This document shows, in pieces, positions 1-40,773 of a stretch of 40,773 nucleotides of DNA (within the stretch, counting starts at the first letter, position 1; each line of letters begins with the position of its first letter). The notes under the pieces are model-generated. The model saw only the letters and a list, made by a program, of their open reading frames with translations, made no database searches and was not told the DNA's origin. Source of the DNA: Candidatus Omnitrophota bacterium (GTDB lineage: Bacteria > Omnitrophota > Gorgyraeia > Duberdicusellales > Duberdicusellaceae); the NCBI GenBank assembly GCA_021159015.1, contig JAGGSQ010000029.1, positions 1 to 40,773 on the forward strand. The letters are read 5' to 3'. The position numbers and the translations under genes were made by a program.

Positions 1-887
1 TTGTCTGCGGATTCAATCCTTTGGCAGTTTTCTTTTATTATGCTTTTTTAAAAGCAGGGAGCGAAGTGAGGTTTCTTTTAGAAAAGGGCGATTCTTATGG
101 GAAACTTTCCGAGTTTGTGTTTGCCTATCGTAACAAAAAAGAAAAACTTAAACTCATGCAAGTTGATTCGGGAGATAACTTTGTGCCACATTTGGTACTT
201 TTATTTTCTCACGCTTATCGCACTTCAGAAGTTTGCCGTTTAATTAAACCTTTCTGCAATGAGAATGCTTATATTGTCTCTTTTCAGACCGGAATCTCCC
301 ATTTTGATATTATTGCTGGTATCCTGGGAGAAGATAATCTTGCTTTGGGAATTAGTAATCATGTTATCTGGCCTGTAGCAGATGATGTTTTTAGATATAT
401 TAGCGGAGGCGCGACTTTCATTGGACGCCGCGACCGTAAAAATACCTTGGCTCTCAAGAAAATAAGACAAATGTTTCCTCCTCTTGTAAACGTTAAAATA
501 TCTCGTAATATAAATTCTCTCATTTGGTCGCAGTTAGTTATTCGTACCGCTATTGACGGTTGGGGTGCAGTTTTACATTTTAAAAGGGGTAAATTGATAA
601 ATAATAGTTATTCGCGTACTTTGGTAAGAATGACTTTAGCAGAATCGGAAAGAATAGCTCGGCGTAAAAGGATAAAATTGTCTTACGAGGACGCTTTTGC
701 CAAAACAGAAGGTCTGTGTGAGGCTACGCCTGAGGTAGGTTCTTACTTTCTGTGGGATTTAGAGAAAGGAAGAAAAACAGAGGTTGATTATCTCAATGGT
801 TTTATCTATAGCCTAGGACAAGATTTGAATATTCCTACTCCTCTTAATTTTATTCTTTATCAAGCAGTGAGAGCTTTAGAGAAGTGA
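1..887 (+). CDS. Ketopantoate reductase-like protein (PanE/ApbA family), left-truncated
   Basis: The family reduces 2-dehydropantoate to pantoate with NADPH in coenzyme A synthesis; many paralogues act on unknown substrates. The reading frame is open to the window edge, so the true start lies upstream; a TTG at 21 is only the first possible start inside the window. The first residues read VCGFNPLAVFFYYAFLKAGS, which fits the first beta strand and helix of a Rossmann fold, but the glycine-rich loop looks degenerate (G-F-N-P rather than GxGxxG). The C-terminal part holds the family's typical segment KGRKTEVDYLNGFI followed by G-x-x-L-N-I-P-T-P, which lines the substrate pocket. The stop overlaps the GTG of queF by 4 bases, so the two are probably translationally coupled. 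Family assignment is good; the exact substrate is uncertain because of the unusual N-terminus. Confidence 0.8.
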   Translation, partial: VCGFNPLAVFFYYAFLKAGSEVRFLLEKGDSYGKLSEFVFAYRNKKEKLKLMQVDSGDNFVPHLVLLFSHAYRTSEVCRLIKPFCNENAYIVSFQTGISHFDIIAGILGEDNLALGISNHVIWPVADDVFRYISGGATFIGRRDRKNTLALKKIRQMFPPLVNVKISRNINSLIWSQLVIRTAIDGWGAVLHFKRGKLINNSYSRTLVRMTLAESERIARRKRIKLSYEDAFAKTEGLCEATPEVGSYFLWDLEKGRKTEVDYLNGFIYSLGQDLNIPTPLNFILYQAVRALEK

Positions 888-1324
888 TTTACGAAGACAG
901 AGAAGAAAGTTATATAGAGAAAAAAGCTAAAAAGACACAAGGAGATACTTTTTTACCTTCTCAGATAGATACAGGTATATTGCAAATATTTCCTTACGAA
1001 TATCCTCAGAGAGCTATAGTTATTGAACATACAACAGAGGAATTTACTTCTATCTGTCCCTTTTCTGGCTTGCCTGATTTTGGCCGTATAACTATTCGTT
1101 ACTCTCCTCGTAAAAGCTGCCTTGAGCTTAAGTCTCTTAAATATTATCTCTTTGCTTTTCGGCAAGTGAAGATATTTAACGAACATGTGGTAAATAAAAT
1201 CTTGGATGATTTGGTAAAAGCAGTCAAACCACGCTGGATGGAAGTTATAGGTGAGTTTACTTCTCGCGGCGGGATAGAAAATAAAGTTGTAGCTACCTAC
1301 CATCCTTCTCGTAGAAGACAATGA
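884..1324 (+). CDS. queF: QueF, NADPH-dependent preQ0 reductase (unimodular type)
   Basis: Reduces the nitrile of 7-cyano-7-deazaguanine (preQ0) to the aminomethyl group of preQ1 in queuosine tRNA modification. At 146 residues it has the short, single-domain (Bacillus-like) size. The catalytic cysteine is C58 in TSICPFSGLPDFG, with the general acid D65 just after it. The QueF signature E-L-K-S-L-K-Y-Y starts at E81 and binds NADPH, and FNEH at 98-101 supplies the conserved Glu and His. The start is a GTG overlapping the stop of the previous gene, with no clear Shine-Dalgarno sequence. The stop overlaps the polX ATG (ATGA). No other queuosine gene (queC, D, E, tgt, queA) lies in the window, so preQ0 is made by genes elsewhere or imported. 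Confidence 0.93.
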   Translation: MIYEDREESYIEKKAKKTQGDTFLPSQIDTGILQIFPYEYPQRAIVIEHTTEEFTSICPFSGLPDFGRITIRYSPRKSCLELKSLKYYLFAFRQVKIFNEHVVNKILDDLVKAVKPRWMEVIGEFTSRGGIENKVVATYHPSRRRQ

Positions 1325-3048
1325 CGAATAGAGATATCGCATCTATCTTCGTAAAAATGGCTAAGATTCTGGAGCTAAAAGGAGATAATCCTTTTAAAGT
1401 TAGAGCTTATTTGCGCGCCGCCAGAAGCATAGAAGCTCTTAATTCTGAACTCTCAGAGCTGATAGAGAAAGGAGAAGACTTAAAAAAAATAGAGGGAATT
1501 GGAAAAGAGATTGAAGCTAAGATAAAAGAGTTAATTGGGACGGGACACCTTTCTGCTTACGAGAAAGCTAAAAAGGGTATTCCTTCTTCTTTATTGGGGC
1601 TTTTGGAAATTCCTGGTTTAGGTCCGAAAACAGTAGCTGCTCTTCATAAAAAGCTGGGTATAAAGGATGTAAATGGCCTGGAGGCAGCCGCCCGTAAAAA
1701 TAAGTTAATAGGCATAGCCAATATTAGAGAAAAGGCGCAGGCTAATATATTGAAGGGCATAGAGATTCTGCGCCGCGGACGGGAAAGGATTCCTTTGAAG
1801 ACAGCTTTTAGCATCGCCGAGGAACTAAAAAGTTATCTGGCTGTCTCCTCAGCGGTGGAAAAGATAGAGATAGCCGGTTCTTTACGCCGCCGCAAGGAAA
1901 CAATAGGGGATATTGACATCCTGATAGCTTCTTCACGCCCCCAAGAAGTAGGGAAAAGATTCTTAGCTTATCCTCATATAAAAAAAGTTTTAGCAGAGGG
2001 AGAGACAAAATATTCTTTTATTACTTCTTTTAATCTCCAGGTTGACTTGAGGATAGTAGATAAAAGGAGTTTCGGCGCGGCTCTTTTATATTTTACCGGT
2101 TCAAAGGACTTTAACATTTCTTTACGCCGCATAGCCCAGGAACAAGGCTATAAAATAAATGAATACGGCATATTCTCTTTGGGGCCTTCTTTGAAAAAGT
2201 TAGGAGGAGAAAAAGAGAAAGAAATTTTTAATTTTCTCAAGATGCGATATATTCCTCCTGTATTGAGAGAAGACCGCGGTGAAATAGAATTAGCCTTAAA
2301 AGGACAATTGCCTCTTTTGGTAAAACCCAAAGATGTCAAAGGAGATTTGCATGTCCATTCCAATTACAGTGACGGAGAAAGTTCTTTGGATGAGTTGGCG
2401 CGTAAAGCTCAAGAGCGAGGTTATAGATATTTGGCCGTTTGCGACCATTCACAGAGTCTCAAGGTGGCAGGGGGTCTGGATAAAAATAGAGTGAAAGAAA
2501 AAGAAGAAGAGATAAAAAGACTTAATAAAAAATTTCGTAATTTCCGTCTTCTTTTTGGCAGTGAAGTTGATATTCTTTCTGATGGTAAACTTGATTATCC
2601 TCCTGCGGTACTAGAACGTTTTGATATTGTAATTGGCGCTATTCATACCGGTTTCAAACAGTCAAAAAAACAACTTACTAAAAGGATAATCTCAGCTATC
2701 AAAAGCGGTTATGTTCATATCATAGCCCATCCTACAGGGCGTCTTTTTGGGGTACGAGATGCTTATGAATTAGACTTTGAGAAGATTATACAGGCTGCCT
2801 TAGATTACAATGTAGCGCTGGAAATTAATTGTTATCCTCAACGTATGGATTTAGATGATATAAAAGCAAGAGCCGCCGCAGAAAAAGGAGTAGTACTTTC
2901 TTTAGGAACTGATGCGCATTGTCTGGAGCACATGGATGCTCTAGATTTTGGAATTTCTCTGGCTCAACGGGGATGGTTAGGGAAAGATAATCTTATAAAT
3001 ACATTGTCTCTCAAGAAACTTTATCAATGGCTTTCTTTAAAAAGGTAG
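1321..3048 (+). CDS. polX: DNA polymerase X family protein with C-terminal PHP domain (PolX)
   Basis: A bacterial family X polymerase, thought to fill short gaps in base-excision repair. It is 575 residues, the usual size. Order of domains: helix-hairpin-helix 8-kDa region (about 1-110, with KIEGIGKEIEAKI and LEIPGLGPKTVAALHKKLG), nucleotidyl-transferase palm with GSLRRRKETIGDIDI (metal ligands D197 and D199, third carboxylate D242), then a PHP domain from about residue 341 starting DLHVHSNYSDG (H344, H346, D351) and VCDHS (D375, H376). The PHP domain in this family is linked to Mn-dependent 3'-5' exonuclease or phosphoesterase activity, and its metal-binding residues look intact. It overlaps queF by 4 bases and apbE by 22 bases, so all four left-hand genes appear to share one transcript. 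Confidence 0.95.
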   Translation: MTNRDIASIFVKMAKILELKGDNPFKVRAYLRAARSIEALNSELSELIEKGEDLKKIEGIGKEIEAKIKELIGTGHLSAYEKAKKGIPSSLLGLLEIPGLGPKTVAALHKKLGIKDVNGLEAAARKNKLIGIANIREKAQANILKGIEILRRGRERIPLKTAFSIAEELKSYLAVSSAVEKIEIAGSLRRRKETIGDIDILIASSRPQEVGKRFLAYPHIKKVLAEGETKYSFITSFNLQVDLRIVDKRSFGAALLYFTGSKDFNISLRRIAQEQGYKINEYGIFSLGPSLKKLGGEKEKEIFNFLKMRYIPPVLREDRGEIELALKGQLPLLVKPKDVKGDLHVHSNYSDGESSLDELARKAQERGYRYLAVCDHSQSLKVAGGLDKNRVKEKEEEIKRLNKKFRNFRLLFGSEVDILSDGKLDYPPAVLERFDIVIGAIHTGFKQSKKQLTKRIISAIKSGYVHIIAHPTGRLFGVRDAYELDFEKIIQAALDYNVALEINCYPQRMDLDDIKARAAAEKGVVLSLGTDAHCLEHMDALDFGISLAQRGWLGKDNLINTLSLKKLYQWLSLKR

Positions 3049-4019
3049 TTATCTTCGCAACGTTTTTTGCCCTCTCCGGCTGTTTTGATCACCCTCGCCT
3101 TTATAAAAAAACCAGACTCCTTATGGGAACTTTTGTAGAAGTTACTGCTGCGTCCCCAGAAGTAATTAATTTTGCGTTCTCGTTTATGGAAAAATTATCT
3201 AAAAGACTTAATGGTTATTATCCTGACTCAGATATTTATCGTTTAAATAAAAACGCCGGGTGTAAAGCAGTAAAAGTTAGTCCCCAGACTATAGAAATTC
3301 TAATTTTGAGCCGCAAGATGTATGAATTAACTGAGGGTGTGTTTGATGTATCCGCAGGGAGAATAATAAAATTCTGGAAACAAATGATGCGAAAGGAGAA
3401 ACTAAAAAAATTGCCTCCTTTATCAGAAATAAAAAAGATAGCTTCTTATAAAGGCATAAAAGAAATAAGAATAGATGCTCAGAATTTAGAAGTTTTTATT
3501 AAGAACGAAAATATAAGGTTGGATTTAGGAGGAATCGCCAAAGGTTACATTGTAGATAAAACTATAGAGGCATTAAAGAAGAAGGGGGTTAAGTCTATTT
3601 TAATTAATGCCGGTGGAGATATATATGCTCTGGGTAATAATCCTCAAAAGGGAAAACCATGGAAAGTAGGAATTAGGAATCCTCAGAATCCTCGTCAGAT
3701 AGTCAATGTTATTGCCTTATCTGATGCTGCTATTGCTACCTCAGGAGATTCAGAACAATTTTTTACTTGTTGCGGGAAGATTTATTCCCATATAATAGAC
3801 TTAAAAAGCGGCCTCCCAGTAGAGAAAAGAAAATTTGTAAGTGTTAGCGTAATTGCTCCTAATCTGACCACAGCCGACGGTCTGGCTACCACTCTTTTTA
3901 TTCTAGGGCGTGACAAAATTCCTGTGTTTTTAGCCCAACGTCGTTCTAATTTTAGAGTATTTGTAGTCGAAGGAGAAAAAGATAATGTTCATATTTATCA
4001 GTTTGGAGAAGGATTTTAA
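3027..4019 (+). CDS. apbE: ApbE-family FAD:protein FMN transferase, predicted lipoprotein
   Basis: Transfers FMN from FAD to a Thr or Ser of target proteins (for example Nqr/Rnf subunits) outside the cytoplasm. The N-terminus is a lipoprotein signal: basic residues, a hydrophobic run, then LSGC with the lipidated cysteine at C19. Family landmarks follow: LMGTFVEVTA near residue 32, LNAG-like INAGGDIYALG in the middle, and the metal/FAD-binding stretch DAAIATSGDSEQFF near the C-terminus, with the conserved HIIDLKSGLP after it. At 330 residues it is of normal length. The ATG at 3027 lies 22 bases inside polX and is the start that yields the signal peptide. No Rnf, Nqr or other obvious flavinylated partner is nearby, so its target is unknown. 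It is the last gene before the tRNA region. Confidence 0.93.
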   Translation: MAFFKKVVIFATFFALSGCFDHPRLYKKTRLLMGTFVEVTAASPEVINFAFSFMEKLSKRLNGYYPDSDIYRLNKNAGCKAVKVSPQTIEILILSRKMYELTEGVFDVSAGRIIKFWKQMMRKEKLKKLPPLSEIKKIASYKGIKEIRIDAQNLEVFIKNENIRLDLGGIAKGYIVDKTIEALKKKGVKSILINAGGDIYALGNNPQKGKPWKVGIRNPQNPRQIVNVIALSDAAIATSGDSEQFFTCCGKIYSHIIDLKSGLPVEKRKFVSVSVIAPNLTTADGLATTLFILGRDKIPVFLAQRRSNFRVFVVEGEKDNVHIYQFGEGF

Positions 4020-4068
4020 TAAATAGTTAACTGAAGAGCAAAAACCTTTTAATAGAGCTTTAAAGTGC

Positions 4069-4096
4069 TTGATATAATTTGTTGATTTGTTATAAT
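4069..4096 (+). promoter_or_regulatory. Sigma-70-type promoter for the CAT tRNA
   Basis: TTGATA at 4069-4074 and a perfect TATAAT at 4091-4096 are separated by 16 bases. Transcription would start near 4103, about 9 bases before the tRNA. The gap from the apbE stop is otherwise featureless and AT-rich, and I see no clear terminator in it. Confidence 0.65.
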
Positions 4097-4111
4097 TTAC
4101 ATCTATATAGC

Positions 4112-4185
4112 GGGCCCGTAGCTCAGTCGGTTAGAGCAGCTGACTCATAATCAGTTGGTCCGGGGTTCGAGTCCCTGCGGGCCCA
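4112..4185 (+). tRNA. tRNA with CAT anticodon, probably tRNA-Ile2 (lysidine type), otherwise elongator tRNA-Met
   Basis: A 74-base cloverleaf. The 7-bp acceptor stem is GGGCCCG paired with CGGGCCC, the discriminator is A4185, and no CCA is encoded. The anticodon loop CTCATAA gives anticodon CAT, and the T loop is TTCGAGT. A CAT tRNA can be elongator Met or the Ile2 tRNA whose C34 is converted to lysidine by TilS. The acceptor has C4-G69 and C5-G68, pairs known to be recognised by E. coli TilS, so I favour Ile2. It is not an initiator: the first base pair G1-C72 is a normal Watson-Crick pair. The 3' 29 bases recur twice downstream (separate entries). Confidence 0.93.
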
Positions 4186-4360
4186 AAAACTTTGTTCTTT
4201 AAATAGGCGGCAGGTTTAAAGGACTGCCCGGACCAACAAAGGGAGCTTGAGGGAAAAAGTTTCCCTCAAAAAAGCTTTCTCTTCTTCAGAAAGGAAGAGA
4301 GTGACAGCGAAGCGTCAGAGAGGGAAACCTTGGTTTCCCTTAATGAGGAGCGTAAGCGAC
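4157..4360 (+). repeat. Tandem repeat unit 1, beginning inside the tRNA 3' end
   Basis: This 204-base unit starts with the last 29 bases of the tRNA (4157-4185). Next comes an 89-base block (4186-4274) that recurs in unit 2 with about five differences by eye. It contains CCCGGACCAA (4227-4236), the reverse complement of TTGGTCCGGG at 4155-4164 in the tRNA, and a hairpin GAGGGAAA-aag-TTTCCCTC. A variable middle follows, then ACAGCGAAGCGTCA (4304-4317), a perfect palindrome AGGGAAACC-TT-GGTTTCCCT (4321-4340), and the unit-terminal 17-mer TGAGGAGCGTAAGCGAC (4344-4360). No convincing reading frame is present. It could be an inserted element that rebuilds the tRNA end, or a local duplication. Confidence 0.85.
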
Positions 4361-4595
4361 GGTCCGGGGTTCGAGTCCCTGCGGGCCCAGAAACTTTGTT
4401 CTTTAAATAGGCGGTAGGTTTAAAATACCGCCCGGACCAACAAAGGGAGCTTGAGGGAAAAAGTTTCCCTCAAAAAAGTAAACTTCTTTAGGCTATTCGT
4501 GCAGGGGTAACAGCGAAGCTTGTTTTTCCTTCTTGTTTTACTTACAAAGCGAAGCGTCAAAGGGGGACAGCGTCCCCTTGAGGAGCGTAAGCGAC
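4361..4595 (+). repeat. Tandem repeat unit 2, beginning with a detached tRNA 3' fragment
   Basis: This 235-base unit opens with an exact 29-base copy of the tRNA 3' end (4361-4389), then the 89-base block (4390-4478) with CCCGGACCAA at 4431-4440 and a perfect 7-bp hairpin GGCGGTA/TACCGCC near 4409-4431. The middle differs from unit 1 and is longer, with two AGCGAAGC motifs (4510-4519 and 4548-4559). The palindrome slot is filled by a different sequence with the same shape, GGGGAC-AGC-GTCCCC (4563-4577), before the same terminal 17-mer (4579-4595). A hairpin in the same place with unrelated bases suggests that the structure, not the sequence, is kept. Confidence 0.85.
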
Positions 4596-4624
4596 GGTCC
4601 GGGGTTCGAGTCCCTGCGGGCCCA
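4596..4624 (+). repeat. Third copy of the tRNA 3' end (29 bases), closing the tandem array
   Basis: This is an exact copy of the T arm and 3' acceptor strand of the CAT tRNA, starting GGTCCGGGGTTCGAG and ending CGGGCCCA. There is no D arm or anticodon arm in front, so it cannot make a tRNA alone. The sequence after it (4625-4684) does not match the 89-base block, so the array ends here. The order tRNA - unit - fragment - unit - fragment is what two successive insertions at the same tRNA 3' end would leave. Confidence 0.85.
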
Positions 4625-4684
4625 GAGAAAAGCGTTCTTTTAAAGATACAAACCGTAGATTTTAGTATTTTTAAATAAAATTGC

Positions 4685-4758
4685 GGGCACATAGCTCAGT
4701 TGGTTAGAGCGCTACGCTCACATCGTAGAGGTCGCCTGTTCGAATCAGGCTGTGCCCA
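4685..4758 (+). tRNA. tRNA-Val (anticodon CAC)
   Basis: A 74-base cloverleaf. The acceptor stem is GGGCACA paired with TGTGCCC, and the discriminator is A4758. The D arm is GCTCAGTTGGTTAGAGC, the anticodon stem CTACG/CGTAG encloses loop CTCACAT, giving anticodon CAC (codon GTG), and the T loop is TTCGAAT. CCA is not encoded. It lies 60 bases after the last tRNA fragment and 12 bases before the next ATG. I see no clear promoter of its own, so it may be processed from the transcript that starts at the first tRNA. Confidence 0.93.
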
Positions 4759-4770
4759 ATTGTAAAGAAA

Positions 4771-5496
4771 ATGGAACTAAAAGAAGAAATAGCCAAACTC
4801 ATTCGATTACAGGAAATTGATTCCGAGATTTTTAAATTGCGAGAAATTAAAGATAAAGAAAAGCCCCGTCTTTTAGAAGAAATAAAAAACAGATTTGAAG
4901 AGAAGAGGGTAATGGTTAAAGAAAAAGAGGAAGAAATAAAGAATATCCAGCTTAGAAAGAAAGAGAAAGAGATGGATTTGGCTTCTAAAGAAGAGGGAGT
5001 AAGAAAAGCTCAGGGACAGCTTTATCAGCTCAAAACTAACCAGGAATATCATGCTAAGCTAAAAGAAATTTCTTTCCTGAAAGCTGATATCTCTGTGATT
5101 GAAGAGGATATATTAAATATTCTGGAAGACTTAGAACGCGCAGACAGAGAGCTGGCAGAAAGAAATTCTTTTCTAAAAAGAGAAGAAGAAGCATATCTAA
5201 AAGAGAAACAGAAGATAAAAGAGGAAATTAAAGAAATCGAAGCTAAGATAAATAATTTAGAAGCAAAGAGAAAGAGATTGACCGAGACCGTAGATAAAAA
5301 AATTCTGGAGCGCTACGAATATCTTCTTAAGAACCGTAATGGTTTAGCTATTGTTCCTCTGAAAGATGGAGTATGCGGTGGATGTTTTATGGACTTGCCG
5401 CCAGAAGTAATTAATCGCATTAAGCAGTATAAAGATATTATCTTTTGCGAGATGTGCGCTCGCATGCTTTATCTGGAGGAAGATTTTGGGCTTTGA
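4771..5496 (+). CDS. Zinc-ribbon coiled-coil protein (CT398 / DUF164-like)
   Basis: A 241-residue protein. Residues about 5-175 are almost entirely charged heptad-like sequence predicted to form a long antiparallel coiled coil. The end is a compact C4 zinc ribbon: VCGGC (C202, C205) and FCEMC (C226, C229), followed by ARMLYLEED. This is the architecture of Chlamydia CT398-type proteins, which have been linked to sigma-54 or secretion factors in chlamydiae; in most bacteria the role is unknown. The ATG follows the valine tRNA by 12 bases with only a weak ribosome site. The stop overlaps the start of the RNase H-like gene by 11 bases, a pairing that I believe is common in several phyla. No membrane segment or signal peptide is visible. 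Confidence 0.85.
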   Translation: MELKEEIAKLIRLQEIDSEIFKLREIKDKEKPRLLEEIKNRFEEKRVMVKEKEEEIKNIQLRKKEKEMDLASKEEGVRKAQGQLYQLKTNQEYHAKLKEISFLKADISVIEEDILNILEDLERADRELAERNSFLKREEEAYLKEKQKIKEEIKEIEAKINNLEAKRKRLTETVDKKILERYEYLLKNRNGLAIVPLKDGVCGGCFMDLPPEVINRIKQYKDIIFCEMCARMLYLEEDFGL

Positions 5497-5926
5497 GATA
5501 TTTGCAGACGGCTCTTCTTTAGGAAATCCCGGTCCTGCGGGTCTCGGAGTGGTAATATATAAAAATAAGACGTTAATTAAGAAAATTTCCCTATCTTTAG
5601 GGGAAGCTACCAATAATATTGCCGAATACGCTGCTCTTTTAGTAGCTTTAGGAGAAGCGATATCTTTGAAAAGTGCAGAAAAAGAAAAGATTAATATTTA
5701 TATGGATAGCACTCTGGTGGTAAATCAGTTGAAGGAGAAATTTAAAGTAAAAAATCAATCTCTTAAGCCTTTTTTTACTATAGCCCGGCATATGCGGAAA
5801 CTGGTTCCTAATTGCGAAATTTTATTCCGTCGGCGGGAAGAAAACCGTTTAGCGGATAAATTAGCAAAAGTTGCCGCCGAGAATGTTAGAGGCAACTTTT
5901 CTTCTCAATTGGAATTGTTAAGATAG
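5486..5926 (+). CDS. rnhA: RNase HI-like ribonuclease
   Basis: Cleaves the RNA strand of RNA-DNA hybrids. The 146-residue protein has the RNase H fold from FADGSSLGNPGPAG onward. The catalytic carboxylates are visible: D8 (in FADGSS), E47 (in NNIAEYAALL), D74 (in YMDSTLVV) and D124 (in NRLADKLA). It lacks the basic handle region of E. coli RNase HI, so it is closer to the short RNase HI of archaea and Bacillus YpdQ/YpeP-type proteins, where substrate range may differ. The start is a TTG inside the previous gene, chosen because GGAGGA at 5475-5480 is well placed in front of it. A 9-base gap separates it from yebC. Confidence 0.88.
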   Translation: MGFEIFADGSSLGNPGPAGLGVVIYKNKTLIKKISLSLGEATNNIAEYAALLVALGEAISLKSAEKEKINIYMDSTLVVNQLKEKFKVKNQSLKPFFTIARHMRKLVPNCEILFRRREENRLADKLAKVAAENVRGNFSSQLELLR

Positions 5927-5935
5927 GAGGTAAAG

Positions 5936-6694
5936 ATGAGTGGTCATTCTAAATGGGCTGGTATAAAACATAAGAAAGCAGCACAAGATGCCAAGCGAGG
6001 TAAAATTTTTACAAAGATAATTCGTGAAATCACAGTAGCAGCGCGAGAGGGAGGGGGTAATCCTGATACAAATGCTGCTTTACGCACTGCTATAGACAGG
6101 GCTAAAGCTGTCAATATGCCTTCTGATAATATTGAGAAAGCAATTAAAAGAGGTACAGGAGAGCTGCCCGGTGTTAATTATGAGACAGCTATCTTTGAAG
6201 GATACGGACCAGGAGGAGTGGCAATCTTGGTCGAAACTCTTACTGACAACAAAAATCGCACTTCAGCAGAAATAAGGAATATATTCTCCAAACGTGGTGG
6301 CAATATGGCGGGTTCTGGAAGTGTAGCTTGGCTGTTTACAAAGAAAGGTTATATCTTAATTGACAGGAGTAAGACAACAGAAGATGAGCTTTTTTCTTTG
6401 GTAATCGATGCGGGGGCAGAAGATATTAGGCAGGAGGGCTCTAACTTTGAAATAATTACCAATCCTAAAGATTTTGAGAATGTAAAAAATGTACTTAAGT
6501 CTAAAAATCTTGAGTGGGATATGGCTGAGATAACCATGTTGCCGAATTCTTATGTGAAAGTAACTGGCCCTGAGGCGAAACAGCTTTTGTCTCTGGTAGA
6601 GGCATTGGAAGAACATGACGATTGTCAGCATGTTTATGCTAATTTCGACATCCCCGATGAAGAGTTAGAGAAAATCGCAGGGGATAGCAAATAA
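5936..6694 (+). CDS. yebC: YebC/PmpR-type regulator (TACO1 family)
   Basis: The 252-residue protein has the full family length. It begins with the hallmark MSGHSKWAGIKHKKAAQD and continues with the conserved DTNAALRTAIDRAKAVNMP and GYGPGGVAILVE segments. The family has been described as a DNA-binding transcription regulator; more recent work ties it to relieving ribosome stalling at proline-rich sequences. A strong AGGAGGT lies 7 bases before the ATG. It is followed after 5 bases by ruvC, the yebC-ruvC-ruvA order seen in many bacteria. No unusual features. Confidence 0.96.
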   Translation: MSGHSKWAGIKHKKAAQDAKRGKIFTKIIREITVAAREGGGNPDTNAALRTAIDRAKAVNMPSDNIEKAIKRGTGELPGVNYETAIFEGYGPGGVAILVETLTDNKNRTSAEIRNIFSKRGGNMAGSGSVAWLFTKKGYILIDRSKTTEDELFSLVIDAGAEDIRQEGSNFEIITNPKDFENVKNVLKSKNLEWDMAEITMLPNSYVKVTGPEAKQLLSLVEALEEHDDCQHVYANFDIPDEELEKIAGDSK

Positions 6695-6699
6695 AAATT

Positions 6700-7212
6700 G
6701 TGTCAGATTCAGAATCTTCCTTGGTAATAGGGGTAGATCCAGGACTGCAGGCGAGCGGCGTAGTTTTAGCTAAAATTAATTTTCGTGGCGAAGCGGAAAT
6801 TATGAGCTGGGAGGAAATAAAAACTAAAGGTGCGTGGTTGCTTTCTCGTCGTATAGCTTATATTTATGCCCACATTAAAAAAATAATAAATAAAACGCAT
6901 CCTGAGATTATGGCTATTGAGAAAATTTATTCTCACTATCGCCATCCTTATACTGCTTCTTTGTTAGCCCATGCGCGCGGGGTAATTATTTTAGCCGCCG
7001 AGGAAGTAGGCGTCAAAATAGTGGAATTTTCTAATACACATATAAAAAAGGCAGTGCTGGGAAGGGGTAATTCTTCAGCGGTACAGTTACGTAAAATGGC
7101 GGCATACTTAGCCGGCAGAGATATACCTTTTTCCTCTCAGCATCTGACGGATGCCTTGGCGTTGGTCCTGGCGTTTGCTCATACAAAAAAAGTAGGTCTT
7201 AAATACTTATGA
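6700..7212 (+). CDS. ruvC: RuvC, Holliday junction resolvase
   Basis: Symmetrically nicks Holliday junctions during recombination. The 170-residue protein carries the RNase H-like nuclease fold: GVDPGLQASG (D13), AIEKIY (E74) and QHLTDALAL (H148, D151). A His in place of the first Asp of the last pair matches Thermus-type RuvC, so the active site looks complete. The basic, Gly-containing loop VLGRGNSSAVQLRKM is the usual DNA-binding segment. The start is a GTG 5 bases after yebC, with a poor ribosome site. The stop overlaps ruvA by 4 bases (ATGA). RuvB, the motor of the complex, is not in this window. Confidence 0.95.
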   Translation: MSDSESSLVIGVDPGLQASGVVLAKINFRGEAEIMSWEEIKTKGAWLLSRRIAYIYAHIKKIINKTHPEIMAIEKIYSHYRHPYTASLLAHARGVIILAAEEVGVKIVEFSNTHIKKAVLGRGNSSAVQLRKMAAYLAGRDIPFSSQHLTDALALVLAFAHTKKVGLKYL

Positions 7213-7844
7213 TTGTTAAGATAAAAGGGAAATTATTAAGAAAAGAGAAAGATAGAGTCCATTTGGGAGTGGGAGGGCTGGTTTATGAAATATTGATTTC
7301 TGAATATACTTATGAACATCTTAAGTTATCGGTTAATAACGAGCTGCAAGAATTTGTTATTTACGAATATATGCAGGCAGATAGTAACCGTATTTATCCC
7401 GTATTTATTGGATTTTTAAACGAGCTGGAGAAAGAGTTTTTTGAAATGTTTATAAAAGTTTCTGGCATAGGCCCTAAAGCAGCGCTGAGAGCTTTTAGAC
7501 GTCCTCTAACAGAAATTGCCCGCGCCATAGAAGAGGGAGATATTAACTATCTTAAAAGTCTTCCTTCTATTGGATTGCAAAGAGCGAAAAATATTGTAGC
7601 TTTCTTACAGGGAAAGATTGGCCGCTTTCTTTTAATTAAGGAGTCTACGGCAACCGCAATGCCAAAGACAGATAAAGAGGAGCTTAAGTCTGAAGCCGTA
7701 GAGGTTCTATTGCAACTTCAATATAAGAAAAGAGAAGCCAAAGAGATGGTAGATAAGGCTCTAAAAAGCAACATTCGTATTGAGAGTCTGGAGGAGCTAT
7801 TGAATGAAATTTATCGCCAGAAGAACATCAGAGCTTATGGATAA
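7209..7844 (+). CDS. ruvA: RuvA, Holliday junction-binding subunit
   Basis: Binds the four-way junction as a tetramer and recruits RuvB for branch migration. The 211-residue protein has the N-terminal OB-fold domain (1-65), two helix-hairpin-helix motifs in the middle (VSGIGPKAALRAF and LPSIGLQRAKNIV) and a C-terminal three-helix domain that contacts RuvB (about 160-205, KSEAVEVLLQLQYKKREAKEMV). It is coupled to ruvC by ATGA. The last 41 bases overlap the scpB frame if the upstream scpB start is used, an unusually long overlap. No ruvB follows, so the operon is split compared with the classic ruvCAB order. Confidence 0.95.
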   Translation: MIVKIKGKLLRKEKDRVHLGVGGLVYEILISEYTYEHLKLSVNNELQEFVIYEYMQADSNRIYPVFIGFLNELEKEFFEMFIKVSGIGPKAALRAFRRPLTEIARAIEEGDINYLKSLPSIGLQRAKNIVAFLQGKIGRFLLIKESTATAMPKTDKEELKSEAVEVLLQLQYKKREAKEMVDKALKSNIRIESLEELLNEIYRQKNIRAYG

Positions 7845-8400
7845 GAGAAAATTGAAGTCCATAGTGGAATCTTTACTTTTTGTGAATGAGAATCCGCTTT
7901 CTGTGGCAGAAATTGCCAAGTTGTTAAATGCAGAAAGAGGTTTGATTAAGGAAGTAATTGAAGAACTTAAAAGTAATTATGCAGAGCGTCAGGCAGGAAT
8001 CGAGATTATTACGGTAGCCGGCGGCTATCAAATGTGTTCTGCTAAATATAATGCTGAGTGGGTAAAAAAGTTTTATAAAGATAAGTTTAAACAGCGGCTC
8101 TCTAATGCCGCGCTGGAAACATTGGCTATTATTGCCTACCGTCAACCGGTGACTAAACTGGAGATTGAGTCTATTCGGGGAGTTAACAGTGACGGTGTGG
8201 TACGTAGTCTTTTAGAGATTGGTCTAATTAAGATTAGCGGACGCAAGGAAGTTATTGGGCGTCCGTTCTTATACAGCACTACTAAAAAATTCCTGGAGCA
8301 TTTTGGTCTTAATTCTTTGAGAGACCTGCCCGATTTAAATGAAGGAGGGGTATTTAGTGATGGACTTAAAGAAATTACGTCGGCAAATAGACAGGATTGA
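7804..8400 (+). CDS. scpB: ScpB, segregation and condensation protein B
   Basis: Forms the SMC-ScpA-ScpB complex for chromosome segregation. The protein has two winged-helix domains; recognisable segments are SIVESLLFVNENPLSVAEIAKLL at the start and LETLAIIAYRQPVTKLEIE, then RGVNSDGVVRSLLE in the second domain. Two starts are possible: ATG 7804, with GGAGGAG at 7790-7796 and a 7-base spacer, gives 198 residues, and ATG 7837, overlapping the ruvA stop, gives 187. I chose 7804 for its ribosome site, although family conservation begins near the second. The usual partner scpA is not adjacent. The 3' end overlaps the 5' part of pheA. Confidence 0.92.
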   Translation: MKFIARRTSELMDKRKLKSIVESLLFVNENPLSVAEIAKLLNAERGLIKEVIEELKSNYAERQAGIEIITVAGGYQMCSAKYNAEWVKKFYKDKFKQRLSNAALETLAIIAYRQPVTKLEIESIRGVNSDGVVRSLLEIGLIKISGRKEVIGRPFLYSTTKKFLEHFGLNSLRDLPDLNEGGVFSDGLKEITSANRQD

Positions 8401-9436
8401 TTTAAAAATTCTGGAGTTGCTCAATCAGCGTGCCAGAATTTCGCTGGAGATAGCCCGTCTTAAAAAGGCGCGCGGCATGTCTCTTTATTCTCCTACCCGT
8501 GCCAAAGAAGTCCTGGATAATGTTGTGAAGCACAATACAGGCTTGATTCCGGCTGATATTTTAGAGTCAGTTTTTACACAAATTACTTCTTTTTCTTTAG
8601 CCTTAGAGCGCCAGTTTAAAGTGGCTTACTTAGGTCCTGAGGCTAGTTTTACCCATTTGGCCGCCATTAAGAAATTCGGTGATAAAGTAGGCTTCATTTC
8701 TTGCGAAGGCATAGGAGAGGTTTTTAAGAAAGTAGAACTGAAGGAAGCGGAATTCGGAGTAGTTCCCGTAGAAAATTCTATAGAGGGCATGGTAAATCAT
8801 ACTCTGGATATGTTTATTACTTCTGAGCTTAATATATGTTCTGAAATAGTATTACGTATTGAGCATTGCCTCTTGGCGAATATCTCTTTAAATAAAATTA
8901 AGAAAGTATACTCTCATCCTCAGGTTTTTTCTCAATGCCGGCGGTGGCTCCAAAAGAATCTTCCTCAAGCCGAATTAATTCCTACTTCTACTACTTCTAA
9001 AGCTGCTGCGTTGGTTAGGAAGAAAAAAGACGCTGCTTGCATTTCTTCTGCTGCAGCCGCAGCTATTTATCATCTTAATATAGTAAAGAGAGGCATAGAG
9101 GATTTTTCAGACAATGTTACCAGGTTTCTGCTTATTGGTATTTGTCGTACCACACCTACAAAATCAGATAAAACTTCGCTGCTTTTTTCTGTAAAAGATA
9201 AAATAGGGGCTCTTCATGACATGCTTGTGCCTTTTAAGGAAGAGAAGATAAACCTTACCAGAATTGAGTCACGTCCTTCTAAGAGAAAAATGTGGGAGTA
9301 TTATTTCTTTGTAGACTTAGAAGGCCACATAGAAAATCAGAAAATTAGAAAAGCGATTGCAAAGCTAAAGCGTAAGTGTAATTTTCTTAAGATTTTAGGG
9401 TCTTATCCTAAAGACGATGTGGGTAGAGGCAAATAA
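8360..9436 (+). CDS. pheA: Bifunctional chorismate mutase / prephenate dehydratase (PheA, P-protein)
   Basis: Converts chorismate to prephenate and on to phenylpyruvate. Domains in order: AroQ chorismate mutase helices (about 1-85, LRRQIDRIDLKILELLNQRA), prephenate dehydratase (about 95-270, from VAYLGPEASFTHLAA to DNVTRFLLIG with the catalytic TRF), and a C-terminal ACT domain (about 278-355) with the phenylalanine-binding ESRPS motif, implying feedback inhibition by phenylalanine. GGAGGGG at 8344-8350 best fits the ATG at 8360 or the GTG at 8357. An in-frame ATG at 8339 would add 7 residues but overlaps that ribosome site. It overlaps scpB by 41 bases and the next gene by 20 bases, and opens the aromatic amino acid block. 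Confidence 0.95.
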   Translation: MDLKKLRRQIDRIDLKILELLNQRARISLEIARLKKARGMSLYSPTRAKEVLDNVVKHNTGLIPADILESVFTQITSFSLALERQFKVAYLGPEASFTHLAAIKKFGDKVGFISCEGIGEVFKKVELKEAEFGVVPVENSIEGMVNHTLDMFITSELNICSEIVLRIEHCLLANISLNKIKKVYSHPQVFSQCRRWLQKNLPQAELIPTSTTSKAAALVRKKKDAACISSAAAAAIYHLNIVKRGIEDFSDNVTRFLLIGICRTTPTKSDKTSLLFSVKDKIGALHDMLVPFKEEKINLTRIESRPSKRKMWEYYFFVDLEGHIENQKIRKAIAKLKRKCNFLKILGSYPKDDVGRGK

Positions 9437-10538
9437 AAATTTGGCGGATATACCGCGTTATAAGCCGGGACTTCCCATAGAGGAAGCCAAAAGAAAGTTG
9501 AAGTTGAAGAGGGTAGTTAAGCTTGCTTCTAATGAAAATCCTTTTTCGCCTTCACCTCTGGTAGTAAGAGAAATCAGAAAGTATGCCGCCAATATTAATC
9601 GCTATCCGGAAAGTAATTGCTTTTATCTACGGCGGGCAATATGCCGCAAAATGAGAATAAAAGAATCTCATATTATCTTTGGCAATGGCTCTGATGAGAT
9701 TATAACTTTAGCTTTGAGAGCATTTGTAAGGGAAGGAGATGAAGTTATCATTGGTGAGCCAACTTTTCTTATTTATAAGATACAATCTCTTGCCTGCGGG
9801 GCACGGTTGGTAATTGTCCCTCACAAAGAGTATACTTATGACTTAAATAGTATTAAGAAGAAAATAACCCCACGTACAAAAATTATCTTTATTGCTAATC
9901 CTGAAAATCCTCTAGGTACTTATATTAATTCGCAACGGGTAAGAAATTTTCTCGAGAGTGTGCCCTCCTCGGTCCTGGTTTTTTTTGATGAAGCGTATTT
10001 TGAGTTTGCACCTTCTGATTTCCCTCGCACGTTAGAGTTTATCAAAAGAGGGAGAAAAAACATAATATTTACCAGGACATTTTCTAAGGCTTATGCCTTA
10101 GCAGGATTGCGTATAGGATATGGCATAGCTTCAAGAGAGATAATTGAGAATTTGCAGAAAGTTCGGGAGCCTTTTAATGTAAATAGTTTGGCTCAAAAAG
10201 CAGCACTAGCAGCAATGCAGGATGGAAAGTGGCTGAGAAAAATCATAGATTATATAAAAAATGAAAAAAAGTTTCTTTACCATTCTTTAGATAAAATAGG
10301 CCTTTTTTATATTAGGAGTGCGACAAACTTTATTATTATAAGTACCTTGCCCCGTAAGAATGTTGCCTCTTTACTTCTTAAGAAAGGGGTTATTGTAAGA
10401 GATATGTCGAACTGGGGGATGAGGGGATTTATTCGTGTCAGCGTAGGTAAAAGGAGAGAAAATTTAGCGTTTTTGAAAGCATTGAAGGAAATATGGCCGG
10501 TTAAAAAGAGAGATTATGCTAAGAGGAGGAAAAAATGA
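9417..10538 (+). CDS. hisC: HisC-family PLP aminotransferase, probably acting on aromatic precursors here
   Basis: A class I/II aminotransferase of the histidinol-phosphate type, 373 residues. It shows KLASNENPFSPSP near residue 37, FGNGSDEIITLALRAF, ANPENPLGTY, FFDEAYFEF (Asp that binds the PLP pyridine) and TRTFSKAYALAGLRIGYG with the Schiff-base lysine K224. HisC enzymes are known to aminate phenylpyruvate and hydroxyphenylpyruvate as well. Its position between pheA and DAHP synthase, with no histidine gene around, suggests it makes phenylalanine and tyrosine, perhaps besides histidine. That substrate assignment is inference from context. ATG 9417 lies in the pheA 3' end; the stop overlaps aroF by ATGA. 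Confidence 0.9.
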   Translation: MWVEANKNLADIPRYKPGLPIEEAKRKLKLKRVVKLASNENPFSPSPLVVREIRKYAANINRYPESNCFYLRRAICRKMRIKESHIIFGNGSDEIITLALRAFVREGDEVIIGEPTFLIYKIQSLACGARLVIVPHKEYTYDLNSIKKKITPRTKIIFIANPENPLGTYINSQRVRNFLESVPSSVLVFFDEAYFEFAPSDFPRTLEFIKRGRKNIIFTRTFSKAYALAGLRIGYGIASREIIENLQKVREPFNVNSLAQKAALAAMQDGKWLRKIIDYIKNEKKFLYHSLDKIGLFYIRSATNFIIISTLPRKNVASLLLKKGVIVRDMSNWGMRGFIRVSVGKRRENLAFLKALKEIWPVKKRDYAKRRKK

Positions 10539-11551
10539 TAATCGTTCTAAAACCTGATGCTACAGAGAAAGATATCGAACATATAAAGAAAAGAGTAGAA
10601 AGTTTTGGCCTAAAGACAATGATTTCTCGCGGCACAGAGAGGACTATCATTGGCGTAATTGGGCCGGAGGATATATTGCGTTCCCAACCTCTGGAAGCTT
10701 TCCCCGGGGTAGAAAAAGTAATGCCTGTTTTGGCTCCTTATAAACTTGTCTCGCGCGATTTTAAACCTCAGGATTCTGTTATAAAGATAAAGGGAAAGCT
10801 GGAGATAGGTGGTAAAAAAATTGTAGTAATTGCGGGTCCTTGTTCTATTGAGTCGGAAGAACAATTGAGAGAAGTAGCCACTCAAGTTAAAGCGGCAGGG
10901 GCAAGGATTTTACGAGGGGGAGCTTTTAAACCCCGCACTTCGCCTTATAGCTTTCAGGGATTAGGAGAAGAAGGATTGAAGATATTGAAACGCATAGGAG
11001 ACGAAGTGGATATGATTACAGTTACAGAAGTTATGGATCCCCGTGATGTAGAATTGGTAAGCCGTTATGCGGATATCTTGCAGATCGGAGCTAGGAATAT
11101 GCAGAATTTTAATCTTTTGAAAGAAGTAGGTAAGACTAAAAAGCCGGTTGTTCTCAAACGGGGCCTTAGCGCTACCATTAAAGAATTTCTTATGAGTGCT
11201 GAATATATTCTTTCCGAAGGAAATTTAAATGTCATCCTGTGTGAGCGGGGTATAAGGACTTTTGAAGACTATACTCGTAATACTTTAGATATCAGCTGTG
11301 TGGCAGTAGTCAAGAATCTTTCTCATCTTCCCATAATAATTGATCCTTCCCATGCCAGTGGAAAATGGAATTTGGTTGCGCCTTTGTCTAAGGCTGCCAT
11401 AGCGGTAGGTGCAGATGGAATCATGGTAGAAGTTCATCCTCGTCCTGAAGAGGCTCTTTCCGATGGTCCTCAGCAGCTTCTGCCGGAGAAATTTTCTCAA
11501 TTAATGGAGGAACTAAGAGAAATAGCGAAAGTTTGCAAAAGAAGCATATGA
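10535..11551 (+). CDS. aroF: 3-deoxy-7-phosphoheptulonate (DAHP) synthase with N-terminal ferredoxin-like domain
   Basis: Condenses phosphoenolpyruvate and erythrose 4-phosphate, the first step of the shikimate pathway. The 338 residues comprise a ferredoxin-like regulatory domain (about 1-70, MIIVLKPDATEKDIEHI) as in Thermotoga maritima DAHP synthase, and a TIM barrel. Metal ligands are visible: C103 in AGPCSIES, H273 in DPSHASG, E299 and D310 in LSDGPQQ. The RGGAFKPRTSPYSFQG motif binds substrate phosphates. The N-terminal domain in related enzymes confers feedback inhibition by tyrosine or phenylalanine. AGGAGG lies before the ATG, and the gene is coupled at both ends by ATGA overlaps. Confidence 0.96.
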   Translation: MIIVLKPDATEKDIEHIKKRVESFGLKTMISRGTERTIIGVIGPEDILRSQPLEAFPGVEKVMPVLAPYKLVSRDFKPQDSVIKIKGKLEIGGKKIVVIAGPCSIESEEQLREVATQVKAAGARILRGGAFKPRTSPYSFQGLGEEGLKILKRIGDEVDMITVTEVMDPRDVELVSRYADILQIGARNMQNFNLLKEVGKTKKPVVLKRGLSATIKEFLMSAEYILSEGNLNVILCERGIRTFEDYTRNTLDISCVAVVKNLSHLPIIIDPSHASGKWNLVAPLSKAAIAVGADGIMVEVHPRPEEALSDGPQQLLPEKFSQLMEELREIAKVCKRSI

Positions 11552-12369
11552 GATTTAAAAAAGTTGCCATTGTAGGATTGGGGCTTATTGGCGGTTCGAT
11601 AGCTAAAGCTATTAAAAAATATCATCTGGCTTCTTCTTTGTGGGGTTTAGCACACACTTCTCTTTCTTTGAACAAGATAAAAAAACTTTCTCTTTTTGAT
11701 CGTTTGACGCTGAATCTGGAAGAGGCAGTCAGAGGCGCAGAATTGGTGATTCTAGCTGTACCAACATTGGCAATCAGAGAATACATAGTTAAATTGAGCG
11801 GTAAATTATCAGATAAATCTTTAGTTATTGACGTCGGCAGTGTAAAGAAACCCATAGTTAAAGCGGGAAGCAAGTTTTTAAAAAGTAAGTTTGTAGGAAC
11901 TCATCCTCTATCTGGTTCAGAAAAAAAAGGCATAAATGAGGCCCGTGCCGATCTTTTTAAGAATTCTTTAGTAATAATTGTTCCTTCTCGTCATAAAACT
12001 AGTACTCAGAAAGCAGCATTATTTTGGCGTAGTTTGGGGGCAAAAGTGAAGTTTGTAGGTGCAGAAAAACATGACAAAATTATGGCATTTACTTCGCATC
12101 TGCCACATTTGATAGCTTTTTCTCTGCTAGAGTCTCTTCCGGAGAATTTTCTCAAATATAAAGCCGGCTCCCTGCGTGATATAACACGGGTGGCTGCTTC
12201 ATCGGCACTGCTTTGGTATGATATCTTCAGTGACAATTTTGCCAATATAAAATTGGCCTTTGACAGATTTGTAAAATCTTCCCGTCAGATAATGGGTTAT
12301 GTTAAGGCGGCAGATAAACAGCGTTTTCTCAAACTGGTTGAGAGAGCTAACAGAAAGGCTTTGCGATGA
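11548..12369 (+). CDS. tyrA: Prephenate dehydrogenase (TyrA)
   Basis: Oxidatively decarboxylates prephenate (or arogenate) to the tyrosine precursor with NAD(P). A Rossmann motif VGLGLIGGSIA starts at residue 9, followed by the conserved VIDVGSVKKPIV, the substrate-binding FVGTHPLSGSEKKGI and the helical dimer domain with FTSHLPHLIAF. I start at ATG 11548, which overlaps the aroF stop as ATGA; a TTG at 11533 would add five residues and is less likely. There is no C-terminal ACT domain, so feedback by tyrosine would have to act through the barrel domain or elsewhere. Many relatives carry aroA between tyrA and cmk; here cmk follows directly. Confidence 0.94.
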   Translation: MRFKKVAIVGLGLIGGSIAKAIKKYHLASSLWGLAHTSLSLNKIKKLSLFDRLTLNLEEAVRGAELVILAVPTLAIREYIVKLSGKLSDKSLVIDVGSVKKPIVKAGSKFLKSKFVGTHPLSGSEKKGINEARADLFKNSLVIIVPSRHKTSTQKAALFWRSLGAKVKFVGAEKHDKIMAFTSHLPHLIAFSLLESLPENFLKYKAGSLRDITRVAASSALLWYDIFSDNFANIKLAFDRFVKSSRQIMGYVKAADKQRFLKLVERANRKALR

Positions 12370-13028
12370 TAGTAGCAATAGACGGTCCTGCCGGCAGCGG
12401 CAAGAGTACCATTGCTAAGATTCTGGCAGAAAGATTAGGAGCCCTCTATATTGATACGGGTGCTATGTATAGGGCACTTACTTATAAAGTCTTGACTTCA
12501 GACATAGACCTGCAAGATAAAGAGAAAATATATGAAATAGCCAGAAATACTAAACTTGATTTTGTAAAGAAAGGCAGCACTTATCATATCCTTCTTGATG
12601 GTAAAGATGTAAATGAAGAGATAAGAAAACCAGAAGTTAGCGCCAAGGTATTTTATGTAGCTGATTATCCTAAAATAAGAGAGATTATGGTCTTTCTTCA
12701 GCGAAAGTTATCAACAAACGAGAGTGTAGTAATTGAAGGTCGGGACACAACTACCGTTGTTTTCCCGGAGGCAAAGTATAAATTCTTTTTAGATGCAGAG
12801 TTTTCTGAAAGAGTCAGAAGAAGGCAAAGTGACCTTTTGAATAAAGGGATAAAAATTAGCTGGAGAGAATTATCTCAATCTTTGGCAGAACGAGACAGAA
12901 AGGACAAAACCCGTCCCGTAGGGGCATTGAAACAGGCACCCGGGGCAATTTATATTGATACCACAAAATTGTCTATTGAAGAGGTTGTAAATAAACTTCT
13001 AGAAATTATCAATAAGAAAGATGTCTGA
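12366..13028 (+). CDS. cmk: Cytidylate kinase
   Basis: Phosphorylates CMP and dCMP with ATP. The 220-residue protein starts with the P-loop DGPAGSGKST (residues 6-15), then LYIDTGAMYRALT, the NMP-binding insert with GKDVNEEIRKPEVS, the VIEGRDTTTVVFP motif and the lid RRRQSDLLNKG. AERDRKDKTRPVGALKQAPG is the family's typical C-terminal stretch. The start overlaps tyrA (ATGA), and the 3' end overlaps lepA by 8 bases. One small variation: the usual GRD(I/M)GTVVFP reads GRDTTTVVFP, with Thr for the Gly. Confidence 0.95.
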   Translation: MIVAIDGPAGSGKSTIAKILAERLGALYIDTGAMYRALTYKVLTSDIDLQDKEKIYEIARNTKLDFVKKGSTYHILLDGKDVNEEIRKPEVSAKVFYVADYPKIREIMVFLQRKLSTNESVVIEGRDTTTVVFPEAKYKFFLDAEFSERVRRRQSDLLNKGIKISWRELSQSLAERDRKDKTRPVGALKQAPGAIYIDTTKLSIEEVVNKLLEIINKKDV

Positions 13029-14811
13029 AGATATTAGAAACTTTTGTATCATAGCTCACATTGACCATGGAAAATCTACTTTAGCTGACCGTTTTCTAGA
13101 GATTGGCGGGGCTATTACCAGAAATGAAGCTTCTACTTCTCAAGTTCTGGACAGTATGGATTTAGAAAGGGAGAGAGGAATAACTATAAAAGCGAAAGCG
13201 GTAAGATTAAATTACAAATCTAAGGACGGCCATATTTATGTTCTCAATCTTATAGATACCCCAGGCCATGTAGATTTTACCTATGAGGTAGCAAAGTCTC
13301 TGGGGGCGGTAGAGGGAGCTATACTCCTGGTTGATGCCTCCCAGGGAGTTGAGGCGCAGTCAGTTGCTAATTACTATTTAGCCCGCGACCATAATCTGAA
13401 GATAATACCCGTAGTAAACAAAATAGACTTGCCTATGGCTGATAAGGAAAGAGTTAAGAAACAGCTTGTAGATATATTTGGTTTTTCTGAAAGTGAGATT
13501 ATTTATGTATCGGCTAAGGAAGGATGGGGTATTGAAGATATTTTAGAAAGCATTATCAAGCACGTTCCTCCTCCGCAGGGTGGAATTGATGAACCACTAC
13601 GCGCTTTCCTTTTTGATTCCAGTTATGATGAGTTTAAAGGAGTTATTGTTTATTTGCGTGTACTAGAGGGAAAAATCACTAAAGGAATGGAGATAAAATT
13701 GATTGATAAAGGAGACTTTTATCGGGTAACTGAGATAGGAGTGTTTAATCCGCGACCGCAAAAGAAGAATTCTTTAATGGCAGGAGAAGTAGGATACATT
13801 TGTTGTAATATTAAGAACCCTCGCGATGTAACTATACCTGATATTGTTATAGATAAAAATAATCCTACCCACAAGAAATCGTTCTCTTATCGCCGTCTTC
13901 CTCCTATGGTTTTTTCTGGTTTGTTTCCGGCTGCCGTAGGAGATTATAATAACTTAAGGACGGCTATGGAGAAACTTAGCCTTTCCGACCCTTCGTTTGT
14001 ATACGAACCCGACCATTTAGATATTTTAGGATATGGATTCAGGTGCGGATTTTTGGGCTTGTTACATATGGAGATAATAAAAGAGAGAATAGAAAGGGAA
14101 TATGGTATAGAGATTATTTTAACTACTCCCAATGTAAGATATGAAGTTACCACTAAAAAAGGTACTTTTTTTGTGGAGTCTCCTTATAAATTCCCTTCTC
14201 CTCAGGAACTAATAGAGGTAAAAGAACCATTTGTAAAAGCGGTAATTATTACTCCCTGGGAATTTATAGAATCGCTGTATGAGATGGCTAAAAAGAGAAG
14301 AGGTCTCCCGCGGGGAAGCGACTATCTGGGTCAGGACCGTATGAAGATAACTTTTGATATTCCTCTGGCTGAAATTATAGTAGATTTTTATGATAAGGTA
14401 AAGTCTGTTACCAAAGGTTACGGTTCGCTAGATTACGAATTTATAGGTTTCCGCCCCGCTGATATTGTTAAGGTTGATATTCTTTTCAATCGTAAACCTA
14501 CCGGTGTTTTTTCCTTTCTGGTAGAAAGGAGCAAGGTGCTTGAGAGAAGCCGTTTAATAATAGAGAAACTTAAAGAGACTATACCTCGTCATATGTTTGA
14601 GATAAATATTCAGGCGGCAGTAGGTTCTAAAATAATGGCGTCGGTGAAGATTCCGCCTTTGCGTAAAGATGTAACGAGCAAATGCTATGGAGGTGATATA
14701 ACGCGGAAGCGAAAATTATGGGAAAAACAGAAAAAGGGCAAGAAGAAAATGAAAATGCTGGGACAGGTAGAAGTTCCTTCGCAGGCTTTCTTGGAGGTAC
14801 TTAAAATATGA
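13021..14811 (+). CDS. lepA: LepA / elongation factor 4, translational GTPase
   Basis: A ribosome-associated GTPase involved in initiation or back-translocation. At 596 residues it has full length. The GTPase motifs are AHIDHGKST (12-20), DTPGHVDF and NKIDLP, and the effector region contains RERGITIKAKAVRL. Domains II and III follow, and the LepA-specific C-terminal domain ends with the basic CYGGDITRKRKLWEKQKKGKKKMK. It sits upstream of lepB, overlapping by ATGA, the long-known lepA-lepB gene order of E. coli. All motifs seem intact. Confidence 0.97.
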   Translation: MSEDIRNFCIIAHIDHGKSTLADRFLEIGGAITRNEASTSQVLDSMDLERERGITIKAKAVRLNYKSKDGHIYVLNLIDTPGHVDFTYEVAKSLGAVEGAILLVDASQGVEAQSVANYYLARDHNLKIIPVVNKIDLPMADKERVKKQLVDIFGFSESEIIYVSAKEGWGIEDILESIIKHVPPPQGGIDEPLRAFLFDSSYDEFKGVIVYLRVLEGKITKGMEIKLIDKGDFYRVTEIGVFNPRPQKKNSLMAGEVGYICCNIKNPRDVTIPDIVIDKNNPTHKKSFSYRRLPPMVFSGLFPAAVGDYNNLRTAMEKLSLSDPSFVYEPDHLDILGYGFRCGFLGLLHMEIIKERIEREYGIEIILTTPNVRYEVTTKKGTFFVESPYKFPSPQELIEVKEPFVKAVIITPWEFIESLYEMAKKRRGLPRGSDYLGQDRMKITFDIPLAEIIVDFYDKVKSVTKGYGSLDYEFIGFRPADIVKVDILFNRKPTGVFSFLVERSKVLERSRLIIEKLKETIPRHMFEINIQAAVGSKIMASVKIPPLRKDVTSKCYGGDITRKRKLWEKQKKGKKKMKMLGQVEVPSQAFLEVLKI

Positions 14812-15392
14812 ACAAACATCAAAATAAAAAACGTTCTCTATGGTATGAATGGTTTGAATCAATTCTGGTAGCTTTAATATTGGCTGTATTTATTAGAACT
14901 TTCTTCCTTGAGCCATATAAAATCCCTACCACCTCTATGGTTCCAACTCTTATGCCAGGAGATAAAATATTAGTTAGCAAGATTATTTATGGACCACGTA
15001 TTCCTTTTGTGGGTTTGAGAATACCGGGATTTCGCAAGCCAAAACGAGGCGAAGTAATTGTCTTTATTGCTCCTCCTGAGCCAAATAAGTGTTATGTCAA
15101 AAGACTAATTGGTTTGCCGGGAGAGAAAGTTTCTATTAGAGATGGCCGTATTTACATTAACGACAAATTAATCACACTTCCCTCTATCAGTAGAAATTTT
15201 TATTACAACCAGGGTCTTTATGGGCAGGAAGGAGGAGAGATAAAAGTTCCTGCCGATAGCTATTTTGTTTTGGGGGATAATAGCGCTTTGTCGCGAGACA
15301 GTCGTTATTGGGGTTTTGTACCTTATCGGAATGTTGTAGGTAAAGCTTTGGTTATTTGGTGGCCGCTGCGGCGTTTCAAACTAATTTACTAA
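14808..15392 (+). CDS. lepB: Signal peptidase I
   Basis: Cleaves signal peptides from exported proteins at the outer face of the inner membrane. The 194-residue protein has one N-terminal membrane segment (about 16-32, ESILVALILAVFIRTFF), then the box with the catalytic serine S43 in TTSMVPTLMPGD and the general base K98 in CYVKRLIGLPGE. GDNSALSRDSRYWGFVP is the conserved box E. It has the short Gram-positive-like form with a single membrane anchor rather than the two of E. coli. It overlaps lepA by 4 bases and touches pgsA without a gap. Confidence 0.95.
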   Translation: MNKHQNKKRSLWYEWFESILVALILAVFIRTFFLEPYKIPTTSMVPTLMPGDKILVSKIIYGPRIPFVGLRIPGFRKPKRGEVIVFIAPPEPNKCYVKRLIGLPGEKVSIRDGRIYINDKLITLPSISRNFYYNQGLYGQEGGEIKVPADSYFVLGDNSALSRDSRYWGFVPYRNVVGKALVIWWPLRRFKLIY

Positions 15393-15977
15393 ATGAATTT
15401 CGCCAATAAGATTTCTCTCTCGCGTATATTTGCCATTCCTTTCTTTATAGCTTCTTTGTACTATTATTGTTGGTTCAAAGATGAGATATTTCGCTGGTTT
15501 TCTCTTGGGATTTTTCTCTTTACAGTTATTACAGACTTCGCCGATGGTTTAGCAGCACGAATAAGGAAAGAAAAGACCAGTATTGGTAAGATTCTAGATC
15601 CCTTAGCAGACAAGTTGCTTTTGATAAACGCATTTGTCTGGCTTTATTATTTTCGGGGATGTTTACCTTTTAAATACAGGATTCCTTTTGTGGTTGTGTT
15701 GATAGTTATTAGTCGTGACTTAATCATTTTGTTAGGAGTACTGATTTTGTTTCTTTTTAAAGTAGAGATTGATATTTCTCCTAATATTTGGGGCAAACTT
15801 ACTACTTTCTCTCAAATGTTAACCATTCTACTTCTGCTTTTTGACTTTAAACATACGCCTCTTTTTTGGAATCTTGCTCTTGTGTTTACTATTGCCTCAG
15901 GCCTCTTGTATATAAAAAGAGGTATAACTGCTTTAAATATCTTCGATTTAGGAGGAAAAAATGGCCGCTCCAAATAA
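15393..15977 (+). CDS. pgsA: CDP-diacylglycerol--glycerol-3-phosphate phosphatidyltransferase
   Basis: Makes phosphatidylglycerophosphate, precursor of phosphatidylglycerol, in the inner membrane. The CDP-alcohol phosphotransferase motif is complete: D48, D51-G52, A55-R56, G65, D69 and D73 in TDFADGLAARIRKEK and GKILDPLADK. At least four further hydrophobic segments follow. PgsA and the CDP-alcohol family share this motif, so the acceptor alcohol is inferred from similarity to short PgsA proteins and from the neighbouring plsY. The 3' end overlaps plsY by 17 bases, and the ribosome site for plsY (AGGAGGA) lies within its last codons. Confidence 0.92.
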   Translation: MNFANKISLSRIFAIPFFIASLYYYCWFKDEIFRWFSLGIFLFTVITDFADGLAARIRKEKTSIGKILDPLADKLLLINAFVWLYYFRGCLPFKYRIPFVVVLIVISRDLIILLGVLILFLFKVEIDISPNIWGKLTTFSQMLTILLLLFDFKHTPLFWNLALVFTIASGLLYIKRGITALNIFDLGGKNGRSK

Positions 15978-16590
15978 TAACTTTCTCACCCTGGTATTTT
16001 TCTTGGTAGTAACTTATATCTTTGCTTCTATTCCTTACGGCTTTATTTTGGTGAAAACAATTAAGCACGAAGATATAAGAAAGTTTGGCTCGGGTAATAT
16101 TGGAGCTACAAATGTGGCCCGTTGTTTAGGATTAGGATGGGGTATCTTCACATTTTTATTAGACTTTCTCAAAGGTTTTATTCCCGTGTATTGGATTTCA
16201 GTATGGAGTGAAGGATTTGAGTCTCAGGTCTCTTCTTATCTGCCCCTGCTTACTGCTCTGTTATGTATAGTAGCACACAACCATTCGATATTTATCAGAT
16301 TTAAAGGAGGTAAAGGGGTTTCTACCAGTATAGGAGTTATTACGGCTTTAAGTATTGCTAATTCTGTTTTGCGCCTGCCTTTATTCTTGGCTATTGGTAT
16401 GTGGATAGCAGTCTTTCTGATATTTAGAATAGTGGCTATAGCTTCTTTAACCGCAGCTTTATTATTTTTTCTCAGTTGTGTTTTTCTGCATCTAAAAGGA
16501 GAATTCATATTGTTGTCTTTTCTAATTTTTGCCTTTATTGTATTCCGGCATCGTTCTAATATAGAAAAATTAAGGAGAAAAAATGTTTAG
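15961..16590 (+). CDS. plsY: Acyl-phosphate:glycerol-3-phosphate acyltransferase (PlsY)
   Basis: Acylates glycerol-3-phosphate from acyl-phosphate, the first membrane step of phospholipid synthesis. The 209-residue, multi-spanning protein carries the three PlsY motifs: SIPYGFILV, then GSGNIGATNVARCLG, and FKGGKGVSTSIG, plus the late FRHRSNIEKL. AGGAGGA precedes the ATG at a good distance. It closes the cmk-lepA-lepB-pgsA-plsY block. A 63-base gap with a promoter-like sequence follows. The acyl-phosphate supplier plsX is not in the window. Confidence 0.95.
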   Translation: MAAPNNNFLTLVFFLVVTYIFASIPYGFILVKTIKHEDIRKFGSGNIGATNVARCLGLGWGIFTFLLDFLKGFIPVYWISVWSEGFESQVSSYLPLLTALLCIVAHNHSIFIRFKGGKGVSTSIGVITALSIANSVLRLPLFLAIGMWIAVFLIFRIVAIASLTAALLFFLSCVFLHLKGEFILLSFLIFAFIVFRHRSNIEKLRRKNV

Positions 16591-16618
16591 CCTGTTTTTA
16601 ATAATCGCGAGGGATATA

Positions 16619-16647
16619 TTGACAACAGTTTATTTTTATGTTAGATT
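16619..16647 (+). promoter_or_regulatory. Promoter placing transcription start at or next to the TPR gene start
   Basis: A consensus TTGACA (16619-16624), a 17-base spacer and TAGATT (16642-16647; four of six matches to TATAAT). Transcription would begin about 6-7 bases later, at or beside the GTG of 16654, which suggests a leaderless message or a start further inside the gene. Confidence 0.55.
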
Positions 16648-16653
16648 AGAAAC

Positions 16654-17247
16654 GTGCGTAAAAAAGTTTTCTTTCTAATCATATTAATGGTACCGGTAAT
16701 AAAAGCTGTAGAGGGAGACGACGTTTTTTCTCCGCAGAAGATAGCCCGCGAGTATAGAGAAAAAGGTTATCTGGCTCAAAAGGAGGGAGATTTGAAAACA
16801 GCCAAAGCTTTTTATGAAAAGGCCATATCTCTAGATCCTTCTTTTGCCGTTGCTTATAACGACTTAGGCATTATTTATGAAGCAGAAGGAGCACTAAACA
16901 AGGCAGAAAATAACTATTTGAAGGCTATAGAGCTAAACCCGGCCTATTTATCTCCTTATACTAATATAGCGCTTTTATGTGAGAAAGAAAAAAGATGGAA
17001 AGAGGCAAAATATTTTTGGAAACAGCGTTACCTGCGAGACCCACGCTCTAGTTACTGGCGGGAAGAAGCAAGAAAGCACATTATTCTTTTAGGAGGAGAT
17101 GAAGAAGTCAGAGAGAGCCATCTACGAGAGGAAGCGAGAGAACTTATGGCAGATTGGGAGAAGAAAAGAAAAGAACCTGAGGATGAGTTTACGCGAACGA
17201 TAAGAAACTATTTTCGAGGCGGATTCCGCAGCGTTAGCAATAATTAA
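16654..17247 (+). CDS. Exported tetratricopeptide-repeat protein
   Basis: A 197-residue protein with a short N-terminal signal sequence (VFFLIILMVPVIKAVEG, so exported to the periplasm or membrane-anchored). About three TPR repeats follow between residues 27 and 135, for example GYLAQKEGDLKTAKAFYEKA and AVAYNDLGIIYEAEGALNKA. The last 60 residues are charged and likely helical. TPR domains bind protein partners; the partner is unknown. It has no ribosome site in front of its GTG and a promoter just upstream, so the start may be leaderless. It stands alone between two small gaps, unlike the overlapping genes on each side. Confidence 0.8.
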   Translation: MRKKVFFLIILMVPVIKAVEGDDVFSPQKIAREYREKGYLAQKEGDLKTAKAFYEKAISLDPSFAVAYNDLGIIYEAEGALNKAENNYLKAIELNPAYLSPYTNIALLCEKEKRWKEAKYFWKQRYLRDPRSSYWREEARKHIILLGGDEEVRESHLREEARELMADWEKKRKEPEDEFTRTIRNYFRGGFRSVSNN

Positions 17248-17357
17248 CCTCATTAAGTCATATCTATTCTAATTAAGTTCGAAAATAAATAGTGAAGATT
17301 TTAGTCAACTAATAAACATTAGATAGTAAAACAAATTAAAGTTTCGTAACTATAACT

Positions 17358-19883
17358 ATGCAGAGAACCGTTTATATAATAGATGGTATGTCTATTTGCT
17401 ATCGCTCTTTTTTTGCCCTAAAGAATCTTTCCACTCAGACAGGTTTTCCTACTAACGCTATTTATGGATTTATTAGTACATTGAGGAAACTGCTTAAAAT
17501 GTTTTCTATGGAGATAGCGGTAGTGTGTTTTGATACGCCAGCTAAAACTTTTAGACAGGAGCAATATTCTGATTATAAGATTCAACGCCCTCCTATGCCG
17601 GATGACTTAGCAGTACAAATTGACTTTATCAAGAAGATAATTTCTCTCTGGGGGGTGAAAACCCTAGAAAAAGACGGTTTTGAAGCAGATGATTTGATAG
17701 CGGCAATTGCCAAGAAGGCTATAGAAGAAGGGTACAATGTAGTAGCCATTACTTCAGATAAAGATATGTTGCAGATTGTAAGAAATAAAAAGATTGTACT
17801 TTACAACATTCAAAAGGAGAAATTTATTGACGAAACTTACATAAAGAACAATTTTGGCGTAGAGCCTTCTCGTATTCCTGATTTTTTGGCGCTGGTAGGG
17901 GATACAGTGGACAATATACCGGGAGTAAAAGGCATTGGCCCCAAAGCAGCTTTCTCTCTTATGGAGAAATTTGGCAATTTGGATACTCTCTTGGCCAATC
18001 TAGATGAAGTTCCCTTGCGTCAACGCCAGTTAATATTGAATTCGAGAGAAGAATTACAACTTAGTCGCCAATTAGCCACATTGAGAACAGATGTAGATAT
18101 AGATATAAATGTAGACGATTTTAGAGTAGAACCTGCTAATTATAAAGCGCTAGCAAAGATATTTGAGGAATTAGAATTTAATTCTCTTTTGAAGGAAATC
18201 CGCCCTTCTTATAACCGTAATAATAGCGTAGATTTAAAACTTAATGTTGTTTCGGAAGAAAAATTCAGACGAACGGTAGGAGAGAATAATTATTTTGCTT
18301 TTTTGCTTGCGGAAGATAACGCTTATCTTTGCAGTGGAGGGAAATTATTCCATGCAGCGATACATAAAATAACAGACTTATGGGAGAATGTTTCCATAAA
18401 GAAAATCGGTTATGATTTAAAGACGGCAAAATTACTCTTGCAGGAGAAGAATATCAAACTGGAAGGATTGCATTTTGATATACTTTTAGCTTCATTTCTT
18501 ATTAAACCTTCGATGTTCCAGCCTGCTTTAGAACGGATAAGTTTGGAGTTTTTGGGGGAGGCTTTACCCTCGGATTATATGCTCCAGGTAAATATCATCG
18601 AGAGGCTGTATTTTAAACTTAAAGGTCTTCTGGCAGAAAATAACTTTGATTATCTATTTTATAAAATAGAGATGCCGCTTCTAGAAGTTTTAGTATGGAT
18701 GCAAACCTCTCCTATTAAACTTGATGAAAGAGAGATGGACAGGGCACTGAAAAAGTTACGAAAAGAATCACTGAACATAACTAAACAGATATTCTCTCTG
18801 GCCCAAACTACTTTTAATCTCAATTCTCCCAGAGAGATAGCAACTGTTCTTTATGAAAAGCTTAAACTACCTGTGCTAAAGAAAACTAAAACGGGATTTT
18901 CTACTAATGAGGAGACGTTACACAAACTTTTACCTTACCATCCTATCGTGGAATTGATTTTATCTTACCGCAAGGTAAATAAACTTATCAATACTTATAT
19001 CATTCCTCTCAAAAAAGAGGCAGAAAGACACCGGGGCAAAATTTTTGCTAAATTTAGTCAAGTTTCAGCTCAAACAGGCAGGTTGACTTCATATTCTCCT
19101 AATTTACAAAATATTCCCGTAAAGACTGATACAGGAAGAGAGATAAGGAGATTCTTTACCTCTTCTTTTCCCGAAGGTTTTCTTTTGAGCAGCGACTATT
19201 CTCAGATAGAACTCAGAGTGCTGGCTCATCTCTCGCAAGATGCAGTTTTGAAGCAAGCTTTTGAACGTGATTTAGATATTCACACTTTTACAGCCAGTCT
19301 GCTTTTTAATAGGTCTGATATTACATCTTCTCAGAGAGAGCTGGCTAAAAAAATAAATTTTGCCGTTATTTACGGAATGGGTCCTCACGGATTAAAACAA
19401 GAGCTAAAATTGTCTTTTGAGGAAGCAAACGAATTTATCGCTGGTTACTTCCGGCGTTATCCCGGCGTGAAAGCCTACTTGGACAGTCTAAAAAATATGG
19501 CTAAAGAAAAGGGATTTGTAGAAACAATCTTTGGACGGCGCCGTTATTTTCCTCTTTTAAAGAAAGCCAAAGGGGCTTTCTACGATTCACTTTTGCGTCA
19601 GGCTATCAATGCTCCTATTCAGGGTAGTGCCGCGGAGATAATTAAGTTAGCTATGATTGAAATTTTTAAAGTCTTTCCACGATATAGTTTCCGTTCACGG
19701 CTGATAATTCAAATTCATGATGAACTTCTTTTCGACATAGAAAAAAGCGAATTCAATAAAGTTAAGGATATAGTAAAGAAAGTGATGGAAAATGTATTTT
19801 CTCTCTCAGTCCCTCTGAAAGTAAATATTAGATATGGCAAAAATTGGGGCGACTTAGAGGAGATAGAAGAGAAGGAGGTATAA
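17358..19883 (+). CDS. polA: DNA polymerase I
   Basis: Fills gaps and removes RNA primers. The 841 residues comprise a 5'-3' exonuclease (about 1-290, with GFEADDLIAA, TSDKDMLQ, GDTVDNIPGVKGIGPKAA), a 3'-5' exonuclease-like domain (about 300-450) and the polymerase. Motif A SSDYSQIELRVLAHL (D613), motif B RELAKKINFAVIYG and motif C IQIHDELLFDIE (H787, D788, E789) are intact. The proofreading D-x-E is missing: the matching strand reads YFAFLLAED, so the middle domain is probably inactive, as in Thermus and Bacillus enzymes. A 110-base AT-rich gap precedes it, without a clear ribosome site. Its stop overlaps the glgA ATG by one base. Confidence 0.96.
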   Translation: MQRTVYIIDGMSICYRSFFALKNLSTQTGFPTNAIYGFISTLRKLLKMFSMEIAVVCFDTPAKTFRQEQYSDYKIQRPPMPDDLAVQIDFIKKIISLWGVKTLEKDGFEADDLIAAIAKKAIEEGYNVVAITSDKDMLQIVRNKKIVLYNIQKEKFIDETYIKNNFGVEPSRIPDFLALVGDTVDNIPGVKGIGPKAAFSLMEKFGNLDTLLANLDEVPLRQRQLILNSREELQLSRQLATLRTDVDIDINVDDFRVEPANYKALAKIFEELEFNSLLKEIRPSYNRNNSVDLKLNVVSEEKFRRTVGENNYFAFLLAEDNAYLCSGGKLFHAAIHKITDLWENVSIKKIGYDLKTAKLLLQEKNIKLEGLHFDILLASFLIKPSMFQPALERISLEFLGEALPSDYMLQVNIIERLYFKLKGLLAENNFDYLFYKIEMPLLEVLVWMQTSPIKLDEREMDRALKKLRKESLNITKQIFSLAQTTFNLNSPREIATVLYEKLKLPVLKKTKTGFSTNEETLHKLLPYHPIVELILSYRKVNKLINTYIIPLKKEAERHRGKIFAKFSQVSAQTGRLTSYSPNLQNIPVKTDTGREIRRFFTSSFPEGFLLSSDYSQIELRVLAHLSQDAVLKQAFERDLDIHTFTASLLFNRSDITSSQRELAKKINFAVIYGMGPHGLKQELKLSFEEANEFIAGYFRRYPGVKAYLDSLKNMAKEKGFVETIFGRRRYFPLLKKAKGAFYDSLLRQAINAPIQGSAAEIIKLAMIEIFKVFPRYSFRSRLIIQIHDELLFDIEKSEFNKVKDIVKKVMENVFSLSVPLKVNIRYGKNWGDLEEIEEKEV

Positions 19884-21262
19884 TGAAAGTAGCTTTTTTT
19901 TCTTCAGAGGTTTTTCCTTTTGCTAAAACCGGCGGTTTAGCTGATGTATCTGGTGCTTTGCCACAGGCTTTGAAAAAGGCAGGAATGGAGGTCAAAGTAT
20001 TTATGCCCCAATATAAGGATATTAAGCCTGCTATTCAGTATGATGGCTATGGCTTAGATAAATTAGGCAATAATGTTGAGGTAGTTTTTATAAGAAACGA
20101 CGCCTATTACCACCGCGATTACCTTTATAATACACCTGAAGGAGATTACGCCGACAATCTGGAGCGTTTCAGCTTTTTTTGCCGCCAGTCACTTGAGATA
20201 TTAAGGAATATGGACTTTTGCCCGGATATTTTTCACCTAAATGACTGGCAAACTAGTATCTTACCCCTTTATTTACGATTTAGCAATAACTCTTATTTTT
20301 CACAAAGCCGCACCCTTCTTACTATCCACAACTTAGCTTATCAGGGTTACTTTCCTTTGAATAAATTTTCCCGGCTTTTATTGCCTCCGGAAGCAAAAGA
20401 CACTCTGTCTATTTATAATCAGCTTAATTTTCTTAAAAGCGGCATCATTACCGCTACAGCGGTAAATACCGTTAGTCCTTCTTATGCAGAAGAAATAAAA
20501 ACCCAGGAATACGGTTGTGGTTTGGAAAAAATTTTACAGGAAAATGCTCATAAACTCTTTGGCATTATCAATGCTATAGATTACCAAGTTTGGGACCCTC
20601 AGCATGACAAATTCATTTATTTTCCTTACGCCTCTGATGATGAAGAAACTAAACGTAAGAATAAGGAGGCTTTGCGGGAAGAGTTTGGGTTAGAAAAAAA
20701 TGAAAGAATGCTTATAGGGATGGTGGCGCGTCTTACAGAACAGAAAGGCATAGATATTCTCTCGGATGCTTTAGAGAAGATACTTAAGGAGCATCAAGTT
20801 ATCATCCTGGGTACGGGCGAAGAGAAATATCATAAAATATTAAAATCTCTTTATTCTCATAATCAACAGAATTTCTCCTTGCATCTTAAATTTGACGAAT
20901 CTCTCGCTCATAAAATTTATGCAGCTTCAGACCTTTTCTTGATTCCTTCTCGCTTTGAGCCTTGTGGGTTGTCGCAAATGATTAGCTTTAAATATGCCAC
21001 AATCCCGCTAGTACATGCCACCGGCGGGCTTAAAGATACGGTTAAGAATTACGATTTTAAGAATGGCAAAGGAGACGGCTTTGTTTTTGAGGAGTATTCT
21101 TCTTCCGCACTTCTAGAAGCTATAGAGAGAGCCTGCCAGCTTTATAAAAATAAGGAAGAGTGGCATAGTTTAAGACGTAGGGTTAGTCAGTATAATTTTT
21201 CTTGGAGCGAAAGCGCCAGAAAATATATAGAGTTGTATAAAAAAATTATAGCCGGTATTTAA
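19883..21262 (+). CDS. glgA: Glycogen synthase (GT5 family, GlgA)
   Basis: Adds glucose from ADP-glucose to a growing alpha-1,4-glucan. I start at ATG 19883, directly after AAGGAGGT (19872-19879), giving 459 residues; an earlier in-frame ATG at 19844 lies inside polA and upstream of that site. The ADP-glucose motif FAKTGGLADVSGALP sits near the N-terminus. HLNDWQTSILPLYL and TIHNLAYQGYF follow, and the C-terminal Rossmann half has GMVARLTEQKGID and the catalytic PSRFEPCGLSQM. No other glycogen gene (glgB, glgC, glgP) is in the window, so the supply of ADP-glucose lies elsewhere. Confidence 0.95.
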   Translation: MKVAFFSSEVFPFAKTGGLADVSGALPQALKKAGMEVKVFMPQYKDIKPAIQYDGYGLDKLGNNVEVVFIRNDAYYHRDYLYNTPEGDYADNLERFSFFCRQSLEILRNMDFCPDIFHLNDWQTSILPLYLRFSNNSYFSQSRTLLTIHNLAYQGYFPLNKFSRLLLPPEAKDTLSIYNQLNFLKSGIITATAVNTVSPSYAEEIKTQEYGCGLEKILQENAHKLFGIINAIDYQVWDPQHDKFIYFPYASDDEETKRKNKEALREEFGLEKNERMLIGMVARLTEQKGIDILSDALEKILKEHQVIILGTGEEKYHKILKSLYSHNQQNFSLHLKFDESLAHKIYAASDLFLIPSRFEPCGLSQMISFKYATIPLVHATGGLKDTVKNYDFKNGKGDGFVFEEYSSSALLEAIERACQLYKNKEEWHSLRRRVSQYNFSWSESARKYIELYKKIIAGI

Positions 21263-21870
21263 TGATAATTGCTCTTACGGGCTCTTTTTGTTCCGGAAAA
21301 ACCACTGTAGGTTCTATTTTGTGCCGGCAAGGGTTAGAAGTGATAGATGTAGATAAGATTTATGATAATATTCTTAGAACGAGTGCTTCTTTACGCCGCA
21401 AACTGGCAAAGTTATGGGGCGGGAGTGCAAAAATGCGAAGAATCGATAAGAAAATACTTTCCGAAATAGTCTTAACTCACCCTCAGGGATTAGAAAAGAT
21501 TTCTTCTATCACTCATCCTTATATAATTACAGAATTAAGGAGGTTAGTAGCAAAATATAGGCGGGAAAGGAAGAAAACAAAAGTAGTCATATTCGAGGTA
21601 CCGCTTTTATTCGAGAAAGGCTTAGATAAATTATTTGATATAACCATACTTGTCTGGTCGCCAAAATATATTCTTATTCAACGCGGCAAACAAAGAGGTT
21701 ATCGTTATTCAGAAATATTAAGAATATTGTCTCATCAGATGTCGTCTCGCGAAAAGAAAAAACGCTGTGACTACGTTATAAAAAATAATGGCAGCCGTGA
21801 GGAATTAAAGAATAAGGTAGAAGAAATTTTTAAGAAAATTACAAATCAGGAGGTTTTTTATGGATATTGA
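21262..21870 (+). CDS. coaE: Dephospho-CoA kinase
   Basis: Phosphorylates dephospho-CoA at the 3' hydroxyl, the last step of coenzyme A synthesis. The 202-residue protein has the P-loop [16 protein letters not shown], then [12 protein letters not shown] (usually D-A-D), the ITHPYI segment and [14 protein letters not shown] (usual form VPLLFE). The lid helix carries [18 protein letters not shown], and CDYVIKNNG near the end is the family's usual IxNxG motif. It overlaps glgA by one base (TAATG) and rho by 11 bases. Confidence 0.92.
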
Positions 21871-23107
21871 AACTCTGAAGGATATGAAAGTCTCTGAGCT
21901 TAACAAATTAGCAAAAGAGCTTTCTATCAACGGTTTGAGCGGTCTTAAAAAGCAGAATTTGATATTTAAAATACTTCAAGCCCAGGCAGAAAAAGAAGGT
22001 TTAATGTTTGGCGAGGGGGTATTAGAGGTCCTGTCGGAAGGATTTGGTTTTCTGCGTTCGCCTAATTATAACTATCTTCCTTCTCCCGATGATATCTATG
22101 TTTCTCCTTCTCAAATCAGAAAGTTTAGTTTGAAGACAGGAGATGTAGTAAGCGGCCAGATACGTTCTCCCAAGGATAATGAAAAATATTTTGCTCTTTT
22201 GAAAGTAGAAGCAGTAAATTTTGGCGATCCTGAAGCGGTAAAGGGAAGAATTCTCTTTGACAATCTTACGCCGATTTACCCTAAAGACCGCTTTATTTTA
22301 GAAACAACCCCTGATGAACTCTCAACACGAATTTTGGATTTACTGGTTCCTATTGGCAAAGGACAGCGTGGCCTGATTGTAGCTCCTCCTTACAGTGGCA
22401 AGACAGTTCTTTTGCAAAAAGTTGCTAATTCAATTACGGCCAATCATCCTGAGGTATTTCTGATGATACTTTTGATTGACGAGCGTCCTGAGGAAGTAAC
22501 GGAAATGAAAAGGATGGTTAAAGGGGAAGTTATTAGTTCTACTTTTGACGAACCAGCGGATAGACATGTGCAAGTAGCAGAAATAGTCTTAGAAAAAGCC
22601 AAACGCCTTGTAGAATACAAGAAGGATGTAGTAATTCTTTTAGATAGTATTACACGGCTGGCGAGGGCTTATAATTTAGTGGAGCCTCATTCCGGTAGAA
22701 TACTCTCGGGAGGAATTGATTCTAATGCTCTTCATAAGCCTAAGCGCTTTTTTGGTGCCGCCAGAGCCGTAGAAGAAGGAGGATCTTTGACTATATTGGC
22801 TACAGCTTTGATTGATACCGGCTCGCGTATGGATGATGTAATATTTGAGGAATTTAAAGGAACGGGCAATATGGAGATAACTCTAGACCGTAATATTTTC
22901 CAGCGGCGCATTTATCCTTCTATAGACATAAAGCGTTCCAATACACGCCGTGAAGAACTCCTGGTACATCCTGATGAATTACAGCGGATTTGGATATTGA
23001 GAAAAGTATTGAATGATTTAAATTCAATTGAGGCTATAGAGTTGCTGCGAGAGCGCCTGTCTCGCACTAAAACCAATGTTGAATTCTTATTGACTATGAA
23101 CCAGTAA
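21860..23107 (+). CDS. rho: Transcription termination factor Rho
   Basis: Hexameric RNA helicase that ends transcription. The 415-residue protein starts with the Rho N-terminal helix region ([20 protein letters not shown]), then the RNA-binding cold-shock-like domain with [29 protein letters not shown], then the RecA-like motor with Walker A APPYSGKT (175-182) and the Walker B strand [17 protein letters not shown]. The Q- and R-loop regions ([19 protein letters not shown]) are normal. AGGAGGT before ATG 21860 supports the start. Few intrinsic terminators are visible in this window, consistent with reliance on Rho. Confidence 0.97.
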
Positions 23108-23123
23108 AGAGAAGGAGGTTTTT

Positions 23124-23330
23124 ATGAAGAAAGGTTTACATCCTAAATATGTGGAATCAACCATAATCTGCGCCTGCGGTAATGTTATTCATACGCGTTC
23201 TACCCGTCCCAATATTCACGTAGATATTTGCTCAAAGTGTCATTCCTTTTTTACGGGCAAACAGAAGCTGGTTGATTCAGAGGGGCGAGTTGATAAATTC
23301 TTGAATAAGTATAAGAAGCATGTTAAGTGA
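23124..23330 (+). CDS. rpmE: 50S ribosomal protein L31, zinc-binding form
   Basis: A small protein of the large subunit, 68 residues, bridging to the small subunit. It begins [20 protein letters not shown]. The four zinc ligands are present (C16, C18, C36, C39), so this is the C+ paralogue, which in other bacteria also acts as a zinc reserve. AAGGAGG sits at good distance before the ATG. It lies between rho and prfA, as in Bacillus and many others, and overlaps prfA by 11 bases. Confidence 0.96.
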
Positions 23331-24396
23331 AGCCCAACAGCGTAAACTGAGAGAAGAGTTGAAGGATTGTGAGCGAAAACTTTCCCAAGGCAGAGTTTCT
23401 CTTGATAAAGAAGCATATGTAAATTTAAGTAAACGTTATGCTTATCTCAAAAGCATTGTTTATCTCCTGGATAAGCTAAATAAATTACAGCAGCATTATC
23501 AAGATACAAAGCTTCTTCTTGAAAGTAAAGAAGAAGAGGCAGAAGTCAAAGAATTAGCCAGGCAAGAACTAGAGTCTTTGGAGGAAAGAATCTCTGAACT
23601 AGAGGAGGAAATTGAGGAAAAAATCTTTGAGAGCGAGTCGGAACCTAACCGGGGAGTGATTTTGGAAATTAGGCCCGCAGCAGGAGGGCTGGAAGCCTCT
23701 TTATTTGCCGCTGACCTCTTCCGTATGTATTCAAAGTATATATTGAGGAAGAACTGGAAGCGGGAGATTCTTAGCTCTCACCCTACAGATTTAGGAGGTT
23801 TTAAAGAAATAATTTTTGGGGTGAGAGGAGATTCTGCCTACGCTTATTTGAAATTTGAGAAGGGCGTTCATAGAGTACAAAGAGTTCCTACTACAGAGTC
23901 TTCGGGCCGCTTGCATACCTCTACGGTAACGGTAGCAGTATTGAAAGAACCGGAAGAAATAGAAGTCGCTATAGATAACAAAGATTTAAAAATTGAGACT
24001 TTTCGTTCTTCCGGTCATGGTGGCCAGCACCTAAATGTTACTGATTCTGCCGTAAGAATTACCCACTTCCCCTCAGGGATTGTGGTTACCTGCCAGGACG
24101 AGCGCTCTCAAATTAAGAACCGGGCCAAGGCTATGCGTATTCTTAAAGCAAAAATATTAGACCTGGAAGCTAATAAGCAGGCGGCTAATATTGCACAGGA
24201 AAGAAAAAATCAAGTAGGAAGCGGGGAACGGAGCGAGAAAATACGCACTTACAATTTTCCCCAGAACCGCCTTACTGATCATCGTATTCCTCTGACTATT
24301 TATCGTTTAGATGCAGTTATGGAGGGAGATTTAGACTTAATTATTAAACCTCTTATTCGCCATGTAAGAATGAATAAAATAGGCCAGGATGTTTAA
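23320..24396 (+). CDS. prfA: Peptide chain release factor 1
   Basis: Recognises UAA and UAG stop codons and releases the peptide. The 358 residues include the helical domain 1, domain 2 with the tripeptide region ([16 protein letters not shown] nearby) and the catalytic GGQ at 234-236 in [16 protein letters not shown]; PrmC methylates that Gln. The C-terminal [14 protein letters not shown] is typical of RF1. The PAT-type anticodon motif can be placed in [14 protein letters not shown]: it reads P-T-T-E here rather than the usual PxT(E), still the RF1 class. The next gene is prmC, its modifying enzyme, overlapping by 8 bases. Confidence 0.96.
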
Positions 24397-25213
24397 AGTA
24401 AAAGATTTATTTAAAAAATACCCTTTCTCTTGGTCTCAGTTACAGTATATATTTTCCTCTCTCTTTTCAGAGGATATTTTTAGATTGTATCTGGAGAACA
24501 GATATATAGATGACTCTATAGTTAGGCGTCTTAACTATGTAGCTTCTTTATATTCAGAGGGTGTGCCCCTGGAGTATATTCTGGGGAAAGCTAGCTTTTA
24601 CGGTCTAAGTCTTAGAGTGAACCGTTCTGTGCTAATTCCCAGACCCGAAACAGAAATAATGGTGGAGAAAGTTATTGATTATCTAAGAAATATGTCTTTA
24701 TCTCAGTTTACGGTTTTGGATTTAGGCACAGGTTCTGGCAATATAAGTTTAGCTCTGGCAGAGATGGCTTCAGCAGAGGCATTAATAATTAGCTCTGATA
24801 TCTCTTTTTCTGCTCTAGAAGTAGCAAAAGAAAATTTTGCTCATTACTCTTGTAACAATATTTATCCTCTCTGCGCCAATATGTTTTCTGCTTTTAAAGA
24901 AAAGGTGTTTGATATTATTGTTACCAATCCTCCTTATGTAGAGAGTACTTATCTTAAGAAAGCCCCTTTTCTTCGCCACGAGCCTCTTCTGGCATTACAA
25001 GCAGGAGAGGATGGTCTGGATTTTATCAGAAAGATTATTTCTCAAGCGGGAGTTTTTCTTAAAAAGAAAGGACGGCTATTTATGGAAATAGGATATAATC
25101 AGGCAGAGAGAGTAAAGAAAGAGTTGGAATGTTCGCATAAATTGCGCTTAGTGGAAACATTTTTTGATTACACAGGCAAAGAGAGAATAATTGTAGCTGA
25201 AAGGATAAATTAA
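24389..25213 (+). CDS. prmC: Release factor glutamine methyltransferase (PrmC/HemK)
   Basis: Methylates the GGQ glutamine of release factors. The 274 residues have an N-terminal helical domain (about 1-75) and a SAM-dependent methyltransferase domain with [17 protein letters not shown] and the catalytic VTNPPYVES. Upstream of it stands [17 protein letters not shown] and [12 protein letters not shown], all typical for this family. It directly follows its substrate gene prfA. Only 3 bases separate its stop from murA. Confidence 0.95.
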
Positions 25214-25216
25214 GCT

Positions 25217-26476
25217 ATGGATAAGCTAATTATATTTGGAGGCAAGCCTTTAAGAGGTGAGGTGAAAGTAAGCGGGGCTAAGAACTCTGCTTTGCCTATT
25301 ATGGCCGCCAGTCTGCTCACAGAAGAGGATTGCCTGATAAAAAACGTCCCTCACCTTTCCGATGTATACACTATGGCAAAAATCCTTACGGCTTTAGGTA
25401 AAGAAGTAAAATTTGAATCTGACCGTCTTTTGATTAGACATCGCCGTTCCCAGAGCTTTGTTGCCCCTTATCGTTTAGTTCGTACCATGCGGGCTTCTTT
25501 TTGTGTATTGGGCCCGCTTTTAGCCAGACGACATAAGGCAAGGGTTTCTCTGCCCGGGGGGTGTGTAATTGGCCTGCGCCCGGTAGACCTTCATCTAAAA
25601 GGTTTAGAAGCATTGGGGGCTGAAGTAAAGATAAGTGGAGGCTATTGTTGGGCTAAAGCAGCAGAACTAAGAGGAAGGGAAATATTTTTGGGAGGAGATT
25701 TTGGCTCCTCCGTCCTAGCTACAGCTAATATTATGATGGCTTCTACTCTGGCGAAAGGGAGAACAGTTATAGACTTTTCTGCCTGCGAGCCGGAGATAGT
25801 GGATTTAGCTAAAGTCTTAAAGAAAATGGGGGCAAAGATAAGAGGAGAAGGTACACCTCGCATAGTGGTAGAAGGTACTAAATCTTTAGGAGGATTTGAG
25901 CATAAGATTATCAGTGATAGAATTGAGGCAGGGACTTTTGCGGTATTTGCGTTAGTTAGCGGGGGGCGCATAAAACTACAGGGTGCAGAACCGGCTCACC
26001 TTCTGGCTGTCTTTGATGCTTTAACAAAGATTGGCGCATCAATAAGAATAAAGGATACAGAAGTTTCGGTTAGCGGACGGAGAGTGAAGCCTCTGAATAT
26101 AACTACTTTCCCTTATCCGGGGTTTCCTACCGATCTACAGGCTCAATTTATGGTACTTTTGTCTTTAGCCAAAGGTATATCTGTAATAACGGAAAAAGTA
26201 TATCCCGATCGTTTTATGCATGTAGCGGAACTAAACCGTATGGGGGCTAAAATTCAAAGATTTGGGCCTTTAGCGGTAATTGAAGGTATAAAAAGATTCA
26301 GCCCGGCGGAGGTTATGGCTTCCGACCTAAGGGCTTCTGCTGCTCTGGTAGCGGCAGGATTAAATGCTGCAGGCAAAACAGTAATACATAGAGTTTATCA
26401 TCTTTACCGCGGATATGAGAATTTGCAGCAGAAACTAGAGAAACTGGGAGCTCAGATAAAACGAGAAGATGAGTAA
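25217..26476 (+). CDS. murA: UDP-N-acetylglucosamine 1-carboxyvinyltransferase (MurA)
   Basis: First committed step of peptidoglycan synthesis. It is 419 residues, full length. KVSGAKNSALPIMAAS is at the N-terminus. The catalytic loop holds cysteine C116 in LPGGCVIGLRPVDLHLKGLE, so the enzyme should be fosfomycin-sensitive in principle (family knowledge). DRIEAGTFA and FPTDLQAQFM are the other conserved segments. The 3' end overlaps trpG by 8 bases, so the tryptophan genes are translated straight on from a cell-wall gene, with no leader between. Confidence 0.96.
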   Translation: MDKLIIFGGKPLRGEVKVSGAKNSALPIMAASLLTEEDCLIKNVPHLSDVYTMAKILTALGKEVKFESDRLLIRHRRSQSFVAPYRLVRTMRASFCVLGPLLARRHKARVSLPGGCVIGLRPVDLHLKGLEALGAEVKISGGYCWAKAAELRGREIFLGGDFGSSVLATANIMMASTLAKGRTVIDFSACEPEIVDLAKVLKKMGAKIRGEGTPRIVVEGTKSLGGFEHKIISDRIEAGTFAVFALVSGGRIKLQGAEPAHLLAVFDALTKIGASIRIKDTEVSVSGRRVKPLNITTFPYPGFPTDLQAQFMVLLSLAKGISVITEKVYPDRFMHVAELNRMGAKIQRFGPLAVIEGIKRFSPAEVMASDLRASAALVAAGLNAAGKTVIHRVYHLYRGYENLQQKLEKLGAQIKREDE

Positions 26477-27038
26477 GATTTTACTCTTAGATAATTACGA
26501 CTCTTTCACTTACAATCTTTATCAATATTTGCAGGAATTGGGCCAGAAAGTCATTGTAAAGAGAAACGACCAAATCGATTGTGAAGAGATTGCCAAACTT
26601 TCTCCCACAGGTATAGTTATTTCTCCTGGTCCGGGACGTCCAGAGAAGGCAGGTATTGTTGTAGTTGTGATAAAGAGTTTCTATGATAAAATACCTATCT
26701 TAGGAGTTTGCCTGGGGCATCAGGCTTTAGCTTATGCTTTTGGTGCAAAAATTGTAAGGGCTAAAAATATTATGCATGGAAAAACCTCTCTTATTTATCA
26801 TAAAAGGACGGCACTTTATCGTAACATTCCTAATCCTTTTGTAGCAACACGTTATCATTCTTTAATTGTAGAAAAAGCTTCTTTGCCTTCTATATGGGAA
26901 ATAGATGCTTATACTCAAGAAGGAGAAATTATGGGCCTGCACTTAAAGGGGCTGCCGGTTTTTGGCATACAGTACCATCCTGAGTCTGTTCTTACTACAG
27001 AAGGTATGAATATATTGCGCAATTTCCTGAAACTATGA
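26469..27038 (+). CDS. trpG: Anthranilate / aminodeoxychorismate synthase glutaminase subunit
   Basis: Releases ammonia from glutamine for anthranilate synthase (TrpE) or aminodeoxychorismate synthase (PabB). The 189-residue class I glutamine amidotransferase begins ILLLDNYDSFTYNLYQYL and has the nucleophile C81 in GVCLGHQALA plus H170 and E172 in QYHPESVLT. It is followed by trpD with an ATGA overlap, so trpG is the better name, but in many bacteria one such protein serves both enzymes. Its synthase partner trpE or pabB is absent from the window. Confidence 0.93.
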   Translation: MSKILLLDNYDSFTYNLYQYLQELGQKVIVKRNDQIDCEEIAKLSPTGIVISPGPGRPEKAGIVVVVIKSFYDKIPILGVCLGHQALAYAFGAKIVRAKNIMHGKTSLIYHKRTALYRNIPNPFVATRYHSLIVEKASLPSIWEIDAYTQEGEIMGLHLKGLPVFGIQYHPESVLTTEGMNILRNFLKL

Positions 27039-28060
27039 TTAAAGAAGCATTAAAAAAAATCCTAAGGGGAGAAGTATTAAGTTCAAATGAAGTAAAAAAG
27101 ATATTTGCCAGTTTTCTGGAAAATAATTTTTCTCCTTCTCTCGCGGCATCTTTCCTTACAGCTCTTGCAGTACGAGGAGAGAGGGCGGAAGAGATAAAGG
27201 TAGCGCGGGACGTTCTTTTAGCTAAGGCAATAAAGTTGAATCTTAGTAAAAAAGTACGGCAGAATCTTATAGATGTTTGTGGCACAGGAGGGAAAGCCTT
27301 CAGCACATTTAATGTTTCTACATTAGTAAGCTTTGTGCTGGCAGCAGGAGGGGTATATGTAGCTAAACATGGCAATCGTTCCTTTTCCTCTTTATGTGGC
27401 AGTGCGGATATTATGGAGGCATGGGGGATTAATATTGAGGCTTCTCCTCTGGCCGTAGAGGCTTCTATTGAGAGGGTGGGTATAGGCTTTATTTATGCCC
27501 CTCTTTATCATCCGGCGATGAGGCATATCGCGGGTTTGAGGAAAGAGCTCGGCATAAGAACCATATTCAATCTGGTCGGCCCTTTAGCTAATCCTGCTTT
27601 GCCTTCTTTTCAGATGGTAGGTGTGTATAGGAAGGATTTTACAGAGAATATAGCAAAAGTGCTGCAAAAAAACGGGCTTAAAAGGTATTATGTGGTCTGG
27701 GGTGAAGGTATAGGAGATGAGGTAAGTATATTTGGCAAGACAAAAGTAACTACTTCTGCTAAAGGAGGCATCAAAACTTTTTATTTGTATCCTTCAGATT
27801 TTGGACTGAAGAAGTCAGGGCTGAAAAACATAAAAACCAAAGATATTAAAGACAGCCTGAAGCTAGCCGAAAAAGTCCTTTCCGCCAGAGCTTCTACTGC
27901 CTTGGATGTCGTACTGGCTAATGCCGCCTTGGCTTTTGTGTTATTAAAAAGAACATCCAGCCTCAAAGAAGGAGTAAGAAAATCTTACGCTTTGATTAAG
28001 AGTGGTAAGGTAAAGGAGAAAATAGAAGAACTGAAAACTTTTCTGCAGAGTTATGCATAA
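27035..28060 (+). CDS. trpD: Anthranilate phosphoribosyltransferase
   Basis: Joins anthranilate and phosphoribosyl pyrophosphate. It is 341 residues. The PRPP loop reads CGTGGKAFSTFNVSTL, where the usual GTGGD has Lys for Asp. KHGNRSFSSLCGSADIMEAWG binds PRPP and anthranilate, and the later FNLVGPLANPA and VWGEGIGDEVS segments are conserved. The ATGA overlap with trpG and 8-base overlap with trpC point to coupled translation. The Asp-to-Lys change at the end of the GTGGD loop is worth confirming; Phe-Ser also replaces the common Lys-Ser, but the overall motif is readable. Confidence 0.93.
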   Translation: MIKEALKKILRGEVLSSNEVKKIFASFLENNFSPSLAASFLTALAVRGERAEEIKVARDVLLAKAIKLNLSKKVRQNLIDVCGTGGKAFSTFNVSTLVSFVLAAGGVYVAKHGNRSFSSLCGSADIMEAWGINIEASPLAVEASIERVGIGFIYAPLYHPAMRHIAGLRKELGIRTIFNLVGPLANPALPSFQMVGVYRKDFTENIAKVLQKNGLKRYYVVWGEGIGDEVSIFGKTKVTTSAKGGIKTFYLYPSDFGLKKSGLKNIKTKDIKDSLKLAEKVLSARASTALDVVLANAALAFVLLKRTSSLKEGVRKSYALIKSGKVKEKIEELKTFLQSYA

Positions 28061-28838
28061 GATATTGTCATTAATAAAAGAAGCAAAGGCCAACGAAATA
28101 AAAATACTTCAAGAGTCACGCCAGGAAATTATGGCTTTAGCGAAAAAAGCGGCTAAGCCAATTTCCTTTTTCAAAAGTCTTCAAAGTAAAGATTCAATAT
28201 CTTTAGTGGCAGAATTGAAACAGGCTTCCCCTTCCCGGGGTATCTTGCGCAAAGACTTCAATCACCTGAGCATTCTCCAGCTCTACGAAAAAGGAGGGGC
28301 AAGCGCTGTATCTGTAGTTACGGAAGAAGAATTTTTCTTAGGTAAGCCGCGTTATTTGAAAGAAGTAAAAGAAAGAACAAAACTGCCTGTCTTAAGAAAA
28401 GATTTTATTCTGGATGAGATACAAATTTATCAATCGCGGGCCTTAGGAGCGGATGCCGTGCTTCTTATTTTGCGTATGCTTGCGCCGGAAAAATTTCAGT
28501 CTCTCTATCGTTTAGCCAGAGATTTAGGAATGGATGTCTTGGTAGAAGTACATACAATGAAAGAGCTTAATCGTGCTATTGCCGCGGGTGTAAACATTAT
28601 TGGTATTAATAACCGTAATCTGGATACATTTACTTTGGATTTAGAAGTAACCGCTAAAATTGCTCCTTTTGTGCCTGATAATGTTTTGGTAATAAGTGAA
28701 AGCGGCATCAACTCTGCTAAAGATATTCTCTGGCTGAAAGGATTAGGAATCGATGCCGTTTTAGTAGGAGAAGCTTTGATGGAGTCGAATGACATAGAGG
28801 CAAAGTTAAAAGAATTTCATGAAGCCAGTAAGAGTTAA
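28053..28838 (+). CDS. trpC: Indole-3-glycerol phosphate synthase
   Basis: Closes the indole ring from carboxyphenylamino-deoxyribulose phosphate. The 261-residue TIM barrel shows the core catalytic segments: VAELKQASPSRGIL (Lys of ELK), VLRKDFILDEIQIYQSRALGADAVLLI, EVHTMKELNRA and GINNRNLDTF, then VISESGINSAKD. The start ATG lies in the last codons of trpD. It is a single-function enzyme here; trpF follows as a separate gene overlapping by 20 bases rather than fused as in E. coli. Confidence 0.96.
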   Translation: MHKILSLIKEAKANEIKILQESRQEIMALAKKAAKPISFFKSLQSKDSISLVAELKQASPSRGILRKDFNHLSILQLYEKGGASAVSVVTEEEFFLGKPRYLKEVKERTKLPVLRKDFILDEIQIYQSRALGADAVLLILRMLAPEKFQSLYRLARDLGMDVLVEVHTMKELNRAIAAGVNIIGINNRNLDTFTLDLEVTAKIAPFVPDNVLVISESGINSAKDILWLKGLGIDAVLVGEALMESNDIEAKLKEFHEASKS

Positions 28839-29442
28839 GATTTGTGGAATTACCAACTTAGAAGATGCTCTCTGGGCCTACCAGTATGGTGCTGATGCCA
28901 TAGGCTTTATCTTTTCACCCCAAAGCGTAAGATTTATTAGTTACTCTCAGGCTAAGAAAATTGCAGAGCAGCTTCCGCCTTTTATTAATAAAGTAGGGGT
29001 TTTTTTAAACCCTAAATTATCCGAAGTGAAAGAAGTTTTGAAAGAGGTGCCTTTAGATACTCTGCAGTTTCATGGGAAAGAGTCTCCTCTATTTTGCCGA
29101 AGATTTGCGGCAAATTTTAAAATTATTAAGGCTTTCTTTCCTAAAAAAATATCTGACTTGCAATTTCTGTCTTATTATAAAGTTGATGCTTATCTTTTAG
29201 ACATACCTCTGGCTGACAAAAAGCGTATACCTCAAGCTACTCTCAGTTATAAAATAGTTTCTCGTGTTTTAAATATTAACGAGCGAATTATAATATCAGG
29301 AGGATTAACGCCGGATAACGTAGGAGATTTTCTTAAAAAATTTAACCCCCTGGCGGTAGATGTAGCAAGGGGGGTGGAAAGTCTGCCAGGGAAAAAAGAT
29401 AGAGGGAAACTGGAAAGATTTATTAAGATAGTTAAAGGATAA
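28819..29442 (+). CDS. trpF: Phosphoribosylanthranilate isomerase
   Basis: Isomerises phosphoribosylanthranilate. The 207-residue barrel begins VKICGITNLEDALWA with the catalytic Cys, then GADAIGFIFSPQSVRFIS, LDTLQFHG, the catalytic Asp in AYLLDIPLADK (usually LLDs), IISGGLTPDNV and the end AVDVARGVESLPGKKD. The ATG at 28819 lies 20 bases inside trpC. One mild oddity: the phosphate loop and the DxxxxGGTG region of classic enzymes is shortened to LLDIPLADKKRIPQ, so the loop after the catalytic Asp differs from the norm. Confidence 0.93.
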   Translation: MKPVRVKICGITNLEDALWAYQYGADAIGFIFSPQSVRFISYSQAKKIAEQLPPFINKVGVFLNPKLSEVKEVLKEVPLDTLQFHGKESPLFCRRFAANFKIIKAFFPKKISDLQFLSYYKVDAYLLDIPLADKKRIPQATLSYKIVSRVLNINERIIISGGLTPDNVGDFLKKFNPLAVDVARGVESLPGKKDRGKLERFIKIVKG

Positions 29443-29445
29443 TTT

Positions 29446-30606
29446 ATGAAAGGGAAAATTTATTTTGGTAATTTTGGAGGAATGTTTGTGCCAGAAACAC
29501 TTCTGCGTCCCTTGCAAGAACTAGAGGAAGCTTTTTTTCGCTGCTGGAATGACAAGAACTTTCGGCAGAAGCTGCGCCAGCTTCTAATAAATTATGCCGG
29601 CCGTCCCACGCCCCTTTATTATGCCCAGAATCTGAGTCGAAAGCTTAATCTCAGAATATACCTTAAAAGAGAAGACTTGCTTCATACCGGAGCTCATAAA
29701 ATAAACAATGCTCTGGCCCAGGCCTTGTTAGCTGTATCTATGAAAAAAAAGAGAGTAATTGCTGAGACGGGAGCCGGGCAGCACGGCGTAGCTACTGCTA
29801 CCGCTTGCGCTCTTTTAGGGCTTAAATGTGTTGTATATATGGGGCGGGTTGATGTTGAGCGGCAGGCAAATAATGTAAAGAGGATGAGGCTTCTGGGGGC
29901 AAAAATAAAAGTAGTAGAAAGCGGTTCGCAGGTATTGAAAGATGCGGTAAATGAGGCGTTGCGGGATTGGGTAGCCAATTTTCACCATACATATTATCTT
30001 TTAGGTTCTACAGTAGGACCTTTTCCTTACCCTTTGATGGTAAGAAATTTCCAGAGTGTTATCGGAGAGGAGGCTAAAAAACAAATTATTAAGTCGGAAA
30101 GTCGCCTTCCTGACATATTGATAGCTTGTGTGGGAGGGGGAAGTAATTCTCTGGGATTATTTCATCCTTTCTTTCGCTACAAATCAGTAAAATTTATCGG
30201 AGTAGAAGCAGCGGGAGAAGGTCTGAACGCGCGGCACGCTGCCTCTCTTTTAAAAGGGAAAACCGGTATATTGCATGGAGCTAAGTCTTATCTTCTCCAG
30301 GACAGGCAAGGGCAAGTGAAAGAAGTTTATTCTTTAGCGCCAGGTTTGGATTATCCCGCTGTAGGACCAGAACATGCCTGGTATAAAAGTATAGGAAGAG
30401 CAGAATATGTAGCCGTAACTGACCAGGAAGCGATAGACGCCGTAGAAATGTTGTCGCGGTTAGAGGGTATTATCCCGGCTTTAGAATCCGCTCATGCCCT
30501 GGCTTATTTAAGAAAGCTAAAATTCAGGAAGAAGCCCTTGATTATATTATGTTTATCAGGCCGGGGAGATAAAGATTTGGACCTCATAGAAAAATTTAAA
30601 CATTAA
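29446..30606 (+). CDS. trpB: Tryptophan synthase beta chain
   Basis: Condenses indole with serine using PLP. The 386-residue protein begins [16 protein letters not shown] and has the PLP lysine K85 in [17 protein letters not shown], the [13 protein letters not shown] substrate loop as [20 protein letters not shown], and the phosphate-binding [12 protein letters not shown]. The long GDKD near the C-terminus is conserved as SGRGDKDLD. It belongs to the TrpB1 type that pairs with TrpA, which follows after a 19-base gap. It is 3 bases from trpF. Confidence 0.97.
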
Positions 30607-30625
30607 CTTATCAATTCCTGAAAAA

Positions 30626-31411
30626 ATGGGAAAGTTGAGAGATAAATTTAAACAGTTAAGGCAAAAAAATCAGAAAGCTTTTATTCCTTATGTAACTTTT
30701 GGTTTTCCTACGCTTGAGTTGAGCAAAGATATATTGTTTACTTTACAGGCGGCAGGAGCAGACATTATAGAAATAGGGATGCCCTTTTCTGATCCTATTG
30801 CCGACGGCCCTACTATCCAGGCCGCTTCTCGTATCGCTCTTAACCAGGGAGCAAATTTAGAGCTTCTTTTTGATTTTCTGGAAAACTACAAAAAATACTT
30901 TACTATTCCTTTAATAATAATGAGTTATTACAATCCTATCTACGCCTGGGGAATAAAACGTTTTTTTCAGAGAGCTAAAAAAGCAGGGTTAGGAGGAATA
31001 ATTGTTCCTGACCTTCTACCCGAGGAAGGAAAGGAATTTATAGATATGGCCCGCCGTACGGATGTCGATACAGTCTTTTTTATTTCTCCTAATACAGAGG
31101 AGAGAAGATTTAAAATCATTGATAATGCTTCCCGCGGCTTTATTTATTATGTCTCTGTATACGGGGTAACAGGGATGCGCCGTAGTTTTGACAAAGATAT
31201 TCTACTACGAGGAAGTTTTATAAAAAGCCGCATTAAGAATCCTCTCTGTATAGGATTTGGAATATCGAAAAGCTCCCAGGTTAAAAAGTTTAAACAAATA
31301 TTTGATGGAGTAATCGTAGGAAGTGCTCTAATTAATGAAATAAATAAAATTTATCACCATAAAAACTTTAAGGGTAAACTGGCAAGTTTCGTGAGATGCT
31401 TAAACAAATAA
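30626..31411 (+). CDS. trpA: Tryptophan synthase alpha chain
   Basis: Cleaves indole-3-glycerol phosphate to indole, which passes to TrpB. The 261-residue TIM barrel shows the catalytic E49 and D60 in IIEIGMPFSDPIADGPTIQ, then IMSYYNPIYAWG, GGIIVPDLLPEE, the SPNTEERR loop and YYVSVYGVTGMR. GFGISKSSQV is the phosphate-binding end. Its 3' end overlaps the M16 peptidase gene by 16 bases, so the operon runs on past tryptophan synthesis. The gene order G-D-C-F-B-A is canonical apart from missing trpE. Confidence 0.96.
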   Translation: MGKLRDKFKQLRQKNQKAFIPYVTFGFPTLELSKDILFTLQAAGADIIEIGMPFSDPIADGPTIQAASRIALNQGANLELLFDFLENYKKYFTIPLIIMSYYNPIYAWGIKRFFQRAKKAGLGGIIVPDLLPEEGKEFIDMARRTDVDTVFFISPNTEERRFKIIDNASRGFIYYVSVYGVTGMRRSFDKDILLRGSFIKSRIKNPLCIGFGISKSSQVKKFKQIFDGVIVGSALINEINKIYHHKNFKGKLASFVRCLNK

Positions 31412-32673
31412 CTCTTAATAATGGATTGAATATTGTCTGGGCTGATACTCCTCTTAATTATTCTTCCGCCGTAGGGGTATGGATAAAAAAAGGGGCTAGT
31501 GCCGAGAAACTTTCTCTTAAAGGTCTGGCACATTTTTTAGAACATATGTTATTTAAGGGTAGTAAAAACTTTTCTCAGAAGGAGATAAAAAAAGAGATTG
31601 AAGGCAGAGGCGGACAGTTAAATGCTTTTACTTCGCAAGAGATTACTTGTTATTTTGCTTTAACTTCTTTTGCCAATTTATCCGTAGCTGCAGAAGTTCT
31701 TCTGGATATAGTGCTGTATCCTCTTCTCTGTCGTGAAGATATAGAGAGAGAACGAGGTGTGATTTTGGAAGAAATAAAGATGTACAAAGATATGCCTTCT
31801 CAGAGAGTCCTAGCCCTTCTGGATTCCTTACTTTGGAAAGATTCTCCCCTGGGAGAAGAAATTATTGGAAAGGAAGAAAGCGTACGACGTATACAGAAGA
31901 GAGATTTGCAGGAATTTAAGGCAAAAGCCTATATTCCCCTCCATATGGTGATTACTATTATTAGCCACAATTATCCACAAAAAATTATAGAGTTGATTAA
32001 AAAGAAAACATCTCACTTAAGAAATAAGCCTTTCCGTACTACGCCGTATCGTTATTATAACGCTGCCGGAGACATATATAAACAAGAGCTTACGTCATTC
32101 AAACAGACACACTTGAGTATAGGGTTTAACAGTTTTGGTTATCTGGCACGGGAGAAATTCTTCCTTAAATTACTGCATGTAATTCTGGGTGCTAATATGT
32201 CTTCGCGTCTTTTTGAGAGTATTCGCGAGAAGAGAGGGCTCTGTTATGAGGTCTCTACTTCACTAAAACATTATCGTAACAGCGGCGCTTTTATTGTTCA
32301 TATAGGATTAGATATAGCCAATGTGGCAGCAGCCTTTAAGATTGTGCTAAAGGAATTGGCACGCTTAAAAGAAAAAATGGTAGGAATTAGCGAGCTTAAA
32401 AGGGCAAAGGACTATTTTTTGGGCAATTTTGCTATGGCTCAAGAAATACCCCAGGATTTGATGTTTTATCTGGGGGAAAATATATGTTATGGTGCAAAAG
32501 ATTACTCTTTCTCTCAAGTAGAAAAAATTATTAAAGCAGCAGAACGTCAAACTATACGTGATATAGCTCGCTTGCTTTTTAGGCCTGAGAAATTAAAAAC
32601 AGCTTTAGTGGCAAGTGACAATGTCAATTTTCTTTCGAATTTAGTTCAAGAGGGTAAAAGAATTTTATCATAA
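31396..32673 (+). CDS. M16-family zinc metallopeptidase (processing-peptidase/PqqL-like)
   Basis: A 425-residue protein with the inverted zinc motif HFLEH (H46, E49, H50) in GLAHFLEHMLFKGS and the distal glutamate region ERERGVILEEIKMYKD. The second, inactive-like half follows, with the SSRLFESIREKRGLCYEVS segment. The size and motif match the bacterial single-chain M16B peptidases (YmxG/mitochondrial processing peptidase beta-like). No signal peptide is seen, so it should be cytoplasmic; the substrate is unknown. It is translationally coupled to trpA. A 25-base gap with AAAGGAGG follows. Confidence 0.93.
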   Translation: MLKQITLNNGLNIVWADTPLNYSSAVGVWIKKGASAEKLSLKGLAHFLEHMLFKGSKNFSQKEIKKEIEGRGGQLNAFTSQEITCYFALTSFANLSVAAEVLLDIVLYPLLCREDIERERGVILEEIKMYKDMPSQRVLALLDSLLWKDSPLGEEIIGKEESVRRIQKRDLQEFKAKAYIPLHMVITIISHNYPQKIIELIKKKTSHLRNKPFRTTPYRYYNAAGDIYKQELTSFKQTHLSIGFNSFGYLAREKFFLKLLHVILGANMSSRLFESIREKRGLCYEVSTSLKHYRNSGAFIVHIGLDIANVAAAFKIVLKELARLKEKMVGISELKRAKDYFLGNFAMAQEIPQDLMFYLGENICYGAKDYSFSQVEKIIKAAERQTIRDIARLLFRPEKLKTALVASDNVNFLSNLVQEGKRILS

Positions 32674-32698
32674 AACAAATTAATCCAAAGGAGGTCCA

Positions 32699-32842
32699 AT
32701 GGTAGGATATTGTTTAAAATGTAAAGCTAAGAAAGAGATTAAAGATGTGGAGGAGGTGACTATGAAAAATGGCCGCAAAGCTTTACGGGGTAAATGTCCT
32801 GATTGCGGCACAACTATTTTTAAAATACTCAAAAAAAGTTGA
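32699..32842 (+). CDS. Small zinc-ribbon protein (DUF5679-like)
   Basis: A 47-residue protein. It starts MVGYCLKCKAKKEI and ends GKCPDCGTTIFKILKKS, giving four zinc ligands C5, C8, C33 and C36. AAAGGAGG ends 4 bases before the ATG, a very strong ribosome site. The pattern is that of DUF5679-type proteins found widely in bacteria and archaea, function unknown. It is too short for many gene finders. The TTG start of rsfS overlaps its stop by 4 bases, so the two may be coupled. Confidence 0.8.
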   Translation: MVGYCLKCKAKKEIKDVEEVTMKNGRKALRGKCPDCGTTIFKILKKS

Positions 32843-33198
32843 AATTAAAAAATAGTTCTTTAGAAAAAGCAAAAAGAATATTGAGTTTTGCTCTAAAGAA
32901 AAAAGCTTTAGAGCCTCTTATTCTTGATTTGCGTGGTTTTAGTTGGTGGTGGGATTATTTTGTTATAGTCTCCTCATCTTCTTCGCCTCAAACTATTGCC
33001 ATCGTAGAAGAAGTTGTCAAAGAAGCCAAAAAAGTAGGTTACGCGTTGCATCATAAAGAAGAAGATAGTGCTAAAAGTTGGGTACTGGTGGACTTTTATG
33101 ACGTAGTCTTGCATGTTTTTTCTCCGGAAAAAAGAAAGCTCTATAATTTGGAACATTTATGGGAGAAGGCAAAGAAATTAAAGATAGAGAAACTGTAA
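32839..33198 (+). CDS. rsfS: Ribosomal silencing factor RsfS
   Basis: Binds L14 and blocks subunit joining when nutrients are low. The 119-residue protein holds the family core: PLILDLRGFSWWWDYFVIVS, SSSPQTIAIVEEVVKEAK, and HHKEEDSAKSWVLVDFYDVVLHVF, with LYNLEHLW at the end. The start is a TTG overlapping the stop of the zinc-ribbon gene; no other start in frame precedes the conserved region closely. Its ribosome site is weak, so translation probably depends on the upstream gene. argS starts 40 bases before its end. Confidence 0.92.
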   Translation: MKLKNSSLEKAKRILSFALKKKALEPLILDLRGFSWWWDYFVIVSSSSSPQTIAIVEEVVKEAKKVGYALHHKEEDSAKSWVLVDFYDVVLHVFSPEKRKLYNLEHLWEKAKKLKIEKL

Positions 33199-34892
33199 AT
33201 TTTTACTTGCAGTTAGAAAAGTTTATTAATCTTCAGATAAAGAAGTTATTTCCGAAGGCGGGAAATTTTGCTTTAGAAATTTCTTCTTCCTCTCAACACG
33301 GAGAATTTGCCCTAACCGCTGCTTTGAAATTAGCTTCACGCCTAGGGAGGTCTCCTTTAGAAGTTGCTAACTTAATAAAAGAACAAATTCTTAAGAGCCA
33401 GCCCTCTAAATATGGCATAGAAAGAGTAGAGGTAGTACCACCAGGTTTTTTGAATTTTTTTCTAAAAAGAGAGATTTGGGGGCAGAATCTCAAAGAGATT
33501 ATACTTAAAAAAGGGAAATTTTTCTCTGGACGGCGAGAAAAAAATATTTTAATCGAGTTTGTAAGCGCTAACCCTACTGGCCCCCTTTCTGTTGCCCACG
33601 GACGCCAGGCCGTAGTAGGAGATGTACTGGCCCGCATCTTTGAATTTTGTGGCTATAGAGTAACGAGAGAATACTATGTTAATGACGAGGGAAGACAGAT
33701 TGATTTATTTGTAGAGTCAGTATATCAAAGAATGCAAGAATTAGATGGTAAAAAAACGGCTATTCCTGAAGGAGGATACGGGGGAGAGTATGTTAAGGAT
33801 ATAGCGCGGGAAGTAAAGAAAGAAAAGGGGCAGGTTAGAGAAGATTTACGCTGCTTAGTTTTGGACAAGATGTTGCAGCGAATCAGGGAAGATTTACGAA
33901 TGTTGGGAGTTAACTTTGATATGTGGCCGCGTCAGAGCTCTTTCCATTCTTCCGGCAGAATTTCTGCCGCTCTAACTGAGTTGCAAAAGAAAGGTTTTGT
34001 CTACGAACAAGAAGGGGCATTGTGGTTTCGTTCTACTGCTTTTGGAGATGACAAAGATAGAGTGGTAAAAAGAAAAGATGGCAGCTTTACCTATTTTGCT
34101 TCAGATATCGCTTACCATCAAGACAAGATGAGGCGTAATTTCTTGCGTATCATAAACTTATGGGGTCCGGACCATCATGGCTACATTAAAAGAGTAAAAG
34201 CAGCAATTAAAGCGTTGGGAGGAAAGGATATTTTGGATATTCTTATTATTCAGCTGGTAAATGTAAAGAATGTTAAGATGTCCAAGCGGGCCGGGACAAT
34301 TGTTTTTCTTTCTGAACTTATTTCTGAGATTGGCAAAGATGCTACTCGTTTTTTTTATCTCCTGCGTAAGAATTCCTCTCATCTTCAGGTAGATATTAAA
34401 CAGGCTAAAGAGAAAAATATGGATAATCCTCTCTATTATATCCAATATGCTCATGCGCGCATCAGCAGTATTATTGATAAATTTTCTCAGTGGATAGAGG
34501 AAGAAAAGTATCCGCCTGAGGAGAAAAGCAAACTACAGAGCTTTGTGGCGAGATTAAAAAATACGCTTACTCGCGGTAAGCTAAGACTTAATGACGATGA
34601 TTTTTCTTTTTTAAGGCTTCTGGAAACAGAAGAAGAGAAAGCTATCTTGCGGCAGATGCTTTATTTCAGTAATATTGTTAACATTAGCCGCAGAAGTTTA
34701 GAGCCTTATTTTCTTACGGATTATTTGCAGACTCTGGCTTTGTTGTTTCACAAGTTTTATGAAAGAAGAAAAGTAATTGTTAAGGACAATTTGCCTTTAG
34801 CTCAAGCCAGGCTTATTTTAATCGCGGGAATAAAGGTATTGATTGCTACAATTCTGGAGATACTGGGGATAACAGCTGTGGAAAGTATGTAA
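33159..34892 (+). CDS. argS: Arginine--tRNA ligase
   Basis: Charges tRNA-Arg. The 577-residue class I synthetase has the N-terminal Add-1 domain (about 1-125), the catalytic core starting FVSANPTGPLSVAHGRQAV, the KMSKR loop at residue 373 in KMSKRAGTI, GPDHHGYIKRVKAA between them, and a C-terminal DALR anticodon domain (about 460-577). The HIGH-like motif reads S-V-A-H (144-147): the first His is Ser and the Gly is Ala. I believe some bacterial lineages carry similar PL(S/T)xAH forms, so it may be a lineage trait rather than a defect. It overlaps rsfS by 40 bases and recJ by one. Confidence 0.96.
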   Translation: MGEGKEIKDRETVNFYLQLEKFINLQIKKLFPKAGNFALEISSSSQHGEFALTAALKLASRLGRSPLEVANLIKEQILKSQPSKYGIERVEVVPPGFLNFFLKREIWGQNLKEIILKKGKFFSGRREKNILIEFVSANPTGPLSVAHGRQAVVGDVLARIFEFCGYRVTREYYVNDEGRQIDLFVESVYQRMQELDGKKTAIPEGGYGGEYVKDIAREVKKEKGQVREDLRCLVLDKMLQRIREDLRMLGVNFDMWPRQSSFHSSGRISAALTELQKKGFVYEQEGALWFRSTAFGDDKDRVVKRKDGSFTYFASDIAYHQDKMRRNFLRIINLWGPDHHGYIKRVKAAIKALGGKDILDILIIQLVNVKNVKMSKRAGTIVFLSELISEIGKDATRFFYLLRKNSSHLQVDIKQAKEKNMDNPLYYIQYAHARISSIIDKFSQWIEEEKYPPEEKSKLQSFVARLKNTLTRGKLRLNDDDFSFLRLLETEEEKAILRQMLYFSNIVNISRRSLEPYFLTDYLQTLALLFHKFYERRKVIVKDNLPLAQARLILIAGIKVLIATILEILGITAVESM

Positions 34893-36541
34893 TGAAGCGG
34901 TGGGTCTTTGCTTCTAATATAGATATTTCTCCTGAGTTGTCAAATACGGCTCATTTTTCTCCCTTGATTCTGCAGCTCCTTTCTCAGCGAGGTTTTAAAA
35001 CATTACCTGCTATAGAGAGATTCCTTAATCCTGCCTTGAGTAATCTTCCTTCCCCTTTTGAGTTTCCCGACCTGGAAAAAGCTTATTTCAGGATAAAAAA
35101 AGCCCTAAAGAAGCAAGAGAGGATAATCCTGTTTGGTGATTACGATGTAGATGGCATTACTTCTTTAGCAATGATGATTAGATTTCTACGTGCCAGAGAG
35201 GGAAGATTTATATTTCTTATACCTTCGCGTTTAGTAGATGGTTACGGATTTGGAGAAGAAGCCTGCCGTCGCGTAAAAAAAGAAAAACCTCATCTTTTGA
35301 TAGCTTTAGATTGTGGTACCAATTCGCAGTATATCTATTCGCTAGCCAGGGAAGGACTGGACATCATTGTCATAGACCACCATGAAGTATTACATCAGGA
35401 GAAGAATATAATTTTAGTAAACCCCAAACGTAAAGACAGCCATCTCGCTTTTCGGGAAATTCCTACCGCAGGAATAGTATTCAGGCTGCTGGAAGCTCTA
35501 ACGCCACAGCAGAGCCTTAATCTGATTGATTTGGCTGCCTTAGGAATAGTGTGTGACGTAGCACCCTTACAGGAAGATAACCGCATCGTGGTCAAAGAAG
35601 GACTCGCAAAACTTCGCTACAGTCCTCTTTTGGGAATCAAAACTATGAGCGAATACCTTCGCTTGTGTCCTAAACGCATAGATACCTTTCATCTGGGCTG
35701 GATTATCGGGCCTCGTCTTAATGCTTCGGGGCGTATGAAGATAGCAGACCCTGCTTTAGAGCTATTAATTACGGAGAAGCAGGAAAAGGCAGAAAAACTC
35801 GTAGAGCTTTTAGAAAAGAATAATTTTCTGAGAAGAAAAACTACCAAAGAAGTTATGGAACAGGCATTAATAGAAGCAGAAAAGAGGGACGATTTGGTTT
35901 TCGTCCTGGCAGGTGAAAATTGGCATTTAGGGGTTCTGGGGATAGTAGCTTCTTTTATCAAAAGAAAATACAGCCGTCCTGTTTTCGTTATTTCTTTTGT
36001 CGATGGGGTAGGGAAAGGCTCAGCACGCAGTATCGAAGGCTTTAACCTAATGGAGGCACTGGAGTCTTTGTCTTATCTTCTTTCGAATTTTGGAGGGCAT
36101 AAAAAAGCGGCAGGAATTGAGATTAAGAAAGAAAATCTGGAAGAGTTTCGGCGCCAGATAAATCTTTATGCCCAAAAACTCCTTTCGCCTCATAATCTGG
36201 TGGAGCCACTTTTTATCGATAAAGAAATTGATTTTTCAGACATATCTTTAGAGCTGGCGGAGGATTTAGATAAGTTTTCTCCCTTTGGGGAAGGTAATCC
36301 TGAGCCGGTATTTTGTACGCGTAAAGTACAAATAAAGAATATTACTAAAGCCAATTCTTACCGCTCTCATTATTGGTTTACTCAAAAAGGCAAAGTTTTT
36401 CCCGCTCAAATAAAGAATGACGGCTCCTGGAGGGAGATTTTAAATTACGGCGGTTATTTTGATTTGGCTTATGGTCTTACGAAAGAAAACCCTTCTGGTT
36501 CACTTTCTCTTAAAATAAGAGATATTAAGATATCTGGTTAA
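34892..36541 (+). CDS. recJ: Single-stranded-DNA exonuclease RecJ
   Basis: A 5'-3' exonuclease of recombination and mismatch repair. The 549-residue protein has the DHH domain with FGDYDVDGITSLAMM, LDCGTNSQ, IDHHEV and AALGIVCDVAPL, the DHHA1 domain with GPRLNASGRM and SNFGGHKKAAGIEI (the GGH motif), and the C-terminal OB-like domain with KFSPFGEGNPEPVF. All metal-binding residues look present. It is the last gene of the long plus-strand run, and its stop touches the stop of rpmB on the other strand. Confidence 0.95.
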   Translation: MKRWVFASNIDISPELSNTAHFSPLILQLLSQRGFKTLPAIERFLNPALSNLPSPFEFPDLEKAYFRIKKALKKQERIILFGDYDVDGITSLAMMIRFLRAREGRFIFLIPSRLVDGYGFGEEACRRVKKEKPHLLIALDCGTNSQYIYSLAREGLDIIVIDHHEVLHQEKNIILVNPKRKDSHLAFREIPTAGIVFRLLEALTPQQSLNLIDLAALGIVCDVAPLQEDNRIVVKEGLAKLRYSPLLGIKTMSEYLRLCPKRIDTFHLGWIIGPRLNASGRMKIADPALELLITEKQEKAEKLVELLEKNNFLRRKTTKEVMEQALIEAEKRDDLVFVLAGENWHLGVLGIVASFIKRKYSRPVFVISFVDGVGKGSARSIEGFNLMEALESLSYLLSNFGGHKKAAGIEIKKENLEEFRRQINLYAQKLLSPHNLVEPLFIDKEIDFSDISLELAEDLDKFSPFGEGNPEPVFCTRKVQIKNITKANSYRSHYWFTQKGKVFPAQIKNDGSWREILNYGGYFDLAYGLTKENPSGSLSLKIRDIKISG

Positions 36542-36793
36542 TTATGCGGCAGCTAATTTTCTGGATACAAATTTGTGGTAAGTGCCTTTCTTAATGCATT
36601 TAGCGCAGGCGAGTACTTCTTTTATTTTCCCATTCTCTACAATTCGGACTTTCTGAAGGTTAGGCTTAAAGGTGCGTTTAGTGATACTAGTAGTCTTTTT
36701 TCCTATGCCTCCTTTTTTCTTGGCCAGGCCCCGCCTTTGAACTGTATTGCCTCGGCTTAATTTTTTACCACAAAAATAACAAACCTTACTCAT
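36542..36793 (-). CDS. rpmB: 50S ribosomal protein L28, zinc-binding form
   Basis: A large-subunit protein, 83 residues, on the minus strand. It begins MSKVCYFCGKKLSRGNTVQR, continues with RTFKPNLQKVRI and ends CAKCIKKGTYHKFV. Cysteines C5, C8, C63 and C66 form the zinc site of the C+ type, the same class as the L31 of this window. AAAGGAGAT lies before the ATG, and a promoter stands upstream (next entry). It is the only minus-strand gene I can support in the whole window, and its stop directly abuts recJ. Confidence 0.96.
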   Translation of the reverse strand: MSKVCYFCGKKLSRGNTVQRRGLAKKKGGIGKKTTSITKRTFKPNLQKVRIVENGKIKEVLACAKCIKKGTYHKFVSRKLAAA

Positions 36794-36817
36794 TTTTCTA
36801 TCTCCTTTTTGAAGGAA

Positions 36818-36846
36818 ATACTATACTAAAGTTAAAAAAAAGTCAA
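36818..36846 (-). promoter_or_regulatory. Promoter of rpmB
   Basis: Read on the minus strand: TTGACT (36846-36841), a 17-base spacer rich in T, and TAGTAT (36823-36818). The start of transcription would be near 36811, just in front of the ribosome site. Confidence is moderate because the -10 has only four consensus bases. Confidence 0.5.
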
Positions 36847-36864
36847 GCTTATTTTGTCATCTCC

Positions 36865-36892
36865 TTGATTAAAATATAGAGTATGATATAAA
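36865..36892 (+). promoter_or_regulatory. Possible divergent promoter toward the DUF5678/retropepsin genes
   Basis: TTGATT (36865-36870), 16 bases, TATAAA (36887-36892). It points away from rpmB into a 150-base leader before the small gene at 37040. The leader contains a short open frame without a start codon (residues like IIWELAGKKCFSDDKEDVW, about 36911-37004), perhaps a decayed gene. No riboswitch fold is evident to me. Confidence 0.35.
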
Positions 36893-37039
36893 AAGCAAGA
36901 ACTGCTTGGCTCGGGGGGATAAAAAAGATAATTTGGGAATTGGCAGGGAAAAAATGTTTCAGCGATGATAAAGAAGATGTTTGGATGCAAAAGAAAAAGA
37001 TATAAAAATATGTTCTCCTAAAAAAGAGGTGATAAAACG

Positions 37040-37228
37040 ATGAAATTATTAGATAGAACAGATTTATTTCAGAAATATCAGAATAAATGGGTAGCCTTAA
37101 CAGATGATGATAAAGTTATCTGCAGTGGCTCAACCTTGGAAGCCGTTCTAAAGAAAGCTAAAAAGAAGGGGTTTAAAAATCCTGTTACGGCAAAAATCCC
37201 TGACTTAAGATTTGAATTTATTCTATAG
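37040..37228 (+). CDS. Small DUF5678-like protein
   Basis: A 62-residue protein. Its core NKWVALTDDDKVICSGSTLE followed by AVLKKAKKKGFKNPV matches my memory of DUF5678, a widespread family of about 60 residues without a known function. GAGGTG stands 8 bases before the ATG. The stop is followed after one base by the ATG of a retropepsin-like protease. This small protein and such a protease often sit together in bacteria as far as I recall, so they may work as a pair; the relation is not established. It lies in the loosely packed, mobile part of the window. Confidence 0.7.
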   Translation: MKLLDRTDLFQKYQNKWVALTDDDKVICSGSTLEAVLKKAKKKGFKNPVTAKIPDLRFEFIL

Positions 37229-37229
37229 A

Positions 37230-37520
37230 ATGCCGAGGTTTCCATATACAAGGACCTCTCTTCCATTTTCTCGTTCCTTTCTTAAGTTTAAGAATTCTCC
37301 CATATTAAAAATAGGCATACTTTCTGATTCAGGCTCAATGGTTAAACCATTAGCATATATTGATACGGGGGCCCAGATATGTGTTTTTGACAAGAGTTAT
37401 GCTAAACAGTTGGGCATAAAAATTTACAGAGATGTAAAGAGTTCCGAAGATATAGATAAAATAACCTTTAAACATCATCTCTATCATTCGTCAATTCAAG
37501 GTTTCAATTATAGATATTAA
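37230..37520 (+). CDS. Retropepsin-like aspartyl protease, apparently C-terminally truncated
   Basis: The 96 residues start MPRFPYTRT, a typical beginning of these small bacterial proteases, and carry the active-site AYIDTGAQICVFDKSYAKQLG with D45-T46-G47. Retropepsins work as dimers with one DTG each. I start at ATG 37230, next to the DUF5678 stop, rather than six codons earlier inside that gene. The usual later part, with the flap and the second hydrophobic-glycine segment (about 40-50 residues more), is missing. After GFNYRY the frame ends, while the next frame reads VSIIDINFLVSKRKFF near 37503-37550, which resembles a family end. This suggests a frameshift, so the gene may be dead. Confidence 0.55.
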   Translation: MPRFPYTRTSLPFSRSFLKFKNSPILKIGILSDSGSMVKPLAYIDTGAQICVFDKSYAKQLGIKIYRDVKSSEDIDKITFKHHLYHSSIQGFNYRY

Positions 37521-37685
37521 TTTTTTAGTTTCTAAGAGAAAATTTTTCTGATAGAACACAATGATCCTTGCAAAAAGAAAGTTTTGCCGTAAAATAATTG
37601 GCAGCCTCCCATTTTTAATAGCAAAAAGTAATCTGCTAAGAAAAGAGGTGATGTGAGAATTCTAGTGGTGCTTACCGAATTATAG

Positions 37686-37802
37686 ATTGTAGGAGTAAAA
37701 TTTGAACTAAGGAGGCATAATACGCTGGCAATGACGCTGAGGTATTTATCGACCTTGACGCAAGAGGATGCGTTGAGGGTGCAGCAGGAGATGGCGTTTT
37801 AA
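37686..37802 (+). pseudogene. Remnant of a tyrosine recombinase C-terminus
   Basis: The frame reads IVGVKFELRRHNTLAMTLRY followed by LSTLTQEDALRVQQEMAF and a stop. The part from HNTLAMTLRYLSTL on resembles the end of phage-type integrases, where LGHxxxxMTxRYxH carries the catalytic His and Tyr. The Tyr (Y in TLRY) is present; the preceding Gly-His context is damaged (RRHNT). Everything before, including the Arg-Lys-Arg catalytic box, is absent. It fills part of the 318-base gap between the protease and the DUF4349 gene. In the same frame, upstream of a single TAG at 37683, a GTG-started stub reads VRILVVLTEL with AGAGGTG before it. I support only a degraded remnant. Confidence 0.5.
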
Positions 37803-37838
37803 GGGGGAAAGATTTAAACTCAAGAAAGGAGGAGGGAA

Positions 37839-38711
37839 GTGTTTAAGAAGAAGGTCTTGTGGGTTGTGGGAGGAGTAATTTTATTAGTCATATACGCTGC
37901 TGTGGTTATGTCAATGCAAAGGTGTGCAGTAAGGAGCATACAAGGAAAATTTGGAGAGAGTGGAGAGAGTAGAGAAACTAAATCATTAGCATTGAGAGAT
38001 TGGACCGAATCAAGACAAAGTGTTGTAGATATTCCTGCAGTAAGAAAACTTATTAAAAAAGCAGAACTTAATTTGGAGGTAAAAAATTGCGAAGAAGTCT
38101 CCAAAAAAATCGTCAATATAGTTAACAGTTTTTCCGGAATTGTTATTGATTCTGAAATACGAAAATATCCCAATGAGTCAAAAAGGGGACGGATGGTTTT
38201 AAAGATATTACCAAAGGACTTTGATATAGTTTTGCGAAAATTAAAAGAATTAGGCAAGGTGGATTTGGAACGGATTACAGCTGGGGACGTAACAGAGGAA
38301 TATGTTGATTTAGAAGCAAGATTAAAAAATTTTCAGCGGGTAAAGGAAAGGCTATTTAAAATCTTAGAGGAAAGGGCGCGTGAAGTAAAGGATATTTTGA
38401 AAGTAGAGCGTGAATTATCAAGATTGGGAGAGCAAATAGAACGAATCGAAGGTAGAATGAAATATTTAAATAGACAGGTTGAATTGGCAACAATCACTGT
38501 TAATTATTATGAGCCTAAGGCGATAGCTCCCGAACCATTAAATATTGTAAAGAGATTTAAGGAAACAATGAGAACAGCGGTAGAAGCATTTATCAATGTA
38601 TTTAATGGTGTAATTGTAGTAATCGCAGCGATATTACCTATTTTAATTTGGGCTGTTATAATTATCTTAATTAGTATAGCAATCAAAAGGTTATTTATAA
38701 AAAAATCTTAG
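37839..38711 (+). CDS. DUF4349 membrane protein
   Basis: A 290-residue protein with an N-terminal membrane segment (about 6-26), an extracytoplasmic region, and a C-terminal membrane segment (about 255-283, VVIAAILPILIWAVIIILIS). The middle begins IKKAELNLEVKNCEEVSKKI and contains the family's VTEEYVDLEARLKNFQRVKERL, then a coiled-coil stretch KVERELSRLGEQIERIEGRM and YLNRQVELATITVNYYE. These are hallmarks of DUF4349, whose function is unknown. The GTG start is preceded by AAAGGAGG. The gene looks intact although it stands among broken ones. No terminator with a U-run follows; a weak hairpin GCAAAAG/CTTTTGC is at about 38742-38760. Confidence 0.88.
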   Translation: MFKKKVLWVVGGVILLVIYAAVVMSMQRCAVRSIQGKFGESGESRETKSLALRDWTESRQSVVDIPAVRKLIKKAELNLEVKNCEEVSKKIVNIVNSFSGIVIDSEIRKYPNESKRGRMVLKILPKDFDIVLRKLKELGKVDLERITAGDVTEEYVDLEARLKNFQRVKERLFKILEERAREVKDILKVERELSRLGEQIERIEGRMKYLNRQVELATITVNYYEPKAIAPEPLNIVKRFKETMRTAVEAFINVFNGVIVVIAAILPILIWAVIIILISIAIKRLFIKKS

Positions 38712-38829
38712 TAACTTTAACGACTGGCATAGAGAGAGGCGCAAAAGTAATTCTTTTGCTAGGTTAGGGTAAGGAATTAAGCACAATGTTTTGTTTAGAA
38801 TCTTAGTTAAGTTTTTAGCATTAAGAGTT

Positions 38830-40177
38830 TGTTAAAACTCTGAGATCTCCTGGCGTATAATAAAACCTGAAAGGAGGTCTCAATGGAACCAAAAAATAAT
38901 TATCGAAAAATCAATGATCCAAAGGAGCGCTTAAGAATCGTGCTTGCAAGCCTTCAACCTGGAGTTAATAAATCAGAGCTGTGTCGCCAAGAGGGCATCT
39001 ATATTCAGCAGTTGGTACGCTGGACACAAGAAGCCTTAAAAGGCGCTGAAGAGAGCCTAAAGAAGCGACCCCGAAGAGCCAAAGAGTACGATTCTGAAAA
39101 AGAGTATCTAAAACAAGAGGTAGACCATCTCAAAGAGCTGCTTTTGGAGCAGACTAAAGAGATATCGGTTTTAAAAAAAGAACGCATACTTTATAAGATA
39201 CCAGGGGAAACTACCCATGCGCTTTAGCCCGGAAGAAAAATTAGACATTATCCGGTTGCCCGTTATGCCGGCTTAGGCTTTGAGAAGACTTTGAACCTAT
39301 TCGGCATCAAACCCCACAGGGTATGGCGCTGGATACGTAATATAGAAGATAAGGGATTTGCCGGTTTAATAGATCAACCTCCTATACCAAAGTCTTCACC
39401 AACTAAGCATCTCAAAGAGGAAGAGAATCTCATCATTGAAAAGGCCAATTCTTATACTCACCCAAACCACAGAAAGCTCGCCCATCAGATATTCCGCGAT
39501 AGCCAGGTCTTTGTCTCTGAATCCCCCGTATACCGTGTTCTCAAAGAGCATAACCTTATTAGGCCTAAGCCAGTGCTTAAGATAGAAGCAGCCAAAAACT
39601 GGAAGAATCAACCCCAATCACCCCACGAGATATGGCATATCGATATCTCCTATATCCCTTGCGGGCTAAATGACAAGGGTAAAGCAATATTCTGGTACTT
39701 AATCGTTGTCTTAGATGGATATTCACGCTTTGTCCTTGCCTGGGACCTCTTCCCTGATATGACCAGAGAAAGATGCTTCGAGGTTGTGGACCAAGCCACA
39801 TTTTTAGCTCAGCTGCCATCGGATAAAAGGCCTAAGCTTTTAAGCGACAACGGCAAGCAGTTTAGAGCGAAAAAAGCAAGAGAGTTTTTCAAAGAGCTGC
39901 TGAACATCACCCAGATATTTACCAGCAGCCATCATCCAGAAACTAACGGCAAATTGGAACGGCTCTTTGAAAGTGCTAAATATGAAGTCCTTTATCGCAA
40001 TGATTACTCTTCACCTACTACAACAACCACAGGCTTCATCAGTCCCTTGGATACCGAACTCCAAGAGAGGTTTACTATGGCTTAAATCGAAACTATTCTG
40101 AGAAGCGGCAAATAGCAAAACTAGAAAAATTAAACCAAAGGAAGCAATATGGGGCTGAATCAGGAGATCTTTTAACA
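38830..40177 (+). mobile_element. IS3-like insertion sequence, decayed
   Basis: About 1348 bases with terminal TG...CA, as in the IS3 family. The left end TGTTAAAACTCTGAGATCTC continues CTG (38830-38852); the right end CAGGAGATCTTTTAACA (40161-40177) is its reverse complement apart from a 6-base block CTCTGA present only on the left. It holds an orfA and an orfB in overlapping frames. I see no clear target-site duplication (gtt before, att after), so it is old or rearranged. Both frame breaks in orfB suggest that it no longer moves by itself. Confidence 0.75.
38883..39227 (+). CDS. IS3-like transposase OrfA (helix-turn-helix subunit)
   Basis: A 114-residue protein with an N-terminal helix-turn-helix (RLRIVLASLQPGVNKSELCR then QEGIYIQQLVRWTQEA) and a C-terminal coiled coil (about 68-102) that would mediate multimerisation, the usual OrfA layout. 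AAAGGAGG lies before the ATG, and a TATAAT is at about 38857. The 3' end overlaps the orfB ATG at 39217 by 11 bases; in active IS3 elements a frameshift here joins both frames into the working transposase. This frame looks intact. Confidence 0.8.
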   Translation: MEPKNNYRKINDPKERLRIVLASLQPGVNKSELCRQEGIYIQQLVRWTQEALKGAEESLKKRPRRAKEYDSEKEYLKQEVDHLKELLLEQTKEISVLKKERILYKIPGETTHAL

Positions 40178-40192
40178 ATTTCAAAAAGCTAA
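39217..40192 (+). pseudogene. IS3-like transposase OrfB (DDE integrase), broken by two frame changes
   Basis: The catalytic domain shows EIWHIDISYIP (first Asp), KLLSDNGKQF (second Asp) and HHPETNGKLERLFE (Glu, about 36 residues on), the DD(35)E pattern of rve-type transposases. The natural start MRFSPEEKLDIIR at ATG 39217 is separated from ARYAGLGFEKTLNLFGI by a frame change near 39254, so the longest open frame only begins at 39291. At the other end the open frame leaves the family sequence near 40015. The expected YYNNHRLHQSLGYRTPREVYY is in another frame from 40016 and runs to 40192, with about ten residues missing before it, so a small deletion shifted the frame. Confidence 0.8.
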
Positions 40193-40271
40193 AAACTTAA
40201 TTTTGTATTGACGCAGGACAAGCTTACCTAATTTAGACATTTTTAGAGTTATCTAATTACTATTTCTGAAA

Positions 40272-40318
40272 GTTATACTTTCTAACTTGATATATTTTCT
40301 TACTTTATGTTATACTTT
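40272..40318 (+). promoter_or_regulatory. Promoter and paired repeats of the AbrB/RelE-like module
   Basis: TTGATA (40287-40292), 18 bases, TATACT (40311-40316) gives a promoter just ahead of GGAGGTG. The 10-mer GTTATACTTT occurs twice, at 40272-40281 and 40309-40318, the second covering the -10. Two copies 37 bases apart around a promoter fit an operator for autoregulation by the antitoxin, which is the rule in such modules. The binding itself is inference. Confidence 0.5.
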
Positions 40319-40336
40319 AAGCGGAGGTGAGAAAAA

Positions 40337-40597
40337 ATGATCATTGCTCGTCTAAAAGAAAAAAATCAGGTTACTCTGCCTAAAAAGATTGTTGAACGCC
40401 TCAATCTGAAGAAAGATGAATTTTTTGAAGTTAGAGTGGGGAAAAACTATATTATACTTATTCCTGTTGAGCTTAAGCCTAAATATATTCCTCAAGAGTT
40501 AGAAAAAATTAATAAGCTTATTACTAAAGAAAAGAAAAAGGCAAAAACTATAAAAGCAGGCAAAAAATTTCTCTCCTACATCAATAATATAAAATAA
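40337..40597 (+). CDS. AbrB/MazE-type antitoxin or regulator
   Basis: An 86-residue protein with an N-terminal SpoVT-AbrB DNA-binding fold: RLKEKNQVTLPKKIVERLNL and KDEFFEVRVGKNYIILIPV (residues 5-44), then a lysine-rich helical tail that in antitoxins wraps the toxin. GGAGGTG is 8 bases before the ATG. It lies one base upstream of a RelE-like gene, so a type II toxin-antitoxin pair is the simplest reading; the tail sequence is not recognisable beyond that. Confidence 0.82.
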   Translation: MIIARLKEKNQVTLPKKIVERLNLKKDEFFEVRVGKNYIILIPVELKPKYIPQELEKINKLITKEKKKAKTIKAGKKFLSYINNIK

Positions 40598-40598
40598 T

Positions 40599-40773
40599 AT
40601 GCGAATAATCAAAGTTCTCCCATCATTTGAGAGAACTCTGAAGAAACTTTCTATGAAAGATAAAGAAAAATTAAAAAAATCTTTACATCAGTTGAATAAA
40701 GAGATTTCCACCCTAGGGGTGGAAAAAGGAGAAATGATGGGCGCAAGATTAAGAAATGTTCAGATAAAGAAGA
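40599..40773 (+). CDS. RelE/ParE-like toxin, cut by the window end
   Basis: The 58 visible codons start MRIIKVLPSFERTLKKLSMK and continue through a helical KLKKSLHQLNKEIS and then GEMMGARLRNVQIKK. A short first strand, FxRxLKKL and a following helical hairpin are the start of the RelE/ParE fold (mRNA interferase or gyrase poison). The catalytic C-terminal strands lie beyond the window. ATG 40599 follows the antitoxin stop after one base, so translation should be coupled. The open reading continues to the last base. Confidence 0.65.
   Translation, partial: MRIIKVLPSFERTLKKLSMKDKEKLKKSLHQLNKEISTLGVEKGEMMGARLRNVQIKK

What the first reader, a model, noticed from the sequence alone, without database searches (positions are those of the whole stretch)
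4112..4624. Tandem array in which a tRNA 3' end is repeated twice with structured inserts
The last 29 bases of the CAT tRNA recur exactly at 4361-4389 and 4596-4624. Between the copies lie two related units (204 and 235 bases) with a shared 89-base block, a variable middle and a shared final 17-mer. This is the footprint expected if an element inserts in a tRNA gene and carries a copy of its 3' end, twice in succession. Neither unit encodes an integrase, so it would be a very small non-autonomous element, or else a tRNA-derived repeat spread by another route.
Basis: partly seen in the sequence, partly recalled or inferred. Interest (0 to 1): 0.8.

Follow-up and report, generated by a model that had tools for sequence, protein, structure and literature searches.

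The report
Mini-elements that match their tRNA target
Two short, strongly folded DNA inserts sit in tandem behind a tRNA gene and belong to a previously unlisted family, spread over a bacterial class, in which most copies carry a short stretch complementary to the tRNA or 5S rRNA gene they sit behind plus a duplicate of that gene's end; they look like tiny mobile elements that find their site by base pairing, but the enzyme that moves them is unknown.

Summary
The two units are not a local oddity. A covariance model finds the same folded core in 13/42 genomes of the order and 50/285 sampled across the phylum, usually just behind a tRNA gene (25 anticodons), sometimes behind 5S rRNA. Each insert typically has: (i) an arm of about 9-18 nt complementary to a stretch in the 3' half of the gene it follows; (ii) a core of about 100-190 nt held by compensatory base changes; (iii) a direct copy of the gene's 3' end that starts where the arm's complement starts.

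The arm fits its own tRNA far better than other tRNAs (28.0 vs 18.1; 0 of 20,000 permutations). Nearly all mismatches in the duplex are purine-purine, mostly G-A. Orthologous loci without the insert exist, and single genomes hold similar cores at several tRNAs.

Best reading: a new family of very small non-autonomous insertion elements whose target choice, or target-site rewriting, works through base pairing. Mobility is inferred, not observed. The enzyme is unknown: reverse transcriptase and IS110 are absent from most carriers; TnpB and Cas1 from all 29 genomes tested; true IntI was found in 2. Rfam, phage, plasmid and viral-contig searches found nothing.

The parts
4112..4185 (+). tRNA-Met (CAT), the target gene; its segment 4154-4164 (GTTGGTCCGGG) is complementary to the guide arms
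4186..4226 (+). trailer and 5' leader of unit 1; holds the outer guide arm GGACT (4221-4225)
4227..4237 (+). guide arm of unit 1 (CCCGGACCAAC), exact reverse complement of tRNA 4154-4164
4238..4360 (+). folded core of unit 1 (AAAGGGAG...GCGAC): stem HP1 4247-4269, stem HP3 about 4302-4317, stem HP4 about 4320-4343, end motif GAGGAGCGTAAGCGAC
   Evidence: (model hit 4226-4372, 127.9 bits)
4361..4389 (+). first direct copy of the tRNA 3' end; its start pairs with the guide arm when the upstream tRNA is left out of the fold
4390..4430 (+). trailer and leader of unit 2, part of the 96% identical block shared with unit 1
4431..4441 (+). guide arm of unit 2 (CCCGGACCAAC)
4442..4595 (+). folded core of unit 2; left stem as in unit 1, right half of another sequence type with equivalent stems
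   Evidence: model hit 4430-4607, 83.7 bits
4596..4624 (+). second direct copy of the tRNA 3' end
4685..4758 (+). tRNA-Val (CAC), next gene of the conserved Met-Val-zinc-ribbon locus used for the empty-site comparison

Best explanation
The array is two copies of a very small non-autonomous insertion element of a new family. An insertion leaves the target RNA gene intact upstream and makes a direct duplicate that runs from a point inside the gene (most often the T-arm) to or past its 3' end; the insert lies between the two. The 5' arm of the insert is complementary to the first 9-18 nt of that duplicate, so the folded single strand (RNA or ssDNA) can close into one multi-stem hairpin, or can pair with the target gene itself. 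I infer that this pairing is part of how the element selects its site, or that the arm is rewritten to match the site on insertion. The moving enzyme acts in trans and is unknown. Shown here: anatomy, family, compensatory changes, arm-target matching, orthologous empty sites, similar cores at several tRNAs in one genome. Inferred: mobility, the role of pairing, the nature of the intermediate.
For: Core found in 13/42 order, 33/147 class and 50/285 phylum-sample genomes. Compensatory changes: 274 double-change cells vs 65 +/- 6 shuffled; score 0.386 vs 0.166 shuffled and <=0.15 when slid. In 58 of 95 copies the arm's complement lies inside the tRNA directly upstream (25 anticodons); score to own tRNA 28.0 vs 18.05 to other tRNAs, 0/20,000 permutations, own best or tied in 28/58 where about 1 is expected. 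Three further copies lie behind 5S rRNA (L113, L154, L187). The direct copy starts within 0-2 nt of the arm's complement in most copies. 60/65 duplex mismatches are purine-purine, 52 G-A. G066 holds 90-97% identical cores behind Thr, Gly and Leu tRNAs and a related one behind Leu-CAA. G317 holds four related cores (three 92-93% identical) at Pro, Thr, Asp and Arg tRNAs, with arms GGACTTGAAC, AGAATCGAAC, GGATTTGAAC and GGAATTGAAC that follow each tRNA's own T-loop. The orthologous Met-Val site has 25 nt in G003 (same family) against 499 in the window. G008 carries an internally deleted relic where its congener G036 has a full core.
Against: No transposition event or excised form was seen. No congeneric empty/filled pair resolves an insertion to the base. 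No copy contains a gene, and no enzyme family tested tracks the element. No other copy in the host genome. The length of the duplicate varies widely (about 11-60 nt), unlike most DDE transposons. Copies are related by descent, so the permutation figures overstate independence. About a third of copies have no tRNA target found, some because the contig ends or the gene was not called.
Confidence: 0.62

Rival explanations
1. A host non-coding RNA: a trailer module of stable-RNA operons that pairs with the precursor (folding, processing, termination or antitermination), with the tRNA 3' copy as a decoy. Arms match because selection keeps the pairing.
For: Strong compensatory changes. When the upstream gene is included in the fold, the arm pairs with it in 64 of 94 copies. 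Locations are mostly restricted to stable-RNA genes; a long form sits in front of tRNAs with boxA-like motifs.
Against: Patchy presence, empty orthologous sites, an internally deleted relic in a sister species, similar cores at unrelated loci of one genome, and copies outside RNA genes (G109 a, d, e, f).
Confidence: 0.15
2. A satellite of a tyrosine recombinase (Xer-like or phage-type) using tRNA attachment sites, the copy being the attP/attB identity block.
For: tRNA 3' location and identity blocks are the classical footprint. Every one of the 29 genomes tested has tyrosine recombinase genes.
Against: One family uses 25 anticodons and 5S rRNA and carries the matching 3' end of each, whereas an attP block is normally specific to one gene. 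The inverted arm is not explained. True integron integrase was found in only 2 of 29 genomes, one of them without the element.
Confidence: 0.1
3. Single-stranded DNA transposition by the Y1 (HUH, RAYT-like) transposases that are common in these genomes, which recognise hairpins and pair a guide with the cleavage site.
For: Y1 genes in 24/29 genomes, 3 in the host and 11 in G317. Tandem G-A pairs and GCGAAGC-type mini-hairpins are compatible with folded ssDNA (own knowledge).
Against: None of 20 stretches around Y1 genes holds the core. Presence does not discriminate carriers from non-carriers (13/15 vs 11/14). Y1 elements make no target duplication (own knowledge).
Confidence: 0.07
4. A SINE-like retroelement inserted by target-primed reverse transcription: fixed 3' junction, variable 5' junction and variable duplicate.
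For: The 3' junction is precise (often ...CGAC directly before the target) while duplicate length and 5' spacer vary.
Against: RVT_1 is present in only 5 of 33 carriers in the class sample, against 26 of 114 non-carriers, and is absent from the host genome.
Confidence: 0.04
5. Local tandem duplication or an assembly artefact at a tRNA gene.
For: Single MAG; tandem copies; no other copy in this genome.
Against: The same architecture occurs in dozens of independent genomes, including single-contig ones (G094, G064, G107), and at different genes. The two units differ in their right halves.
Confidence: 0.02

Closest known systems
tRNA-targeted integrative elements and satellites (tyrosine recombinase attachment sites)
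   Same: Sit at tRNA 3' ends and carry a copy that leaves the gene whole; tandem insertion seen
   Different: Only about 150-250 nt, no gene, many different tRNAs and also 5S rRNA, copy matches the local gene each time, and an inverted target-complementary arm is present
MITEs and other miniature non-autonomous bacterial repeats
   Same: Short, non-coding, inverted ends, duplicate of target, dispersed
   Different: Ends differ from copy to copy and follow the target; strong internal compensatory structure; duplicate length variable; no parent transposase found
IS110 bridge RNA elements (PMC11208160)
   Same: A structured element RNA with a segment complementary to the target
   Different: No DEDD recombinase linked: IS110 in 5/29 genomes, absent in the host; target-matched arm is at the outer end, not in an internal loop; a duplicate is made
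REP/BIME repeats with Y1 (RAYT) transposases
   Same: Short hairpin repeats in genomes rich in Y1 genes
   Different: Much longer multi-stem core, target-matched arm, duplicate of target, not found around the Y1 genes
Casposon-derived miniature elements
   Same: Casposons use tRNA 3' ends and make a target duplicate (own knowledge; casposon papers listed, not read)
   Different: No cas1 in any of 29 genomes; target-complementary arm not described there to my knowledge

Membership tests
tRNA-targeted integrative element (tyrosine recombinase) | identity block of the tRNA 3' end at both ends | tested here: met
tRNA-targeted integrative element (tyrosine recombinase) | one attachment gene per element type | tested here: not met
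   G066 and G317 copies with similar cores at 3-4 different tRNAs
tRNA-targeted integrative element (tyrosine recombinase) | integrase encoded by the element or a helper | tested here: inconclusive
   no ORF inside; Xer-like genes in all genomes
MITE | terminal inverted repeats and target duplication | tested here: met
   arm and start of copy are inverted repeats; direct copies present
MITE | ends shared with a parent transposon | tested here: inconclusive
   no parent found; IS110, Y1, TnpB and Cas1 tested; DDE families not tested
IS110 bridge RNA | IS110 recombinase in carriers | tested here: not met
   host and most carriers lack it
IscB/TnpB omega RNA | associated nuclease gene or HEARO-type RNA | tested here: inconclusive
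   TnpB nuclease domain 0/29; no HEARO match in Rfam for the window or five related loci; IscB gene itself not searched
Integron cassette / attC | IntI integrase | tested here: not met
   over cut-off in 2/29 genomes, one of them without the element
Retroelement (group II, SINE-like) | reverse transcriptase available | tested here: not met
   PF00078 in 5/33 carriers, absent from host
Casposon / CRISPR adaptation | Cas1 | tested here: not met
   0/29
REP/RAYT | repeats flank a Y1 gene | tested here: not met
   0 of 20 Y1 neighbourhoods
Known Rfam RNA | match to a family | tested here: not met
   only tRNA at gathering level in the window; weak sub-threshold matches only in five related loci

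The most novel reading that the evidence does not exclude
A mobile element of under 250 nt with no gene that selects stable-RNA genes by base pairing of its own 5' arm and has this arm rewritten to match the new target at each insertion, so that it is retargeted at every jump.
Probability: 0.28. Interest if true: 0.95.

Novelty: new variant of a known kind. Interest (0 to 1): 0.76.

Why it matters
Known elements at tRNA genes rely on an integrase that reads one site. Here one family sits behind many tRNAs and 5S rRNA, and in most copies carries a short stretch matched to its own target. If the pairing drives insertion, this would be a minimal guide-dependent insertion system and possibly a self-retargeting one. 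If instead it is a host RNA, it would be a widespread, undescribed partner of stable-RNA precursors. Either way the family is absent from Rfam and was not found in the literature searched, and the arm-target rule makes testable predictions for every copy.

Tried and rejected
Reverse transcriptase as the partner: not associated. IS110, TnpB, Cas1 and true integron integrase: absent or rare in carriers. Y1 transposases: common, but their neighbourhoods lack the core. Known RNA families: none. Phages, plasmids, viral contigs: no match. A named-genome scan for the core gave only an unnamed MAG, which matches G109, so the phylum could not be named by tool. Simple local duplication: rejected because of relatives at other genes. 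Which strand folds: G-U vs A-C counts in stems 1 and 4 are 42 vs 18, but stem 3 shows 3 vs 19, so RNA, top-strand DNA or both cannot be decided. A promoter in front of the arm was suspected (TATAAG in some copies) but is not consistent and was dropped. Search for a congeneric empty site for G066: no close relative held. Paper searches found nothing like it.

Full report
Observation. The tRNA-Met 3' end (29 nt, 4157-4185) recurs at 4361-4389 and 4596-4624. Units are 204 and 235 nt, with a left block 96% identical and a final 17-mer identical. The host genome (1.18 Mb, 70 contigs) has no further copy.

The family. A DNA search in relatives gave matches at other genes: the core lay behind Lys, Thr, Phe, Asn and Pro tRNAs in other genera. 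A covariance model of 14 copies found 13/42 genomes of the order, 33/147 of the class and 50/285 across the phylum, 49 of these in the same class. Some genomes have many: G109 about ten, G066 five, G317 four. Alignment of 69 hits supports four stems: 274 double-sided changes against 65 in shuffles, covariation 0.386 against 0.166, and at most 0.15 when slid. That alignment was fitted to the model, which favours the structure, but the margin over both controls is large.

Anatomy. 5'-[often 3-10 nt]-[arm 9-18 nt]-AAAGGGAG-stem 1-...-TGACAG(variable)CGTCA-stem 4-GGAG(variable)CGAC-[direct copy of target]. The arm is complementary to a stretch of the gene directly upstream, and the direct copy begins at or within two nt of that stretch in most copies. 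The copy runs to the 3' end of the gene and sometimes 20-40 nt beyond (L054, L057, L051). Targets: T-arm 5' side (34 of 58), variable loop or anticodon stem, T-arm 3' side, anticodon arm of tRNA-Pro (4); also the 3' end of 5S rRNA (L113, L154, L187) and some sites outside RNA genes (G109 a, d, e, f).

Is the match real? For 58 copies with a called upstream tRNA, the arm scores 28.0 against its own tRNA and 18.05 against those of other copies. Permuted means are 18.2 +/- 0.49 with a maximum of 20.25 in 20,000; the own tRNA is best or tied in 28. These 58 were chosen because their best duplex lies in the tRNA, so the own score is somewhat flattered; an earlier test on 54 unselected copies with whole upstream regions agrees (24.8 vs 17.2, 0 of 10,000). 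Relatedness of copies also makes these figures optimistic, but G317 alone shows the effect directly. Four related cores (three of them 92-93% identical) behind Pro, Thr, Asp and Arg tRNAs carry arms GGACTTGAAC, AGAATCGAAC, GGATTTGAAC and GGAATTGAAC, each following its own T-loop.

A signature in the duplex. Of 76 distinct duplexes 40 are perfect. In the rest, 60 of 65 mismatches are purine-purine and 52 are G-A, most often a tandem GA opposite GA six to eight nt from the arm's 3' end. In five copies (L123, L109, L162, L167, L174) the direct copy has a 10-22-nt insert exactly between GGTTC and GA, and these copies have GA in the arm. Tandem sheared G-A with a bulge on one strand is the topology of a kink-turn (own knowledge). 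This points to a helix between arm and copy that is kept as structure rather than to random decay.

Two folds. Without the upstream gene, the arm pairs with the downstream copy in 53 of 94 minimum-energy folds; with the upstream gene included it pairs upstream in 64 and downstream in 8.

Signs of insertion. The locus Met-Val-zinc-ribbon gene is syntenic in more than 20 genomes. The Met-Val gap is 25 nt in G003 (same family), 6-56 nt in several order members, 499 nt in the window and 243 nt in G025, which has an element. G008 keeps arm and end motif but has lost the middle of the core, while its congener G036 has a full core. G066 carries 90-97% identical cores behind Thr, Gly and Leu tRNAs on contigs of 94-131 kb, plus two related ones. 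Gain and loss are therefore the simplest account. No event was caught, and no congeneric pair was available.

Mechanism. The data require a process that duplicates a stretch starting at the paired site and that uses or rewrites the arm. The enzyme is not identified. Reverse transcriptase is in 5 of 33 carriers. IS110 is in 5 of 29 genomes, true IntI in 2 (67), TnpB and Cas1 in none. Y1 transposases are common, but their neighbourhoods lack the core. Tyrosine recombinases of Xer type are in every genome, so they cannot be excluded. Whether the folded strand is RNA or DNA is open.

Novelty. No Rfam family, no phage, plasmid or viral-contig match, nothing in the papers searched. I call it a new variant of the known kind 'small non-autonomous insertion elements'; demonstration of arm rewriting would make it categorically new.

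Noticed in passing
L153, L155, L157, L164, L180, L182, L189, L190: A long form of the element lies in front of tRNA genes. Its arm pairs with a boxA-like sequence (GGTTCTTAACAAT, GTGTTTTTAACAG) followed by a conserved hairpin ATCCGC..GCGGATATAAG, and its 3' part carries a second boxA-like GTTCTTTG and ends AATAAGCTATAGCGAACGAC before the tRNA.
   Followed up: partly
L103, L106, L122, L125: A sister sub-family with the same inner stems lies on the opposite strand at the 3' ends of convergent tRNA or apparent tmRNA genes, with a long A/T-rich hairpin ending at the CCA end and a conserved 5' motif ACACYTNTGTAA.
   Followed up: no
L113, L154, L187: Copies behind 5S rRNA genes with arms complementary to the 5S 3' end.
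   Followed up: partly
L189:800-1125: An fMet-like tRNA gene that seems split in the anticodon loop by an insert of about 230 nt, possibly a group I intron, directly after a long-form element. Read by eye only.
   Followed up: no
throughout related loci: Variable loops of the elements and neighbouring intergenic DNA are filled with mini-hairpins such as GCGAAGC, GCGTAAGC and GCGATAGC, as if these were inserted repeatedly.
   Followed up: no
G000:C17, C2, C26 (L208-L210) and other genomes: Several Y1 (HUH) transposase genes per genome are the rule in this class (24 of 29 genomes tested).
   Followed up: partly
window 4186-4624: The two units share an almost identical left half but carry right halves of two sequence types, suggesting recombination or two separate insertions rather than a simple duplication.
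   Followed up: partly
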